Assembly: GCF_003669015.1 (NCBI RefSeq)
Contig: NZ_CP033069.1
Span: forward strand, 2,180,501-2,244,500
Reading direction: 5' to 3'
Length of the DNA stretch: 64,000 nucleotides
From: Acidovorax sp. 1608163
GTDB taxonomy: Bacteria; Pseudomonadota; Gammaproteobacteria; Burkholderiales; Burkholderiaceae_C
Positions 1 through 64,000 of this stretch are shown here, piece by piece. Below the pieces are notes generated by a model. That model saw only the letters and a program-made list of their open reading frames with translations. It was not told the origin of the DNA and ran no database searches. How positions within the stretch are numbered: position 1 is the stretch's first letter; every line of letters starts with the position of its first letter. A program made the translations under genes and the position numbers.

Positions 1-40
1 AAACCTGTCTTCAACCCACTGCGCGTCTATATTGACTCTG

Positions 41-82
41 GTTTTCATGGAAACTAAACTATCTATAGTTTTCAGGGAAACC
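41..82. promoter_or_regulatory. Operator-like repeats upstream of the MarR gene
   Basis: Two near-identical imperfect palindromes, GTTTTCATGGAAACT at 41-55 and GTTTTCAGGGAAACC at 68-82, lie directly in front of the start codon at 85. Between them is an inverted repeat, AACTAT-CT-ATAGTT, at 57-70. MarR proteins commonly bind such sites over their own promoters, so autoregulation is the simplest inference. No binding data support it. Confidence 0.5.
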
Positions 83-84
83 TA

Positions 85-555
85 ATGTCCGCTCGAAGAT
101 ATAAAACTGCACCTTCTCCGGTAGAAGCCCATCTGGGCTTCTGGCTCCGCTTTGTGTCCAACCATGTGTCCATCCGCTTCCAGCAACTGCTGGAAGAAAA
201 GGGGGTCACGGTCACCGAATGGGTAGCCTTGCGTACGCTGTGGTCCCAAGATACAACCACGCACGCCGAACTGATCCAGTCCCTGGGTCTAACCAAGGGG
301 GCAACGTCCAAGGTGATGACTCGTCTGGAAGAGAAAGGGCTGGCCGGTCGGCAACTGGTCGATGGCCGTGCCCGCGAGCAGAACCTGGGTCTCACAGCAG
401 CGGGAAAGGCCTTGGTACCGCAACTGGCGGCGCTGGCCGATGCCAATGATGGCCACTTCTTTGGTCACCTGCCTGCCGCAGAGCGCCTGGCGCTGACCCA
501 AGCCATGCAGGCCTTGGTACGACATCACCAGCTCAAAGACATTCCAACTGCCTGA
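85..555 (+). CDS. MarR-family transcriptional regulator
   Basis: A 156-residue protein with the MarR-type winged helix. The recognition-helix region reads LGLTKGATSKVMTRLEEKGL (about residues 72-91), followed by a wing containing DGRAREQNLGLTAAG. Length is normal for the family, which acts as dimeric DNA-binding repressors in the cytoplasm. The ATG at 85 follows a purine-rich AGGGAAA stretch and the repeats at 41-82. It lies 33 bp upstream of a DUF1398-family gene in the same direction, so the two may form an operon. The ligand cannot be deduced. Confidence 0.9.
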   Translation: MSARRYKTAPSPVEAHLGFWLRFVSNHVSIRFQQLLEEKGVTVTEWVALRTLWSQDTTTHAELIQSLGLTKGATSKVMTRLEEKGLAGRQLVDGRAREQNLGLTAAGKALVPQLAALADANDGHFFGHLPAAERLALTQAMQALVRHHQLKDIPTA

Positions 556-588
556 TTTCACAAGCATCCATCAACCAGAAAGAAGCAC

Positions 589-983
589 ATGAATGAAAGC
601 ATTCGCGCCGCTATCCTGGCCACCTTTGACGCATCCAACCAGGGCACAGTCCACTTTGGTCAAGTCATTGGTCAGTTGGTGGGGCCGGGGTGGAGTCCTA
701 TCACGTGGACTACCGCTGCGGCCGCACCACCTACTACTTGCCCGACGGCTCCACGGCCGACTTCAGTTTCGAGCGCCCGCAGCATGGCATTGCCGATGCG
801 TTTGATGGCGACGCGGTTCGGGCCGCGATCTTAGGAGCGCAGCAGGGTCGCGTGATGTACCCCGAGTTCAAGAAGCTCTCGCAGCGCGCAGGCTGTGTGG
901 GCTACACAGTCTGGATTGCGGGCCGTCACGTTACTTATCTGGGTCGACGAGGTGAAATGCACATTGAGCGCTTCCCCAACTAA
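589..983 (+). pseudogene. DUF1398 (YbcV-like) protein gene, one frameshift
   Basis: Two overlapping frames together give one about 131-residue DUF1398 protein. The first begins MNESIRAAILATFDASNQG and runs to QLVG. The second resumes at GVESYHVDYRCG and ends in HIERFPN at 983. Joining them needs one extra G in the GGGG run at 681-684, which restores QLVGAGVESYHVDY. The family is small and of unknown biochemical function. The gene follows the MarR gene closely and has an AGAAAG-type ribosome site. It is either a true pseudogene or an undercalled homopolymer. Four other G-run deletions of the same kind occur in this window. Confidence 0.75.
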
Positions 984-1016
984 CCCAGCGCGCCACCAAC
1001 CGAGCATGGAAGGAGC

Positions 1017-1046
1017 ATGAAAGATCACATTGGTTTTTCACTGGGC
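1017..1046 (+). pseudogene. 5' fragment of a gene cut by the IS element
   Basis: An ATG at 1017, preceded by GGAAGGAGC, opens a reading frame of ten codons (MKDHIGFSLG) that runs straight into the IS inverted repeat at 1046. It would end inside the element after about 37 codons. It looks like the start of a third gene behind the MarR and DUF1398 genes whose remainder was lost, because the sequence on the far side of the IS belongs to an integrase on the opposite strand. Confidence 0.35.
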
Positions 1047-1070
1047 TGGACTTCACCCGGTTTCGTAGAC
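1046..1070 (+). repeat. IS terminal inverted repeat, left end
   Basis: The sequence starting CTGGACTTCACCCGGTTT is the reverse complement of the right end at 2251-2275, with three mismatches in 25 positions. It lies downstream of the transposase stop codon. Confidence 0.9.
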
Positions 1071-1075
1071 ATATT

Positions 1076-1936
1076 TCAACTTCCGTTTCGAAGTTGTTCG
1101 AATGCCAGCGGACTCAGTTGGTCTAGGTGACTGTGCCGACGGATTCGATTGTAAAAACCTTCGATGTAGTCAAACACATCTGACTTGGCGTCTTGCCTGG
1201 TGGCATAGATATGGCGTTTGATTCTCTCCTTCTTCAAGCTGCTGAAGAAGGACTCTGCTACCGCGTTGTCCCAACAGTTTCCACGTCGGCTCATGCTTGG
1301 CACCAATTGGTTGTCCTTGCACCAGCGGGCGAAGTCGTCACTGCCAAACTGACTTCCTTGGTCGGAATGGATCATCACTGGACCCGTTGGGCGCCTGCGC
1401 CACACTGCCATCGTGAGCGCATCCAACACCAACTCTGTAGCCATGCTGGAGTTCATCGCCCAGCCGACCACCATGCGCGAGTACAGGTCAATTACGGCCG
1501 TTAGGTACAACCAGCCCTCATGGGTTCGGATATAGGTAATGTCGGTGACCCACACTTGGTTCGGTAGCGTGACCGTGAACTCACGTTGCAACCGGTTCGG
1601 TGCGGCAGTCGCAGGAAGACCGACTCGGTAGCGTGGCCGCTTGTAACCACGCACTGAGCGCAGTTGGGCCTGGCGCATCAGGCGTGCTACACGTTTTTGA
1701 CCGCACGCCATACCGTCCTCTCGCAAGTCCCGCAGGATGCGTGGGCTTCCATAAATCCCGTGGCTGTCGTCAAAGGATTGCCGAATGCTTGCCAGCAAGA
1801 CATCGTCGGCTAAGGCGCGTTTGGACTTTGGATTGGCCTTCCAAGCGTAATAGCCACTGCGCTGTACGCGCAGAACGCGGCACATGCTGCTGAGCCGGAA
1901 CTGGCCTTTATGTTCGGCCATGAATGCGTACTTCAC
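1076..1936 (-). CDS. IS3-family transposase OrfB (DDE integrase domain)
   Basis: 286 residues reading from a GTG at 1936 that overlaps the orfA stop. An N-terminal HTH_21-like region (GIYGSPRILRDLRE) precedes the rve integrase core. The DDE triad is visible as D in WVTDITYI, D in MIHSDQGSQF, and E in NAVAESFFSSLKKE. In this family OrfB is made mainly as an OrfAB fusion by -1 frameshifting, and the slippery site is present upstream. The fusion protein cuts and joins IS ends. No disruption is seen. Confidence 0.95.
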   Translation of the reverse strand: MKYAFMAEHKGQFRLSSMCRVLRVQRSGYYAWKANPKSKRALADDVLLASIRQSFDDSHGIYGSPRILRDLREDGMACGQKRVARLMRQAQLRSVRGYKRPRYRVGLPATAAPNRLQREFTVTLPNQVWVTDITYIRTHEGWLYLTAVIDLYSRMVVGWAMNSSMATELVLDALTMAVWRRRPTGPVMIHSDQGSQFGSDDFARWCKDNQLVPSMSRRGNCWDNAVAESFFSSLKKERIKRHIYATRQDAKSDVFDYIEGFYNRIRRHSHLDQLSPLAFEQLRNGS

Positions 1937-2214
1937 CCGGACAGCTTGGCAAAGTACGTTGCGGCCTTTTTTAGGATGTCGCGCTCCTCATTGGCCCTTT
2001 TGAGCTCCGCTTTGAGCCGGGATACCTCGGCCTTGAGCTGGCTTGTCTCTGCCCCCCCTGCGCTCGATTGCTCTTTGGCAAGCCGCACCCACAGGTACAG
2101 GCTTTTGTCCGACATGCCCAATCGCTTGGCTACATCCACTACCCCATGACCACGCTCGGTCACCTGTTTGACGGCTTCTGCCTTGAACTCAGCCGGGTAT
2201 CGCACTCTCTTCAT
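1933..2214 (-). CDS. IS3-family transposase OrfA (HTH and leucine zipper)
   Basis: 93 residues. The N-terminal helix-turn-helix is typical of IS3 OrfA (YPAEFKAEAVKQV, then VAKRLGMSDKSLYLWV). A coiled-coil follows (QLKAEVSRLKAELKRANEE) and the end carries the family hallmark ERDILKKAATYFA. The protein binds the IS ends and supplies the N-terminal half of the OrfAB transposase. It overlaps orfB by 4 nt. Confidence 0.95.
   Translation of the reverse strand: MKRVRYPAEFKAEAVKQVTERGHGVVDVAKRLGMSDKSLYLWVRLAKEQSSAGGAETSQLKAEVSRLKAELKRANEERDILKKAATYFAKLSG
1966..1972 (-). other. Programmed -1 frameshift site A AAA AAG
   Basis: On the minus strand the codons CTA AAA AAG of orfA form the classic IS3 slippery heptamer A_AAA_AAG. 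A -1 slip here opens a frame (GGC CGC AAC ...) that runs without a stop into orfB and would give the OrfAB fusion. Confidence 0.85.
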
Positions 2215-2250
2215 TTCTCACTCTCCAGTTCAATTTCGACCTTGATAGGT

Positions 2251-2275
2251 GTCTATTGAACCGGGTGAAGTCCAG
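2251..2275 (-). repeat. IS terminal inverted repeat, right end
   Basis: It ends in CCGGGTGAAGTCCAG at 2275 and pairs with 1046-1070. It lies upstream of orfA and truncates the integrase gene that follows. Confidence 0.9.
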
Positions 2276-2655
2276 TGGCGACTTGTGGAGTCGGCTCGGA
2301 AAGAGAAAGTCTTCTGATTTCAGCTTGGCGGTCTTGATCCATTGCTGAAGCGCTTCACGGGTGGTCGCCGTTATCTCGAACTGGACGGGGTGATGTGTTT
2401 TGTGCTGCATTACCGTCGCTCGAGATGCGACTTGATCGCCATGGCAAACATCGCGGACCTTCAGGGCGACCAAGTCGCATCCGCGCAGCTTGCTGTCAAT
2501 TCCCAAGTTAAAGAGTGCAAGCTCGCGAACCCTGTTCTCCATCTGCAGGCGTACTCGCAGCGCCCAGATGTCCTTAGGCTTGAGGGAGCCTTCTGACCAA
2601 CGATTTTTCCCTTATTCCAGGGCTCGCGATGAACGACAGTTGCAACGGATTCCAT
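2275..2655 (-). pseudogene. Tyrosine recombinase/integrase remnant, truncated and frameshifted
   Basis: The ATG at 2655 starts MESVATVVHREPWNKGK and continues to VGQKAP. A one-base loss in the GGG run at 2584-2586 (+ strand) breaks the frame. In the other frame the protein continues as LKPKDIWALRVRLQ, then ELALFNLGIDSKLRGCDL, then KTHHPVQFEITATTREAL, and stops making sense after LFPSRLHKSP, where the IS begins. This is the N-terminal part of a small integrase family of about 210 residues; the C-terminal half with the catalytic His, Arg and Tyr is missing. It cannot be functional even if the frameshift is an error. It supports a mobile, eroding locus. Confidence 0.8.
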
Positions 2656-3037
2656 GATGGTCTCCCATCGAGTGGGCGGGGCGAAACCATGCACCTTCTA
2701 GATGATGTTGTCCACGAGTGACCACGCTAGCTGTGTCGGTTTTTGCTATCCAGCAAAGCGCCTGATGATGTTCCTCACCGTCTGCTCTCGCTAACACCAG
2801 CCGTTCAATGGTTGTGTCTTGAGCGACAGCAACCAGCCTGAAGCGGCTCATCCATCTCTGCACACTCCTTTGCCATCCGAAAACAGAAGATGCTTCAACT
2901 GCGGCGCTTGGAAGGCATGCCAATCGGTGCAACTTCCATTGCAGGTTTTATTTTCAGGTTGCAGAGTTATTTTGACGATCAGTGTCCGTTGTGAGCAGTC
3001 TCCGATGGCTGGTGTCACGCCGTAGGCTTGGCGGCGC
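2656..3037. other. 382-bp stretch with no supported gene
   Basis: Lower in G+C than the core genes. A minus-strand open frame of 106 codons overlaps it, but it has no recognisable domain and no convincing ribosome site, and it runs through the start region of the integrase remnant. I see no repeat, terminator or RNA gene. It is probably decayed mobile DNA. Confidence 0.4.
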
Positions 3038-3259
3038 TCAATCCTTGAGATTCACCCCCAGATTGCCCAGCTTTTTTGCATACGAGTCCCTGCGTTTTGC
3101 TGCCTTTGCAGCTGTTTCGGAGGCGGCTTGGATTGCCTTGGGCCCCTTATCCGCAGCAGCTTTGATCAATCCGAACTTGTGAGCGGCATCTGCCTCGGCC
3201 CGTTTGAACGTGGCGATGAGTTCAGCATGGGCAATGGGTGGATTCACAGTGGCTCCCAT
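3038..3259 (-). CDS. Unknown 73-residue Ala/Lys-rich protein
   Basis: I do not recognise this protein. It is short, highly charged and almost certainly helical: the middle (KAAADKGPKAIQAASETAAK) is rich in Ala and Lys, which gives a phasin-like or coiled-coil look without a matching domain. The ATG at 3259 lies 5 nt after the stop of the 142-residue gene upstream, so the two are very likely co-transcribed and translationally linked. No signal peptide or membrane segment. Base composition is lower in G+C than the core genome, consistent with acquired DNA. Confidence 0.55.
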   Translation of the reverse strand: MGATVNPPIAHAELIATFKRAEADAAHKFGLIKAAADKGPKAIQAASETAAKAAKRRDSYAKKLGNLGVNLKD

Positions 3260-3264
3260 ATCAA

Positions 3265-3693
3265 TCAGCGTTGTGATTCTTCAATTTTGACGTTGGCGCG
3301 AAGCAAGGCGGTTCTTAATTCGCGAGTGGCAGGTTTGGCAATATCCACCTTTTGAACTGCCAGGTCGAACGAAGAGCCAGGCTTGATGCTGGTGGGCAGT
3401 ATCTTTTTGGCTGGAAGTTTGGCCGGATACGTACCTTGGCCCGGACACATGCGAACGGAAAACCCGAATTCTTCGAGCAGGCCTTTCGCATACAGCTCCG
3501 CCAATTGGTGAAACGATACGAAGGTGGAGCGCTTTACGTCTTTGAGTCCGGGCTGGCTGACGTCGCGAACGAGCTCGAATTTGCCAAGTGAATCGCGCTG
3601 TGTATCGGTAAAAGGATGCAGCAAGAAAGTTTGACGAACGCCATCCTTTTTGGACACCAAAGTGTGTTCGACGGCTATATCGGTTAACAGCAT
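3265..3693 (-). CDS. Unknown 142-residue cytosolic protein
   Basis: I do not recognise this protein. The ATG at 3693 was chosen over an upstream start at 3759 because an AAGGAAAA ribosome site precedes it at good distance. It begins MLLTDIAVEHTLVSKKDG, contains no signal peptide or membrane helix, and includes RMCPGQGTYPAKLPAKKI in the second half. It is the first gene of a two-gene minus-strand unit with the 73-residue gene. It sits between an integrase remnant and an inverted-repeat element, so a mobile or cargo origin is likely. Confidence 0.6.
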   Translation of the reverse strand: MLLTDIAVEHTLVSKKDGVRQTFLLHPFTDTQRDSLGKFELVRDVSQPGLKDVKRSTFVSFHQLAELYAKGLLEEFGFSVRMCPGQGTYPAKLPAKKILPTSIKPGSSFDLAVQKVDIAKPATRELRTALLRANVKIEESQR

Positions 3694-3862
3694 ATTTTTT
3701 CCTTGCTTTTCAAGCGGCAGCTTACACAGCCGCATCAGTCCCATCGGTTGCCATCCCACCCCAAGTCGCAGATTGTGTTTTCAGACCGAGCCACTGGGGA
3801 GCCAATGCCCCTTCAGACGCGAAGTGCTCGAAACGGACAAAACGCGCCCGATGAACAGGTTA

Positions 3863-4147
3863 TAAGGGCACCAAAACACAACCCAGCGAAGCGGCCCAGG
3901 CTAGGCGTTGCGTCGCTGGCAGTGCGAGCGGTACGACAAGACGGGACAACGACTCCAGGAGGGTGTTAGCCGCCATAAGGGCCGGGACTTTAACTGAACG
4001 ACTGCACATGGCAGATCCGTATGGCACCGGGGCAGATCGCTTCGGGTCGAAAACTGCCTGCCCATGGGGGCGACTGAAAGTCCGAAACCAGCCTGCGACG
4101 CAACGCCTAGCCAAGGCCGCTGCGCTGGGTTTTGTTAGCCGCCCTTA
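3863..4147. repeat. 285-bp element with about 55-bp inverted ends
   Basis: The left arm (3863-3919) and right arm (4092-4147) are imperfect inverse copies. Each holds CTAGGCGTTGCGTCGC (3901-3916, inverted at 4095-4110), CCCAGCG-AGCGGCC and an outer TAAGGGC (3863-3869, inverted at 4141-4147). The match is symmetrical about 4005. GTTAGCCGCC occurs twice, at 3966-3975 and 4134-4143. The right end overlaps the stop codon of the GreA-like gene. No open frame of interest lies inside. It could be a MITE-like non-autonomous element; GTTAGCC also recalls integron recombination cores, but a full attC fold was not found. Confidence 0.65.
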
Positions 4148-4627
4148 GTCAACCTGCACCACCTCAAACTGCTGTCGGATGGGCGCGACCTGTAGCAACA
4201 CCTCATCACCTGCGCATTTGCCCAGCATGGCCCTGCCCAGAGGGGCTTGGCTGCTGACGACCTGAATGACCTGAGCGCCGCAGGCCAACTTCATGCTGCC
4301 TCCATCCGGGCCGAGAAAGAGCTTTTGCTGCGTTCCCTCGGAATCGACCAAGCAGACCAGTGCGCCGAGCTGTATGCCTTGGCTGGGGTCGTAGGGGCGG
4401 GGGCGGAATTGGCGCCAAGTGGCAATTGCCTCGCGGATGGCTTCGGCGCGCCGAGCTTGGCCAGCGGCCAAGTAGGCCGCTTCGAGTCCCAATGTGTCGT
4501 ATTTGTTTTCGGCGATGTTTTCTTCGTGAGTCGCGGTTTCATGAGCCGTCCGCGTTGCCTGCTCGGCTTGCAGCAGGTCCTCGGCGAGCCGTGCCAACAC
4601 ATGCTGTTGAAGCAAAAATTTATCCAT
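4145..4627 (-). CDS. GreA/GreB-family transcription elongation factor-like protein
   Basis: 160 residues. The N-terminal half is a predicted coiled coil beginning MDKFLLQQHVLARLAEDLLQ with the family-typical ENKYDTLGLEAAYLA. The C-terminal half resembles the FKBP-like domain of GreA (LGALVCLVDSEGTQQKLFLG, then SSQAPLGRAMLGKCAGDEV). Classical GreA stimulates transcript cleavage by RNA polymerase through acidic residues at the coiled-coil tip. This divergent subfamily is annotated as GreAB-like, and cleavage activity is not established. It is monocistronic, between two palindromic elements. Confidence 0.75.
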   Translation of the reverse strand: MDKFLLQQHVLARLAEDLLQAEQATRTAHETATHEENIAENKYDTLGLEAAYLAAGQARRAEAIREAIATWRQFRPRPYDPSQGIQLGALVCLVDSEGTQQKLFLGPDGGSMKLACGAQVIQVVSSQAPLGRAMLGKCAGDEVLLQVAPIRQQFEVVQVD

Positions 4628-4712
4628 GGTGAAGGGGAGATATCTCGAACAAGCGGGCGGTAATTCTTGATTGTGAAGGGCCCCACAGCTTTCGACGCTT
4701 CTGTGGGCTGCA

Positions 4713-4885
4713 GGTTAAGGATGTCCTGCATAACTCCCTGCGGACGGTGATAGCACGGCTTCGGGCGGTCCACTGCGTTGCTTTTCTTGCCAATAGCACG
4801 GCTATTGGCTGCAAAAAGACGCCTTGTGGCCCATCCCGACCCGCGTTATCACCGCCTCGCGAGGGGTATGCCGGACATCCTTAAC
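4713..4885. repeat. 173-bp near-complete palindromic element
   Basis: The segment is symmetrical about 4799. The centre is a perfect GCCAATAGC-ACG-GCTATTGGC hairpin (4789-4809). Outward pairing continues through GCGTTGCTTTT against AAAAAGACGC, then GGTGAT against ATCACC, and ends with GTTAAGGATGTCC (4714-4726) against GGACATCCTTAAC (4873-4885). It has no coding content. It lies upstream of the GreA-like gene and would form a very long hairpin in single-stranded DNA or RNA, like a MITE or a large REP-type element. Confidence 0.75.
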
Positions 4886-4927
4886 TTTAGCTATGGGCCC
4901 GAAGCTCTTCCGGGCGCTGCAGGCCAT

Positions 4928-4990
4928 AAACTTTGATGAAAAGTGCTGCCAGCGCTTTCTGGATGAGCGCTGGCAGCTATCAATTTCGAA
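4928..4990. repeat. Dispersed AGCGCT repeat, intergenic copy
   Basis: Contains GTGCTGCCAGCGCTTTCT, then GAGCGCTGGCAGCTATCAAT. The inverted AGCGCT half-sites flanked by GCTAT are the signature of a family with at least 14 members in this window. Confidence 0.75.
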
Positions 4991-5306
4991 GCTTGTGACT
5001 TGGGTGCGTGCGCTGCAATCACTTCATCTCAACCGCGCGGATGGCACTTTGTTCTCCACGGTCACTTTGTGCCCGGGTTTCAGGAACGCGGGCCTTGCGC
5101 CCCTCGGCGGGCTTGCCGTGGTCGTGCTGTTTAGCGCGGCAGAGGCCGCCGTCAACATGGCCACAGCCCGCAGATTCTTTGGCGGCCCCTGTTTTTCTTT
5201 ATCAATCGCCTTAAATTTCTATAAAACCTTTGAACAGGTTCTTAGGACGCATGGATGCCATGATGCGGCTGGCTTCAGCACCCAGCATTTCGATCTATCC
5301 ACACCC
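4991..5306. other. 316-bp stretch with no supported gene
   Basis: An open frame runs through it in phase with the downstream nucleotidyltransferase, but it starts inside the palindromic element and crosses the dispersed repeat, so it is not read as coding. A minus-strand frame of about 44 codons ending LKPGHKVTVENKVPSARLR (stop near 5027) has no recognised relatives. An 18-base word, TTTGAACAGGTTCTTAGG, occurs at 5229-5246 and again at 24234-24251. Confidence 0.4.
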
Positions 5307-5933
5307 ATGCCATTGACACCACCCACTGTCCTCATCCTCGCCTCCGGCCGTGGCGAACGCTTCAAAGCCTCCGGTGGCGCAGTGCACAAGCTGCAGTCCT
5401 TGCTGGCGGGCAAGCCGGTGCTGCAGCACACGCTGGATGCCGTGCGCGCCAGCGGTTTGCCGTGGCATGTGGAAGATGCGGGGCACCCGGGCATGGGCGA
5501 TTCGATTGCCGCCGCAGTGCGCCACGCGGCCAACGCTGTGGGCTGGCTGGTGTTGCCGGGCGATTTGCCGCTGGTGCAGCCCGCCACGCTGCAGGCCATG
5601 GCGCAGGTGCTGCTCGATCAGCGTGCCGTGGTGGCGTGGCCGGAGTTTGCGGGTGAGCGGGGGCACCCGGTGGCGTTTGGGCGGGATTGCCTGGAGGGCT
5701 TGCTGGCTTTGTCTGGCGAGAAGGGGGCAGCGCCGGTGGTGCGGCACTGGGCGCAGCAGGGGCGCGGGCTGGCTGTGCCAGTGCAGGACGAGGGCGTGGT
5801 GACAGACATTGACACCGTGCAGGCGCTGGAGCGGGCTGAGGCGTTGTGGGCGAAGACTCAGGCGCTGCCAGCGCAGCGGGGGCTGGCGAGGGGTGAGTTT
5901 GCGCAGAGGTCAGCCGAAGAAGGCCTCGGCTGA
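5307..5933 (+). CDS. MobA-like NTP transferase (MocA-type)
   Basis: 208 residues. The N-terminal nucleotide-binding signature reads VLILASGRGERFKASGG (family form LAAGxGxRxG), followed by K in VHKLQSLLAGKPVLQHTLDA and the metal-binding D in LPGDLPLV. These features fit the MobA/MocA group, which transfers CMP or GMP to molybdopterin, or a related sugar nucleotidyltransferase. Length fits MocA. The start at 5307 (MPLTPPTVLILASG) was preferred because the upstream part of the open frame is repeat sequence. No molybdenum genes are nearby, so the substrate stays open. Confidence 0.75.
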   Translation: MPLTPPTVLILASGRGERFKASGGAVHKLQSLLAGKPVLQHTLDAVRASGLPWHVEDAGHPGMGDSIAAAVRHAANAVGWLVLPGDLPLVQPATLQAMAQVLLDQRAVVAWPEFAGERGHPVAFGRDCLEGLLALSGEKGAAPVVRHWAQQGRGLAVPVQDEGVVTDIDTVQALERAEALWAKTQALPAQRGLARGEFAQRSAEEGLG

Positions 5934-5994
5934 TCCGTTCATTGCCGCCCCGGCGGGGACGATTCAGCAGACCCCGGCGGTCTGCGCAGTGGGC

Positions 5995-6609
5995 TCAGGA
6001 GCAACGCCAGATGCCTGCTGACTTGGTGCAAATGCGGCCATCTCCAGCGGTGATGGAATCTGCATTGGTCTTTTTGTAAACGGCCCCGGCATCGTCGTAG
6101 CAGAACCCGCTGTCGCAGTGGGTAATGACCGGGTTGGCTTTCACAATCACCTTGGGCGGCTCTTGCATCAGCGGGGTGTTGGTGCCGCAGGCGGCGTTCA
6201 CATTGGTGATGGCGGCATTGGTGCGCATGCGTTTTTCATCTGGCGACAGGGTTCGAATGCTGGACACGAACTCCATCTCTTTCTGCGCACTTTTGCAGGC
6301 CGGTGTGGCGGCAAGGGGCGTTTGGGTGCCGGCTTGACTGGGGGAGGAGGGCGGTGCGTCTTGCTGGGCGCGCTCGGCCGCTTGTGCTCGGTACTTTCTA
6401 TCGGTCGCGGCGTCTGCGTTGGCGCGCTCCTGTGCAATCTCTGCCGCGCTTTTTTGGCGCTCGACCAGTTTGCTGGTTTGCCCTTCGGCGCAAGGAGCAT
6501 CGGTGTAGATGCTTTGGCCTGCTGCGTTGGTGCAGCGATGTACTTGGGCTTGGGCTGTCGAGATCATGACCGCGCAAATGGCGATTCCCATCAGTGTGCT
6601 TGTTCTCAT
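5995..6609 (-). CDS. Secreted DUF4124-domain protein
   Basis: 204 residues. A clear Sec signal peptide (MRTSTLMGIAICAVMISTAQ, cleavage near AQA) is followed by the DUF4124 core: VHRCTNAAGQSIYTDAPCAE, the usual pattern of a short beta domain with paired cysteines. A Gln/Ala-rich linker of about 60 residues leads to a C-terminal region with six cysteines, likely disulfide-bonded. Function is unknown for the family; the location is periplasmic. A strong GGAGGA ribosome site precedes the ATG at 6609. Confidence 0.85.
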   Translation of the reverse strand: MRTSTLMGIAICAVMISTAQAQVHRCTNAAGQSIYTDAPCAEGQTSKLVERQKSAAEIAQERANADAATDRKYRAQAAERAQQDAPPSSPSQAGTQTPLAATPACKSAQKEMEFVSSIRTLSPDEKRMRTNAAITNVNAACGTNTPLMQEPPKVIVKANPVITHCDSGFCYDDAGAVYKKTNADSITAGDGRICTKSAGIWRCS

Positions 6610-6679
6610 GGTTCCTCCTGTACCGAGTGCAACGTTTGAGCCCCTGTGTGCGCTGACCGTGTACGGAACTTTGGCGCAT

Positions 6680-6705
6680 AAAAAAGCCGCTGCAGAGGGC
6701 AGCGG
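6680..6705 (-). terminator. Rho-independent terminator after sodC
   Basis: Inverted repeat AGCCGCTGC / GCAGCGGCT with a short loop, followed on the minus strand by a T6 run (read as A residues at 6680-6685 on +). It lies about 55 bp beyond the sodC stop at 6760 and points the right way. Confidence 0.8.
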
Positions 6706-6759
6706 CTTGGGGCCGAGCTAGCGGAGGCGGGGTGCCGTCGTGCGCAGGACGGGTGCGGT

Positions 6760-7284
6760 TTACTGGGCCGCAATCACCGCACAGGCCAGCCGGGGCCCGG
6801 CGTTGCCGGTGGGCTGGGTTTTGTAGTCGTCGGGGTCGCGGTGCACGATGAGGCCGCGGCCGACGATGTTGTTGTCGGTGCTGCCCACACGGATGGTGCC
6901 CGATTCAAAGCTGAACTTGGCCACGCCGTTGGCGTCGGCCTTCAGGCTGGGCAGGTCGCCGGTGTGGTGCTCGCCCATGCCATGGTGGCCGTGCGATTTG
7001 CCGCCGGGGTTGAAGTGGCCGCCTGCGCTCATGCCGTCGCCGCTGCTGCAGTCGCCTTTTTCATGGATGTGGAAGCCGTGCTCGGCACCGGGCTTGAGGC
7101 CGGCGATCTCGCCGCTCACCTTCACCACATCGCCACTTTGCACAAAGCGCACGGTGCCGGTGGTGGTGTTGCCTTTGGTGGCTTGCAGCTGGGCGCTGGC
7201 GCTGGGGCCTGCGGAATAGCTGGCGCAGCCAGCCAATGCGGCCATGGCCACCGAGGCCAAAACAAAGCCAAAGCGAGGGTTCAT
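6760..7284 (-). CDS. sodC: Cu-Zn superoxide dismutase, lipoprotein form
   Basis: 174 residues. The N-terminus has a lipoprotein signal with lipobox LAGC (Cys at about 20), so the enzyme is probably anchored in the outer or inner membrane facing the periplasm. Copper and zinc ligands are visible in GFHIHEKGDC, GGHFNPGGKSHG and GRGLIVHRDPDD, and the C-terminal GNAGPRLACAVI is the family signature. It converts superoxide to oxygen and peroxide. A His-rich insert (SHGHHGMGEHH) lies between metal ligands, as in many proteobacterial SodC proteins. Monocistronic with its own terminator. Confidence 0.95.
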   Translation of the reverse strand: MNPRFGFVLASVAMAALAGCASYSAGPSASAQLQATKGNTTTGTVRFVQSGDVVKVSGEIAGLKPGAEHGFHIHEKGDCSSGDGMSAGGHFNPGGKSHGHHGMGEHHTGDLPSLKADANGVAKFSFESGTIRVGSTDNNIVGRGLIVHRDPDDYKTQPTGNAGPRLACAVIAAQ

Positions 7285-7402
7285 AACAAGCTCCTGAAGT
7301 AAGAAGAATGGGGAAACGCAGGCATTGTGCAGGCTATGGGCTGCGGGTGGCAGGGCAGCGCCAGGGTTTGTGCAGGCGAGGTGAGGGGATTTTTATAAAA
7401 TA

Positions 7403-7418
7403 CTGTATAAAAATACAG
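7403..7418. promoter_or_regulatory. LexA box upstream of imuA
   Basis: CTGTATAAAAATACAG is a perfect CTGT-N8-ACAG SOS box, 62 bp upstream of the imuA ATG. A TATAAAAT stretch overlaps and precedes it. It predicts LexA repression and DNA-damage induction of imuA-imuB-dnaE2. Confidence 0.9.
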
Positions 7419-7479
7419 TTAACATGCGCTGCATGCACCCGACGGGCGCACAGCCACCACCCCACCGAGTCCACCCACC

Positions 7480-8370
7480 ATGTCTGCCTTATCGATTGCG
7501 CCTTTGACGGCGCCCCTGCGCAGTGCGTTTGCCAAAGGCCCTGTGCAACTGCCCGGGGTGTGGCTGGGTAACCAGTTGTGTGATGTCATGGCGTCCAGCG
7601 CGGTGCAGGCCACCCAGCCCACCGGCCATGCGGCGTTGGATGCGCAGTTGCCCGGCGGCGGCTGGCCTGTGGGGGCGTTGACCGAAGTGCTGCAGCCCGA
7701 GCCCAGCCGCCATGCCTGGCAACTGTTGCAGTCCGCATTGGCGCAGGCCGCGGCGGCGCGGCCAGGGGCGGTGGTGCTGGTGGCGCCACCGTTTGAGCCC
7801 TTTGCCCCCGCCTTGCAGGCCGCCGGGCTGCCGCCCGAGCGCTTATGCCAGGTGCAGCCCAGCCCCACCCAGGCAGGCGGCACGGCCACCGCTGCACTGT
7901 GGGCCACAGAGCAGGCCTTGCGCTGCCGCGATGTACTGGCCGTGGTGGCCTGGCTGCCGCAGGCGCTGCCCGAGCAGTTGCGCCGCCTGCAGCTGGCTGC
8001 TGCGCACATGGGGCAACTGTTGTGGGTGCTGCGCCCGGCCCATGCGCGCCAGCAGGCATCGCCCGCACCGCTGCGCTTGTGGGTGCAAGGTGATGTGGGC
8101 GCGCCGCTGGCGATGCAGGTGCAGGTACTCAAGCGCCGGGGGCCGCCGCTGGCGCAGCCGGTGGTGCTGCCCGGCGGCTCTGCCCGGCTGGCGCAGGTGC
8201 TGGCCGCAGCGGCGGCGCGCAGCCAACAGCGGCGGGGGCAGGGCCTGCCGGTGCCGGTGGCGGCCCCGGTGAAAGTGCCCGTGAAGGTAGTGCTGCCGGG
8301 CGATGTGGCCGCGGGATGGAAAGGGGTGGTGCATGCACTGGATCGCGTGGCCGTGCCTGCCGTCGTCTGA
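7480..8370 (+). CDS. imuA: SOS mutasome protein ImuA
   Basis: 296 residues, first gene of the SOS translesion cassette. It is a RecA/SulA-like protein that starts MSALSIAPLTAPLRS and has the family motif LDAQLPGGGWPVGALTEVLQ near residues 51-70. Known ImuA proteins assist the ImuB-DnaE2 mutasome that copies damaged DNA at the cost of mutation. A LexA box lies just upstream. The 3' end overlaps the chosen imuB start by 38 bp, which points to coupled expression. Confidence 0.88.
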   Translation: MSALSIAPLTAPLRSAFAKGPVQLPGVWLGNQLCDVMASSAVQATQPTGHAALDAQLPGGGWPVGALTEVLQPEPSRHAWQLLQSALAQAAAARPGAVVLVAPPFEPFAPALQAAGLPPERLCQVQPSPTQAGGTATAALWATEQALRCRDVLAVVAWLPQALPEQLRRLQLAAAHMGQLLWVLRPAHARQQASPAPLRLWVQGDVGAPLAMQVQVLKRRGPPLAQPVVLPGGSARLAQVLAAAAARSQQRRGQGLPVPVAAPVKVPVKVVLPGDVAAGWKGVVHALDRVAVPAVV

Positions 8371-10057
8371 TGCCCGCTCTGCAAGTTCTGCAGATGCGAC
8401 CAGTGCTGTGGTGCCGGGCCTGCCCGGCACCGAGGCATGGTGGGCGCTGCGCTTTACCCCCCGCGTGGCCCGGGTGGACGAAGCCTTGCTGCTGGAGGTA
8501 TCGACCACCGAACGCCTGTGGGGCGGCCGCGCAGCCCTGCTGGCGCAACTGCATGCCAATGCCCCGCCATGGGGGGATACGCCTAGCGGCGATACGCTGG
8601 GCGCCGATGTTGCCTGGCAGGCGGCTCAGGCAGGGCCAAAGGTGGGGGGCGCACAGGCCGCATCCATGCCCTGTGCGGCACTGTCTGCGGCACCTTTGGC
8701 CACGCCATTCACCACCCCCTTTGCCGAAGGCCCCACCGCCTTCCAGGCCTTGGCCCTGCTGCGCCTGCAACTGGCGGCAGAGGCCGGTGCGGTGGGCGGG
8801 CAGCGCACGGCGCCCCATGCACACCCTGTGCGCCACGCCATGCCCCGGCGCGTGCCGCACGACCTGCCTCTGCACACCCTGACGGCGCTGCGCCCCCATG
8901 TGGCCAGCCTGGCGCGCATGGGGTGCAACACCTGGGGCCAGTTGCGCGCCTTGCCGCGCGACGGGGTGGCCCGGCGGCTGGGGGCGGCCGCGCTGCGGGC
9001 GCTGGACTGCGCCTACGGCGAAGCCCCCCACCAGCACACCTGGCTGGAGCTGCCCGAGGTGTTTGCCCTGACGGCCGAGCTGCCCGCGCTGGCCACCTCG
9101 GCCGATGCGCTGCTGTGGTCGGCCCACGCCTTGTTGCAAGCCCTGCAGGCCTGGCTGCAGGCACGCCAGCAGGGCGTGCTGGCGCTGGAGCTGGCCTGGC
9201 ACCATGACCTGCGCAAGGTAGACGGCAAGCCCGTGCCCCCCTGGCAGGCACTGCCTGTGCGCACGGCCCAGCCCACCCAGGCCCTGGCCCACCTGCGCCG
9301 TTTGCTGGCCGAGCACCTGGCCCGCACCCTGCTGGCCGCGCCCGTCAACCAGATCGCACTGCGCGCGCTGGAGACCGCGCCCATGCCGCACGCCAGCGCC
9401 AGCCTGCTGCCCCCCACAGTGCGTGACGGGCGCAGCGCGCAAGACGATGCCCGCAGCGAAAGCTGGCACCAGTGGGTGGAGCGCCTGTCGGCCCGCCTGG
9501 GGCCAGAGCAGGTGCAGTGCGTGGCCCTGGTGGCAGACCACCGGCCCGAATGCATGCAGCGCTGGCAGCCCGCCAGCCAGGCCTTGGCGCAGGGTGGGGC
9601 GGTTGCAGGCTCGCAGGGGCAGGGTGGTGGGCTGCCAGCGTCTGGGCCCTCCGCCCCCCAGGCCTCCCAGGCCCCCGACGCCAGCCTGTGGCCCACCTGG
9701 CTGCTGCGCCCGCCGCAGCGCCTGACGTTGCAGGGCAGCCGCCCGTGCTACCAGGGCCCGCTACGGCTGCTGGCAGGCCCGCACCGGCTGGAGGCGGCCT
9801 GGTGGGAGTCCGCGTTGAGCGACCCAACCGCTGATAGGGCGGATGGCCCTGACGCCGCAGGCAACGCCACCCCGTCCCATGGTCCAGCCCCTGGCCTGGT
9901 GGTGCGCGACTACTTTGTGGCCCACAACGAGCGCGCTGGGCATGTGTGGGTGTACCGCGAGCGTTTGCCCCAAACAGCCCCATCGGCCCAGGCCCCCACA
10001 GATGCAGGCATGCCCACCCGGCAAGACCGCTGGTTTTTGCACGGCATTTATGGCTGA
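8333..10057 (+). CDS. imuB: Y-family polymerase-like protein ImuB
   Basis: 574 residues from the ATG at 8333 (MHWIAWPCLPSSD), chosen because ImuB proteins begin with a similar WIA-LP motif; an ATG ten codons earlier is also possible. It has the Y-polymerase fold with little-finger region, but the catalytic carboxylates of true Y polymerases are not evident, as expected for ImuB, which acts as a hub binding the sliding clamp, ImuA and DnaE2. It contains helix-hairpin-helix-like segments (LARMGCNTWGQLRALPRDGV). The stop overlaps the dnaE2 start (ATGGCTGA). Confidence 0.88.
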   Translation: MHWIAWPCLPSSDARSASSADATSAVVPGLPGTEAWWALRFTPRVARVDEALLLEVSTTERLWGGRAALLAQLHANAPPWGDTPSGDTLGADVAWQAAQAGPKVGGAQAASMPCAALSAAPLATPFTTPFAEGPTAFQALALLRLQLAAEAGAVGGQRTAPHAHPVRHAMPRRVPHDLPLHTLTALRPHVASLARMGCNTWGQLRALPRDGVARRLGAAALRALDCAYGEAPHQHTWLELPEVFALTAELPALATSADALLWSAHALLQALQAWLQARQQGVLALELAWHHDLRKVDGKPVPPWQALPVRTAQPTQALAHLRRLLAEHLARTLLAAPVNQIALRALETAPMPHASASLLPPTVRDGRSAQDDARSESWHQWVERLSARLGPEQVQCVALVADHRPECMQRWQPASQALAQGGAVAGSQGQGGGLPASGPSAPQASQAPDASLWPTWLLRPPQRLTLQGSRPCYQGPLRLLAGPHRLEAAWWESALSDPTADRADGPDAAGNATPSHGPAPGLVVRDYFVAHNERAGHVWVYRERLPQTAPSAQAPTDAGMPTRQDRWFLHGIYG

Positions 10058-13000
10058 ACGCGCTGCCCACCTGCCATTGCATCCTCTGGCTGGCGAGCAG
10101 GCCGCTGCCCCCGCCCGGGCGCTGCCCGACTACGCCGAGCTGCACTGCGTCTCCAACTTCAGCTTCCAGCGCGGCGCATCGCACCCGCACGAGCTGGTGG
10201 AGCGCGCCGCCGCGCTGGGCTACCGCGCGCTGGCGCTGACGGACGAATGCTCGGTGGCGGGCGTGGTGCGCGCCCATATTCGGGCCAAGGCGCTGGGGCT
10301 GCACCTCATCGTGGGCAGCGAGTTTGCGTACCCCGGGTTTCGGCTGGTGGCGCTGGCGCGCAATGCGCAGGGCTGGGGCAACCTGTGCCAGTTCATCACC
10401 ACGGCGCGGCGCAGTGCGGTCAAGGGGCATTACCAGATGGGGCCCCTGAGCGATGTGCGCCAGCTGCAAAGCTGCGAGCTGCTGCTGGTGCCCGAGCGCA
10501 CGGCGCAAGATGCTATTAATTTGGTAGCTGTTAGCGCTTTATTAAAAAGCGCTAGAGCCCTATTTGGCTTGGATTTTTGGCTGGCGGTCGAGCTGCTGCT
10601 GGCCCCCGACGACGACCTGTGGCTGGCCACGCTGCAGCAGGCGGGCGCGGCGGTGGGCGTGCCGCTGGTGGCGGCGGGCGATGTGCACATGCATGTGCGC
10701 TCGCGCAAGCCGCTGCAGGACGTGATTACCGCTGTGCGCCTGGGTCGCCCCGTGGCGCAATGCGGCTTTGCGCTGCAGCCGCATGCTGAGCGGCATCTGC
10801 GCCAGCGCGTGCGGCTGGCAGGCATCTACCCGCCCGAGCTGCTGCAGGCTACGGTGCAGATTGCGCAGCGCTGCACTTTCCACTTGGACGAAATCAAGTA
10901 CCAATACCCGCAAGAGGCCGTGCCCCCCGGCATGACGCCCGCCCAGGGCCTGGCCTGGCTCACCCACACAGGTGCGGAGGGCCGCTACCCCGAGGGCGTG
11001 CCGCCTGGGGTGCAGGCCCAGTTGGAGCGCGAGCTGGCGCTGATTGCAGGCTGCGAGTACGAGATGTACTTCCTGACGGTGCACGACATCGTGCGCTATG
11101 CGCGCAGCCAGGGCATCCTGTGCCAGGGGCGCGGCTCGGCGGCCAACTCGGCCGTGTGCTTTTGCCTGGGCATTACCGAGGTGGACCCCACCCGCTCGCA
11201 CCTGCTGTTTGAGCGCTTCATCAGCAAAGACCGCAAGGAGCCGCCCGACATCGATGTGGACTTTGAGCACGACCGGCGCGAAGAGGTCATTCAGTACATC
11301 TACAGCAAATACGGGCGCGACCGGGCCGCCATTGCCGCCGTGGTCACCACCTACCGCACCCGCAGCGTGCTGCGCGACGTGGGCAAGGCCCTGGGCGTGC
11401 ACCCGGCGGTGGTGGATGCGTTTGCCAAAGAGCACCAGTGGTTTGACAAGGAACTGGCAGGCCCCAAGCTGCAGGCCCTGGCCGCATCGCTGGGCCAGAG
11501 CCTGGGGGCGCACACCGCCGCGCTGTGGCTGGAGCTGGCGGGCGAGCTGCATGGGTTTCCGCGCCACCTGAGCCAGCATGTGGGCGGCTTTGTGCTCACG
11601 CAGGGGCCGCTGTCGCGGCTGGTGCCGATCGAAAACGCGGCCATGGACAACCGCTCCATCATCCAGTGGGACAAGGACGACCTGGACGAGATGGGCCTGA
11701 TGAAGGTGGACGTGCTGGCGCTGGGCATGCTCAGCGCGCTGCGCCGCTGCTTAGACCTGCGCGCCACGCTGCGGGGTGAGCGCTGGCGGCTGGCCGACAT
11801 CCCGGCCGAAGACCCGCACACCTACGACATGATCTGCGCCGCCGACACCGTGGGCGTGTTCCAGATCGAAAGCCGCGCCCAGATGAGCATGCTGCCGCGC
11901 CTGCAGCCGCGCGAGTTTTACGACCTGGTGGTGGAGGTCGCCATCGTGCGACCCGGCCCCATCCAGGGCGGCATGGTGCATCCGTATTTACAGGCGCGCG
12001 AGCGGCGGCGCCAACAGTTGCCTTTGGTGCTGGAAAAGCCCGAGTTGATCGATGCGCTGGAGCGCACGCTGGGCGTGCCGATTTTTCAGGAACAGGTGAT
12101 GCAGATCGCGATGATCGCCGCCAAGTTCTCAGCCGCCGAGGCCGATGCGCTGCGCCGATCCATGGCCGCCTGGAAGCGCACGGGCGGCGTGCACAAGTTT
12201 GAGAAGCGCCTGATCGACGGCATGGTGGACAACGAATACAAGCCAGCCTTTGCCCAGGCCATCTTCCGGCAGATGCTGGGCTTTGGGGAATACGGCTTTC
12301 CAGAAAGCCACGCCCATAGCTTTGCCTTGCTGGCCTACAGCAGCAGTTGGCTCAAATGCCACGAGCCTGCGTGCTTTCTGGCGGCGCTGCTCAACTCCTT
12401 GCCCATGGGCTTCTACAGCGCCTCGCAACTGGTGCAAGACGCCCGCCGCCACGGCGTGCGCGTGCTGCCGATTGACGTGAATGCCAGCGACTGGGATTGC
12501 ACCCTGGAAGGCGCACCGCAGCGGTTGCAGCCCCCCCGGCCCATCCCTGGCGTGCGGCCCGCCGCCTTGCCCCAGCCTGCGGTGCGCCTGGGGCTGCGGC
12601 TGGTCAGCGGCCTGCATGCCGATGCCGCAAAGCGCGTGCTGCAGGCCCGTGTGCAGGCGCCGCACCACCGCTTTGCCAGCACCGAAGACCTGGCCCTGCG
12701 CGCCGGGCTGGAGCGGCACGACCTGCAGGCCCTGGCCGCTGCCGACGCGCTGGCCGCCTTGTCAGGCCACCGCCGCCAGCAAATGTGGGACGCCGCCGCC
12801 CAGCACCGCGCCCCCGCGCTGCTGCGCCATGCCCCGGTCAACGAGGTGCCGCTGGAGCTGCCCCAGGCGCCAGAGGGCGAGGAGATCGTCTTCGACTACG
12901 CCGCCACGGGCCTCACCCTGCGCCGCCACCCGCTGGCCCTGCTGCGCCCACGCCTGGCACGCTGGCGGCTGCTCACGGCCTTGCAGTTGCAAACCATGCC

Positions 13001-13349
13001 AAATGGCTGCACGGTGCGCGCCTGCGGCATCGTCACCGTGCGCCAGCGGCCGGGCACGGCCAAGGGCACCATGTTTGTGACGCTGGAGGATGAGACCGGC
13101 CCGGTCAACGTCATCGTGTGGCCGGGTTTGATCGAGTCGTGGCGCGATGCACTGCTGAGATCACAACTGCTGGCCGTGCAGGGGGTGTGGCAATGCGCGA
13201 CGGGGCCGGTGCCGCCACCGGGCGGCGGGCAGGGCGCTGCGCCCGGGGTGCCCGCCGTGCGCCACCTGGTCGCCCAGCGCTTCAAAGACCTGACCCCGCT
13301 GCTGGGCCGCCTGGGCGGGGCGCTGCACGGCAGCCGGGACTTTCATTGA
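10050..13349 (+). CDS. dnaE2: Error-prone DNA polymerase DnaE2 (ImuC)
   Basis: 1099 residues. The N-terminal PHP domain is visible (YAELHCVSNFSFQRGASHPH, then ALTDECSVAGVVRAH). The C-family polymerase core holds the catalytic aspartates in PPDIDVDFEHDRREE, and the C-terminus has an OB-fold (GIVTVRQRPGTAKGTMFVTL). It performs translesion synthesis with ImuA and ImuB. The ATG at 10050 overlaps the imuB stop by 8 nt; an in-frame start upstream at 9843 lies wholly inside imuB and is rejected. An AGCGCT repeat at 10511-10568 is translated in frame (about residues 154-173) inside the PHP region. Confidence 0.93.
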   Translation: MAERAAHLPLHPLAGEQAAAPARALPDYAELHCVSNFSFQRGASHPHELVERAAALGYRALALTDECSVAGVVRAHIRAKALGLHLIVGSEFAYPGFRLVALARNAQGWGNLCQFITTARRSAVKGHYQMGPLSDVRQLQSCELLLVPERTAQDAINLVAVSALLKSARALFGLDFWLAVELLLAPDDDLWLATLQQAGAAVGVPLVAAGDVHMHVRSRKPLQDVITAVRLGRPVAQCGFALQPHAERHLRQRVRLAGIYPPELLQATVQIAQRCTFHLDEIKYQYPQEAVPPGMTPAQGLAWLTHTGAEGRYPEGVPPGVQAQLERELALIAGCEYEMYFLTVHDIVRYARSQGILCQGRGSAANSAVCFCLGITEVDPTRSHLLFERFISKDRKEPPDIDVDFEHDRREEVIQYIYSKYGRDRAAIAAVVTTYRTRSVLRDVGKALGVHPAVVDAFAKEHQWFDKELAGPKLQALAASLGQSLGAHTAALWLELAGELHGFPRHLSQHVGGFVLTQGPLSRLVPIENAAMDNRSIIQWDKDDLDEMGLMKVDVLALGMLSALRRCLDLRATLRGERWRLADIPAEDPHTYDMICAADTVGVFQIESRAQMSMLPRLQPREFYDLVVEVAIVRPGPIQGGMVHPYLQARERRRQQLPLVLEKPELIDALERTLGVPIFQEQVMQIAMIAAKFSAAEADALRRSMAAWKRTGGVHKFEKRLIDGMVDNEYKPAFAQAIFRQMLGFGEYGFPESHAHSFALLAYSSSWLKCHEPACFLAALLNSLPMGFYSASQLVQDARRHGVRVLPIDVNASDWDCTLEGAPQRLQPPRPIPGVRPAALPQPAVRLGLRLVSGLHADAAKRVLQARVQAPHHRFASTEDLALRAGLERHDLQALAAADALAALSGHRRQQMWDAAAQHRAPALLRHAPVNEVPLELPQAPEGEEIVFDYAATGLTLRRHPLALLRPRLARWRLLTALQLQTMPNGCTVRACGIVTVRQRPGTAKGTMFVTLEDETGPVNVIVWPGLIESWRDALLRSQLLAVQGVWQCATGPVPPPGGGQGAAPGVPAVRHLVAQRFKDLTPLLGRLGGALHGSRDFH
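10511..10568 (+). repeat. Dispersed AGCGCT repeat inside dnaE2
   Basis: GCTATTAATTTGGTAGCTG, then TTAGCGCTTTATTAAAAAGC and GCTAGAGCCC. It is much richer in A+T than the gene around it and is read in frame as AINLVAVSALLKSARALF. Confidence 0.85.
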
Positions 13350-13398
13350 TGCCACAGGCCACAACAGGCCACAGGGGCGGGGCAGTCCGTGGCCTTGT

Positions 13399-13968
13399 TC
13401 AGTCTTTCCGCTCAGTCCTGTCGTTGGGCGCCAGCGCCAGCAGGCGGGCCAGTGCCCGGTCGTGGATGCCCATTTTCAGCAGCCCTTCGTGGGTGGCTTT
13501 GGCGTAGTCGTGCGTGGTGCCGTAGCGCCCCCGGGCCTGGGCAAAGATGCGGGTGTATTCCGGGTCGGGCAGCACGCCGGTGTGGTTGGGGCTGCGGCGC
13601 GACAAGGTGAAGGCCAGCGCGCTCACCGTGCCGTGCGGCGTCTGGCAGGGCAGCCAGCGCGGGTCGTACACGGCGTTGACCATCTCGCGCGCCCACAGGC
13701 CGGGCATCACCTCGGGCACCCGGTGCCGGTCAATGCGGAACACCATGCCCCGGCAACTGCCACCCGTCAGCAGCCCAAACACCAGCCCCGGGCATTCAGG
13801 CGTGCCCCGGTTCACACGGCTCCACATCTTCAGCGCCCGGTGCCAGCCATGCACCTTGGCCGGGCGCTGCTCGGCGTAGTCAAAGTCTGGCCGCCAGATC
13901 AGCGAGCCATAGCCAAACAGCCACAGGTCGTGCCGCGCATCCCACTGCGCCATCGTCTGGGCCAGCAT
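13399..13968 (-). CDS. chaC: Gamma-glutamylcyclotransferase, ChaC family
   Basis: 189 residues. The substrate-binding signature LWLFGYGSLIWRPDF is near the N-terminus and the ChaC-specific ECPGLVFGLLTGGSCRGMVF follows. The catalytic Glu is expected within WAREMVNAVYDP. ChaC enzymes split glutathione to 5-oxoproline and Cys-Gly in the cytosol. It converges on dnaE2, with only 49 bp between stops. The start at 13968 gives a short non-conserved N-terminus (MLAQTMAQWDARHD); a later ATG six codons in would also fit. Confidence 0.9.
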   Translation of the reverse strand: MLAQTMAQWDARHDLWLFGYGSLIWRPDFDYAEQRPAKVHGWHRALKMWSRVNRGTPECPGLVFGLLTGGSCRGMVFRIDRHRVPEVMPGLWAREMVNAVYDPRWLPCQTPHGTVSALAFTLSRRSPNHTGVLPDPEYTRIFAQARGRYGTTHDYAKATHEGLLKMGIHDRALARLLALAPNDRTERKD

Positions 13969-14414
13969 GGCAGCGGGGTCGCGGCGGTGGGGGGCAGGGG
14001 CGGGCAGGGGGTCATGCAGCGAAGAAAGCAGGAACGGGGCCAGAAATCAAAGCCAACGGGGCGTGGGCCGCATTATTGGAGGACTGCGCCGAGCGTGCCG
14101 CCGCTGTGTGGGAGCCCCTGAATGCTGGTCAGCCATGGGTGGGTAATGGATTACTCCTGTATTGATAGCTGCCAGCGCTTATCTATCAAGCGCTAGAGCC
14201 GTGTTTTTATTGAAATATTGCCCAACCATGTTGCACTGCGCCATGGCGCAGCCCCAGGCGGGCCTTGCGCCACCGGCCAGCCCCTTGCGGCGCGGTATCA
14301 TCCGGGCCTGTCCAGGTCGCCTGCAGCTTCCTGGGGAGCCTTTTTTTAGCGCCATTGGCGTTGTGCGCGCCGTTTTCGCCGTTGTCCTTGCCCCCAGCCC
14401 CATCTGCCTGACCC
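13969..14414. other. 446-bp gap before smc
   Basis: No supported gene. It holds the dispersed repeat at 14161-14216 and a GC-rich stretch before smc. The smc promoter must lie here: TATCAT at about 14296-14301 is a possible -10 element, but I see no good -35 partner. Confidence 0.4.
14161..14216. repeat. Dispersed AGCGCT repeat, intergenic copy
   Basis: ATTGATAGCTGCCAGCGCTT, then ATCTATCAAGCGCTAGAGCC and GTGTTTTTATTGAAAT. This is one of the most complete copies and is useful as a consensus. Confidence 0.85.
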
Positions 14415-17400
14415 GTGCGTCTTACCTCCATCAAGCTCTCCGGCTTCAAGTCGTTCGCTGAACCCACCAACTTCATGCTGCCCGGGCAACTGGTCGGCGT
14501 GGTGGGCCCGAACGGTTGCGGCAAATCCAACATCATGGATGCGGTGCGCTGGGTGCTGGGCGAGAGCAAGGCCAGCGAGCTGCGCGGCGAGAGCATGCAG
14601 GACGTGATCTTCAGCGGCACCACCACCCGCAAGCAGGCCAGCCGCGCCAGCGTGGAGCTGGTGTTTGACAACTCCGACCACCGCGCAGGCGGCCAGTGGG
14701 GCCAATACGGCGAGGTGGCCGTGCGCCGCGTGCTCACCCGCGACGGCACCAGCAGCTATTTTCTGAACAACCAGCCCGTGCGCCGCCGCGATGTACAGGA
14801 CGTGTTTTTGGGCACAGGCCTGGGGCCACGCGCCTACGCCATCATCGGGCAGGGCACCATCAGCCGCATCATCGAATCGCGCCCGGAAGAGCTGCGCCTG
14901 TTCCTCGAAGAAGCGGCCGGGGTCTCCAAATACAAAGAGCGCCGCCGCGAGACGGAAAACCGCCTGGCCGATACGCGCGAAAACCTCACGCGGGTGGAAG
15001 ACATCCTGCGTGAGCTCAACGCCAACCTCGAAAAGCTGGAAAAACAGGCCGAGGTGGCTGCCAAATACAACGCACTGAACGCCGACGCCACCCTCAAGCA
15101 GCACCAGCAGTGGTTCTTGAAGCGCGCCGACGCCGAGGCCGAGCAGACCAAGGTGCGCCTCGATGGCCTGCAGGCCGTGAACGACCTCGAATCGCGCATG
15201 GCCGATCTGCGCGCGGTGGAGTCCGACCTCGAAACCATCCGCCAGGCGCACTACGCTGCAGGCGATCAAGTCAACCAGGCGCAAGGCAAGCTGTACGAGG
15301 CCACGGCCGAAGTGGGGCGGCTCGAAGCCGAAATCCGCTACGTGGTCGAAGGCCGTGTGCGTGTGGAGCAGCGCCTGGTCACCCTGGCCGAGCAGATTGC
15401 CCAGTGGCAGTCGCGCAAGGAAGAGGCCGACATCGAGCTGGAAAACCTGGCCGGTGCGGGTGTAGACGCCGAAGAGCGCGCCGAGCTGCTGGCCGCCCAG
15501 ATGGAAGAGCAGGCCATGCAGCTGCCCGACCTGGAAGAAGCCCTGCGCCAGGCCCAAAGCCGCGCCAGCGAGCAGCGCGCCAGCGTGGTGCAGGTGCAGC
15601 AGCAAATTGGCGTGCTGGCCGCAGAGCAGCGCAGCATTGACGAACAAAGCCGCCAGCTTGATACCCGCTACGAGCGCCTGCGCACCGACCGCAACGCCCT
15701 GGCCGCGCCGGACGAAGCCCGCCTCATCAACCTGCGCAGCCAGCTCGAAGCCGCGCAGGAACTTGCCGAAACCACCGAAGCCCGCCTGGCCGAGCTGCAA
15801 GAAAGCGTGCCCCAGCTGGACGATGACCGCCGCGCCCGCCAGCAGGACGTGAACACCGAGAGCGCCCGCCAGACCGACCTGTCGGCCCGCATGGAAGCCC
15901 TCAAGGCACTGCAGGAAAAGGTCAAGACCGACGGCAAGCTGCGCCCCTGGCTGGCCAAGCACGGCCTTGATGGCATGCAGGGCCTGTGGAGCCGCATCCA
16001 CATCGAGCCCGGCTGGGAAAACGCCCTGGAAGCCGCCCTGCGCGAACGCCTGGGCGCGCTGGAAGTAGGGCGCCTGGACATGGTGCGCGGCTTTCTCGGC
16101 TCGAACGAAAGCGATGCGCCCCCGGCCCGCCTGGCCTTCTACAGCGCCCCCGCCGCCGGTGTGCCCGAGCCCACGGGCACGCACACCCGCCTGGCAGACC
16201 TGCTGCGCATCAACGACGCCAGCCTGCGCGCCGTGCTGACCGACTGGCTGCAGGGCTGCACCATTGCCCAGACGCTGGACGAAGCCCTGAACCGCCGCGC
16301 CAGCCTGCCGCCTGGCGAAGTGATCTACGTGCCCACGGGCCATGCCGTCAGCAGCCACAGCGTGAGCTTTTACGCGCAAGACTCCGAACAATCGGGCCTG
16401 CTGGCGCGTGCCCAAGAAATTGAGCACCTGGAAAAAGAACTGCGTGCCCAGGCCCTGATTGCCGACGAATCGCGCACCGCGCTGGTCCGCGCCGAAGCCG
16501 CCTATGCCGACGCATCGCAGCGCCTGGTGGCCGCCCGCCGCGAGGCCACCGAGGCCCAAAGCCGCGCCCACGAGCTGCAGGTGGAAACCCTGCGCCTGAC
16601 GCAGCTGGCCGAGCAGACCCGTGCGCGCAGCGAGCAAATTGGCGCGGACATTGCCGAGGTGGAAGCCCAGCTGGCCGACCTGCAAGAGCGCCGCGTGGCC
16701 GCCGAGGCCCGCTTTGAAGAGCTGGACATGCAACTGGCCGACAGCCAGGAGCGCGAAGCCCAGCTGGGCGACCGCGTGATCGAGACCGAGCGCAAGCTGA
16801 ACGCCTGCCGCGAGCAGCAGCGCATGCTGGAGCGCCAGGTGCAAGAGGCCACCTTCTCCCAGCGCAGCCTGGAAGCGCGCCGCGCGGAGCTGAACCGCTC
16901 CATCGAAACAGCCACCCAGCAGGCCACCGCGCTCACCGACGAGCAGCAGCGTGCCCGCGATGAGCTGGCCCGCCTGTCAGACGCCGCTGCTAAGGGCGGC
17001 CTGCAGCAGGCGCTGGACTTGAAGATGGAGCGCGAAAAAGCCCTGTCCGCCCAGCGCAGCGAATACGACGACCTGACGGCCAAGCTGCGCGGCAGCGACG
17101 AGCGCCGCATGCAGCTTGAGCGTGCGCTCGACCCATTGCGCCAGCGCATCACCGATTTCCAGCTCAAGGAACAGGCCGCGCGCCTGGGCCTGGAGCAATA
17201 CACCACGCTGCTGACCGACGCCCAGGCCGACCTGGAGGTCGTGGCCCAGTCCATTGCCGATGGCAATGTGCGCATGCAAGGCCTGCAAGGCGAAATCGAC
17301 CGCCTGCACCGCGAGATTGCCGCGCTGGGCGCCGTCAACCTGGCCGCGCTCGATGAGCTGAACCTGGCGCGTGAGCGCAAGGTGTTCCTGGACGCGCAAA

Positions 17401-17939
17401 CGGCCGACCTGACCGAGGCCATGAACACGCTGGAAGACGCGATCCGCAAGATCGATGGCGAAACCCGCCAGTTGCTGTCGGGCACGTTCGAGACGGTGAA
17501 CGGGCACTTTGGCCGCATGTTCCCCGAGCTGTTCGGCGGCGGGCAGGCCAAGCTCATCATCACCGGCGATGAAATCCTCGACTCGGGCGTGCAGGTGATG
17601 GCGCAGCCGCCCGGCAAAAAGAACCAGACCATTCACTTGCTGTCAGGCGGTGAAAAAGCCCTCACGGCGATTGCGCTGGTGTTTGCCATCTTCCAGCTCA
17701 ACCCCGCGCCGTTTTGCTTGCTGGACGAGGTGGACGCGCCGCTGGACGATGCCAACACCGAACGCTACGCCAAGCTGGTCTCCAGCATGAGCAAAAGCAC
17801 CCAGTTCCTGTTCATCAGCCACAACAAGATCGCCATGGAAATGGCCGAGCAACTGATCGGCGTGACCATGCAGGAACAAGGCGTCTCGCGCATCGTGGCG
17901 GTGGACATGGAGTCCGCCCTGTCCATGGCCGATGCTTGA
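14415..17939 (+). CDS. smc: Chromosome segregation ATPase SMC
   Basis: 1174 residues, full length for bacterial SMC. The N-terminal Walker A is GPNGCGKSN (residues 31-39), followed by long coiled coils, a hinge at roughly residues 510-640 (MQGLWSRIHIEPGWENALEA marks its start), a second coiled-coil arm, and the C-terminal ABC signature LLSGGEKALTAIALVFAI with Walker B FCLLDEVDAPLDD. It forms ring-shaped complexes with ScpA and ScpB that organise the chromosome. The GTG at 14415 (MRLTSIKLSGFKSF) is the conserved start. It is the first gene of a smc-zipA-ligA run. Confidence 0.97.
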   Translation: MRLTSIKLSGFKSFAEPTNFMLPGQLVGVVGPNGCGKSNIMDAVRWVLGESKASELRGESMQDVIFSGTTTRKQASRASVELVFDNSDHRAGGQWGQYGEVAVRRVLTRDGTSSYFLNNQPVRRRDVQDVFLGTGLGPRAYAIIGQGTISRIIESRPEELRLFLEEAAGVSKYKERRRETENRLADTRENLTRVEDILRELNANLEKLEKQAEVAAKYNALNADATLKQHQQWFLKRADAEAEQTKVRLDGLQAVNDLESRMADLRAVESDLETIRQAHYAAGDQVNQAQGKLYEATAEVGRLEAEIRYVVEGRVRVEQRLVTLAEQIAQWQSRKEEADIELENLAGAGVDAEERAELLAAQMEEQAMQLPDLEEALRQAQSRASEQRASVVQVQQQIGVLAAEQRSIDEQSRQLDTRYERLRTDRNALAAPDEARLINLRSQLEAAQELAETTEARLAELQESVPQLDDDRRARQQDVNTESARQTDLSARMEALKALQEKVKTDGKLRPWLAKHGLDGMQGLWSRIHIEPGWENALEAALRERLGALEVGRLDMVRGFLGSNESDAPPARLAFYSAPAAGVPEPTGTHTRLADLLRINDASLRAVLTDWLQGCTIAQTLDEALNRRASLPPGEVIYVPTGHAVSSHSVSFYAQDSEQSGLLARAQEIEHLEKELRAQALIADESRTALVRAEAAYADASQRLVAARREATEAQSRAHELQVETLRLTQLAEQTRARSEQIGADIAEVEAQLADLQERRVAAEARFEELDMQLADSQEREAQLGDRVIETERKLNACREQQRMLERQVQEATFSQRSLEARRAELNRSIETATQQATALTDEQQRARDELARLSDAAAKGGLQQALDLKMEREKALSAQRSEYDDLTAKLRGSDERRMQLERALDPLRQRITDFQLKEQAARLGLEQYTTLLTDAQADLEVVAQSIADGNVRMQGLQGEIDRLHREIAALGAVNLAALDELNLARERKVFLDAQTADLTEAMNTLEDAIRKIDGETRQLLSGTFETVNGHFGRMFPELFGGGQAKLIITGDEILDSGVQVMAQPPGKKNQTIHLLSGGEKALTAIALVFAIFQLNPAPFCLLDEVDAPLDDANTERYAKLVSSMSKSTQFLFISHNKIAMEMAEQLIGVTMQEQGVSRIVAVDMESALSMADA

Positions 17940-18041
17940 CCATGACGGACGCACAACAAGGCTCAGTCCACCGGCCTGCCGCAAAGCAAGGCCCGTACGG
18001 CGTCCCCGCTTGTGCAAGTCCTATCGATTTGAACTGACCCC

Positions 18042-19190
18042 ATGAACTCATCCCTGTTACTGAGTCTGGCAATCACCGGTGGGCTGGTGCTGGCGGCCAT
18101 CGTGGCCTACAACGCCTGGACCCTGCACCGCAACGCACCCAAAAAAGCCCTGCCACCGGACGCCCACGGCAGCCACGCATCCACACCCGGTGCGGGCGAC
18201 GCCCTGACCGAGCCCACGCTGCGCCAGGAGCCATCAATGGACGCAGACCTGGGCCCGGACGCCGTTGCCAGCTATGCGGGCCTGGACCGAGGGCCCGAAC
18301 CCCACGAACACGCCGTGGACGCGGACGATGCCCTGCGCATGCCCGCCCCTTTGCCCACGCTGGAGCGCCGCCCGGGGCTGGACCCGCTGATCGACGTCAT
18401 CGCTGCGTTGCAACTGGAGCACCTCGTGTCTGGCGACGCCGCACTGGTCGCCTTGCCCCCCACGCGCCGCGCGGGCAGCAAGCCCTTCGCCATTGAAGGC
18501 CTGAACGACGCCACGCAGCAGTGGGAGACCCCCGCGCCCGGCCAGCGTTACCGCAGCTTCCAGGCCGGGGTGCAACTGGCCAACCGCATGGGCGCGCTCA
18601 ACGAAATCGAGTTTTCCGAATTCGTGATGAAGGCCCAAGGCTTTGCCGACGCCATCAACGCCGCCCCGGACTTCCCCGACATGCTGCAGGAAGTGGCCCG
18701 CGCCCGCGAACTGGACCAGTTCGCCAGCGACCACGACGCGCAACTCATGTTCATGCTGCGCGCCCGCCAGGCCGCCTGGAGCCCTGGCTACCTGCTGCAA
18801 AACGCCGCCCGTGTGGGCTTTGTGGTGGGCTCCATGCCCGGGCGCCTGGTGCTGCCCGCCAGCACGCCAGGCCTGCCACCCGTGCTCACCCTGGGCTACG
18901 ACACGCAGGCCGCCCTGGCCGACGACCCAGACCAATCCGCCATCCGCGACATCAGCCTGAGCCTGGACGTGGCCCAGGTGCACCGCACCGAACAACCCTT
19001 TGCCCGCCTGCGCGACGTGGGCGCCTCCCTGGCCCAGGCCATGGACGGCGTGCTGTGCGACCAAAACGGCCAGCCCCTGCCCGCCATGGCCATGGACCCG
19101 ATTGCCGCTGACCTGGAGCTGCTGTACGACCAGCTCGATGCGCGCGATTTGTCGGCAGGGTCGGTGCTGGCGCGGCGGTTGTTCAGTTAG
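18042..19190 (+). CDS. zipA: ZipA-like cell division protein
   Basis: 382 residues. An N-terminal membrane helix (LLLSLAITGGLVLAAIVAYN, about residues 4-23) is followed by a long Pro/Ala-rich acidic linker and a C-terminal domain that fits the FtsZ-binding domain of ZipA (RYRSFQAGVQLANRMGALNE, then VAQVHRTEQPFARLRDVGAS). ZipA tethers FtsZ to the inner membrane at the septum. The betaproteobacterial form is divergent, so the assignment leans on topology plus the conserved position between smc and ligA. The gap after smc is 102 bp. Confidence 0.8.
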   Translation: MNSSLLLSLAITGGLVLAAIVAYNAWTLHRNAPKKALPPDAHGSHASTPGAGDALTEPTLRQEPSMDADLGPDAVASYAGLDRGPEPHEHAVDADDALRMPAPLPTLERRPGLDPLIDVIAALQLEHLVSGDAALVALPPTRRAGSKPFAIEGLNDATQQWETPAPGQRYRSFQAGVQLANRMGALNEIEFSEFVMKAQGFADAINAAPDFPDMLQEVARARELDQFASDHDAQLMFMLRARQAAWSPGYLLQNAARVGFVVGSMPGRLVLPASTPGLPPVLTLGYDTQAALADDPDQSAIRDISLSLDVAQVHRTEQPFARLRDVGASLAQAMDGVLCDQNGQPLPAMAMDPIAADLELLYDQLDARDLSAGSVLARRLFS

Positions 19191-19201
19191 GACATGAAAC
19201 A

Positions 19202-21468
<2,267 letters not shown>

Positions 21469-21575
21469 GTGTGGCGGCTTATGCTGTTTGGGCCGCGATC
21501 AGACCGTGTCCACATGGCTTGGCACGCCTTGGCTGGGTAACCTGGCCCCCATGCGACGATCCCGCTAGCTCCCAA

Positions 21576-21599
21576 CCGTTCGGGCTGAGCCTGTCGAAG
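21576..21599. repeat. Widespread short repeat before the PBP gene
   Basis: CCGTTCGGGCTGAGCCTG then TCGAAG. From general knowledge this word, and its reverse complement, is a common interspersed repeat in Burkholderiales and other proteobacterial genomes. It lies in the 199-bp gap between ligA and the penicillin-binding protein gene. Confidence 0.6.
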
Positions 21600-21667
21600 C
21601 CAGGGCGCTCCTTGGCGCATCCCCTATCTCCCTCTATCGCGCAGCCCCATCCGGGTTGAACTGAACC

Positions 21668-24130
21668 ATGCTCCGTTTTCTCTCCACATTGCGCACGGGC
21701 CTGCTGGCTGGGGCGCGCTGGGTGCTGCAAACCTTGCGCACCCTTTGGGCCCGCTTTCAGCCCCGCAGCTGGCGCACCTGGCTTTGGCTGGCGCTGGCCC
21801 TGCCGGTGCTGCTGGCGGTGTACACGCTGCTGCTCATCCCGTTCACCCCGTCGATTGCCGACATCACCAAGGCCAAGACCGAGCGGCCCGCGCAGCTCTT
21901 GTCGGTGGACGGCAAGGTGCTGGCCGAGTACCGCTGGGCCAACCGCGAATGGGTGGCGCTCAACCGTATCTCGCCCCATGTGGTCAACGCCCTGATTGCC
22001 ACCGAAGACCACCGCTTTTACGAGCACTCGGGCATGGACTTCCGGCGCACAGCGTCGTCGGTGCTGCACACGCTGCGGGGCGATCCGCAGGGCGGCTCCA
22101 CCATCACGCAACAGCTGGCGCGCAACCTGTTCCCGGAAGAAATCGGCCGCTCGCGCACCCTCACGCGCAAGCTCAAGGAGGCCATCACTGCCTTCAAGAT
22201 CGAATGGGCGTACTCCAAGGACGAAATCCTGGAGACCTACCTCAACACCGTGCCGTTTTTGTACAACGCCTACGGCATCGAAATGGCCGCTCGCACGTAT
22301 TTCGACAAGTCGGCCGACAAGCTCAATTTGCTCGAGAGTGCCACGCTGATTGGCATGCTCAAGGGCACGGCCTACTACAACCCCGTGACGCAGCCCGAGC
22401 GCGCGCAGGCGCGGCGCAACATCGTGCTGGCGCAAATGGTCAAGCGCGACAAGCTCGAACAAGACAAGCTGGCCGCCCTGCAAAAGCGCCCCCTGCGCAT
22501 CGACTTTGAGCGCCAGACCGAGGCCATGGGCCTGGCCCCGCACTTTGCGCAGCAGTTGCGCAAGCAGCTCATTGCCTGGGCCGATGCCAACGGCTACAGC
22601 CTGCATGCCGATGGGCTCATCGTGCGCACCACCATCGACTCGCGCCTGCAGGCCATGGCCAACCAGGCCGTGGCGCGCCAAGGCCGCCAGTTGCAAGGCA
22701 TTGCCGACAATGCCTGGTCGGCCCGCAACGGCTGGAACCCCAAGAGCGAGCTGGTGCACACGCTGGTGCGCGAGACCAACGACTACCGCAACGCGCTGGC
22801 CGAAGGCGCGCCGCCGGACGAGGCCCTCAAAACCCTGCTGGCAGACAGCCGCTTCATGGCCGCGCTGAAGCAGGAAAAGACCCGCGTGCAGGCGGGCTTC
22901 ATGGCCATGGACCCGGTCACCGGCCACGTGCTGGCCTGGGTGGGCAGCCGCGACTTTGCGGCCGACCCGTTCGACCATGTGCAGGCTGCCCGCCGCCAGC
23001 CCGGCTCCACCTTCAAGCCCTTTGTGTACGGTGCGGCCTTCATGCAAGGCGCGCTGCCCACCGACGAGCTGATGGACGAGGCGGTGGAGATTCCGCTGGG
23101 CGGCAACCAGGTGTGGCGCCCCACCGATGGCGGTGCGCCCAGCAACGCCCCCATGACGCTGGCCGACGGCCTGGCCTTCTCCAAGAACACCATCACCGCC
23201 CAGGTCATGTACAAGGTGGGCCCCCAGCGTGTGGCCGAGCTGGCCCGCGCCATGGGCGTGCGCGAAAGCAAGCTCGAAGAAGTGCCATCGCTGGCCCTGG
23301 GCACCAGCCCCGTCACCCTGCGCGAAATGGTCACGGCCTACAGCAGCATTGCCAACGCAGGCCGCTACATCGAGCCGATCCTCATCACCAGCATTGAAGA
23401 CCGCCACGGCAAGGTGCTGCAAACCTTTGCGCCGCCCGCACCCGAGCAGGCCATGCCTCTGCAGGCCGCGCAAACCCTGCGCAACGCCATGCGCGGCACC
23501 ATCGATCGGGGCACGGGCGCGGCCCTGCGCAGCCGCTACGGCCTGCGCGCTGACTTGGCCGGCAAAACCGGCACCACGCAAGACAACACCGACGGCTGGT
23601 TCATTGCCCTGAACCCCCGTGTGGTGGCGGGTGCCTGGGTCGGCTTTAACGATGGGCGCATCACCCTGCGCAGCGACTACTGGGGCCAGGGCGCCCACAG
23701 CGCGCTGCCCATGGTGGGCGAATTTTTGCAGCAGGCCTTCCGCACCAACACCCTGGACGGCCGCGACCGCTTCATTGACGAGGAAGCCCCCAGCGTGCTG
23801 GGCGATGCCATGAACGGCGTACGCAGCTGGGTGCGCGATTTGTTTGGCCGCGATGTGCCGCCGCCGCCCGAGGTGGGGACGGACCCTGTTCCGCAGCCGT
23901 CTCAGCCCATGCCCCCTGGGGCACTGCCGCCGGTGATCCGTGATGGCGATCCGTACACACCGGGCGCATCGCCTGGCGCAATGGGAGGGCAAAGTGGTCA
24001 GGGGGGCCAGGGCGGTGCAGTGTTTGGCGGCCAGGTGCCGCTGACGCCGACCGAGGCTGCGGCCAACCCGGTGCCTGGGGTGGTGGTGCCTTCAGCTACC
24101 GAGCGGCCCGCGCGCGACGGAGACCAGTGA
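21668..24130 (+). CDS. Class A penicillin-binding protein (PBP1)
   Basis: 820 residues, a bifunctional peptidoglycan synthase of the inner membrane. One membrane helix (LWLALALPVLLAVYTLLLIP, about 39-58) precedes the GT51 glycosyltransferase with catalytic Glu113 in TEDHRFYEHSG and the motif GGSTITQQLARN. The transpeptidase has STFK (Ser447), SKN (Ser505) and KTGTT (Lys633). The C-terminal 90 residues are Pro/Gly-rich and unstructured. It polymerises and crosslinks glycan strands. Its resemblance is to the PBP1a group, but the short intervening region makes the exact subgroup uncertain. Confidence 0.94.
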   Translation: MLRFLSTLRTGLLAGARWVLQTLRTLWARFQPRSWRTWLWLALALPVLLAVYTLLLIPFTPSIADITKAKTERPAQLLSVDGKVLAEYRWANREWVALNRISPHVVNALIATEDHRFYEHSGMDFRRTASSVLHTLRGDPQGGSTITQQLARNLFPEEIGRSRTLTRKLKEAITAFKIEWAYSKDEILETYLNTVPFLYNAYGIEMAARTYFDKSADKLNLLESATLIGMLKGTAYYNPVTQPERAQARRNIVLAQMVKRDKLEQDKLAALQKRPLRIDFERQTEAMGLAPHFAQQLRKQLIAWADANGYSLHADGLIVRTTIDSRLQAMANQAVARQGRQLQGIADNAWSARNGWNPKSELVHTLVRETNDYRNALAEGAPPDEALKTLLADSRFMAALKQEKTRVQAGFMAMDPVTGHVLAWVGSRDFAADPFDHVQAARRQPGSTFKPFVYGAAFMQGALPTDELMDEAVEIPLGGNQVWRPTDGGAPSNAPMTLADGLAFSKNTITAQVMYKVGPQRVAELARAMGVRESKLEEVPSLALGTSPVTLREMVTAYSSIANAGRYIEPILITSIEDRHGKVLQTFAPPAPEQAMPLQAAQTLRNAMRGTIDRGTGAALRSRYGLRADLAGKTGTTQDNTDGWFIALNPRVVAGAWVGFNDGRITLRSDYWGQGAHSALPMVGEFLQQAFRTNTLDGRDRFIDEEAPSVLGDAMNGVRSWVRDLFGRDVPPPPEVGTDPVPQPSQPMPPGALPPVIRDGDPYTPGASPGAMGGQSGQGGQGGAVFGGQVPLTPTEAAANPVPGVVVPSATERPARDGDQ

Positions 24131-24210
24131 GGGCGCCGCCGCGCTGGTGTTGCACGCTGCGCACTTTTCAACCGCGCTGTTGATGGTGTGAGGGGGTGTA
24201 CGTGTCCCTT

Positions 24211-24251
24211 GAACGCGTTCTATGAACTGGTGCTTTGAACAGGTTCTTAGG
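24211..24251. repeat. GAAC-GTTC palindromes with an 18-mer shared elsewhere
   Basis: GAACGCGTTC (24211-24220) is a perfect palindrome. It is followed by TTTGAACAGGTTCTTAGG (24234-24251), which is identical to 5229-5246. Both lie in intergenic DNA. Confidence 0.5.
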
Positions 24252-24262
24252 CCTGCACCCGA

Positions 24263-24727
24263 TCACTGCACGTCCCTGGCTGCGGTGACCTGCCATGCAA
24301 AACACCGGGCCAGCTTTGGTGGGATGCCCGGCGCGTTCTTGCGCAGCCAAGCGCGAATGCTGGGAGCCTCGTCAGAGGCAGCACTGCCAGCCCAGGCGGT
24401 GACGTAGGCTGCGGCCTTGTCGGGTGGCTGCGGGTAGAACAAAAAGGGTTCGTCAGACACGTGGGTGTGGACGTAGACGATATGCCATGTGCCCAGCCGA
24501 AAAACCTGCCGGATGTCTTGCGGCGCCGTGGTGATTTTCTGCTGCACCTCAGGGCCCAGTTGCTGGTTGAGGTGCTGCTCTATGGCCGCTGCGTAGTTGC
24601 GCTGCTGGGCTGCCGAGAGTGACCGGTCTATGCCTGTGCAGGGAGTTGCGGCACTGGCGCAGGCATGGATCGCCAAGCCTGCCACCACCCATGCCTGTTT
24701 CACCATGATGCTATGGGTGTGGCGCAT
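24263..24727 (-). CDS. Predicted periplasmic protein of unknown function
   Basis: About 154 residues. I do not recognise a family. A signal-peptide-like segment (VKQAWVVAGLAIHACASAAT) is followed by PCTGIDRSLSAAQQRNYAAA and later RQVFRLGTWHIVYVHTHVSD, ending RKNAPGIPPKLARCFAWQVT. This suggests a small secreted protein with one disulfide. Start candidates are 24727 (MRHTHSIMVKQ, with a GAGAGG upstream) and 24706 (MVKQAWVV); I chose the first. It lies tail-to-head behind the Nudix gene on the same strand, with 16 bp between them. Confidence 0.6.
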   Translation of the reverse strand: MRHTHSIMVKQAWVVAGLAIHACASAATPCTGIDRSLSAAQQRNYAAAIEQHLNQQLGPEVQQKITTAPQDIRQVFRLGTWHIVYVHTHVSDEPFLFYPQPPDKAAAYVTAWAGSAASDEAPSIRAWLRKNAPGIPPKLARCFAWQVTAARDVQ

Positions 24728-24743
24728 GGGCACGCGCAGCCTC

Positions 24744-25295
24744 TCACTCAATGTCAATGCAATGCAGCCCAAACGCGCCAGCTTTGCGGTCGGCAAAGTA
24801 GGCCTGCAGTGTTTCTTTGACGGTGCGAAAGGCTATCTCGTCCCACGGCACTTCGTCTTCGGTGAACAGGCGCGCTTCGATGGTTTCGAAGCCGGGGTTG
24901 AACTGCTCGCTGAGCAAGCTGGCGCGGTAGAAAAAGTGCACCTGTCCCACGCGGGGCACGTTCAGCACGCTGAAAAGCGGGCCCATCTCGATCTGGGCAC
25001 CGGCTTCTTCGTCGGTTTCGCGGGCGGCGCCTTGGGCGGTGGTTTCGTCCAGCTCCATGAAGCCTGCGGGCAGCGTCCACTTGCCCCAACGTGGCTCGAT
25101 GTTGCGCTTGCACAGCAGCACGCGGCCATCAGCCAGCACGGGCACGGTGCCGACCACATTCAGCGGGTTTTCGTAATGCACGGTGTGGCAGGCGGGGCAC
25201 ACGGCACGCAGCTTGGTGTCGCCATCGTCGGGCTGGCGGTACACCACGGCGGTGCCGCAGTTGCGGCAGTGTTTGATGGGGCTGCGAAAGGTCAT
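24744..25295 (-). CDS. Nudix hydrolase with N-terminal zinc ribbon
   Basis: 183 residues from ATG 25295 (MTFRSPIKHCRNCG). An N-terminal four-Cys zinc ribbon (CRNCG, then CPAC) precedes a Nudix domain with a complete Nudix box: GFMELDETTAQGAARETDEE followed by AGAQI, fitting GX5EX7REUXEEXGU. Such proteins hydrolyse nucleoside diphosphate-linked compounds such as NADH or ADP-ribose, and the zinc ribbon recalls the NudC type. Cytosolic. A dispersed repeat lies just upstream. The exact substrate is not shown by sequence. Confidence 0.9.
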   Translation of the reverse strand: MTFRSPIKHCRNCGTAVVYRQPDDGDTKLRAVCPACHTVHYENPLNVVGTVPVLADGRVLLCKRNIEPRWGKWTLPAGFMELDETTAQGAARETDEEAGAQIEMGPLFSVLNVPRVGQVHFFYRASLLSEQFNPGFETIEARLFTEDEVPWDEIAFRTVKETLQAYFADRKAGAFGLHCIDIE

Positions 25296-25320
25296 GCGGG
25301 GATTTTGAATCAAATCGGCC

Positions 25321-25364
25321 CGCAGCGCTTGTTGAATAAGCGCTGCCAGCTATGAAATATGTAG
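25321..25364. repeat. Dispersed AGCGCT repeat, intergenic copy
   Basis: CGCAGCGCTTGTTGAATAAG, then CGCTGCCAGCTATGAAATAT. Inverted AGCGCTT/AAGCGCT with the flanking CAGCTAT word. Confidence 0.8.
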
Positions 25365-25459
25365 TGCCATAGGCAAAGGGATGCGCTGCGCAGGCCGGCC
25401 TGGCTGCACGCATGGGGGCTGGCGTGGCGCTTCAAAATCGCTGCCAGCCCCAGGCTGGT

Positions 25460-26155
25460 TTACACCAGCTTCAGGCGGATGCTGCCCAGGCCGTCTACGC
25501 CACCTTCCAGCACATCGCCGGTCACTACGGCGCCCACACCTTCGGGGGTGCCGGTGTAGATGAGATCGCCGGGCTGCAGCTCCCAAGCAGTGGAGAGGTG
25601 CTCGATGGTTTCGGCAATGTTCCAAATCAGCTGGGCCACGGTGCTGCGCTGGCGGTCTGCGCCATTGACCTGCAGCCAGATGGCGGCCCGGCCCACGTCG
25701 CCCGCCTGCGCTGCGGGGGTGATGGGGCCGATGGGGGCGCTGTGGTCAAACCCTTTGCCAATGCACCAGGGGCGGCCCTGCTTTTTCATGTCGTTTTGCA
25801 GGTCGCGGCGGGTCATGTCCAGGCCCACGGCGTAACCGTAGATGTGCTGCAAGGCATCGGCTGCGGCGATGTTCTTGCCACCTTTGCCAATGGCCACCAC
25901 CAGCTCGATCTCATGGTGCAGGTTGGCCGTGAGGCTGGGGTAGGGCAGGGGCGTGGTTTCGCCGGGGGCGGTGTACACGATGGCATCGGCAGGCTTCATG
26001 AAGAAGAAGGGCGGCTCGCGGCCGGTGAAGCCCATCTCTTTGGCGTGCTCTTCGTAATTGCGGCCCACGCAATAAATGCGGTGCACGGGAAACTGTGCAC
26101 CACTGCCCACCACGGGCACGCTGGTGACGGCGGCCGGTTGAAATACGTAGCTCAT
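25460..26155 (-). CDS. Fumarylacetoacetate hydrolase-family enzyme, fumarylpyruvate hydrolase-like
   Basis: 231 residues, the length of the small FAH enzymes. It shows YCVGRNYEEHAKEMG, the metal-binding acidic residues in LHHEIELVVAIG and D in GLDMTRRDLQ, the family KGFDHSAPIGP, and the late GDLIYTGTPEGVGAVVTGD. Members cleave C-C bonds of 1,3-diketo acids. With the MaiA/NagL-like isomerase and MarR gene on the other strand nearby, fumarylpyruvate hydrolysis in a gentisate route is the best inference, but no dioxygenase is present in the window. The homogentisate route is the alternative. Confidence 0.85.
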   Translation of the reverse strand: MSYVFQPAAVTSVPVVGSGAQFPVHRIYCVGRNYEEHAKEMGFTGREPPFFFMKPADAIVYTAPGETTPLPYPSLTANLHHEIELVVAIGKGGKNIAAADALQHIYGYAVGLDMTRRDLQNDMKKQGRPWCIGKGFDHSAPIGPITPAAQAGDVGRAAIWLQVNGADRQRSTVAQLIWNIAETIEHLSTAWELQPGDLIYTGTPEGVGAVVTGDVLEGGVDGLGSIRLKLV

Positions 26156-26360
26156 GTCTGCCTTTCCTGGTTATTGCTGGTTGTGTGTTGAATGCGGTCT
26201 GAAAACGGTGCCAAAGCATGGGCTGCAGCCATGTCGTTTGCAAGGACTTTGCAGTGTGCCACGGGCTGCGCTGGCTTGCTGCCGCCCGAGCCTCGCAGTG
26301 GGCTTGGGCCACCGCTGTGGGCGGCTATCGCCACCAGGGTGGGGCGCTACACTCGCGCGC

Positions 26361-26819
26361 ATGCCAAAGAGCTTCGATTTACACACCGCGCCAGGCCATC
26401 TGGTCAGGCGGGCGCACCAGCGGTCGGTGGCGCTTTTCATGGAAGAAGCCGCTGATTTTGATGTGACCCCTGTGCAGTTCGCCATCTTGCATGCGCTGCT
26501 GGAGCAGCCAGGCGAAGACCAGGTGACACTGGCTGCCCGCGTGGCGTTTGATGCGGCCACCTCGGGCTCGGTCATTGGCCGCCTGGAGGCCCGCGGCTGG
26601 GTGCGGCGCGAGCCCGACACCCAGGACCGCCGCCGCAAGCTGCTGTGGATCACCCCCGAGGGCGAAGCCGCCGTGCTGAAAATGCGCCCCGCCGCCCAGC
26701 GGGTGCAAGAGCGCCTGGTGGCACCCCTGACACCGGAAGAGCAGCGCCAGCTCAATGCATTGCTGACCAAGCTGGTGTTCAGCGGCAACCCGCTGGGGGG
26801 CAGTGCCTGCGCAACCTGA
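26361..26819 (+). CDS. MarR-family transcriptional regulator
   Basis: 152 residues with a MarR winged helix: VTPVQFAILHALLEQPGEDQ, the recognition region AATSGSVIGRLEARGWVRRE and the wing DTQDRRRKLLWITPEGE. Start at 26361 (MPKSFDLHTAPGH). It is divergent from the FAH gene and 77 bp upstream of the maiA-like gene, so it probably controls both as an aromatic-acid-responsive repressor. The 205-bp divergent gap holds a TTTGCA-N5-TTTGCA direct repeat, a weak operator candidate. Confidence 0.88.
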   Translation: MPKSFDLHTAPGHLVRRAHQRSVALFMEEAADFDVTPVQFAILHALLEQPGEDQVTLAARVAFDAATSGSVIGRLEARGWVRREPDTQDRRRKLLWITPEGEAAVLKMRPAAQRVQERLVAPLTPEEQRQLNALLTKLVFSGNPLGGSACAT

Positions 26820-26896
26820 TAGGCCTGCCGCCCCGCGACGGTCCACGCCACCACGCCTTCTTTCGTCTTTTGTTGCCTGTCGATGGGCCACTCACC

Positions 26897-27565
26897 ATGA
26901 AGCTCTACAACTACTTTCGCTCTTCGGCCTCTTTCCGTGTGCGCATAGCGCTGCACATCAAGGGCCTGCCGTATGACTACCTGCCGGTGCACCTGCTGCG
27001 CGGCGAGCACCGCGACCCGGCCTATGCCAGCCTGGTGGGCGATGCGCTGGTGCCCGCGCTGGTGACGGACGAAGGCGCCGTGCTGCCCCAGTCCATTGCC
27101 ATCATGGAATACCTGGAAGAGTTGCACCCCAGCCCCGCCCTGCTGCCCAGCACCCCGCTGGCGCGTGCCCGCGTGCGCGCCCTGGCGCAAATGGTGGCGT
27201 GCGAGATCCACCCGCTGAACAACCCCCGCGTGCTCAAGTACCTGACCGGCACCCTGGGCGCAGACGAAGATGCCAAGACCACCTGGTACCGCCACTGGGT
27301 GCGCCAGGGACTGGAGGCATTTGAGCGCCAACTGGTGCTGCTGGCCACTGAGCGCGCTGCCGCTGGCCTGGCCCCGTCGGTGTATTGCTGGGGCGATGCG
27401 CCCACCCTGGCTGACTGCTGCCTGGTGCCGCAGATCTTCAACGGCAAGCGCTTTGATGTGAACCTGGACGGCTTGCCGCTGACCATGGCGGCGTTTGATG
27501 CGTGCATGGCTTTGCCCGCATTTCAGCAAGCCCAGCCCTCGGCCTGCCCGGACAACGCGGCGTGA
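26897..27565 (+). CDS. maiA: Maleylacetoacetate/maleylpyruvate isomerase
   Basis: 222 residues, a zeta-class glutathione S-transferase. It starts MKLYNYFRSSASFRVRIALH; the RSS-x-S-x-RVRIAL block is the zeta signature that binds glutathione, here with Ala where many members have Cys (SSCS). QSIAIMEYLEE and the C-terminal DAPTLADCCLVPQ are also conserved. It isomerises the cis ring-cleavage product to the trans form for the FAH-type hydrolase at 25460. NagL-type maleylpyruvate isomerases fit equally well. The stop overlaps the GTG of pgeF (GTGA), so the two are translationally coupled. Confidence 0.9.
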   Translation: MKLYNYFRSSASFRVRIALHIKGLPYDYLPVHLLRGEHRDPAYASLVGDALVPALVTDEGAVLPQSIAIMEYLEELHPSPALLPSTPLARARVRALAQMVACEIHPLNNPRVLKYLTGTLGADEDAKTTWYRHWVRQGLEAFERQLVLLATERAAAGLAPSVYCWGDAPTLADCCLVPQIFNGKRFDVNLDGLPLTMAAFDACMALPAFQQAQPSACPDNAA

Positions 27566-28479
27566 CGCGCGCAACAGACGCTGTGCCCACGCAGCCTGCC
27601 GCGTGGGCTCTGCCCGAGCACTGGTTGGTGCCCGACTGGCCTGCGCCGCCCGGTGTGCATGCCCTGTGCACGGCGCGCACGGGCGGGGTGAGCGAGGGGC
27701 CTTACGCCTGCATGAACCTGGGCAGCCACGTGGGTGATGACCCGCAGGCCGTGCAAGCCAACCGCGCCCGGCTGCAAGCTTTGCTGGCCCAGCGCACACC
27801 GGGGGCCCGCCCCGTTTTCTTGAGCCAGGTGCACGGTACAGCGGTGGCCGCACTGAGCGAATCCAACCCCGACGGCACCGAGGCCGATGCCTGCGTGGCC
27901 ACCGACTCGGGCGTGGTCTGCACCATCATGGTGGCCGATTGCCTGCCGGTGCTGCTGGCCCACCGCAGCGGCTTGGTGGTGGCTGCTGCCCACGCGGGTT
28001 GGCGGGGGCTGGCGGGGCAGGGTGGGGTGGGGGTTTTGGAATCTGCCATGCGCTCCGTTTTTGAACAAGATACGGCGCTAGCGCTTAATCAAAAAGCGCA
28101 GGCAGCTATTAAAAATGTAGCAAATGATGGGGCTGGGATTGCTGCTGTGGCTGCCGACACCCTGGCCTGGCTGGGGCCGTGCATTGGGCCCGACGCGTTC
28201 GAAGTGGGGGCTGAAGTGCGTGAGGCGTTTTGTGCGCACGCGCCGCAATACACCACCTGTTTTGCCCCATCGCCCACCCAGCCCGGCAAGTGGCTGGCAG
28301 ATTTGGCCGCGCTGGCCCGTTTGCGCTTGCAGGCCCTGGGCGTCACGGCCATTTACGGCAACGACAGCAGCCCCGGCTGGTGCACGGTCACGCAGTCGTC
28401 ACGGTTCTTTTCGCACCGGCGGGACACTGCCGTGCTCGGCGGCAGCGGGCGGCTGGCCGCTTGCATCTGGCGCGGCTGA
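27562..28479 (+). CDS. pgeF: Purine nucleoside phosphorylase/laccase-domain protein (YfiH/PgeF)
   Basis: 305 residues from GTG 27562, which overlaps the maiA stop. Metal-site and family motifs are clear: FLSQVHGTAV, MVADCLPVLL, AAAHAGWRGL and WLGPCIGPDAFEVG, and the end carries FFSHRRDTAVLGGSGR. The family includes the peptidoglycan editing factor PgeF and enzymes with purine nucleoside and polyphenol activity. The dispersed repeat is translated in frame as ALALNQKAQAAIKNVAND (about residues 170-187), inserted between two conserved blocks. The 3' end overlaps the convergent membrane-protein gene by 81 bp. Confidence 0.92.
   Translation: MTRATDAVPTQPAAWALPEHWLVPDWPAPPGVHALCTARTGGVSEGPYACMNLGSHVGDDPQAVQANRARLQALLAQRTPGARPVFLSQVHGTAVAALSESNPDGTEADACVATDSGVVCTIMVADCLPVLLAHRSGLVVAAAHAGWRGLAGQGGVGVLESAMRSVFEQDTALALNQKAQAAIKNVANDGAGIAAVAADTLAWLGPCIGPDAFEVGAEVREAFCAHAPQYTTCFAPSPTQPGKWLADLAALARLRLQALGVTAIYGNDSSPGWCTVTQSSRFFSHRRDTAVLGGSGRLAACIWRG
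28072..28122 (+). repeat. Dispersed AGCGCT repeat inside pgeF
   Basis: ACGGCGCTAGCGCTTAATCA, then AAAAGCGCAGGCAGCTATTA and AAAATGTAGC. It is A+T-rich against the gene and read in frame as an insert. Confidence 0.85.
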
Positions 28480-28725
28480 AGCTGCTGCATTCTCAGATTT
28501 GCGCGCCTGGGCTTCTTCATAGGCCGCTTGCTCTGCCATCTCACGCGCCTTGATGGCCCGCTTGCGCGATGGCGTGCCCAGGATATAGCCCACGATGCCC
28601 ATGGGCAGCAGGCCATACAGCACAAAGGTCATGATGGCGCCAAACAGGGTGCCCGTGGGGCTGCTGGCCTCGGCCACCGCCATCATCAGGGTCACGTAAA
28701 GCCAGGCAATAAGGACAAGGTACAT
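28399..28725 (-). CDS. Small inner-membrane protein, unknown function
   Basis: 108 residues. Two predicted membrane helices (YLVLIAWLYVTLMMAVAEAS and TLFGAIMTFVLYGLLPMGIV) are followed by a basic stretch (TPSRKRAIKAREMAEQ) and an Ala/Glu-rich cytosolic tail. I cannot name a function. It overlaps the 3' end of pgeF tail-to-tail by 81 bp. It lies divergent from phaC with about 100 bp between starts. Confidence 0.65.
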   Translation of the reverse strand: MYLVLIAWLYVTLMMAVAEASSPTGTLFGAIMTFVLYGLLPMGIVGYILGTPSRKRAIKAREMAEQAAYEEAQARKSENAAASAAPDASGQPPAAAEHGSVPPVRKEP

Positions 28726-28829
28726 TGGTGTATGTGGGTGAAACGCTGAATGCGGGTTGCCATGCCCCAGGCAGTGGGCAACAATGACTTCAAAGCCCCG
28801 TGCGACTGACTAACCTTTGAGGAAGCAGC

Positions 28830-30529
28830 ATGAATTCTGAAGCACTCTGGGCCCAAAGCGCCCAGCAATTCCAACAGATCTTTGGAGACAGCTGGGCCAA
28901 GGCACTGCAATCCTTCCAGCACCTGGACCTGGGAGGCGTTCCTGGCAAGGCGCCTTCCGTGCAGTTGGCCCCTGCCAAGCTGCAGGCGCTGCAAGATCAG
29001 TACATGAAAGAAGCCCAGGCGCTGTGGGCCCAAAGCCTGCAAGGCACGCCCGAGGTGAAAGACCGCCGCTTCAGCGGTGAGGGCTGGGCCAGCAACCCGG
29101 TGGCGGCATTTTCAGCCGCCGCTTACCTGCTCAACGCGCGCACCCTCATGGGCCTGGCCGATGCAGTGGAAGGCGACGAAAAAACCCGGGCACGCATCCG
29201 TTTTGGCGTAGAGCAATGGATGGCGGCCATGGCCCCCAGCAACTTCCTGGCCTTCAATGCCGAGGCGCAGAAAAAAGCCATCGAGACCAAGGGCGAGAGC
29301 ATTGCCAAAGGCATGCAGAACCTGCTGCACGACCTGCGCCAGGGCCATGTGTCGATGACCGATGAAAGCCTGTTTGAAGTGGGGCGCAATGTGGCCACCA
29401 CCGAGGGCGCGGTGGTGTTTGAGAACGAGTTGTTCCAACTGCTTGAATACAAGCCGCTCACGGCCAAGGTGTACGAGCGGCCCTTCTTGCTGGTGCCTCC
29501 TTGCATCAACAAGTTCTACATTCTCGACCTGCAGCCCGACAACTCGCTCATCCGCTATGCAGTGGAGCAGGGCCACCGCACTTTTGTGGTGAGCTGGCGC
29601 AACCCCCACGACGAGCTGGCCCACAAGACCTGGGACGACTACGTGGAAGACGGCGCCATGGCTGCGATCGACGTGGTGCAGAGCATCACCGGGGCCGATC
29701 AGATCAACGCGCTGGGCTTTTGCGTGGGGGCACCATCTTGAGCAATGCCCTGGCCGTGCTGGCAGCGCGGGGGCAAGAGCCTGTGGCCAGCGCCACCTTC
29801 CTCACCACGCTGATCGACTTCACCGACACCGGCATCCTGGATGTGTTCATTGATGAAGCCTTCGTGAAGTTCCGAGAGATGCAGATGGGCCAGGGTGGGC
29901 TGATGAAGGGGCAGGATCTGGCATCCACCTTCAGCTTTTTGCGCCCCAATGACCTGGTCTGGAACTACGTGGTGGGTAACTACCTCAAGGGCGAAACGCC
30001 ACCGCCGTTTGACTTGCTGTACTGGAACAGCGACAGCACCAACCTGCCTGGGCCTTTTTACGCTTGGTACCTGCGCAATTTCTATCTTGAAAACAACCTG
30101 GTGCAGCCCGGCAAGCTCACCGTGTGTGGCGAGAAGATGGACCTGGGGCAGCTCACCCTTCCGGTGTACATCTACGGCTCGCGCGAGGACCATATCGTGC
30201 CGATCAACGCAGCTTATGCATCGACCCAGGTGCTGCCAGGCAAAAAGCGTTTTGTCATGGGCGCGTCGGGGCACATCGCAGGCGTGATCAACCCCCCCGC
30301 CAAAAACAAGCGCAGCCACTGGATACGTGCCGACGGCAAGCTGCCCGCCACGCTGGACCAATGGCTCAGCGGCGCCACCGAGCACCCCGGCAGCTGGTGG
30401 ACCGACTGGTCTGCATGGCTCAAGGCCCATGCGGGCAAGCAGGTTGCTGCGTCCAAGGCCTACGGCAAGGGCGCCAAGTTCAAGGCCATTGAGCCCGCGC
30501 CGGGCCGCTACGTTAAGCAAAAGTCCTGA
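28830..30529 (+). pseudogene. phaC: Class I PHA synthase PhaC, one frameshift after the catalytic Cys
   Basis: Two frames together give about 566 residues of class I poly(3-hydroxyalkanoate) synthase. The N-terminal frame runs from MNSEALWAQSAQQFQQIFGD to the lipase-like box LGFCVG with Cys298; the other resumes as GTILSNALAVLAARGQEP and ends PGRYVKQKS. Restoring one G to the five-G run at 29726-29730 gives GFCVGGT, the exact family motif. The active-site Asp and His regions (YGSREDHIVP, GASGHIAG) are intact. PhaC polymerises hydroxyacyl-CoA on granules. If real, the frameshift abolishes PHA synthesis; given similar G-run losses elsewhere, a sequencing error is likely. First gene of the phaCAB cluster. 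Confidence 0.88.
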
Positions 30530-30632
30530 CTTGAAGGGCTGCGAGAATATTCACCGAGACAACCCCCGCAGGTTGAGGCAGCGTTGAATTGCTGCCGCAG
30601 TCTGTGCACCTATTCACCTAGAAAGGACTTTC

Positions 30633-31811
30633 ATGGAAGACATAGTTATCGTTTCTGCTGCCCGCACTGCGGTGGGCAAGTTTGGTGGTTCTTTGGCCAA
30701 GACGCCTGCGACGGAGCTGGGCGCTGTGGTGATCCGTGAAGCCATCGCACGCGCCGGGCTGTCGTCCGATCAGATTGGTGAAGTCATCATGGGCCAGGTG
30801 CTGGCCGCTGGCGTGGGCCAGAACCCTGCGCGCCAAGCCATGATGAAGGCGGGCGTTGCCAAGGAAACTCCAGCACTGACCATCAACGCCGTGTGCGGAT
30901 CCGGCCTGAAGGCCGTGATGCTGGCGGCCCAGGCCGTTGCCTGGGGCGACAGTGAGATCGTGGTGGCGGGTGGCCAGGAAAACATGAGCCTGTCGCCCCA
31001 CGTGCTCAATGGCTCGCGCGACGGCCAGCGCATGGGCGACTGGAAGATGGTGGACACCATGATCGTGGACGGCCTGTGGGACGTCTACAACCAGTACCAC
31101 ATGGGCATCACCGCCGAAAACGTGGCCAAGCAATACGGCATCACCCGGGACATGCAGGACGCCCTGGCCCTGGCCAGCCAGCAAAAAGCAGCAGCGGCGC
31201 AAGACGCAGGCAAATTTGCCGATGAAATCGTGGGCGTGAGCCTGGCGCAAAAGAAGGGTGACCCGATTCTGTTCAATGCCGATGAGTTCATCAATCGCAA
31301 GTCCAACGCTGAAGCCCTGGCCGGCCTGCGCCCCGCCTTTGACAAGGCTGGCAGCGTGACGGCAGGCAATGCCTCGGGCATCAACGATGGCGCTGCCGCT
31401 GTCGTGGTGATGAGCGCCAAAAAGGCTGCGGCCTTGGGTCTCAAACCCCTGGCCCGCATTGCCGCCTTCGGCACCAGCGGCCTGGACCCCGCCACCATGG
31501 GCATGGGCCCTGTGCCCGCATCGCGCAAGGCGCTGCAACGCGCTGGCTGGAATGCGGCCGATGTCGATCTGTTTGAGCTGAACGAGGCGTTTGCTGCGCA
31601 AGCCTGCGCCGTCAATAAAGAACTGGCCATTGACCCTGCCAAGGTCAACGTCAATGGCGGCGCCATCGCCATTGGCCACCCCATTGGTGCCTCTGGCTGC
31701 CGCATCCTGGTGACGCTGCTGCATGAAATGCAGCGCCGTGACGCCAAGAAGGGCTTGGCCGCACTGTGTATCGGCGGTGGCATGGGGGTTTCGTTGGCGC
31801 TGGAACGCTAA
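30633..31811 (+). CDS. phaA: Acetyl-CoA acetyltransferase (beta-ketothiolase)
   Basis: 392 residues. Catalytic Cys88 lies in TINAVCGSGLKAVM, the active His in GHPIGASGCR, and the second Cys in CIGGGMGVSLALER at the C-terminus; all are in place. It condenses two acetyl-CoA to acetoacetyl-CoA, the first step of polyhydroxybutyrate synthesis. It lies 103 bp after phaC and is followed by its own strong terminator, so phaB is probably also served by a separate promoter. An AGAAAGGAC ribosome site precedes the ATG at 30633. Confidence 0.97.
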   Translation: MEDIVIVSAARTAVGKFGGSLAKTPATELGAVVIREAIARAGLSSDQIGEVIMGQVLAAGVGQNPARQAMMKAGVAKETPALTINAVCGSGLKAVMLAAQAVAWGDSEIVVAGGQENMSLSPHVLNGSRDGQRMGDWKMVDTMIVDGLWDVYNQYHMGITAENVAKQYGITRDMQDALALASQQKAAAAQDAGKFADEIVGVSLAQKKGDPILFNADEFINRKSNAEALAGLRPAFDKAGSVTAGNASGINDGAAAVVVMSAKKAAALGLKPLARIAAFGTSGLDPATMGMGPVPASRKALQRAGWNAADVDLFELNEAFAAQACAVNKELAIDPAKVNVNGGAIAIGHPIGASGCRILVTLLHEMQRRDAKKGLAALCIGGGMGVSLALER

Positions 31812-31836
31812 GTTCTTCGGCTGGCTTGATCGTGTC

Positions 31837-31871
31837 AAGGCCGCGCACCATGCAAGGTGCGCGGCCTTTTT
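31837..31871 (+). terminator. Rho-independent terminator after phaA
   Basis: An 11-bp GC-rich stem, GGCCGCGCACC against GGTGCGCGGCC, with a 6-nt loop and a following T5 run. It lies 28 bp after the phaA stop, inside the pha cluster. Confidence 0.88.
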
Positions 31872-32017
31872 CGTGCCCGTTGTAGCCATGCGACGGCTCA
31901 GCTGTTTCCGTGCTTTTTTTCAAAAAGACCACATGCCCCAGTGTTTACCTGCACTGGGAGCACATAAATCTTGGGTAGAGTGGTGCGAGGCAGATCACTA
32001 ACACAAGGAGAAATCGC

Positions 32018-32755
32018 ATGAGCCAAAAAGTAGCGTATGTAACCGGTGGCATGGGCGGCATTGGCACCGCCATCTGCCAGCGTTTGCACAAAGATGGCTT
32101 CAAGGTCATCGCTGGCTGTGGCCCTACACGCGACCATGGCAAATGGCTGGCAGAACAAAAGGCTCTGGGGTACTCGTTCTACGCATCGGTGGGCAATGTG
32201 GGCGATTGGGATTCCACCGTGGAAGCCTTTTCCAAGTCCAAGGCCGAGCACGGCACCATCGATGTCCTGGTGAACAACGCAGGTATCACCCGTGACCGCA
32301 TGTTCTTGAAAATGTCCCGCGAAGACTGGGATGCGGTGATCGAAACCAACCTCAACAGCATGTTCAACGTGACCAAGCAAGTGGTTGCCGACATGGTGGA
32401 AAAGGGCTGGGGCCGCATCATCAATATCAGCAGCGTGAATGGCGAGAAGGGCCAAGCAGGCCAGACCAACTACTCTGCAGCCAAAGCGGGCATGCACGGC
32501 TTCTCCATGGCCTTGGCGCAAGAGTTGGCCACCAAGGGCGTAACGGTGAACACTGTGAGCCCTGGCTACATCGGTACGGACATGGTCAAGGCCATTCGCC
32601 CGGACGTGCTGGAAAAAATTGTGGCCACCGTGCCCGTCAAGCGACTGGGTGAGCCTAGCGAAATCGCGTCCATCATCGCCTGGCTGGCCTCGGAAGAGGG
32701 CGGCTACGCCACGGGGGCCGACTTCTCCGTGAATGGCGGCTTGCACATGGGCTAA
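32018..32755 (+). CDS. phaB: Acetoacetyl-CoA reductase
   Basis: 245-residue short-chain dehydrogenase. The N-terminal nucleotide motif is VTGGMGGIGTAIC (residues 8-20), NNAGI follows at 86-90, and the catalytic Ser139, Tyr152 and Lys156 sit in INISSVNGEKGQAGQTNYSA and its continuation AAKAG. It reduces acetoacetyl-CoA to (R)-3-hydroxybutyryl-CoA with NADPH, the monomer for PhaC. A clear AAGGAG ribosome site precedes the ATG. Promoter-like GTTTAC (about 31938) and CATAAA (about 31962) lie upstream, fitting separate transcription after the phaA terminator. Confidence 0.96.
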   Translation: MSQKVAYVTGGMGGIGTAICQRLHKDGFKVIAGCGPTRDHGKWLAEQKALGYSFYASVGNVGDWDSTVEAFSKSKAEHGTIDVLVNNAGITRDRMFLKMSREDWDAVIETNLNSMFNVTKQVVADMVEKGWGRIINISSVNGEKGQAGQTNYSAAKAGMHGFSMALAQELATKGVTVNTVSPGYIGTDMVKAIRPDVLEKIVATVPVKRLGEPSEIASIIAWLASEEGGYATGADFSVNGGLHMG

Positions 32756-32830
32756 AGCCGATGCTAGTGGGCGTGCTGTATGGATCTGCTTTGAGTGAAC
32801 CCCACAGCCATCGCCCAAGCTACAGGGCAA

Positions 32831-32877
32831 AGCGCCCAATAAAAAACCCCGCTCAGCGGGGTTTTTTATTGGGCGCT
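32831..32877. terminator. Bidirectional terminator between phaB and microprotein gene 1
   Basis: A perfect 22-bp stem (AGCGCCCAATAAAAAACCCC plus GC, loop TCA, then the inverse), with T runs inside both arms. It serves phaB from the left and the minus-strand microprotein cassette from the right. Confidence 0.92.
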
Positions 32878-32914
32878 TAGATGACACCGTATGCGGATTG
32901 ATGCACTTTCGTTG

Positions 32915-32989
32915 TCAAGCGTGGGCTGGAGCGCGCTTGCGATCGCGTTCATCGTCAGGCCAGGCGTTCAAAATTGCGGTGGTTGTCAT
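32915..32989 (-). CDS. 24-residue microprotein, copy 1 of 3
   Basis: I do not recognise this peptide. It starts MTTTAILN and continues AWPDDERDRKRAPAHA. AAGGAG lies 9 nt upstream of the ATG at 32989. A conserved GTCAACC-N16-CGTT pair lies at 33017-33043, and the terminator at 32831-32877 follows. It is the most diverged of three tandem paralogues: the last two residues are His-Ala instead of Arg-Cys. In the 14-codon core (codons 9-22) it differs from the others only at synonymous third positions, which argues for translation. No membrane segment; strongly charged centre. Confidence 0.75.
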   Translation of the reverse strand: MTTTAILNAWPDDERDRKRAPAHA

Positions 32990-33016
32990 GCTGAAAAGCT
33001 CCTTAGATGGATCTTT

Positions 33017-33043
33017 AACGCGGCTCAGAAACAGACGGTTGAC
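33017..33043 (-). promoter_or_regulatory. GTCAACC-N16-CGTT promoter-like motif, copy 1
   Basis: Reading the minus strand, GTCAACC (33043-33037) is followed after exactly 16 nt by CGTT (33020-33017), and the Shine-Dalgarno AGGAG starts 33 nt after the first box. Spacing is identical in all three cassettes. The pattern (AAC box, 16-17 nt, CGTT) resembles promoters of ECF sigma factors. The sigma factor is unknown. Confidence 0.5.
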
Positions 33044-33080
33044 AGGTCAATCCAGAAAAATGACATCGCATCTGCCCATG

Positions 33081-33105
33081 AAAAAACCCCGCAAAGCGGG
33101 GTTTT
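33081..33105 (-). terminator. Terminator of microprotein cassette 2
   Basis: On the minus strand the stem AAAACCCCGC, loop TTT, stem GCGGGGTTTT is followed by further T residues. It lies about 50 bp after the stop of copy 2 and shares its core with the other two cassette terminators. Confidence 0.85.
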
Positions 33106-33155
33106 GAAAGGAAGTAATCTGAAAATGCATCCGTTCTTGGGAACGGTATCCTGCT

Positions 33156-33230
33156 TCAGCAACGGGCTGGAGCGCGTTTGCGATCGCGTTCGTCGTCGGG
33201 CCAAGCGGTGGTGATTGCAGTGATGTTCAT
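33156..33230 (-). CDS. 24-residue microprotein, copy 2 of 3
   Basis: The peptide starts MNITAITT and continues AWPDDERDRKRAPARC. CAGGAG lies 10 nt upstream of the ATG at 33230. It has the same upstream boxes (33259-33285) and its own terminator (33081-33105). Function unknown; the Cys at the very C-terminus could be redox- or metal-active, which is speculation. Compared with copy 3, the 14-codon core differs only at two synonymous third positions. Confidence 0.78.
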   Translation of the reverse strand: MNITAITTAWPDDERDRKRAPARC

Positions 33231-33258
33231 ACGAGAAAAACTCCTGAGATAGACCTAC

Positions 33259-33285
33259 AACGCACACCGTTTACCTTGGGTTGAC
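33259..33285 (-). promoter_or_regulatory. GTCAACC-N16-CGTT promoter-like motif, copy 2
   Basis: GTCAACC at 33285-33279 and CGTT at 33262-33259 on the minus strand, 16 nt apart, with AGGAG starting 33 nt after the first box. The following GGTCTATC is shared with copy 3 and could mark the transcript start. Confidence 0.5.
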
Positions 33286-33328
33286 AGGCTGCTGCAATAT
33301 TTTTTAAGGCAGCTGGGCGGTAAGACAT

Positions 33329-33352
33329 AAAAAACCCCGCAGAGCGGGGTTT
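33329..33352 (-). terminator. Terminator of microprotein cassette 3
   Basis: On the minus strand AAACCCCGC, loop TCT, GCGGGGTTT followed by T residues. It lies about 60 bp past the stop of copy 3. Confidence 0.85.
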
Positions 33353-33410
33353 AAGGAATGAAGGGGGAGGTTCAGGTGCAAAGCGGTCCTGTGAGGGGCC
33401 GCATAACGCT

Positions 33411-33485
33411 TCAGCAGCGCGCTGGGGCGCGTTTGCGATCGCGTTCGTCGTCGGGCCAAGCGGTCAAGATTGCGGTGCGGTTCAT
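33411..33485 (-). CDS. 24-residue microprotein, copy 3 of 3
   Basis: The peptide starts MNRTAILT and continues AWPDDERDRKRAPARC. CAGGAG lies 9 nt upstream of the ATG at 33485. The upstream boxes are at 33513-33539 and the terminator at 33329-33352. It is the promoter-distal neighbour of the ABC-F gene, which ends at 33668 on the same strand. The three copies form separate transcription units about 250 bp long, so dosage may be selected. No known family comes to mind. Confidence 0.78.
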   Translation of the reverse strand: MNRTAILTAWPDDERDRKRAPARC

Positions 33486-33512
33486 ACTGGAAAACTCCTG
33501 TGATAGACCAAC

Positions 33513-33539
33513 AACGCGCTCACCGCAGTGCAGGTTGAC
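33513..33539 (-). promoter_or_regulatory. GTCAACC-N16-CGTT promoter-like motif, copy 3
   Basis: GTCAACC at 33539-33533 and CGTT at 33516-33513 on the minus strand, 16 nt apart, with AGGAG 33 nt after the first box. The 128 bp beyond it, up to the ABC-F stop, are A+T-rich and hold no gene. Confidence 0.5.
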
Positions 33540-33667
33540 GCCATTCTGCAAAAAAATGCAACGATTTTGCGGTGGATGGAGATGCTATAAAAGATGCAGC
33601 ACTCTACGCTGAATAGGTAAGCGATAGAGCCCGATATGATCGCAAAAAATATACACTTTATTGCACA

Positions 33668-35713
33668 TTACAGTGTGCTGGTGGCGCCCATTTCTTCAAG
33701 GGCCCCAGAAACTTCCAGCCACCGTTCTTCCAGCGCCTGCGTTTCATCGTTTCCTTGTTTGAGCCGTTTACCGCAGTCTGCAATCTCTGCAGGGGGCAGC
33801 GGTTGTGTCAGGCGTTCTTCCAGGTCTGCGCGTTCGGCAGACAGTGCCGCCAGCCGCTTGTCGATTTGCTCCAGCTCTTTCTTCAAAGGGCGGGCCTTGT
33901 CTGCGAGTTGCTGGCGGGTTTGGGCATCCAGGCGGCGTTGCTCTTTGCTGTCGCGCACTGCAGGGGCTGTCGCCGGTGGTTGGGCTGCGGAGGGCTTGGC
34001 CACTTCGGCGGTCTTTTCGGGCACAGGTGCTGGGGTCGATGGTGCTGTGGCCGCCACAGAGCGTGCAGCCACCTCATCCAGGCGGGCCTGCTCGCGCAGG
34101 CGCTTGGATTCTTCCAGCAGGTAGCGCTGGTAGTCGTCCAGATCGCCATCAAAGGGCCCCACGACGCCACGGCCCACCATCCAGAAGTCTTCGCAGACCG
34201 AGCGCAGCAGCGAGCGGTCATGGCTGACGAGCATGACGGTGCCGTCAAAGTCGTTGAGGGCCATGGCCAGGGCTTCGCGGGTTGCCAAGTCCAGGTGGTT
34301 GGTAGGTTCGTCCAGCAGCAGTAGGTTGGGGCGCTGCCAGACGATCATGGCCAACACCAAGCGGGCTTTTTCGCCCCCGCTCATGGTGCCCACGGCCTGC
34401 TTGACCATGTCGCCCGTGAAGTTGAAGGTGCCCAGGTAGCTACGCAGGTCTTGCTCGCGGCTGGGTTGCTTGGCGTCGGCCCCCAGTTCCTTGGCCAGGC
34501 GGATCATGTGCTCCAGCGGGTTTTCTGCAGGGCGCAACACGTCTAGTTCTTGCTGGGCAAAGTAGCCGATGTTCAGGCCCTTGCCTTCGGTCACGCTGCC
34601 GCCCAGGGCTTTCATGGTGCGGGCGATGGTTTTGACCAGAGTGGATTTGCCCTGGCCGTTGGCGCCCAAAATACCAATGCGCTGACCGGCCAGCACGGAG
34701 CGGTTGACGCCCGTGAGGATGGTGGTGGGCATGCCCTCGTCGTCCACATAGCCGAACGACGCATCGCTGATGGCCAGCATCGGGTTGGGCAGGTTGGCCG
34801 GTTCCTTGAATTCAAAGGTGAAGTCGGCTTCGGCCAGCACCGGTCCAATCTTCTCCATGCGTTCGAGCTGCTTGACGCGGCTTTGCGCCTGCTTGGCCTT
34901 GCTGGCCTTGGCCTTGAAGCGGTCGATGAACTTCTGCAGGTGGGCCATCTTTTCCTGTTGCTTGGAGAAGCTGGCCTGTTGCAGTTCAAGCTGCTGGGCG
35001 CGCAATTCTTCGAACTTGCTGTAGTTGCCGCCGTAGCGGTTCAACTCGCCTTGCTGGATTTGCAGGGTGACGTTGGTGATGGCATCGAGAAACTCGCGGT
35101 CATGGCTGATCACGATCATGGTGCCTGCATAGCGCTTGAGCCAGGCTTCAAGCCAGACCAGGGCGTCCAAGTCCAAGTGGTTGGTGGGCTCGTCCAGCAG
35201 CAATAAATCGCTGGGGCACATCAGTGCGCGGGCCAGTTGCAGGCGCATGCGCCAGCCACCCGAAAAGCTGTTGACGGGATGGTCCAGTTCGCTGACGCGA
35301 AAGCCCAGGCCCAAAATCAATGCCTGTGCACGTGCTACGGCATCGTGGGCGCCGGCGTCGTGCAGGTCTGAATAGGCATGGGCGATGGCCATGCCGTCGT
35401 CGCTGGCTTCTGCGTCGAGCAACTGTTGCTGGACTTCGGCCAGGCGGGTATCGCCCTCCAGCACAAAGTCGGTGGCCGATTGGTCGGTCTCGGGCATGTT
35501 CTGCGCCACCTCGGCCATGCGCCAGCTGCTGGGGATGTGGAAGTCTCCGCCGTCTTCATGGAGTTTGCCGCTGAGCAAGGCAAACAGGCTCGACTTGCCT
35601 GCACCATTGCGGCCTACGAGGCCCACGTTTTCGCCAGGGTTGATGGTGGCGGAAACGCTGTCGAGCACGACTTTGGCGCCGCGTCGCAAGGTAACGTTCT
35701 TGAGGGTGATCAT
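33668..35713 (-). CDS. ABC-F family ATPase (YheS/Uup type)
   Basis: 681 residues with two ABC domains and no membrane segment. Domain 1 has Walker A GRNGAGKSS, signature FSGGWRMRL and Walker B LLLLDEPTNHLDLDA; domain 2 has GANGQGKST, MSGGEKARLV and LLLLDEPTNHLDL. A lysine-rich linker (FKAKASKAKQAQSRVKQLER) joins them. The tail (about residues 550-681) is Pro/Ala-rich then coiled coil. ABC-F proteins act on ribosomes to rescue or tune translation; the long C-terminal coil fits the YheS or Uup branch better than EttA. A terminator separates it from prmB upstream. Confidence 0.92.
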   Translation of the reverse strand: MITLKNVTLRRGAKVVLDSVSATINPGENVGLVGRNGAGKSSLFALLSGKLHEDGGDFHIPSSWRMAEVAQNMPETDQSATDFVLEGDTRLAEVQQQLLDAEASDDGMAIAHAYSDLHDAGAHDAVARAQALILGLGFRVSELDHPVNSFSGGWRMRLQLARALMCPSDLLLLDEPTNHLDLDALVWLEAWLKRYAGTMIVISHDREFLDAITNVTLQIQQGELNRYGGNYSKFEELRAQQLELQQASFSKQQEKMAHLQKFIDRFKAKASKAKQAQSRVKQLERMEKIGPVLAEADFTFEFKEPANLPNPMLAISDASFGYVDDEGMPTTILTGVNRSVLAGQRIGILGANGQGKSTLVKTIARTMKALGGSVTEGKGLNIGYFAQQELDVLRPAENPLEHMIRLAKELGADAKQPSREQDLRSYLGTFNFTGDMVKQAVGTMSGGEKARLVLAMIVWQRPNLLLLDEPTNHLDLATREALAMALNDFDGTVMLVSHDRSLLRSVCEDFWMVGRGVVGPFDGDLDDYQRYLLEESKRLREQARLDEVAARSVAATAPSTPAPVPEKTAEVAKPSAAQPPATAPAVRDSKEQRRLDAQTRQQLADKARPLKKELEQIDKRLAALSAERADLEERLTQPLPPAEIADCGKRLKQGNDETQALEERWLEVSGALEEMGATSTL

Positions 35714-35724
35714 CCGGAGTTCAG

Positions 35725-35752
35725 AAAAAAGCGCACCCGCACGGGGCGGGTG
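35725..35752 (-). terminator. Terminator between prmB and the ABC-F gene
   Basis: On the minus strand CACCCGC and GCGGGTG flank a 5-nt loop, followed by GCGC and a T6 run. It lies 12 bp upstream of the ABC-F start codon and would end transcripts coming from dapE-prmB. Confidence 0.65.
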
Positions 35753-35822
35753 GCGTTAAGAAGCTGGGGCTAAAGGCTGCCTTATAGGGGCAACCGACGC
35801 AAAAAAGGGGGCCCGTAACCCT

Positions 35823-36734
35823 CTATTGTGCCGTGAGCCGGGATTGGGCGGTCAAGGCCTGCCGAGTCACCAGCAAAACCTGGTCTTCACCCGCGCTGGT
35901 ATTCAGCCAAAACACAGGCAATGTGGGGAAGGCTGCTTCAAAGAATTCGCGCTCGTTGCCGATCTCGAGCACAAGCACGGCATGTTCACTCATGCGCGAA
36001 GGGGCGTCTTGCAGCAGTTGGCGGATGAAGTCCATGCCGTCAGTGCCACCCGCCAGCGCCAGCTCAGGCTCGGCCCGGTATTCTGCCGGCAGGCTAGACA
36101 TGCTTTGGGCGTTAACGTAAGGCGGGTTGCACAGAATCAAATCCCAAGGACCGGGCAGTGCGGACAAGCCATCTGACAACTGCAGCGTGATGCGCGACGC
36201 CAAGTCATGTTTGTCCACGTTGATGCGCGCCACCGCCAGTGCATCGGAAGAAATGTCGGCGCCGGTGACTTCAATGTCGGGATAAGCCATGGCCGCCAAC
36301 ACAGCCAGGCTCCCGTTGCCGGTGCACAGGTCCAGTACGCGGCGTGTGTGTTCACCCAAAAAATCGTCAATGCTGCCGTCGGCCAGCAACTCGGCAATGA
36401 AGCTGCGCGGCACGATGGCGCGCTCATCCACGTAGAACGGTACGCCTTGCAGCCAAGCCTCCTGGGTCAGGTATGCGGCGGGTTTGCGGGTATGGATTCG
36501 CTGCTCCAGCAATGCCGCCACCGCGGCCTGCTCGTCTGCGGACACACTGCGCTGCGCTTCGGAGTCCGATGCCTCTGACAAGTCGGTGTCCAGTGGCAAG
36601 CCCAGGCGCCACAGCACCAGCCAGGCGGCCTCATCTTGCGCATTGGTGGTGCCATGGCCAAACGCCAGGCCTGCAGATTGCAGCTGGTGTGCGGCCTGCG
36701 CGACGAGTGCAGACAGTGTGATGGGGGCGCTCAT
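35823..36734 (-). CDS. prmB: Ribosomal protein L3 N5-glutamine methyltransferase
   Basis: 303 residues, a class I SAM methyltransferase. The N-terminal helical domain ([20 protein letters not shown]) is followed by SAM-binding motif [18 protein letters not shown] and the catalytic NPPY in [15 protein letters not shown] that binds the target glutamine. The PRSFIAELL segment separates PrmB from the release-factor enzyme PrmC. It methylates a glutamine of ribosomal protein L3 during assembly. The start overlaps the dapE stop by 4 nt (ATGA), so the two are coupled. Confidence 0.93.
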
Positions 36735-37924
36735 GCGGCCACCGCCGCACGGTCCAGGGCTTGGGTGCGCAGGTTTTCCAGCGTGCGGCGGTAGATGTTT
36801 TTGAGTGGCTCGATGTCGGCCACCACCACATGCTCATCGATTTTGTGGATGGTGGCGTTGGGCGGGCCGAGTTCAATCACTTGAGGGCAGATCTGGGCAA
36901 TGAAGCGCCCATCGCTGGTACCGCCAGTGGTGGACAGTTCGGTGGTCAGCCCTGTCTCGCCCAAGATGGCTTGCTGCGCTGCCTCGACCAATTCACCCGG
37001 CGTGGTGAGGAAGGGTTGCCCGCCCAGCGTCCAGCGCAGGTCGTATTCCAGGCCATGGCGGTCCAACACGGCATGCATGCGCTGCTGTAGGCCGTCGGCG
37101 GTGGATTCGGTCGAAAAACGGAAGTTGAAGTCGATCACCACGTCGCCCGGGATGATGTTGGTGGCGCCTGTGCCGCCATGGATGTTGCTGACCTGCCAAC
37201 TGGTGGGGGGGAAGAAGGCATTGCCTTGGTCCCACTCGGTGGCTGCCAACTCTGCCAGGGCGGGCATGGCTTGGTGAATGGGGTTGCGCGCCAGTTGCGG
37301 GTAGGCGATGTGGCCCTGAATGCCGCGCACGGTGAGCTTGCCGCTGAGCGTGCCACGGCGGCCATTTTTGATCATGTCGCCCGTGCGCTCGACCGACGTG
37401 GGCTCGCCCACGATGCAATAGTCCAGCACTTCGCCCCGCGCCTTGAGCTGCTCAACCACCACCTTGGTGCCGTCGACGGATGGACCTTCCTCGTCGCTGG
37501 TCAGCAAGAAGGCCATGTGCAGGGGCGCATCCGGCGAAGCCGTCAGAAATTCTTCGACCGCCACCACAAAGGCGGCGATCGAGGTTTTCATGTCACTGGC
37601 GCCTCGGCCATACAGCTTGCCGTCTTTGTGCGTCGGCGTGAACGGGTCACTGCTCCACTGGGCCAAGGGACCCGTGGGAACCACATCGGTATGGCCTGCG
37701 AATACTATGGTTTTGATAGCTGCTTGCGCTTTTTCTGAGGGCGCTGCAGGCCTTTTTGCCCATAAGTTGCTGACCCGAAAGTCTGCGGTGCCACTGTCCA
37801 GCCGTTCACACACAAAGCCCAGGGGCTGCAAGCGCGCTGCCAGCAGTTCAAGGCAGCCCTCGTCCAAAGGCGTGACGGAGGGCAGGGAGATCAGCTGTTC
37901 AGCCAGTTGCAGGGTACGGGTCAT
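36731..37924 (-). CDS. dapE: Succinyl-diaminopimelate desuccinylase
   Basis: 397 residues from ATG 37924; a TTG two codons earlier is possible. M20 zinc peptidase fold: metal ligands in [47 protein letters not shown] and the late [12 protein letters not shown]. It releases succinate from N-succinyl-LL-diaminopimelate in lysine and cell-wall synthesis. The family is usually about 375 residues; the excess is an in-frame dispersed repeat near residues 58-74 ([15 protein letters not shown]) just before the first metal ligand. Confidence 0.95.
37703..37750 (-). repeat. Dispersed AGCGCT repeat inside dapE
   Basis: On + TATGGTTTTGATAGCTGCTT, then GCGCTTTTTCTGAGGGCGCT. Read on the minus strand in frame it encodes [12 protein letters not shown]. 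It is A+T-rich against its gene. Confidence 0.8.
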
Positions 37925-37970
37925 TGGCAATCACAAGGTTTCGAGGGGCGCTGTGCCGTTGCGTTGCGGC

Positions 37971-39131
37971 TCAGCCGCCTTTGACGTCCAGCACGATCTC
38001 GGTGAACGAGGGCTGGTCATCGGGGGTGTCGCGGGCTTCTTTTTGCGCCTTGGCGGCATTGGCGGCCAGGGCAAAGTCGTTTTGCAGGCGCCACATCAGG
38101 TTGGTTGGTGAATCCGCGTAGGCCATGCCTTCCTTGCGGTCGATCTTTTTTTCCACGATCAGGTGGGCCAGCGCTTCTTCAAAGGTCTGCGAGCCTTCGG
38201 CCATGGATTTTTCCATGGCCTCTTTGACGCCAGAAAAGTCGCCTTTTTCCACCAGATCAGACACCAGTTTGGTGTTCAGCATCACCTCCACCGCTGGCAC
38301 GCGGCCGCCGTCGGTGGTGCGCACCAGGCGCTGTGAGATGACGCCTTTGAGCGCTGAGGCCAGGTCGCCCAGCATGGTGGGGCGCACTTCCACGGGGTAG
38401 AAGCTCAAGATGCGGTTGAGGGCCTGGTAGCTGTTGTTGCCGTGCAAGGTGGCAAGGCACAGGTGACCGGATTGCGCATAGGCAATGGCCGAGGACATGG
38501 TTTCGCGGTCGCGGATTTCACCGATCAAGATCACATCGGGGGCCTGGCGCAGCGCGTTTTTGAGCGCGGTTTGCAGTGACTGGGTGTCGCTGCCGATTTC
38601 GCGCTGGTTCACGATCGATTTCTTGTTGCGGAACTGGTATTCCACAGGGTCTTCGATGGTGAGGATGTGCCCTGACATGGCGGCGTTGCGCGTGTCGATC
38701 ATCGACGCCAGCGTCGTGCTCTTGCCAGAGCCCGTAGCGCCCACCACCAGAATCAGGCCGCGCTTCTCCATGATCAGCTCGGTGAGTACCGGTGGCAGGT
38801 TCAGCGTAGAGAACTCCGGGATCTGCTGCGAGATGAAGCGAATCACCACCGCGTAGCTGCCACGCTGGCGCATGGCGCTGACGCGGAAGCGCCCCACACC
38901 ATTGAGCGGCACGCCCATGTTCAACTCACCCGTTTCTTCCAGCTCTTCGATGCGTTCTGCGGGAACGATTTCAGACAACAGGTTGCGTGGTGCATCCGGC
39001 GGAAGAATCTGGTTGTTGATCGGGATGCACTCGCCGTTGATTTTGATCAGCGCCGGGGCGTTGGCAGACAGGTAAACGTCTGACGCTTTTTTCTCGCTCA
39101 TCAGGCGAAGAATCCGCTCCATCGTACTCAT
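37971..39131 (-). CDS. pilU: Type IV pilus retraction ATPase, PilU-like
   Basis: 386 residues. PilT/PilU motor with N-terminal PAS-like domain (MSEKKASDVYLSANAPALIK), Walker A GATGSGKSTT, Asp box with TIEDPVEYQF, Walker B DVILIGEIRD and the His box CLATLHGNNSYQA. The extended C-terminus and length favour PilU over PilT (about 345 residues). It drives pilus retraction with PilT at the inner membrane base. No other pilus genes are in the window; its position between dapD and dapE is a loose cluster. I call PilU with moderate certainty. Confidence 0.88.
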   Translation of the reverse strand: MSTMERILRLMSEKKASDVYLSANAPALIKINGECIPINNQILPPDAPRNLLSEIVPAERIEELEETGELNMGVPLNGVGRFRVSAMRQRGSYAVVIRFISQQIPEFSTLNLPPVLTELIMEKRGLILVVGATGSGKSTTLASMIDTRNAAMSGHILTIEDPVEYQFRNKKSIVNQREIGSDTQSLQTALKNALRQAPDVILIGEIRDRETMSSAIAYAQSGHLCLATLHGNNSYQALNRILSFYPVEVRPTMLGDLASALKGVISQRLVRTTDGGRVPAVEVMLNTKLVSDLVEKGDFSGVKEAMEKSMAEGSQTFEEALAHLIVEKKIDRKEGMAYADSPTNLMWRLQNDFALAANAAKAQKEARDTPDDQPSFTEIVLDVKGG

Positions 39132-39226
39132 GGTGTATCCCTCTCGTATCGGTCTGCCAACAGTCTCAGCGGGCTTCGTTCAAGTTTTCGGCGGCAATCA
39201 CGCGGGCGCGTCGCAGGTGGGCGAAA

Positions 39227-40060
39227 TCAGTCGCGCAGCAAGTCGTTGATGCTGGTCTTGGAGCGCGTTTGCGCATCGACCTGCTTGACGATGATGGCGG
39301 CATACATGCTGTAAGGCGCGCCGTTGGCGGCCGTCTTGGGCAGGTTGCCACTGACCACCACGGAGCCAGCAGGCACGCGGCCATAGCTGATCTCGCCCGT
39401 GGCGCGGTTGAAGATGGGGGTGCTTTGGCCCAGGTACACGCCCATGCCCAGCACCGAGTTTTCTTCGACCACAACGCCTTCGACCACTTCAGAGCGGGCG
39501 CCGATGAAGCAGTTGTCTTCAATGATGGTGGGGCCTGCTTGCAGTGGCTCCAGCACGCCACCAATGCCTACGCCACCCGACAGGTGAACGCCTGCGCCGA
39601 TCTGTGCGCAAGAGCCCACGGTGGCCCAGGTGTCCACCATGGTGCCTTCGCCCACGTAGGCGCCGATGTTGACGTAAGAAGGCATCAGGATGGCGCCCTT
39701 GGCGATGTAGCTGCCACGGCGTGCCACGGCTGGAGGCACCACGCGCACGCCAGTGGCCTTGAGTTCATCGGCACTCAGGTGCGCAAACTTGGTTTGCACC
39801 TTGTCGTAGAAGGTCAGGTCGCCCGACTGGATCACTTCGTTGTCTTTGAGGCGGAAGGACAGCAGCACAGCCTTCTTGATCCATTGGTGCACGGTCCATT
39901 GGCCGACGGCTTCACGTGTTGCCACGCGCAGGGTGCCGTTATTCAGTTCGGCAATCACCTGTTCCACGGCATCGACCACTTCCTTGGGGGCGGATGCTGG
40001 GGAGAGGCTGGCACGGTTTTCCCATGCGGTTTCAATGGTGTTTTGCAGTTGTTGGCTCAT
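39227..40060 (-). CDS. dapD: Tetrahydrodipicolinate N-succinyltransferase
   Basis: 277 residues from ATG 40060 ([20 protein letters not shown]), which lies 5 nt after the dapC stop. The left-handed beta-helix of hexapeptide repeats is visible from about residue 105 ([20 protein letters not shown], then [20 protein letters not shown]). It adds succinyl-CoA to tetrahydrodipicolinate. A longer open frame exists upstream but runs into dapC. Cytosolic trimer by family. Operon with dapC. Confidence 0.96.
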
Positions 40061-40065
40061 GTTGT

Positions 40066-41271
40066 TCAAGCAGTACGGGATTGGATGAATTGGACGATGC
40101 GCAGCGCGGCTTCCACGCATTCTTCGGTGTCGGCCACCAGGGCCATGCGCACGCGCTGGGCACCGGGGTTGCTGCCCTGGGCCTCGCGAGCCAGGTAGCT
40201 GCCAGGCAGCACCGTGACATTGTATTGAGCCAAAAGCGCCTTCGCGAATTCGGCATCGGTCATGCCCAGTGCGTCGGGCACTTTGGCCCACAGGTAAAAG
40301 CCGGCGTCGGGCAGCGCCACCTCCATCACGCCTGCCAGCAGCGGGGTGACCTGGGCAAACTTCTTGCGGTACAGGGCGCGGTTTTGCACCACATGCTCTT
40401 CGTCGGCCCAGGCGGCAATGCTGGCTTCTTGCACGATAGGGCTCATGGCGCTGCCGTGGTAGGTGCGGTAGAGCAAGAAACTCTTCATCAGGGCCGCATC
40501 GCCCGCCACAAAGCCGCTGCGCAGGCCTGGCACGTTGCTGCGCTTGGACAGGCTGGTAAAGGAGATCAGGTTTTTGAAATCGTGGCGCCCCAGCTTGTGA
40601 GCAGCTTCGAGTCCACCCAACGGCGGCTCGTCACGGAAATAGATCTCGCTGTAGCACTCGTCCGATGCGATCACAAAGCCGTACCGGTCACTCAGCGCAA
40701 ACAGTTTGTGCCACTCGCTCAGTGGCATGACAGCCCCGGTGGGGTTGCCGGGCGAGCACACAAAAATCAGCTGTGTGCGCTTCCAGACCTCTTGCGGAAC
40801 GCTGTCCCAATCCACCGCAAAGTTGCGCGCTGGATCGCTGGGCGCATAGTAGGGCGTGGCCCCCGCCAGCAAAGCAGCGCCCTCATAGATTTGATAGAAC
40901 GGGTTGGGGCATACCACGACAGGGTCGGGTTGGGCTGCATCCACCACCGTTTGCGCAAAGGCAAACAGGGCTTCGCGGGAGCCATTGATAGGCAGCACCT
41001 GGGTGGCTGGGCTCAGCGCAAGCTGGTAACGGCGGGCAATCCAGTCGGTGAATGCCGTGCGAAGGCGAATATCCCCTGCGGTGGCGGGGTAGCTAGCCAA
41101 TCCCTCCAAATTGTTGCAAAGTGTGTCTTTGATGAATTGCGGCGTGGGGTGGCGAGGCTCTCCCATGCCCAGGCTGATGGGTGAGTAGTGGGCTGGAGGC
41201 GTGACCTCAGCGAAAAGTTGCCGCAACCTTTCAAACGGATAAGGCTGCAAGTGAGAGAGCAGGGAATTCAT
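40066..41271 (-). CDS. dapC: Succinyldiaminopimelate aminotransferase
   Basis: 401 residues, a fold-type I PLP enzyme. The PLP lysine sits in [20 protein letters not shown]. It starts [20 protein letters not shown], typical of DapC, and shows [12 protein letters not shown] and [13 protein letters not shown]. It transaminates N-succinyl-2-amino-6-oxopimelate with glutamate, between the DapD and DapE steps. First gene of the minus-strand dap cluster; its promoter lies in the 247-bp divergent gap with the chemoreceptor gene. Confidence 0.94.
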
Positions 41272-41518
41272 GGGGTTGCATTATGGTGGATGCATGCACT
41301 ACCTTGATTGCGTCATGGAAGGCTGTTTGCGGGTGGGCACTGGGGGCGTTTCTCCAGTCGCACCCAGACGGCGTGATTAAAACCTTGGGGCTGGATTGGG
41401 GTTGGGTTGTGGTTTCTGTGGCCTATCGTTTACCCGCCCACCTCGCCTTTCGTCAACCGAGCGTAAGAGCGGCCTCCTAGCATGGCCCATATACAAATAG
41501 AGACAAGGGACAAAAGAC

Positions 41519-43006
41519 ATGGCGGCGTTTTCTCCACTGAGCCCGGGGTTGCAGCTGATGCGGCGCATGCGCTGGCCTGGCAAAGTGGCATGGGGTACTG
41601 TGCTGGCCTTACTGGCCGTGGTGTTGGCGGGGCTTTCCGCTCCGTATTGGCTGACGGCCACTGCCTGTGCGCTGATGCTGTACCTGCAACTGGCGCTGTG
41701 GGTGAGCATGGCCCAAGACATGGAGGCGGTGGCTGGCTCCATGCGCAAAACGACCCAGGGTGACCTGACCGTGCACGCCAGCCTGCAAGGCCGTGACGAG
41801 ATGGGTGATATGGCCCGTTCGCTAGACCAGATGGTCTACAAACTTTCGGCCATGGTGGCAGACATTCGCAGCAATGCGGCGCTGGTTGCCCACGCGGGGC
41901 AAAGCCTGGCGCAGGGCAATCGGGCTCTGGCCGACCGCACCGAGCAGCAGGCTGCCAACCTGGAGGAAACGGCGGCAAGCGTGGAGCAGTTGTCTTCGAC
42001 CGTGCAAAACAATGCCCACACAGCCCTGAGCGCCGATCAGAAGGCCGCCCAGGTGCGACAGGCCGCGGATAGCGGTGCCCAGGCCATGGGCCGAGCCGTG
42101 CAATCCGTGGAGGCTATCCAACAGGGTGCACGCCGCATGAGCGAGATCATTGGCGTGATTGACGGTATCGCCTTTCAGACCAACATCCTGGCCCTGAACG
42201 CTGCGGTGGAGGCTGCCCGAGCGGGCGAGCAGGGCCGGGGCTTTGCGGTGGTGGCCAGCGAAGTGCGCATGCTGGCCCAGCGCTCCGCCGAGGCGGCCCG
42301 CGAGATCCGTGACCTGATCCAGACTTCAGTGGGGCAGGTGGAAGACAGCGCGGGCCTGATTCGCTCCGCAGGCGAAGGGATTTCGGCCGTGGCGGGGGGC
42401 ATCCACAGTGTGGCCGCCAGCATGAGTGAGATTGCCAACTCCAGCAACGAACAAAGCACGGGGCTCAAAGAGATCAGCGGTGCGGTGCAGCAGCTGGACC
42501 AGATCACCCAGGACAACGCGCAGATGGTGGGGCTGGCCGTGCAGCAGGCCGAGGCACTGGAGCAGCGTGCCAGCACGCTGAACCAGGCGGTGGCAGCCTT
42601 CAGGCTGCAACAGGGCACGGCGGAAGAGGCGGTAGCGCTGGTGCGCAAGGCGGTGGCATTGCGCCGCTCCAGCCCGCGCGAGCAGTTTCTGGGCCGGATC
42701 ACGGACAAGGCTGCAGGCTTCCATGACCGCGACATGTATGTGTTCGTGCTCGATGACTCGGGACGCTACCTGGCCTTTGGAGGCAACCCCGCCAAAGTAG
42801 GCACGCGGGTGCAAGACATTCCGGGCATTGCCGGGGACCAATTGGTGTCCGACATCGTGACCCAGGCCCAGCAAGGGCCCGGTTGGGTGGAATACGACAT
42901 CACCAATCCCGCCACTGGGGTTGTGCAGACCAAGATGTCGTTCGTCAGCCAGGTAGACGACTGGTATGTGGGGTGTGGCGTCTACAAAACCTTAGCAGCC
43001 CGGTAG
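41519..43006 (+). CDS. Methyl-accepting chemotaxis protein with C-terminal Cache-like domain
   Basis: 495 residues. Two close hydrophobic segments (about 25-60) form a hairpin with almost no periplasmic part. A HAMP-like region ([20 protein letters not shown]) and a full MCP signalling domain follow, with the hairpin tip near [20 protein letters not shown]. After it, residues about 385-490 form a Cache-like sensor: [20 protein letters not shown], then [20 protein letters not shown] and [13 protein letters not shown]. In most receptors Cache domains are periplasmic; here topology puts it in the cytosol, so it may sense an internal ligand. No che genes nearby. Confidence 0.9.
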
Positions 43007-43074
43007 CTTGGCTAGTTGGGCAGAGGGCAGGCCAGAACTTGTCAGTGTGTCTGGCTGGGTGGAGTCGGCTCGCT

Positions 43075-43782
43075 TCAGCTGCCGCCCGCACGCAATTGTC
43101 TTGCGCGCTCCATGGCTGCGGCAATCGCTGCGCGCCTAGTGGCCGCTGCGTCCTGCAATGGTGGCTCCGCAGGTGCATTCGCAGGGGGCGCGTCTTCTTC
43201 TAGCAAGCTGCGCCGGATGTCTGCGGCTGTTTCATCCTGCGCCCCGGTTTGGGCGAGGCGCTGTTGGCGTGCGGCGTAACGCTCGCGCGCCTCGTTGGCT
43301 TGCTCGGCACTCCAGGCGGCCCAGCCTGTACGGTCGCCGGTCACGCTCTCCAGCTCAATGCAATCCACCGGGCAGGCGGGCACGCACAACTCGCAGCCTG
43401 TGCAATACGGCTCTATCACCGTGTGCATCAGCTTGTTGGCGCCCACGATGGCATCGGTGGGACAGGCTTTGATGCACAACGTGCAGCCGATGCACCAGTT
43501 TTCGTCAATGAACGCCACGGCACGAACCGACTCTTGTCCGTGCTCAGGGTTCATTGCCAGCGGTGGCACACCCATGATGCCTGCGAGCCGCTCAATGCCC
43601 TGCGCACCGCCGGGTGGGCATTGGTTGATGCCCGCTGCGCCCACGGCCACGGCCTGCGCATAGGTGGCGCAGTCCGGGTAGCCGCAGCGGGTGCATTGGG
43701 TTTGGGGCAGCGCCGCATCGATGCGGCGCGCCAGTTCGGCGGTCGTGGCGATGCCCGCTGTGGCGGGCTGGGCAGGGCTCAA
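43075..43782 (-). CDS. RnfB/RsxB-like ferredoxin, stand-alone
   Basis: 235 residues from a TTG at 43782 that overlaps the phaZ stop (TTGA); no ATG lies between this and the first domain, so the start is inferred. The Fe-S domain of RnfB is present ([20 protein letters not shown] with a later NQCPPGG), then two 4Fe-4S motifs [12 protein letters not shown] and [15 protein letters not shown]. The membrane anchor of true RnfB is lacking and no rnfA, C, D, G or E genes are near. The C-terminus is a basic, Ala-rich helix. An electron-transfer role is supported; the partner is unknown. Confidence 0.85.
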
Positions 43783-45182
43783 GCCTTGCGTGCCGAGGTG
43801 GCTCGGCGGGATCGCTGGGTAGGGGCTGACGTAACGGCTGCAGCCGTTGCCGATTCTGCGGGGGCTGGCGCTGCCGCCCCTGTGCGAGAGGTCGCCGTCT
43901 TGCTCACCGGGGCTGCGCTCAACTGGTGTTCCACAATGAACGCCTTGACCTGCGGGTACACGAGTTCGCGCCAGCGTCTGCCGCTGAAGATGCCGTAGTG
44001 CCCAGCACCTTTGGCCTCCAGATGGCGTTGCTCTTTGCGCACAATGCCGGTGCACAGGTCGTGGGCGGCCTCTGTCTGGCCCGAGCCAGAGATGTCGTCC
44101 AGCTCGCCCTCTACCGTAAACAAGGCGGTGGTGGTGATGTCCTGCGGGCGTACGCGCTCGACTTTGCCATCGGGCGAACGCACATCCCAGGTGCCATTGA
44201 CCAGCCTGTACTCCTGGAAGACGGTGCTGATGGTCTCCAGGTAGTAATCCGCATCCATGTCCAGCACAGCGTTGTACTCGTCATAGAACTTGCGATGGGC
44301 TTCGGCGCTGGCGTCGTCGCCTTTGATCAGGTCTTTGAAATAGTCGTAATGGCTGGAGGCGTGGCGATCAGGGTTCATCGCCACAAAACCGGTGTGCTGC
44401 AAAAAGCCGGGGTACACGCGCCGACCAGCCCCAGGGAAGTTGTCTGGCACCCGGTAGATCACGTTGTTCTCAAACCATTCAAAGCTGCGGTTCATCGCCA
44501 GGTTGTTCACCGATGTGGGCGACTTGCGGGCGTCAATGGGGCCGCCCATCATGGTCATGGTCAACGGCGTGGTCTCGCCCCGGCTGGCCATGAGGGACAC
44601 AGCGGCCAGCACGGGCACCGTGGGCTGGCACACGCTGATGACGTGGCAGTTGCCATAGGTCCCTTGCAGATAGCGAATGAACTCCTGCACGTAGTTGACG
44701 TAATCGTCCAGGTGGAATTCACCTTCGGACAGCGGCACCAGGCGGGCATTCTTCCAGTCGGTGATGTAGACCTTGTGGTCCTTGAGCATGGTGCGCACGG
44801 TGTCGCGCAGCAGTGTGGCGTAGTGGCCAGACAGCGGTGCCACGATCAGCACCACCGGCTGACCCTTGATCTTGGTCAGGGTAGCGGGATCGTCTGAAAA
44901 GCGCTTGAACCGGCGCAGTTCGCAAAATGGCTTGTCCAGCTCAATGCGCTCATGGATCGCCACCCCCACGCCGTCCACATCTACGCTGGGGATGTCAAAG
45001 GTGGGTTTCTCGTAGTCTTTGCCCAGGCGGTACAGCAGGTCGTAGCCAGCCGACAGGCGCTGTGCCAGCGGAACCTGGTTGAACGGCGAAACCGGATTGC
45101 TGAAGAGTTTGGATGCTGCTTGCGCAAAGTCAGCAAAGGGCTCCATCAGGGAGCGCTGGGTTTCGTAGATCTGGTAGAGCAT
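43779..45182 (-). CDS. phaZ: Intracellular PHA depolymerase
   Basis: 467 residues from ATG 45182 ([20 protein letters not shown]), the conserved start of PhaZ. The active Cys185 lies in [19 protein letters not shown]; the Asp and His regions are [13 protein letters not shown] and [15 protein letters not shown]. It degrades stored polyhydroxybutyrate granules. The catalytic part ends near residue 415; the last 50 residues are Ala/Pro/Thr-rich and basic ([14 protein letters not shown] at the end), longer than I recall for the reference enzymes. The stop overlaps the RnfB-like start. It belongs functionally with phaCAB at 28830-32755. Confidence 0.93.
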
Positions 45183-45326
45183 GGGGCGAAACTCCGTTAT
45201 GTTGCAGTGCAATATAGCAGCACTCCGTAACAAAGGAATGGAGTAAAACCACCAATCACGAGTCGCCTTTGCGACAGCTTGGCGCCCGTGAATGCCATGC
45301 TACCTGCCCATGCACAAGGCATTTTT

Positions 45327-45384
45327 GCTATAAAAAATATAGCTTTCAGCGCTTTTGTATAGAGCGCTAGCGGCATATTTTATT
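45327..45384. repeat. Dispersed AGCGCT repeat, intergenic copy
   Basis: GCTATAAAAAATATAGCTTT, then CAGCGCTTTTGTATAGAGCG and CTAGCGGCATATTTTATTGA. It fills most of the gap between the convergent-side phaZ start and the RelA/SpoT-domain gene stop; the rest of the 226-bp gap shows nothing notable. Confidence 0.85.
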
Positions 45385-45408
45385 GATGAACTAGGCCTTG
45401 CCAAGCGA

Positions 45409-46482
45409 TCAGGTCTGGTTTTCTTGCAGCCAGCTCTCAAAGGCCTGCCGCGCCACATTGCGCAAGGCCGGGCGAAACTGGCCTTTTTGGCCCAGGTACA
45501 GGCAGTGGCGCATCACCGTAAACGGGTTGAACGAGGCCTGTGGGTTTTGCTCTTCAAAATGCTGCTTGTAGCGCTTGACTGTGCCAATGGTGTGGCGCAG
45601 CAGTTCATTGAATTGCGAGCGGGTCATTCCAGGCTGCCACAGCTGGATATCGGCCACAAAACTGTCCACCTTGGAGGCCTCGAACTCGAAGTCTTTGAAA
45701 AAGTGGTTGGCAATCTTGAGGAAGGTGAACGCGTTGAGCTCGCTGCCCAGTGCCGACGCCTTGGGCGCCTGCAGGGCATCTTGCTGTGCTTCGGTCGCGG
45801 GCTCTGCGGTTTCGTCTGGCGCCTGCAGCAACTCTGCCGCAGTGGCATCGCGGATCTGCAAGAACTCGCGGTCTGCCAGCTCAAACAACGCCGACAGCAC
45901 ATTGATGCGCCGCTTGAGCTGCCCCGGAATGGATTTTTTGTACTTGATCTTGTGGTCCAGCACACTCCAAGAGTCTTGGATGATGGTGCGGATCTGCAGC
46001 TCAAAAGGCCAGGGGGCTTCTGTTGCTGATTCAGCCTGGGTTTTTGAAGAGGTTTTGGCACGCAGGTCCAGGTGCAGGCCCTTGTAGCCAAACTCGGTCT
46101 CCGTGCTTTCCACGGCCGCAGCCTTGTTGGTGACCTCGATCACGGCGTAGTGCGACTGCACGAGTTGGGCTACTTTTTCGAGCTCGTCTTCATACAGGCA
46201 CACCACTCGCACGCCGATCAAGTCGGTGATCCACGGCTGGATTTCATACGGTGTGTTGCTCTCTTCCAGGGCCGCCCTGTACTTGCGGCGGAACTTGCGA
46301 ATGCACTCTTCAACGTCTTTGACGCGGCCTTCTAACTTGGAGACCTCTATCCCCGGCGCAGCCGCCACCAACTGCTCCAAAGTGTGGATCACACCAGCGC
46401 ATGCCGCCTGCAATTGGGGCAGGTGGTCTGCATAAAAGGCTCGAAACTGAGATTCTTCGAATTCCAAATCAATCTGCGACAT
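45409..46482 (-). CDS. RelA/SpoT-domain protein, small alarmone synthetase-like
   Basis: 357 residues. The RelA/SpoT nucleotidyltransferase core is visible: ITDLIGVRVVCLYEDELEKV, then TEFGYKGLHLDLR and FELQIRTIIQDSWSVLDHKI with following KYKK. An N-terminal helical region and a C-terminal helical domain of about 150 residues flank it. There is no HD hydrolase, TGS or ACT domain, so it is not a full Rel/SpoT. It may make (p)ppGpp or a related product, but synthesis has not been shown for this subgroup. Monocistronic and divergent from the CHASE-GGDEF-EAL gene, so two nucleotide second-messenger genes lie back to back. Confidence 0.82.
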   Translation of the reverse strand: MSQIDLEFEESQFRAFYADHLPQLQAACAGVIHTLEQLVAAAPGIEVSKLEGRVKDVEECIRKFRRKYRAALEESNTPYEIQPWITDLIGVRVVCLYEDELEKVAQLVQSHYAVIEVTNKAAAVESTETEFGYKGLHLDLRAKTSSKTQAESATEAPWPFELQIRTIIQDSWSVLDHKIKYKKSIPGQLKRRINVLSALFELADREFLQIRDATAAELLQAPDETAEPATEAQQDALQAPKASALGSELNAFTFLKIANHFFKDFEFEASKVDSFVADIQLWQPGMTRSQFNELLRHTIGTVKRYKQHFEEQNPQASFNPFTVMRHCLYLGQKGQFRPALRNVARQAFESWLQENQT

Positions 46483-46701
46483 GGTGCGATGTTCTAAGGT
46501 TTGTCTTGGCGGGCGCGCTGTGGTGTTTGGTTAGGGCTCCCCCTGCAGCTGCCCATCGGGCTGGGATAGCGTACACACTCGCCACACAGCCACGGCACCA
46601 GCCCGTGCCGTAGATGCGCACACATTGTAAAAAATCATGTCTTGGCCATCTCGGCCTGTTGATAATGCGCTGATGCAAGCGGCTATGCTGTTTGCTGCGT
46701 G

Positions 46702-46736
46702 CCAGCCAAAAGGCTGGTTCGGCCCCTAGACCGAAC
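46702..46736 (+). other. Two adjacent hairpins just before the CHASE-GGDEF-EAL start
   Basis: CCAGCC-AAAA-GGCTGG (46702-46717) and GTTCGG with CCGAAC (46717-46722, 46731-46736) would form tandem stem-loops directly in front of the ATG at 46738, where a ribosome site should be. They could block or regulate translation. They do not match a riboswitch class I know. Confidence 0.4.
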
Positions 46737-46737
46737 G

Positions 46738-49501
46738 ATGCTCCCACCCCCACAAGCAATACCCCCCTTGCCGGAACATGCTTCAGCACTACAGCGCCGC
46801 TGGGGCTGGGTATTGGCGCCTGTGCTGTCGCTGGTGATGTTGAGTCTGACCTATGCCCACTGGCGAAGCGAAGAGCGTGGCAGCAGAGAGCGGCGGGACG
46901 TGAACTTTCAGGTTGCGGCGGAGCGCATTGGCTACAACCTGGCTGACCGCATGGCCACCTACGAGATGGTTTTGCGCGGCACGCGCGGGTACTTCGAGGG
47001 CTCAGAGCGCATTGACCGGCAGGAGTTTCGCTCCTATGTCAGCTCACTGCAGTTGCAAGAGACTCGCCCGGGGCTCAAGGGAATATCGCTCATTTTGAAG
47101 CTCCCCGCGGCGTCTCTGTCGTCGCACATTGAGGACATGCGACAGCGCGGCTTTCCCCAGTACACCGTGCGCCCGCCGGGTGATCGGCCCACCTACGCTG
47201 CAGTCACCCACATCGAGCCCCTGGATGCTGAAAACCAGCGTGTTCTGGGGCTGGATGCCTATATGGTTCCTGCGGCCCGCGAGGCGCTGGACCGTGCGGC
47301 AGACACGGGTGCCCTGGCGGTGTCCGCCTTGTTGCCGCTGGCGCAAGACGAACCGGCGGGGGGGCCAGGGGTTTGGTGATGTACCTCCCCATCTATGCCA
47401 ACGGTGCCGCACTGGACACGTTGCAACAGCGCCGTGCCGCATTGTTGGGCTGGGTGTCTGCCCCCTTTCATTTAGCAGAGGTGGTTGCCGGGCTGTCCAG
47501 AGAGTTTGACTCTGACATCGGCCTGGATGTGCTGGACGGCGATGCCCAGGACGGCAGCAATTACTTGTACACCGATGCCCGCCTTGAGCACGGGCAGGCA
47601 CAACGCCAGGCCATTCGCCCCATGGTGTTCGGGGGGCGTACCTGGAATCTGCGCATGGTGCCGCTGCCTGCCTTTGAAGATCGCTACGAGTACGAGACGC
47701 ACCACCTGTCGGCATTGATTGGCGCATTGCTCAGCGTGGTGCTTGGCTGGTTTGCCTGGTTGCTGGCCACGGGCCGTGCCAGGGCCGAAGCCTTGGCTTA
47801 TGCCATGACGGCTGAGCTGCGCGGCGCGCGCGACGAGTTGGCCAGCACACTCAACGCCATTCCAGACTTGCTCATGGAAATCGGCCCCGATGGACGCATT
47901 GCATACTGTCGCAGCGGTCACCTTGCCCCGCTGGCCGAGCCAGCCCGCCACTTCGTGGGCATGCAGCTGGAGGACATTGTTCAGCCTGACGCCGCGGCTG
48001 GCTGCCGCGCTGCCATTCAGGCGGCCACAGCCACAGGCTACTCGGCAGGCCATCAATTTCGCCTGGACTTGCAAGGCCAGCCCTATTGGTTTGAGTTGTC
48101 CATAGCCCGCAAGCCTGGGGGGGACCCGGAGAGCCGCCGTGTTTCATCGCGCTGTCGCGAGACATCACCGAGCGCAAAAATGCCGAGGCCCGCTCGCACC
48201 AGCTCGCCTACTTTGATGCGCTCACCCAGCTGCCCAATCGCCGCATGCTGATGGACCGCATGGAGCAGGCCGTCGCGGCCGCACAAACATCCAAGCAGAT
48301 GGGGGCGGTACTGTTTGTCGATCTGGACAATTTCAAGCAGATCAACGATGCCCGTGGCCACACGGTGGGTGATGCCATGCTCAAGCAGGTGGCGCAGCGC
48401 CTTTTCAGCCTGCTGCGCCCGGGCGACACGGTGGCGCGCCTCAGTGGGGACGAGTTTGTGATGCTGATCGGGCATTTGGGGACTGACATCGAAGGGGCAG
48501 GCCGGGCAGCGTTGCTTGTGGCCGAAACCGTGCGCGCCGCCTTGGAGGTGCCCTACAGCATCCAGACCCATCTCTACAGCAGCACCAGCAGCATCGGCAT
48601 CACGCTGTTTCCCAAGCAAGCCGAGGGCACCGAAGACCTGCTGCGCGAAGCAGACACAGCCATGTACCGCGCCAAAGACATGGGGCGCAATCGCATCCGT
48701 TTTTATGAAGCCGCGATGCAGGCCGATGTGCAAGAGCGCCTGGCGCTGGAGCAAGACCTGAAGAAAGCCGCAGCCGAAGGGCAATTGGCGGTGTATGTGC
48801 AGCCCCAGGTCAATGCCCTGGGTGCCGTGGTGGGCGGCGAGCTGCTGATGCGCTGGAACCACCCCGAGCGCGGCAACGTGCCGCCCAGCCGCTTCATTCC
48901 CCTGGCAGAGGCGTCAGGGCTCATCCTGCGCATGGGCGACTGGATGATTGGCCAGGCCTGTGATGCCCTGGCCAAGCTGCAGGCGCAAGGGCAGGCGCTG
49001 TCGATCTCTGTCAATGTAAGCGAGCGGCAGTTTCGGCAGGAAGACTTTGTGGAGCGCATCCGCAATGTGCTGGCCGCCACCGGTGCCAAGCCCGAGTTGC
49101 TGATCCTGGAGGTGACCGAAAGCCTGCTGATCGAGAACCTGGACGACACCATCGCCCGCATGACAGAGCTGGTGCAGTTGGGCGTGCGGTTTTCCATCGA
49201 CGACTTTGGCACCGGCTATTCCAGCCTGGCGTACCTCAAGCGGCTGCCACTGTACGAACTCAAGATTGACAAGAGCTTTGTTCAGGACACCCCGGGGGAT
49301 CCCAACGATACGGCCATCGTGCAATCCATCCTGGCGGTGGCCGGTCACCTCAAGCTGCGGGTGGTGGCTGAAGGGGTCGAGACACAGGCGCAGGCAGACT
49401 TCCTCATCCAAAGCCATTGCGAATGCCTGCAGGGGTATCTGTTCGGGCGCCCGCAGCCACTGGGAGCCTGGCTGGACAAGCAAATAGGCCTTGGCACGTA
49501 G
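46738..49501 (+). pseudogene. CHASE-PAS-GGDEF-EAL protein, two frameshifts
   Basis: Three frames join into about 921 residues. Frame 1 holds a membrane helix and a periplasmic CHASE domain (RGTRGYFEGSERIDRQEFRS) to DEPAGG; frame 2 resumes ARGLVMYLPIYANGAAL and carries a second membrane helix and a PAS-like region; frame 3 holds FIALSRDITERKNAEARSHQ, the GGDEF domain (RLSGDEFVML) and the EAL domain (GGELLMRWNHPERG, then DDFGTGYSSLAYLKRLP and KIDKSFVQD). Each break needs one G added, to the seven-G runs at 47358-47364 and 48117-48123. The site motifs are SGDEF and ELL, near-canonical forms. If intact, it would make or break cyclic di-GMP in response to a periplasmic signal. Sequencing error or slippage at G7 are both possible. 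Confidence 0.85.
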
Positions 49502-49543
49502 CGCCTGCGGACTGGGCTGCCAGGCCCGCTCAGCAGGCCATTC

Positions 49544-50548
49544 TCAATGCTCTTGGTGGTTGGCCAAGGAGTCCGCCACCGCCTGTTGGGCCAGGGCAAA
49601 CACTTCGCGTGCAGGCCGGTCTTTGAGCAGGTGGTTGCTCCACACTTGGCGCCAGATGCGTGCCCCCGGCAAGCTGTGGCGCAGGCCCAGCATGTGGCGC
49701 GCGATGTGGGCCCAGGGTGTGCCGTGCAACGCCGCTTCGCGCTCCATGTACTCCACCATCGCCAACTCCACCGCGTCGCGGCTCAGGGGGCAGGGCGCGC
49801 CACCATAGTAGAGCGCGTCCCAGCGTGCCAGCCACCAGGGGTTGTGATAGGCCTCGCGGCCAATCATCACGCCGTCCAGGTGCCCCAGCTGTTCCTGCAC
49901 CACTGCATCGGTGGTGATGCCTCCGTTGATGGCAATGGTGAACTGCGGAAACTCGGCTTTGAGGCGGTGCACCACCTCGTAGCGCAGCGGCGGGACATCG
50001 CGGTTTTCCTTTGGGCTCAGGCCTTGTAGCCAGGCATTGCGCGCATGCACGATGAACACCGTGCAGCCCGCGTCCGCCACGGTGCCGATGAAGTCGCGCA
50101 CAAATCCGTAGCTTTCGTCCTTGTCGATGCCAATGCGGTGCTTCACCGTCACGGGCACAGCCACCACGTCCTTCATGGCCTTTACGCAGTCGGCCACCAG
50201 TTGGGGGGCTTTCATCAGGCTGGCGCCAAACGCACCGCGCTGCACACGGTCGCTGGGGCAGCCGCAGTTCAGGTTGATCTCGTCATAGCCCCATTCCTGG
50301 CCCAGCCGCGCTGCTTGGGCCAGCTTGTCAGGTTCGTTGCCGCCCAGCTGCAGGGCCACAGGGTGTTCTTCGGCGTTGTAGCGCAGGTGCCGTTCGGTGC
50401 CGCCGTGGATGATGGCCCCTGCATTCACCATTTCTGTGTACAGCAGGGTGTGCTGGGTGAGCAGGCGGTGAAAGTAGCGACAGTGGCGGTCCGTCCAGTC
50501 CATCATGGGGGCGATGGACATGCGCCAGGGGCTATGTTTGGTTTCCAC
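49544..50548 (-). CDS. dusA: tRNA-dihydrouridine(20/20a) synthase
   Basis: 334 residues from a GTG at 50548 (METKHSPWR). Longer starts up to 50695 exist but add sequence unlike DusA. The FMN-binding TIM barrel begins MSIAPMMDWTDRHCRYFHRL, a DusA hallmark, and the catalytic Cys is in INLNCGCPSDRVQRGAFGAS. KHRIGIDKDESY and AINGGITTD follow. It reduces U20 and U20a of tRNA. No good ribosome site is seen for any start, so the N-terminus is uncertain. It converges on the CHASE-GGDEF-EAL gene. Confidence 0.92.
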   Translation of the reverse strand: METKHSPWRMSIAPMMDWTDRHCRYFHRLLTQHTLLYTEMVNAGAIIHGGTERHLRYNAEEHPVALQLGGNEPDKLAQAARLGQEWGYDEINLNCGCPSDRVQRGAFGASLMKAPQLVADCVKAMKDVVAVPVTVKHRIGIDKDESYGFVRDFIGTVADAGCTVFIVHARNAWLQGLSPKENRDVPPLRYEVVHRLKAEFPQFTIAINGGITTDAVVQEQLGHLDGVMIGREAYHNPWWLARWDALYYGGAPCPLSRDAVELAMVEYMEREAALHGTPWAHIARHMLGLRHSLPGARIWRQVWSNHLLKDRPAREVFALAQQAVADSLANHQEH

Positions 50549-50702
50549 AGGATTCAAGTAAGAAAAGACAAGGTGAGCGTGGCGGCGAAGTTGCGCGCCA
50601 GGGAGAGGCAGCAAGGCTGCCATCCCAGCGTGCAGTGACGGATTATCCCACCAGCCCAGGTGCGATGCAGGGGATGTTGTGGGTAAAAATGCCACCCAAG
50701 CC

Positions 50703-50745
50703 TTTATCTGAAAGCGCTAATAGCTATTTTTTTGATAGCTGAATG
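50703..50745. repeat. Dispersed AGCGCT repeat, partial copy
   Basis: TTTATCTGAAAGCGCTAATA, then GCTATTTTTTTGATAGCTGA. It has one AGCGCT half-site plus a GCTAT/ATAGC inverted pair; intergenic, upstream of the acyltransferase gene. Confidence 0.7.
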
Positions 50746-50842
50746 GCTTGCTCTTTCGGTGGCTTTTTCCTTGCGAAATGTCGCAAAACGTTTCGGCGAT
50801 ACTTGCAGCAGAGCCCTATCAGGGGGCGTTTCCCTTTTGTCC

Positions 50843-51430
50843 ATGCACCACACCATTTTTGACACCCCGGTGGTCAACACCTTGCTGCGCGCCTTGTCTG
50901 TAGCCACTTTGCGCTTGACTGGCTGGCGGGTAGAAGGCGCTTTGCCATCCCACGCTGCCAAGTGCGTGCTGATTGCCGCCCCTCACACCAGCAACTGGGA
51001 CTTGCCCTACACACTGATGCTCGCCTTTTCACTGCGCCTGAGGGTGTACTGGATGGGCAAGCACAGCCTGTTCAAGGCGCCGTTTGGCGGCGTGATGCGC
51101 TGGCTGGGCGGTATCCCGGTGAACCGGGAACAATCGAACAACCTGGTTGCCAGTTCGGCCCAGGCCATGCGGGATGCCCAGGGGCCCATGCAACTCATCG
51201 TGCCCCCTGAAGGCACACGCGGCAAAACGCGGCACTGGAAGACGGGGTTTTATTTCATTGCTCAGCAGGCTGGTGTGCCCATCGTGCTGGCGTTTGTGGA
51301 CTATGGCCGCAAGGTGGGCGGGCTGGGGCCTGTGTTCGAGCCCACAGGCGATTTGGAGGCCGACATGGCCGTCATCAAGGCGTTCTATGCCCCCATCCAG
51401 GGCAAGAACCCTACGCAGTTCGAGGCCTGA
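50843..51430 (+). CDS. PlsC-type lysophospholipid acyltransferase
   Basis: 195 residues from ATG 50843 (MHHTIFDTPVVNTLLR). The acyltransferase motif H-X4-D is present as APHTSNWDLPY, block 2 as GGIPVNREQSN, and block 3 as VPPEGTRGKT. A short hydrophobic N-terminus suggests inner-membrane association. The family transfers acyl chains to 1-acyl-glycerol-3-phosphate or similar lipids; this short form differs from the main PlsC, so the substrate is uncertain. An upstream in-frame extension to 50732 crosses a repeat and is rejected. Confidence 0.87.
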   Translation: MHHTIFDTPVVNTLLRALSVATLRLTGWRVEGALPSHAAKCVLIAAPHTSNWDLPYTLMLAFSLRLRVYWMGKHSLFKAPFGGVMRWLGGIPVNREQSNNLVASSAQAMRDAQGPMQLIVPPEGTRGKTRHWKTGFYFIAQQAGVPIVLAFVDYGRKVGGLGPVFEPTGDLEADMAVIKAFYAPIQGKNPTQFEA

Positions 51431-51436
51431 GGGTTT

Positions 51437-51490
51437 GCATAAAAATGGGCCTCTAGCGCTTTCTGGATAAGCGCTGGAAGCTTCAATATT
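51437..51490. repeat. Dispersed AGCGCT repeat, intergenic copy
   Basis: AAAAATGGGCCTCTAGCGCT, then TTCTGGATAAGCGCTGGAAG. It starts 7 bp after the acyltransferase stop and could act as its transcript end. Confidence 0.8.
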
Positions 51491-51570
51491 CATAGCGCTC
51501 AGCGTTTAATTGCGGGCGTGCGGGTCATGACTGACGCGGCCCAGGCCAGTGCTGCCGCGCTGGCGCCTCA

Positions 51571-51612
51571 CCCTTCTCGATGCGCGCAGCGAGTCGAGAG
51601 AAGGGGGAAGCG
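51571..51612. repeat. Imperfect hairpin repeat CCCTTCTC...GAGAAGGG
   Basis: CCCTTCTCGA and TCGAGAGAAGGG pair across an 11-15 nt loop, followed by GGAAGCGGCGCAGCC. The composition matches intergenic repeat families of Comamonadaceae. It lies downstream of the Lrp gene stop and may also act as a weak terminator. Confidence 0.5.
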
Positions 51613-51633
51613 GCGCAGCCGATCAGGGGGATG

Positions 51634-52119
51634 TCACCCTACTTGCCTGCGATCAATCTTGCGGCTGAGCACGATGCTGGTCTGCGTCTGGTGCACGCCA
51701 TCGAGCTGGCCCACGCGGTCGAGCAAGGTGTCGAGCTGCTCGTGGCTGCCACAGCGCAAAAACACCAGGTAGTCAAACGGCCCGCTCACGGCCGACACCT
51801 CTTCAACCTCGGCCATCGCCTCGAGTGCACGCAGCACGGCGGGCGCAGCCTTGGGCAGCACGCTGATGCTGCACCAGGCCCGCACGGTGGTGGCATCGAG
51901 CCGAGTGCCCAGCCGCACGCCATAGCCAGTCACCACGCCCGTGCGCTCCAGCCGCGCAATGCGCGCCACCACCGTAGTGCGCGCCAGGCTCAACTTGCGC
52001 GCCAACTGGGCCGTGCCCTCACGGGCGTTGGCTTGCAGCAGGCTCAGCAACTGGCGGTCGGTGGCGTCCAGCACTGGAGGGGAGGCGGGTGGGGTGGGCT
52101 CAAACGTCATAGTGGCCAT
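51634..52119 (-). CDS. Lrp/AsnC-family transcriptional regulator
   Basis: 161 residues from ATG 52119; 52110 is an alternative. N-terminal winged helix (LDATDRQLLSLLQANAREGT, recognition part LARTTVVARIARLERTGVVT) and a C-terminal RAM ligand-binding domain (WCSISVLPKAAPAVLRALEA, then VSGPFDYLVFLRCGSHEQLD). Lrp-type proteins sense amino acids. It is divergent from the saccharopine-dehydrogenase-like gene with 139 bp between starts, so that gene is the likely target and lysine or a related amino acid the likely ligand. Confidence 0.9.
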   Translation of the reverse strand: MATMTFEPTPPASPPVLDATDRQLLSLLQANAREGTAQLARKLSLARTTVVARIARLERTGVVTGYGVRLGTRLDATTVRAWCSISVLPKAAPAVLRALEAMAEVEEVSAVSGPFDYLVFLRCGSHEQLDTLLDRVGQLDGVHQTQTSIVLSRKIDRRQVG

Positions 52120-52258
52120 GATATTCGCCGCTATGACAAAACAAAACCCATCTTTCGACGGTTTGGCTGCTACACATTGACAGCACCCTTGCCTAGGATC
52201 AGGGCATCTTTCACACCGGCTTGCGGGCATGCCGCAAGCCCACACCAGGAGCACTGCC

Positions 52259-53362
52259 ATGGCCACCACTTCCACCCGTCACGCCGTCACCATCCTCGGC
52301 GCTGGCCACATCGGCTTTGCCATGGCGCTGTTGCTGCAGCACACCCGCGACTACGACGTCCTGGTGGTAGACCGCGACCCGGCGCGCCTGGCCGAGGCGG
52401 CGGCCCTGGGGGTGTCCACCCAACTGGCCACAGATGAGGCCAGCCTGCAGGCCGCCATCGGCGGCTGCTTTGCCGTGCTCAACGCACTGCCGTTTCACCG
52501 CGCCGTGCCGGTGGCAACGCTTTGCGCCGCCGCAGGGGTGCATTACTTTGACCTGACCGAAGACGTTGCCAGCACCCAGGCCATCCGCGCCCTGGCGGCC
52601 CATGCCCGCAGCGTGCTGATGCCCCAGTGCGGCCTGGCGCCTGGGTTCATCGGCATTGTGGGCAACGACCTGGCCCGGCGCTTTGACACCCTGCACACGC
52701 TGCGCATGCGCGTGGGGGCACTGCCGCGCTACCCGCAGGGCGCCTTGCGCTACAACCTGACCTGGAGCACCGAGGGCCTCATCAACGAGTACTGCAACCC
52801 CTGCGAAGCCATTGTGGACGGCGTGCGCACCACCGTGCCCGCACTCGAAGGCCTGGAAACCTTTGCACTGGATGGCGTGGAGTACGAGGCCTTCAACACC
52901 TCGGGTGGCTTGGGCACGCTCACCGAAACGCTGGCAGGCAAGGCCCGGCAGGTGGACTACCAATCCATCCGCTACCCAGGCCACAACGCCATCCTCAAGC
53001 TGCTGCTCAACGACCTGCGCCTGCGCGAGCGGCGCGATTTGCTCAAGGACATTCTGGAGACCGCCATTCCCACGACCGATCAGGACGTGATCGTGGTGTT
53101 TGCCACCGCCTCGGGCCTGCGCGGTGGGCGTTTGCTGCAAGAGTCGTACTCAGCCCACATTGTGGGCACCGAGCTGGCGGGGCACCGGCTCAGCGCCATC
53201 CAGCTCACCACTGCCGCAGGCATTTGCACGGCGCTGGACCTGGTCGCCCAGGGCCGGTTGCCGCAACAAGGCTTTGTGGGGCAAGAGGCGGTGGCGTTGG
53301 CAGATTTTTTGGCCAACCGGTTTGGAGTGGCCTATGCGGGGGACAGTGCGCTGGTGCTTTAA
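52259..53362 (+). CDS. Saccharopine dehydrogenase-family oxidoreductase
   Basis: 367 residues from ATG 52259 with AGGAG 6 nt upstream. The N-terminal Rossmann motif is VTILGAGHIGFAMALLL, with acidic VVDRDPARLAEAA ending the second strand, and the family's catalytic domain follows (PQCGLAPGFIGIVGNDLARR, then IRYPGHNAILKLLLNDLRLR). It resembles lysine 6-dehydrogenase-like enzymes more than fungal saccharopine reductase. An amino-acid catabolic role fits the divergent Lrp regulator. Substrate not proven. Confidence 0.85.
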   Translation: MATTSTRHAVTILGAGHIGFAMALLLQHTRDYDVLVVDRDPARLAEAAALGVSTQLATDEASLQAAIGGCFAVLNALPFHRAVPVATLCAAAGVHYFDLTEDVASTQAIRALAAHARSVLMPQCGLAPGFIGIVGNDLARRFDTLHTLRMRVGALPRYPQGALRYNLTWSTEGLINEYCNPCEAIVDGVRTTVPALEGLETFALDGVEYEAFNTSGGLGTLTETLAGKARQVDYQSIRYPGHNAILKLLLNDLRLRERRDLLKDILETAIPTTDQDVIVVFATASGLRGGRLLQESYSAHIVGTELAGHRLSAIQLTTAAGICTALDLVAQGRLPQQGFVGQEAVALADFLANRFGVAYAGDSALVL

Positions 53363-53374
53363 GGCCTCAGTGCG

Positions 53375-55264
53375 TCAACGCCCGCCGGGCTTTTGGTACA
53401 TGCCTTCAATCGCCTGCTCAAAATGCCCCATCAGGTTGGTGCGCTTGAGCTTGAGGGTGGGCGTCATGAAGGTGTTCTCAATCGTCCAGGGCGCCAGCGT
53501 CAGGTGCACGGCGCGGGGCACGGCGTAGCGTGCAAAGCTGGCGGTGTTCTTTTCAATGCGAGCCAGCACGGCGCGGTGCACGCTGGGGTGCTGAAGGCTG
53601 TCGGCTTCTTGCGGGTTCAGCCCCAGGTCGGCGGCCAGGTGCTGCCATTCCCGCAGGTTGAGCACGGCCACGCAGGCGATGAAGGGGCGGTTCTCGCCCA
53701 CCACAAAGGCTTGCTCCAGCAGCGGGTCGGCCAGCATGGCCAGCTCCAGGTCGCCCGGCGGGATCTTTTCGCCGGTGGAGGTGACGATGATTTCCTTGAT
53801 ACGGCCCTTGATATAGATGCGCCCGTTCACGATGTCCGCCTGGTCGCCCGTGCCCAGCCAGCCGTCGGCGTTCAAGATTTTGGCGGTGTCCTCCGGGCGC
53901 TTCCAGTAGCCCTTCATCACGATGGGGCCACGCACCTGCAGCTCGCGGTTCTCGCCAATGCGCACCTCCACGCCGGGCAGGGCCTTGCCCACGCAGGCGG
54001 GGTCGTTGTCTTCTGGCGCGTTGACCGACACCACGGGGGATGTCTCCGTCATGCCGTAGCCCTGGATCAGCGGCAGGCCCAGCCCCAAAAAGCACTTGGC
54101 AATGGTGGGTGACAGAGGGGCGCCGCCACTCACCGCCACCCGCACGCGGCCACCAAACTGGGCCATCAGCGGCGCAGCCACCAGGGCGCGCAGCAAGGGC
54201 CAGGGCAGGGCGGCCATCCAGCCTGCGGCCTTGGCATCGTCCGGCGCAGGGGCGGGCAGGCCCTGCGCGGCACAAAAGCGTGCCCAGCCCTTGCTTTGCG
54301 CGGCTTCGTACAGCTGCATTTTCCAGGGCGAACGCGACAACTTTTCTTGCACCTTGGCATGGATGCGTTCGTAAATGCGGGGCACGGACACCAGCACCGT
54401 GGGGCGCACCGTGCGCAGGTCTTCCGCCAGCAGCGGCACCGACCGGGCATAGGCCACGCAGCTGCCCGCTGCAATGGGCAGGTAGTAGCCACCCGTGCGC
54501 TCAAACGTGTGCGAAAGCGGCAGGAACGACAGAAATACGTCTTGCGCCGTGGGGGCAATGCGCTCGAGCACCGCCTTCACATCGCTGACCACGTTGCGGT
54601 GCGTCAGCATCACGCCCTTGGGTTTGCCGGTGGTGCCAGAGGTGTAGACGATGGCCGCCAGGTCATCGGCCCCTGGGGGTGTGGGAGTGGGCCACTGGGC
54701 CAGCGAGGGGGCTTGGTCCGCCCCCTCCAGCCATTGCGCCAGTGAGCCGACCAAGGGGCCGTCCAGTGGCATTGAAGCGCCAGCCTTGTCTGCCGCGCTG
54801 GCCTCGGTTGCGGGGGCATCTTCATCCGTGAACACCACCGCGCGCAGGGCCGGGAAGGGCGTGCCCACAGCGCATATCTTGTCCCATTGGGCACGCTGGC
54901 CCAGGATGAGCATCGAGGCTTCGCAGTCGGCCAGGATGTAGGCAATGCTGCCGGGGTTGTCGATGGCATGCAGCGGCACGGGCACACAGCCCGTAGCCAA
55001 GGTGGACTGGTCTGCGCACAGTGCGTTCAGCCCATTGGGCAGCAGGATGGCGATGCGGGCGGCCTGGGGCAGTTGCATGGCGCCAATGGCCGCCGACCAG
55101 CGCTGCACCTGCAGCGACGTGTGTTGCCAGCTCCAGCTCTCCCAGGCATGGGTGGCCGGGTTGAAGGCGCGATAGGCCTCGCCCTCAGGGGTGCTGGCCA
55201 CGCGGTAGGCCAGGAGTTGGGGGAGCGTCTGGACGCTGGCGATATCGCGAGGGGAGGGTGTCAT
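53375..55264 (-). CDS. Long-chain acyl-CoA synthetase-like AMP-forming ligase
   Basis: 629 residues from ATG 55264 (MTPSPRDIASVQTLPQLLAY). ANL-superfamily motifs are complete: P-loop IVYTSGTTGKPKGVMLTHRN, LPLSHTFERTGGYYLP, the A5 motif GYGMTETSPVVSVN, GWLGTGDQADI, and the catalytic Lys region IKGRIKEIIVTSTGEKIPPG. It activates a carboxylic acid to the acyl-AMP and then the CoA thioester, most likely a long-chain fatty acid. It converges on the saccharopine-dehydrogenase-like gene with 12 bp between stops. The 191-bp gap upstream has no gene. Confidence 0.92.
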   Translation of the reverse strand: MTPSPRDIASVQTLPQLLAYRVASTPEGEAYRAFNPATHAWESWSWQHTSLQVQRWSAAIGAMQLPQAARIAILLPNGLNALCADQSTLATGCVPVPLHAIDNPGSIAYILADCEASMLILGQRAQWDKICAVGTPFPALRAVVFTDEDAPATEASAADKAGASMPLDGPLVGSLAQWLEGADQAPSLAQWPTPTPPGADDLAAIVYTSGTTGKPKGVMLTHRNVVSDVKAVLERIAPTAQDVFLSFLPLSHTFERTGGYYLPIAAGSCVAYARSVPLLAEDLRTVRPTVLVSVPRIYERIHAKVQEKLSRSPWKMQLYEAAQSKGWARFCAAQGLPAPAPDDAKAAGWMAALPWPLLRALVAAPLMAQFGGRVRVAVSGGAPLSPTIAKCFLGLGLPLIQGYGMTETSPVVSVNAPEDNDPACVGKALPGVEVRIGENRELQVRGPIVMKGYWKRPEDTAKILNADGWLGTGDQADIVNGRIYIKGRIKEIIVTSTGEKIPPGDLELAMLADPLLEQAFVVGENRPFIACVAVLNLREWQHLAADLGLNPQEADSLQHPSVHRAVLARIEKNTASFARYAVPRAVHLTLAPWTIENTFMTPTLKLKRTNLMGHFEQAIEGMYQKPGGR

Positions 55265-55455
55265 GGGGCGGAGGAAAGCGGGGCGCCGGGAGGCTCTCTG
55301 CACGCATCGGATGGACCGTGTGCTCGGAAAGGACTTGGTACAAACCCTAATTTTGGGTGCCGGGCATGATAACCACCGTGCAGGCTTCGTTACGTCCTGC
55401 AATGACTGCTGTGCTCAGGAATGCCGAGCAGGTCCTGGCCCGCTCACGTCAGCCT

Positions 55456-56091
55456 TTATGTAGCGGCTTCCAGCCCCTGCGCAAAGTGCGTCTGCATGGC
55501 CTGCATGGTGCCGGCTGCGTCTCGCGCCAGCATGGCTTCCAGAATCGCCCGGTGCTCTGCCAACGAGTCCTCGATGCGCCCTTGTTTGAACAGCGAGTTG
55601 TGGCGGTTGAGCTTCATCACCTTGCGCAGGTCGGCCACCATCTGGCTGCGCCAGCGGTTGTCCGCCATCTCCAGCACCAGCATGTGAAAGCGCTCGTTGA
55701 CGGCAAAGAATTTTTCGCGGTCGGCCACAGCACCTTCCAGCTCGGCGTGCAGCGCTTGCAGGGTCTGCTGCTGCTCGGGCGTGGCACGCTCGGCCACAAC
55801 GCCTGCGGCGTCGCTCTCCAGCAGGCTGAGCAGGTGGTACACGTCGCGCAGGTCTTTTTCGCTCATCTCCGTCACATAGGCGCCACGGCGCACCTTCATC
55901 GTGACCAGGCCTTCGGCGGCCAGCACCTTCAGCGCCTCGCGCAGGGGGGTGCGGCTGATACCAAACTCTTCCGCAATCTTGAGCTCGTCAATCCAGCAGC
56001 CGGGCTGCAGCTCGCGCCGGAAGATGCGCTGGCGCAATTGCTCGGCAACTTCTTCGTAAAGCGCGCGGGGAGTAAGGGTGACAGCAGACAT
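55456..56091 (-). CDS. GntR-family regulator (FCD domain)
   Basis: 211 residues from ATG 56091. N-terminal GntR winged helix (LYEEVAEQLRQRIFRRELQP, then ISRTPLREALKVLAAEGLVT) and a C-terminal all-helical FCD domain with likely metal-binding D and H residues (DVYHLLSLLESDAAG, NERFHMLVLEMADN, LAEHRAILEAMLARD). It is divergent from the methylmalonyl-CoA mutase gene. The 128-bp gap is A+T-rich near 56117-56150, where an operator is expected, so it probably regulates the propionate pathway in response to a small acid. Confidence 0.9.
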   Translation of the reverse strand: MSAVTLTPRALYEEVAEQLRQRIFRRELQPGCWIDELKIAEEFGISRTPLREALKVLAAEGLVTMKVRRGAYVTEMSEKDLRDVYHLLSLLESDAAGVVAERATPEQQQTLQALHAELEGAVADREKFFAVNERFHMLVLEMADNRWRSQMVADLRKVMKLNRHNSLFKQGRIEDSLAEHRAILEAMLARDAAGTMQAMQTHFAQGLEAAT

Positions 56092-56219
56092 GGCCCGGAT
56101 TGTAAGCTGGCTGGAATATTTTGAATCAATAATTATGAATGATGTAAACTCGCCGCCACATCGGGACCAGCCCTCGCGCCGTTTTACGCACCCACGCCAT
56201 CTTCGGAGAAGCTTTCGCC

Positions 56220-58391
<2,172 letters not shown>

Positions 58392-58440
58392 GTGAGGTAT
58401 CGCCCACGCGCTTAGTGGAGTGCCGTTTGGAGATGTTGCA

Positions 58441-58905
58441 TTGAACACCCCTGCATTCACCTTGCATCCCGTGGTCGAGGCTGACTTCGAGCCCATGCTG
58501 GTGTTGCGCACGGCTGCCATGCGTGAAAGCCTGGAGCGAGTGGGGCGGTACACCCCAGAGCGCTCTCGCGAACGACTGCGCGCGGCTTTCGTGCCCGAAC
58601 ACATGCAACATTTGCAGGCACCCGACGGACATCGCATGGGATTTGTCACGGTGCGCCCTGAGGGCGAGCGCGCTTTGCGACTGCAGCACCTGTATTTGCA
58701 CCCTGACTGGCAGTGCGCTGGTGTAGGCGCTGCAGTGCTGTCCCAAGTGCAGGACAGGGCTCGCCGTGAAGGCAGGGTGCTGCGCGTGACTGCGCTGCAG
58801 CGCAGTGACGCCAACCGCTTCTACCAGCGCCACGGTTTCGTGAAGACGGGCGAGGAAGGCGTAGATGTGCACTACGAGTGGCGGTCTCTGGAGAGTGCCG
58901 AATGA
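58441..58905 (+). CDS. GNAT-family N-acetyltransferase
   Basis: 154 residues from a TTG at 58441 with GGAG 8 nt upstream; a GTG at 58420 is the alternative. The acetyl-CoA binding motif A is LQHLYLHPDWQCAGVGAAVL, and motif B reads VTALQRSDANRFYQRHGFVK. Substrate unknown. It lies between the mutase and meaB and its stop overlaps the meaB ATG (ATGA), so it is co-translated with the pathway. The N-terminus (TLHPVVEADFEPMLVLRTAA) is ordinary for the family. It may modify a protein or metabolite of this pathway, but nothing in the sequence shows that. Confidence 0.85.
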   Translation: MNTPAFTLHPVVEADFEPMLVLRTAAMRESLERVGRYTPERSRERLRAAFVPEHMQHLQAPDGHRMGFVTVRPEGERALRLQHLYLHPDWQCAGVGAAVLSQVQDRARREGRVLRVTALQRSDANRFYQRHGFVKTGEEGVDVHYEWRSLESAE

Positions 58906-59963
58906 CCGCGTCCCCGACCACGATTGCGCGGCAGCCTTCGGTCAGCGGCTTGCTGGACGGTATCGCCGGTGACGCTGGTGTCGTGCAGCGCCGCGCCATG
59001 TCCAAGGCCATCACGCTGCTCGAATCCACCCGCACTGACCACCGCGCGCAGGCAGACGAGCTGCTCACCGCGCTGCTCCCGCACACCGGCAAAGCTTTCC
59101 GCCTTGGCATAAGCGGCGTTCCGGGTGTGGGCAAGTCCACCTTTATCGAAGCCCTGGGCCTGTACCTGATCGACCAGGGCCACCGCGTGGCCGTGCTCAC
59201 CATCGACCCCTCCAGCACCGTCTCGGGCGGCTCCATTCTGGGCGACAAGACGCGCATGGAACACCTGTCGGTGCACGAAAAGGCCTACATCCGCCCCAGC
59301 CCCTCCAGCGGCACGCTGGGCGGCGTGGCCGAGAAGACGCGCGAGGCCATGCTGGTCTGCGAGGCCGCAGGCTACGACGTGGTGATTGTCGAAACCGTGG
59401 GCGTGGGCCAGAGCGAGATCGCGGTGGCGGGCATGACGGACATGTTTGTGCTGATGCAGCTGCCCAACGCGGGCGATGACCTGCAGGCCATCAAGAAGGG
59501 CGTGATGGAGATTGCGGACCTGGTGGTCATCAACAAGGCCGACATCGACAAGAACGCCGCCACGCGCGCCGAGGCGCAGATCACATCGAGCCTGCGCCTG
59601 CTCAGCCAACACGGCAACCCCGAGAACGCCCACCACGACGAAACGCTGTGGCACCCGAAGGTAGTGCAAATCAGCGCGCTGCTGGGGCAGGGCGTAGACA
59701 GTTTCTGGGCCGCCGTCACGCAGTTCCGCCAGCTGCAATCCGCCAACGGCCGCCTGGCCACGCGGCGCGAGAAACAGGCGCTGTCCTGGATGTGGGAGCG
59801 CATCGACGCAGGCCTCAAGCTCGCGTTTCGCCAGCACCCGCAGGTGCGTGAGCTACTGCCCCAGATGCAGGCCGATGTGGCCGCAGGACGCATTGCGGCA
59901 TCGACTGCAGCACGAAATCTGCTGCTAGCGCAAGCTGGACAAGCGCAAGCAGCTATCAAATAA
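58902..59963 (+). CDS. meaB: Methylmalonyl-CoA mutase-associated GTPase MeaB
   Basis: 353 residues from ATG 58902. G3E-type P-loop GTPase: Walker A GVPGVGKST (residues 72-80), DPSS at LTIDPSSTVSGGSILGDKTR, Walker B VVIVETVGVGQSE and the guanine-specificity NKAD in LVVINKADIDKN. It loads and protects the cobalamin cofactor of methylmalonyl-CoA mutase, whose gene lies just upstream. The last about 14 residues (LLLAQAGQAQAAIK) are encoded by the dispersed repeat, which also supplies the stop codon, so the C-terminus has been rewritten by the repeat. Confidence 0.95.
   Translation: MTASPTTIARQPSVSGLLDGIAGDAGVVQRRAMSKAITLLESTRTDHRAQADELLTALLPHTGKAFRLGISGVPGVGKSTFIEALGLYLIDQGHRVAVLTIDPSSTVSGGSILGDKTRMEHLSVHEKAYIRPSPSSGTLGGVAEKTREAMLVCEAAGYDVVIVETVGVGQSEIAVAGMTDMFVLMQLPNAGDDLQAIKKGVMEIADLVVINKADIDKNAATRAEAQITSSLRLLSQHGNPENAHHDETLWHPKVVQISALLGQGVDSFWAAVTQFRQLQSANGRLATRREKQALSWMWERIDAGLKLAFRQHPQVRELLPQMQADVAAGRIAASTAARNLLLAQAGQAQAAIK
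59920..59961 (+). repeat. Dispersed AGCGCT repeat at the meaB 3' end
   Basis: CTGCTAGCGCAAGCTGGACA, then AGCGCAAGCAGCTATCAAAT. It encodes the C-terminal residues and stop codon of MeaB. Confidence 0.8.
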
Positions 59964-60000
59964 ATCGTAAGCAATAAACCGAATTCACCAAAGGACGACC

Positions 60001-61533
60001 ATGCAAGACATCCTGGATCAACTGGAGAAAAAGCGTGCCCTCGCACGCCTGGGCGGCGGGCAAAAGCGCATTGATGCGCAGCACGCCAAGGGCAAGCTCA
60101 CCGCGCGCGAGCGCATCGAGCTGTTGCTGGACGACGGCACGTTCGAGGAATGGGACATGTTTGTCGAGCACCGCTGCACCGACTTTGGCATGGAGGACAA
60201 CAAGATCCCCGGCGACGGTGTGGTGACGGGCTACGGCATGATCAACGGCCGCCTGGTGTTCGTGTTCAGCCAGGATTTCACGGTGTTTGGCGGAGCACTC
60301 TCCGAAACCCATGCCGAAAAGATCTGCAAGGTGATGGACCAGGCCATGAAGGTCGGCGCACCGGTCATCGGCCTCAATGACTCGGGCGGCGCCCGCATCC
60401 AGGAAGGTGTGGCGTCCCTCGGCGGCTATGCCGACGTGTTCCAGAAGAACGTGCTGGCCAGCGGCGTGATTCCGCAGATCAGCATGATCATGGGCCCCAG
60501 CGCCGGTGGCGCCGTGTACTCGCCCGCCATGACCGACTTCATCTTCATGGTCAAAGATTCGAGCTACATGTTCGTGACCGGCCCCGAAGTGGTGAAGACC
60601 GTGACGCACGAAGAGGTCACCGCCGAGGAACTGGGCGGCGCTGTGACCCACACCACCAACAGCGGTGTGGCCGACATGGCGTTTGAGAACGACGTGGAGG
60701 CGCTGATGATGCTGCGCCGCCTGTACAACTACCTGCCGCTCAACAACCGTGAGAAGGCCCCGGTGCGCCCCAGCAACGACCCGGCTGACCGCATGGACCT
60801 GAGCCTGGACACCCTGGTGCCCGAGAACCCCAACAAGCCCTACGACATGAAGGAGCTGATCCTCAAGACGGTGGACGATGGGGACTTCTTCGAGCTGCAG
60901 CCCGAGTACGCCAAGAACATCCTCATCGGCTTTGCCCGCATGGAAGGCCAGACCGTGGGCATCGTGGCCAACCAGCCGCTGGTGCTGGCGGGCTGCCTGG
61001 ACATCAAGTCGAGCATCAAGGCCGCGCGTTTTGTGCGCTTTTGCGATGCGTTCAACATCCCCGTGGTCACGTTTGTGGACGTGCCCGGCTTCATGCCCGG
61101 CACCAGCCAGGAGTACGGCGGCATCATCAAACACGGCGCCAAGCTGCTGTACGCATACGCCGAGTGCACTGTGCCCAAGATCACCGTCATCACCCGCAAG
61201 GCCTACGGCGGTGCATACGACGTGATGAGCTCCAAACACCTGCGCGGCGACGTGAACCTGGCCTGGCCCAACGCCGAGATTGCGGTGATGGGCGCCAAGG
61301 GCGCGGTGGAAATCATCTTCCGCGAAGACAAGAACGACCCCGTGAAGCTGGCCGCGCGTGAGGCCGAATACAAGCAGCGTTTTGCCAATCCGTTTGTGGC
61401 CGGTGCACGCGGCTTTATCGACGACGTGATCCTGCCGCATGAGACGCGCAAGCGCATTTGCCGCAGTCTGGTCATGCTGCGCGACAAGAAGCTCGAAAAC
61501 CCGTGGCGCAAGCACGGCAACATTCCGCTGTGA
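60001..61533 (+). CDS. pccB: Propionyl-CoA carboxylase beta subunit (carboxyltransferase)
   Basis: 510 residues, the length of PccB. Crotonase-fold carboxyltransferase with acyl-CoA site [20 protein letters not shown] and biotin-side motifs [20 protein letters not shown] and [20 protein letters not shown]. It transfers the carboxyl group from biotin on PccA to propionyl-CoA, giving methylmalonyl-CoA for the mutase upstream. An AAAGGACG ribosome site precedes the ATG. Close homologues use acetyl- or methylcrotonyl-CoA, but the mutase-meaB context favours propionyl-CoA. Confidence 0.95.
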
Positions 61534-61548
61534 TCTGAGAGCTTGAGC

Positions 61549-61959
61549 ATGGACACCGCTGATCTTCAGCCTCAAATTCGCGCCGATTGGCAGCCGCTGT
61601 CGCAGTTGGTGGTGCCAGGGCTTTGGCGCGGAACTGTGCTTCGAATTACGGCTGCTCAGTGGCCATACGAGCCAGTCGTTGATTTGATGTGTCTGGAGTC
61701 ACGGGTCTCCGATTGCGGTTTGAGTTTGATTGTCTGTACGGGGCAAAAAGCTGGGCTTACGCTGATCGAACTTCCTCTGGAAGCGAAGTTTCAGCCTGAC
61801 GCAAGCTCTTTGTCTGTTGAATGGCTCAGGGCGAATTGGGGACGATGGATCTATCCAGAATGCTCGGTGGAGCAAGTGCTGGTGATTCCTCAATATCCAA
61901 GCAATATGTGTATCAACCACCGCGAAGCCGCCGCTTCGCGGGATCTCCAAGTTGAGTAG
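61549..61959 (+). CDS. Imm45-like immunity protein
   Basis: 136 residues from ATG 61549. Motifs such as QLVVPGLWRGTVLRITAAQW and WLRANWGRWIYPEC resemble what I recall of the Imm45 immunity-protein family (polymorphic toxin systems); this is from memory and is tentative. No signal peptide. No toxin gene is nearby. It lies between pccB and pccA, 15 bp after one and 9 bp before the other, and its G+C is visibly lower than theirs, so it looks like a recent insertion into the operon. Both flanking genes remain intact. Confidence 0.6.
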   Translation: MDTADLQPQIRADWQPLSQLVVPGLWRGTVLRITAAQWPYEPVVDLMCLESRVSDCGLSLIVCTGQKAGLTLIELPLEAKFQPDASSLSVEWLRANWGRWIYPECSVEQVLVIPQYPSNMCINHREAAASRDLQVE

Positions 61960-61968
61960 GGCAAAGCA

Positions 61969-64000
61969 ATGTTTACAAAAATTCTCATCGCCAACCGTGG
62001 CGAAATCGCCTGCCGAGTGATTGCAACGGCCAAGAAAATGGGCATCGCCACCGTCGCCGTCTATTCCGACGCCGACAAGGAAGCCCGCCACGTCAAGCTG
62101 GCCGATGAGGCCGTGCACATTGGCGCCGCGCCCAGCCGCGAGTCGTACCTGCTGGCCGACAAGATCATTGCGGCCTGCAAACAGACTGGCGCACAGGCCG
62201 TGCACCCCGGCTACGGTTTCCTCTCTGAAAACGAAGCCTTCGCCAAGCGCTGCGAGGACGAAGGCATTGCGTTCATCGGCCCCAAGGCCCATTCCATTGC
62301 GGCCATGGGCGACAAGATCGCGTCCAAGAAGCTGGCCAACGAAGCCAAGGTCAACACCATCCCGGGCTACAACGACGCCATCGCTGGCCCTGAGCAGGCG
62401 GTGGAGATTGCCAAGGGCATTGGCTACCCCGTGATGATCAAGGCCTCGGCCGGGGGCGGTGGCAAGGGCTTGCGCGTGGCGTTCAACGACAAGGAAGCGT
62501 TTGAAGGCTTTGCCAGCTGCCAGAACGAAGCTCGCAACAGCTTTGGCGACGACCGCATCTTCATAGAGAAGTTTGTGCAGGAGCCGCGCCACATCGAGAT
62601 CCAGGTGCTGGGCGACAGCCACGGCAACGTGATCTACCTGAACGAGCGCGAGTGCTCCATCCAGCGCCGCCACCAGAAGGTGATCGAAGAGGCGCCGTCG
62701 CCTTTCATCAGCGACGCCACCCGCAAGGCCATGGGCGAGCAAGCGGTGCAATTGGCCAAGGCCGTCAAGTACCAGAGCGCGGGCACGGTGGAGTTCGTGG
62801 TCGGCAAGGACCAGGACTTCTACTTTTTGGAGATGAACACCCGCCTGCAGGTGGAGCACCCGGTGACGGAGTGCATCACCGGCCTCGACCTGGTGGAGCT
62901 GATGATCCGCGTGGCGGCGGGCGAGAAGCTGCCCCTCACGCAAGCCGATGTGAAGCGCGACGGCTGGGCCATTGAGTGCCGCATCAACGCCGAAGACCCG
63001 TTCCGCAATTTCCTGCCGTCCACCGGCCGCCTGGTGCGCTTCCAGCCGCCGGAGGAATCCATGTTCCAGTCTGATACGACCAAAAAATTGGGCGTGCGGG
63101 TGGACACGGGCGTGTATGAGGGCGGCGAGATCCCCATGTACTACGACTCGATGATTGCCAAGCTCATCGTGCACGGCACCGACCGCAACGACGCCATCAC
63201 CAAGATGCGCGCCGCGCTCAACGGCTTTGTGATCCGTGGCATCAGCAGCAACATCCCGTTCCAGGCCGCGCTGCTGGCGCACCCTAAGTTTGTGACGGGC
63301 GACTTCAACACCGGCTTCATCGCCGAAAACTACGGCAAGGGCTTCCACGCCGAAGACGTGCCGCACAGCGACCCGCTGTTCCTGGTGGCGCTGGCCGCGT
63401 TCATGAACCGCCGCTACCGTGCACGCGCCTCCGGCATCAGCGGCCAACTGGCGGGCCACGAGGTGAAGGTGGGCGAGCAGTTTGTGGTGGTCACGCTGGG
63501 CGCCGAGGGACAAAACCAGCACCACGAAGTGACGGTGTCTGACTTTGAAGACAAATCGGGCTCTAGCGCAGTCACAGTGGGCGGTAGTAGCTACCAAATC
63601 AGTAGCAACGCCACGCTGGGCCAGATTCGTGTGCAGGGGGCCTGCAACGGCCAGGGCTTTACCGCCCAGGTGGAGCGCGGCGTGGGCAAGAACCCGCTGG
63701 CGCTGCGCATTGCGCACAACGGCACGCAGATCGACGCACTGGTGCTGTCGCCACTGGGCGCGCGGCTGCACAAGCTGATGCCCTTCAAGGCGCCGCCAGA
63801 TCTGTCCAAGTTCCTGCTCTCGCCCATGCCCGGCCTGCTGGTCGATGTGGCGGTGCAGCCCGGCCAGAAGGTGCAAGCGGGTGAGAAGCTGGCCGTCATT
63901 GAAGCCATGAAGATGGAGAACATCCTCTTTGCCGCACAGGATGGCGTGGTGGGCAAGATCACGGCGGGCAAGGGTGATTCGCTGGCGGTGGACCAGATCA
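61969..64000 (+). CDS. pccA: Propionyl-CoA carboxylase alpha subunit (biotin carboxylase and BCCP), partial
   Basis: 677 codons are visible and the gene runs off the window. It starts MFTKILIANRGEIACRVIAT. The biotin carboxylase domain shows the ATP glycine loop KASAGGGGKGLRVAF and the catalytic stretch EMNTRLQVEHPVTE; a central BT-like domain links to the biotinyl domain with EAMKM (Lys648). It carboxylates biotin for PccB. A degenerate dispersed repeat is read in frame near residues 530-546 (GSSAVTVGGSSYQISSNA), in reverse orientation. Only the last few codons of the biotinyl domain are missing. Confidence 0.95.
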   Translation, partial: MFTKILIANRGEIACRVIATAKKMGIATVAVYSDADKEARHVKLADEAVHIGAAPSRESYLLADKIIAACKQTGAQAVHPGYGFLSENEAFAKRCEDEGIAFIGPKAHSIAAMGDKIASKKLANEAKVNTIPGYNDAIAGPEQAVEIAKGIGYPVMIKASAGGGGKGLRVAFNDKEAFEGFASCQNEARNSFGDDRIFIEKFVQEPRHIEIQVLGDSHGNVIYLNERECSIQRRHQKVIEEAPSPFISDATRKAMGEQAVQLAKAVKYQSAGTVEFVVGKDQDFYFLEMNTRLQVEHPVTECITGLDLVELMIRVAAGEKLPLTQADVKRDGWAIECRINAEDPFRNFLPSTGRLVRFQPPEESMFQSDTTKKLGVRVDTGVYEGGEIPMYYDSMIAKLIVHGTDRNDAITKMRAALNGFVIRGISSNIPFQAALLAHPKFVTGDFNTGFIAENYGKGFHAEDVPHSDPLFLVALAAFMNRRYRARASGISGQLAGHEVKVGEQFVVVTLGAEGQNQHHEVTVSDFEDKSGSSAVTVGGSSYQISSNATLGQIRVQGACNGQGFTAQVERGVGKNPLALRIAHNGTQIDALVLSPLGARLHKLMPFKAPPDLSKFLLSPMPGLLVDVAVQPGQKVQAGEKLAVIEAMKMENILFAAQDGVVGKITAGKGDSLAVDQI
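63559..63606 (-). repeat. Dispersed AGCGCT repeat inside pccA, reverse orientation
   Basis: On the minus strand GCTACTGATTTGGTAGCTAC, then GCGCTAGAGCCCG match the ends of the dnaE2 copy (10511-10568); the middle is diverged. It is translated in frame in the linker before the biotinyl domain. Confidence 0.65.

Follow-up and report, generated by a model that had tools for sequence, protein, structure and literature searches.

A conserved microprotein family of the Comamonadaceae with an ECF-type promoter motif that recurs inside a candidate sigma factor gene

What are three very short reading frames doing in tandem in an Acidovorax chromosome, and what might transcribe them? The window (the whole stretch of 64,000 nucleotides that was analysed) carries on its minus strand three ORFs of 24 codons, whose ATGs, read from the window sequence, lie at 33485, 33230 and 32989. 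Copy 1, MNRTAILTAWPDDERDRKRAPARC, occupies 33411..33485, copy 2, MNITAITTAWPDDERDRKRAPARC, 33156..33230 and copy 3, MTTTAILNAWPDDERDRKRAPAHA, 32915..32989, each including the stop codon and each traced by sequence, tblastn and a frame test. The start-to-start distances are 255 and 241 bp, and a Shine-Dalgarno sequence (AGGAG or AAGGAG) lies 5' of every ATG. A 14-residue core, AWPDDERDRKRAPA, is the same in all three copies, and the codons for Ala9, Pro11, Asp13, Lys18, Ala20 and Ala22 within it vary among the copies at third positions only. A hairpin of the form CCCCGC-NNN-GCGGGG with a T-run follows each stop codon on the same strand, giving predicted intrinsic terminators at 33332..33352 (copy 1), 33087..33101 (copy 2, CCCCGCTTTGCGGGG then T6) and 32847..32861 (copy 3). 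A sequence-only reading of the locus had claimed as much, namely three minus-strand ORFs with their own Shine-Dalgarno sites and terminators, a CCCCGC/GCGGGG terminator core, a period of about 250 bp and purely synonymous third-position changes at six core codons, and we found all of these features as claimed. The pattern exceeds chance, because the family to which the ORFs belong is conserved in other genera. No fourth copy was found by tblastn in the genome of the window, a single contig of 5.05 Mb, where the next match had an E-value of 2.18.

The search of relatives that the same reading had proposed recovered a real conserved family that extends to other genera. With copy 2 as the tblastn query, 57 of 299 genomes from the taxonomic family of the window matched at E ≤ 0.1, and a 20-row profile detected the microprotein in at least 50 of these 299 genomes and at least 20 of 141 genera (E ≤ 0.005), the counts being lower bounds as the best 27 candidates per genome were scored. 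A wider search took in 399 genomes of the order, of which 14 or more belong to the window's own family, and scored the best 20 candidates per genome; every match at E ≤ 0.005 fell within that family. Named loci, the best 80 of 88 confirmed, belong to Acidovorax, Paracidovorax, Comamonas, Diaphorobacter, Simplicispira, Giesbergeria, Extensimonas and others. One hypothetical protein annotated in Comamonas testosteroni TK102 is a relative of 40 aa, and a second relative has the same kind of annotation in Delftia. Two records titled Gammaproteobacteria and Pantoea (L064 and L067) hold the microprotein together with the usual Comamonadaceae-type neighbours, and their titles may be wrong. Neither of two peptides matched any Pfam family at E ≤ 10, and NCBIfam gave no match, in agreement with the earlier statement that the peptide belongs to no known family. 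Judged from these searches, the microprotein is a real, so far unnamed family.

Members range from 18 to 40 residues, with N-termini that differ in both length and sequence, and certain members end directly after RDRKR. In the core, W-P-x-D-[DE]-R-D-R-[KR]-R, the residues W, D, R, D, R and R show no variation among 125 promoter-bearing members, P is kept in 124 of the 125, the acidic position is E in 116 and D in 9, and the basic position is K in 121 and R in 4, a conservation that is partly by construction because the sets of 125 and 126 members were selected with the core pattern. A structure model of a 31-aa member was uninformative (pLDDT 59). Among the genomes positive in the profile search, at least 50, a single match was found in 41 and two or three in 9. 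Three genomes of the same genus as the window have one copy each in this search, and the three-copy array is therefore probably a local expansion. The argument that three separate units imply a need for dosage or differential control thus does not hold in general, given the single match in 41 of the positive genomes, and the array is best regarded as a feature of the lineage.

On one side the array faces a convergent phaB-like SDR gene (32018..32755, plus strand) and on its upstream side lies an ABC-F ATPase gene (33668..35713, minus strand), both names being ones that we presume from the sequences. The two genes are conserved flanks of the family. In 63 of the best 80 named loci, those whose members had not already been seen, both flanks were present in 56, ABC-F alone in 4 and phaB alone in 3, and 45 further loci, viewed in stretches of about 3 kb, gave both flanks in 30, ABC-F alone in 6, phaB alone in 1 and neither in 8. 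The eight loci with neither flank come from more diverged lineages, and their neighbours change from lineage to lineage. Terminator-like hairpins were detected 3' of the ORF in 103 of 125 members, vs 16 of 125 in a reversed-sequence control. Stand-alone units, together with the differing neighbours in diverged genomes, suggest that the microprotein gene acts in trans rather than on adjacent genes. A mobile or plasmid-borne element was considered and rejected, since no plasmid match to the three-copy array was found and in most of the loci examined the gene is fixed between the ABC-F gene and phaB. The copy 3 terminator lies at the centre of a palindrome at 32832-32876 (GCGCCCAATAAAAAACCCCGC...GCGGGGTTTTTTATTGGGCGC), which may end transcription on both strands and so serve phaB too.

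Selection was examined across the family. In the core, pN/pS was 0.116 in frame vs 2.03 and 1.89 in the two shifted forward frames, computed on 80 sequences drawn from 110 unique ones, and the antisense frames gave 0.188 where third positions are shared and 6.03 and 4.91 in the other two. Outside the core, in regions that were not used for selecting members, the 24-aa class gave 0.55 for codons 2–9 and 0.36 for codons 20–24, with 1.19–1.78 in shifted frames (90 members; 66 unique N-terminal and 69 unique C-terminal stretches). The fraction of non-consensus bases in this class (n=90) was 0.09, 0.06 and 0.23 at codon positions 1, 2 and 3 and rose to 0.61 in the 60 bases 3' of the stop, so that conservation stops at the stop codon. 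Synonymous drift and amino acid conservation were confined to a single frame, as in a coding gene. By these measures the microprotein is under purifying selection, and the view that selection acts on the peptide, and not on an RNA repeat, is upheld by the frame test, by the end of conservation at the stop codon and by Rfam, which gave no match at gathering score in the window. Frameshifts or non-synonymous drift in relatives combined with a conserved RNA structure, the outcome named beforehand as speaking against a peptide, were not seen in these codon-level comparisons.

These data bear on several other ways of reading the locus. Short stand-alone transcription units with their own promoter and terminator resemble sRNA genes, and tandem sRNAs are known elsewhere (CcsR1–4, according to excerpts of PMC10253847), but a locus that yields small regulatory RNAs, with the ORF incidental or secondary, is very unlikely here: conservation tracks codon positions and ends at the stop, N-terminal length changes by whole codons, and together with the Rfam result this rules against an sRNA repeat. 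A leader peptide or attenuator for a downstream gene would account for a terminator placed directly 3' of a short ORF. At the main locus, however, phaB is convergent and no same-strand gene lies downstream, the ORF has no regulatory run of codons, and the entire core is conserved and not a few codons, on which grounds the attenuator was rejected as highly improbable. Tiny ORFs in tandem copies also recall small toxins such as those of type I toxin-antitoxin systems. The peptide, by reading its sequence, is charged and hydrophilic and has no membrane stretch, in place of the hydrophobic membrane peptide expected of a type I toxin, and its stress-type promoter and mostly fixed chromosomal place are unlike an addiction module, so a toxin is hardly credible.

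The ORFs are preceded by a shared motif. GTCAAC-N16/17-C[AG]TT lies 5' of the ORF in 125 of 126 unique members, with a spacer of 17 in 121 and of 16 in 4, and the 126th carries TGTCATC-N17-CGTTG. In the window, putative ECF-type promoters, so named from this conservation, read CGTCAAC-N17-CGTTG for copy 1 (33512..33540), TGTCAAC-N17-CGTTG for copy 2 (33258..33286) and TGTCAAC-N17-CGTTA for copy 3 (33016..33044), all on the minus strand. Across the family a T-tract is enriched about 10–17 bases 5' of the -35 element, represented before the copy 1 promoter by TTGCATTTTTTTGCA (33547..33561, minus strand), and it is a possible UP-like element; a conserved CA lies at a fixed distance 3' of the -10 element. 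The observations of the sequence-only reading were confirmed and its central claim about the peptide was supported; the shared promoter motif and the sigma factor link described below were absent from it.

How specific the motif is depends on how strictly it is defined. Counted in the 50 positive genomes, a set defined by presence of the microprotein, the full motif TGTCAACS-N16-CGTTG has 50 sites (37 genomes with at least one), vs 10 in the reversed control; assigned by hand from coordinates, 39 of these sites belong to the microprotein, 6 to Asr-like genes and 5 to other places. With one mismatch allowed, the genome of the window has 51 sites vs 52 in the control, and the looser GTCAAC-N17-CGTT gave 45 sites in six genomes vs 70 in the reversed control, and by coordinates 9 of the 45 belong to the microprotein, 6 fall within the sigma factor gene and 3 belong to Asr-like genes. 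As the looser forms are at or below control, only the full consensus is enriched. An AAC-type -35 element and a CGT-type -10 element, separated by 16–17 bp and shared by several genes, were found, as in an ECF regulon. A variant -35, GTCATC for GTCAAC, followed by N16 or N17 before CGTTG, occurs at the microprotein paralogues L151 and L339 and at the Asr-like loci L251 and L256. GTCAACC-N16-ACGTT recurs at one homologous place, near base 1500, in the loci L206, L210, L214 and L231, within what is presumably an ABC transporter gene and facing a divergent gene that we take to be cyanophycin synthetase-like, and similar motif letters are found at further sites in genomes G262 and G120. One of the five other full-consensus sites (G147, L334 near base 1030) lies shortly 5' of an ORF whose product begins like a signal peptide and which may be another target.

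To find a sigma factor that might read this motif, sigma factors were surveyed with PF04542, a census that leaves sigma-54 outside its coverage. The genome of the window has 12 matches, 11 above the cut-off, and five PF04542 factors each were counted in G072 and G222, both positive for the microprotein. RpoH, FliA, RpoE and a weakly matching NF006550/PRK09047 ECF factor were assigned in the latter two by tblastn against proteins of the window's genome, and RpoD by rank. RpoE was set aside on the sole ground that it resembles sigma-E/AlgU through region 4; the sigma-E/AlgU -35 consensus differs from this motif. The candidate is the NF006550/PRK09047 ECF sigma factor, whose gene is followed in the window's genome by genes for DUF3619 and then DUF3106 proteins, and which is present in 46 of the 47 positive genomes tested. 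The exception, G016 (94% complete; locus L340 on contig C97), has the microprotein and its promoter and no sigma factor match. An ECF19-like sigma factor was rejected as the regulator, being found in 20 of the 47 positive genomes, with no match at E ≤ 1e-20 in the other 27. Autoregulation from a site upstream of the sigma factor gene was likewise rejected: no motif was found upstream of the gene in the window's genome, and the motif is intragenic.

CGTCAAC-N17-CGTT lies inside all 46 sigma factor genes examined, in the codons for RQR(x5)RY (codons 154-163 in the L175 frame); 4 of these 46 loci came from the motif search itself and the rest from a family search or from protein-match coordinates. 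Arg154 and Arg162 are both encoded by CGT in 46/46 genes, whereas CGT makes up 12% of the 666 remaining Arg codons of these frames, and Gln155 is CAA in 46/46, vs 41% of 455 other Gln codons. Third positions between the motif codons vary freely, and the codon changes in each of the eight further columns with a conserved Arg. Among 80 columns with a conserved residue and a degenerate codon, 6 are codon-invariant, including the three motif codons, a constancy that is not a tally of independent events as the 46 strains are related. The CGTT of the internal site ends 127 nt 5' of the DUF3619 ATG in the window's genome, and an ATG is at an equal distance in all 12 loci listed. In the five sigma factor loci that show the next base the site reads CGTCAAC...CGTTA, one base off the consensus at each end. 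Beginning with C and ending in CGTTA, it is therefore not itself a full-consensus match. The sigma factor gene of the window's genome overlaps the DUF3619 gene, whose product has one apparent membrane-spanning stretch. The frozen motif codons tie the internal motif to this sigma factor gene and suggest negative feedback through the DUF3619 protein. Because the same motif lies upstream of the peptide and is frozen in the sigma factor gene, the microprotein is likely a main output of this ECF regulator, a predicted stress sigma factor.

A second carrier of the motif is a gene whose Ala/Lys-rich product begins like a signal peptide and resembles the secreted protein Asr. Of 22 such loci, which come from 21 of the 27 genomes searched, 19 have the motif 56–107 nt 5' of the Asr-like start, and in a random control it occurred in 1 of 5000 random 200-nt segments. 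Two of the three loci lacking it have a TGTCATC or CGTCATC form. The Asr-like protein has no Pfam or NCBIfam match, and the genome of the window has no match to it at E ≤ 1e-4. Among the Asr-like genes L235-L255, many share a second element like GATTCTAGCGACAAAA about 20–30 bases 5' of the -35, which is perhaps the site of another regulator.

Two further readings concern what the motif is and what its main product does. CAACG-N15-CGTTG is an inverted repeat with half-sites about two helix turns apart, as would suit the operator of a dimeric transcription factor, but the conservation is asymmetric, with TGT kept 5' of CAAC and no matching ACA 3' of CGTTG. The spacing of 16–17 and the CA at a fixed distance, which resembles a start site, also point away from an operator, and a search of 32700-33750 detected no sigma-70-type promoter; we regard the operator as quite unlikely. 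The microprotein could also be a feedback partner that binds its own ECF sigma factor or DUF3619, since the sigma motif accompanies no other gene as consistently and nearly all positive genomes (46/47 tested) have this sigma factor. The peptide, though, was detected in just a part of the taxonomic family (at least 50 of 299 genomes), and such a role is an outside possibility that we would keep in mind.

Several known systems invite comparison. The DUF1127 proteins (which we take to be PF06568) are small and Arg-rich, and those of Rhodobacter sphaeroides (CcaF1) and Agrobacterium, together with YjiS, are soluble like the microprotein. No sequence similarity links the two groups, as judged from the Pfam search with two peptides (E ≤ 10), and the microprotein differs in being about half as long as a short DUF1127 protein, in its motif and in its ECF-type promoter; the window contains no Rfam sRNA family. 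The ECF regulons of the sigma-E/AlgU type are alike in their AAC -35, CGT -10 and spacer of 16–17 bp, and the overlap of the sigma factor gene with a gene for a product with one apparent membrane span follows the ECF sigma/anti-sigma layout. Unlike in sigma-E/AlgU regulons, a motif lies here within the sigma factor coding sequence before DUF3619, and full-consensus sites occur most consistently before the gene of a peptide of 18–40 residues. The Asr-like proteins, related in type to acid-shock proteins, carry the same promoter motif and are apparently exported, whereas no signal peptide is apparent in the microprotein. According to excerpts of PMC10253847, CcaF1 lies behind a promoter of the stress sigma factors RpoHI/RpoHII and acts on RNA, and the tandem CcsR sRNAs of alphaproteobacteria are processed from one transcript with the DUF1127 mRNA. 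Like CcsR, the microprotein array consists of small units in tandem that are presumably controlled by a stress sigma factor, but every unit of the array has a separate promoter and terminator, and what is conserved is the ORF. PMC12501420 describes several DUF1127 paralogues per genome and action in trans by binding the sensor kinase PhoR.

Taken with the rest of the data, the reading that we consider probable is that the array consists of tandem conserved microprotein genes whose promoters are read by the NF006550/PRK09047 ECF sigma factor and whose peptide is an effector acting in trans when the sigma factor is released. Under this proposal, envelope stress would free the ECF sigma factor from DUF3619, a putative anti-sigma factor. 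The freed sigma factor would then transcribe the short microprotein mRNAs and the Asr-like gene, and the intragenic promoter in its own gene would boost DUF3619 and so provide negative feedback. The charged, soluble peptide would act in trans, its conserved motif perhaps docking on a cytoplasmic partner, as a DUF1127 protein does on PhoR. That all of this makes up an undescribed Comamonadaceae ECF system, with its strongest consensus promoters at one to three microprotein genes, an intragenic anti-sigma promoter and an effector of about 20 residues that docks on a central cytoplasmic machine, has in our estimate about an even chance of being right. In a limited literature search, which did not extend to the name NF006550/PRK09047 itself, we found no description of this ECF regulon and no account of the microprotein sequence or the promoter motif.

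For the organisms concerned, the ECF sigma factor NF006550/PRK09047, found beside DUF3619 and DUF3106 and for which the limited search turned up no regulon, would gain a promoter, further targets and a circuit. Its most consistent full-consensus target would be an overlooked peptide of 18–40 residues with a short, nearly invariant motif. A promoter-like motif appears to be kept inside the sigma factor gene across 46 species by a constraint on synonymous codons, and such intragenic constraint is a pattern worth seeking in other ECF systems.
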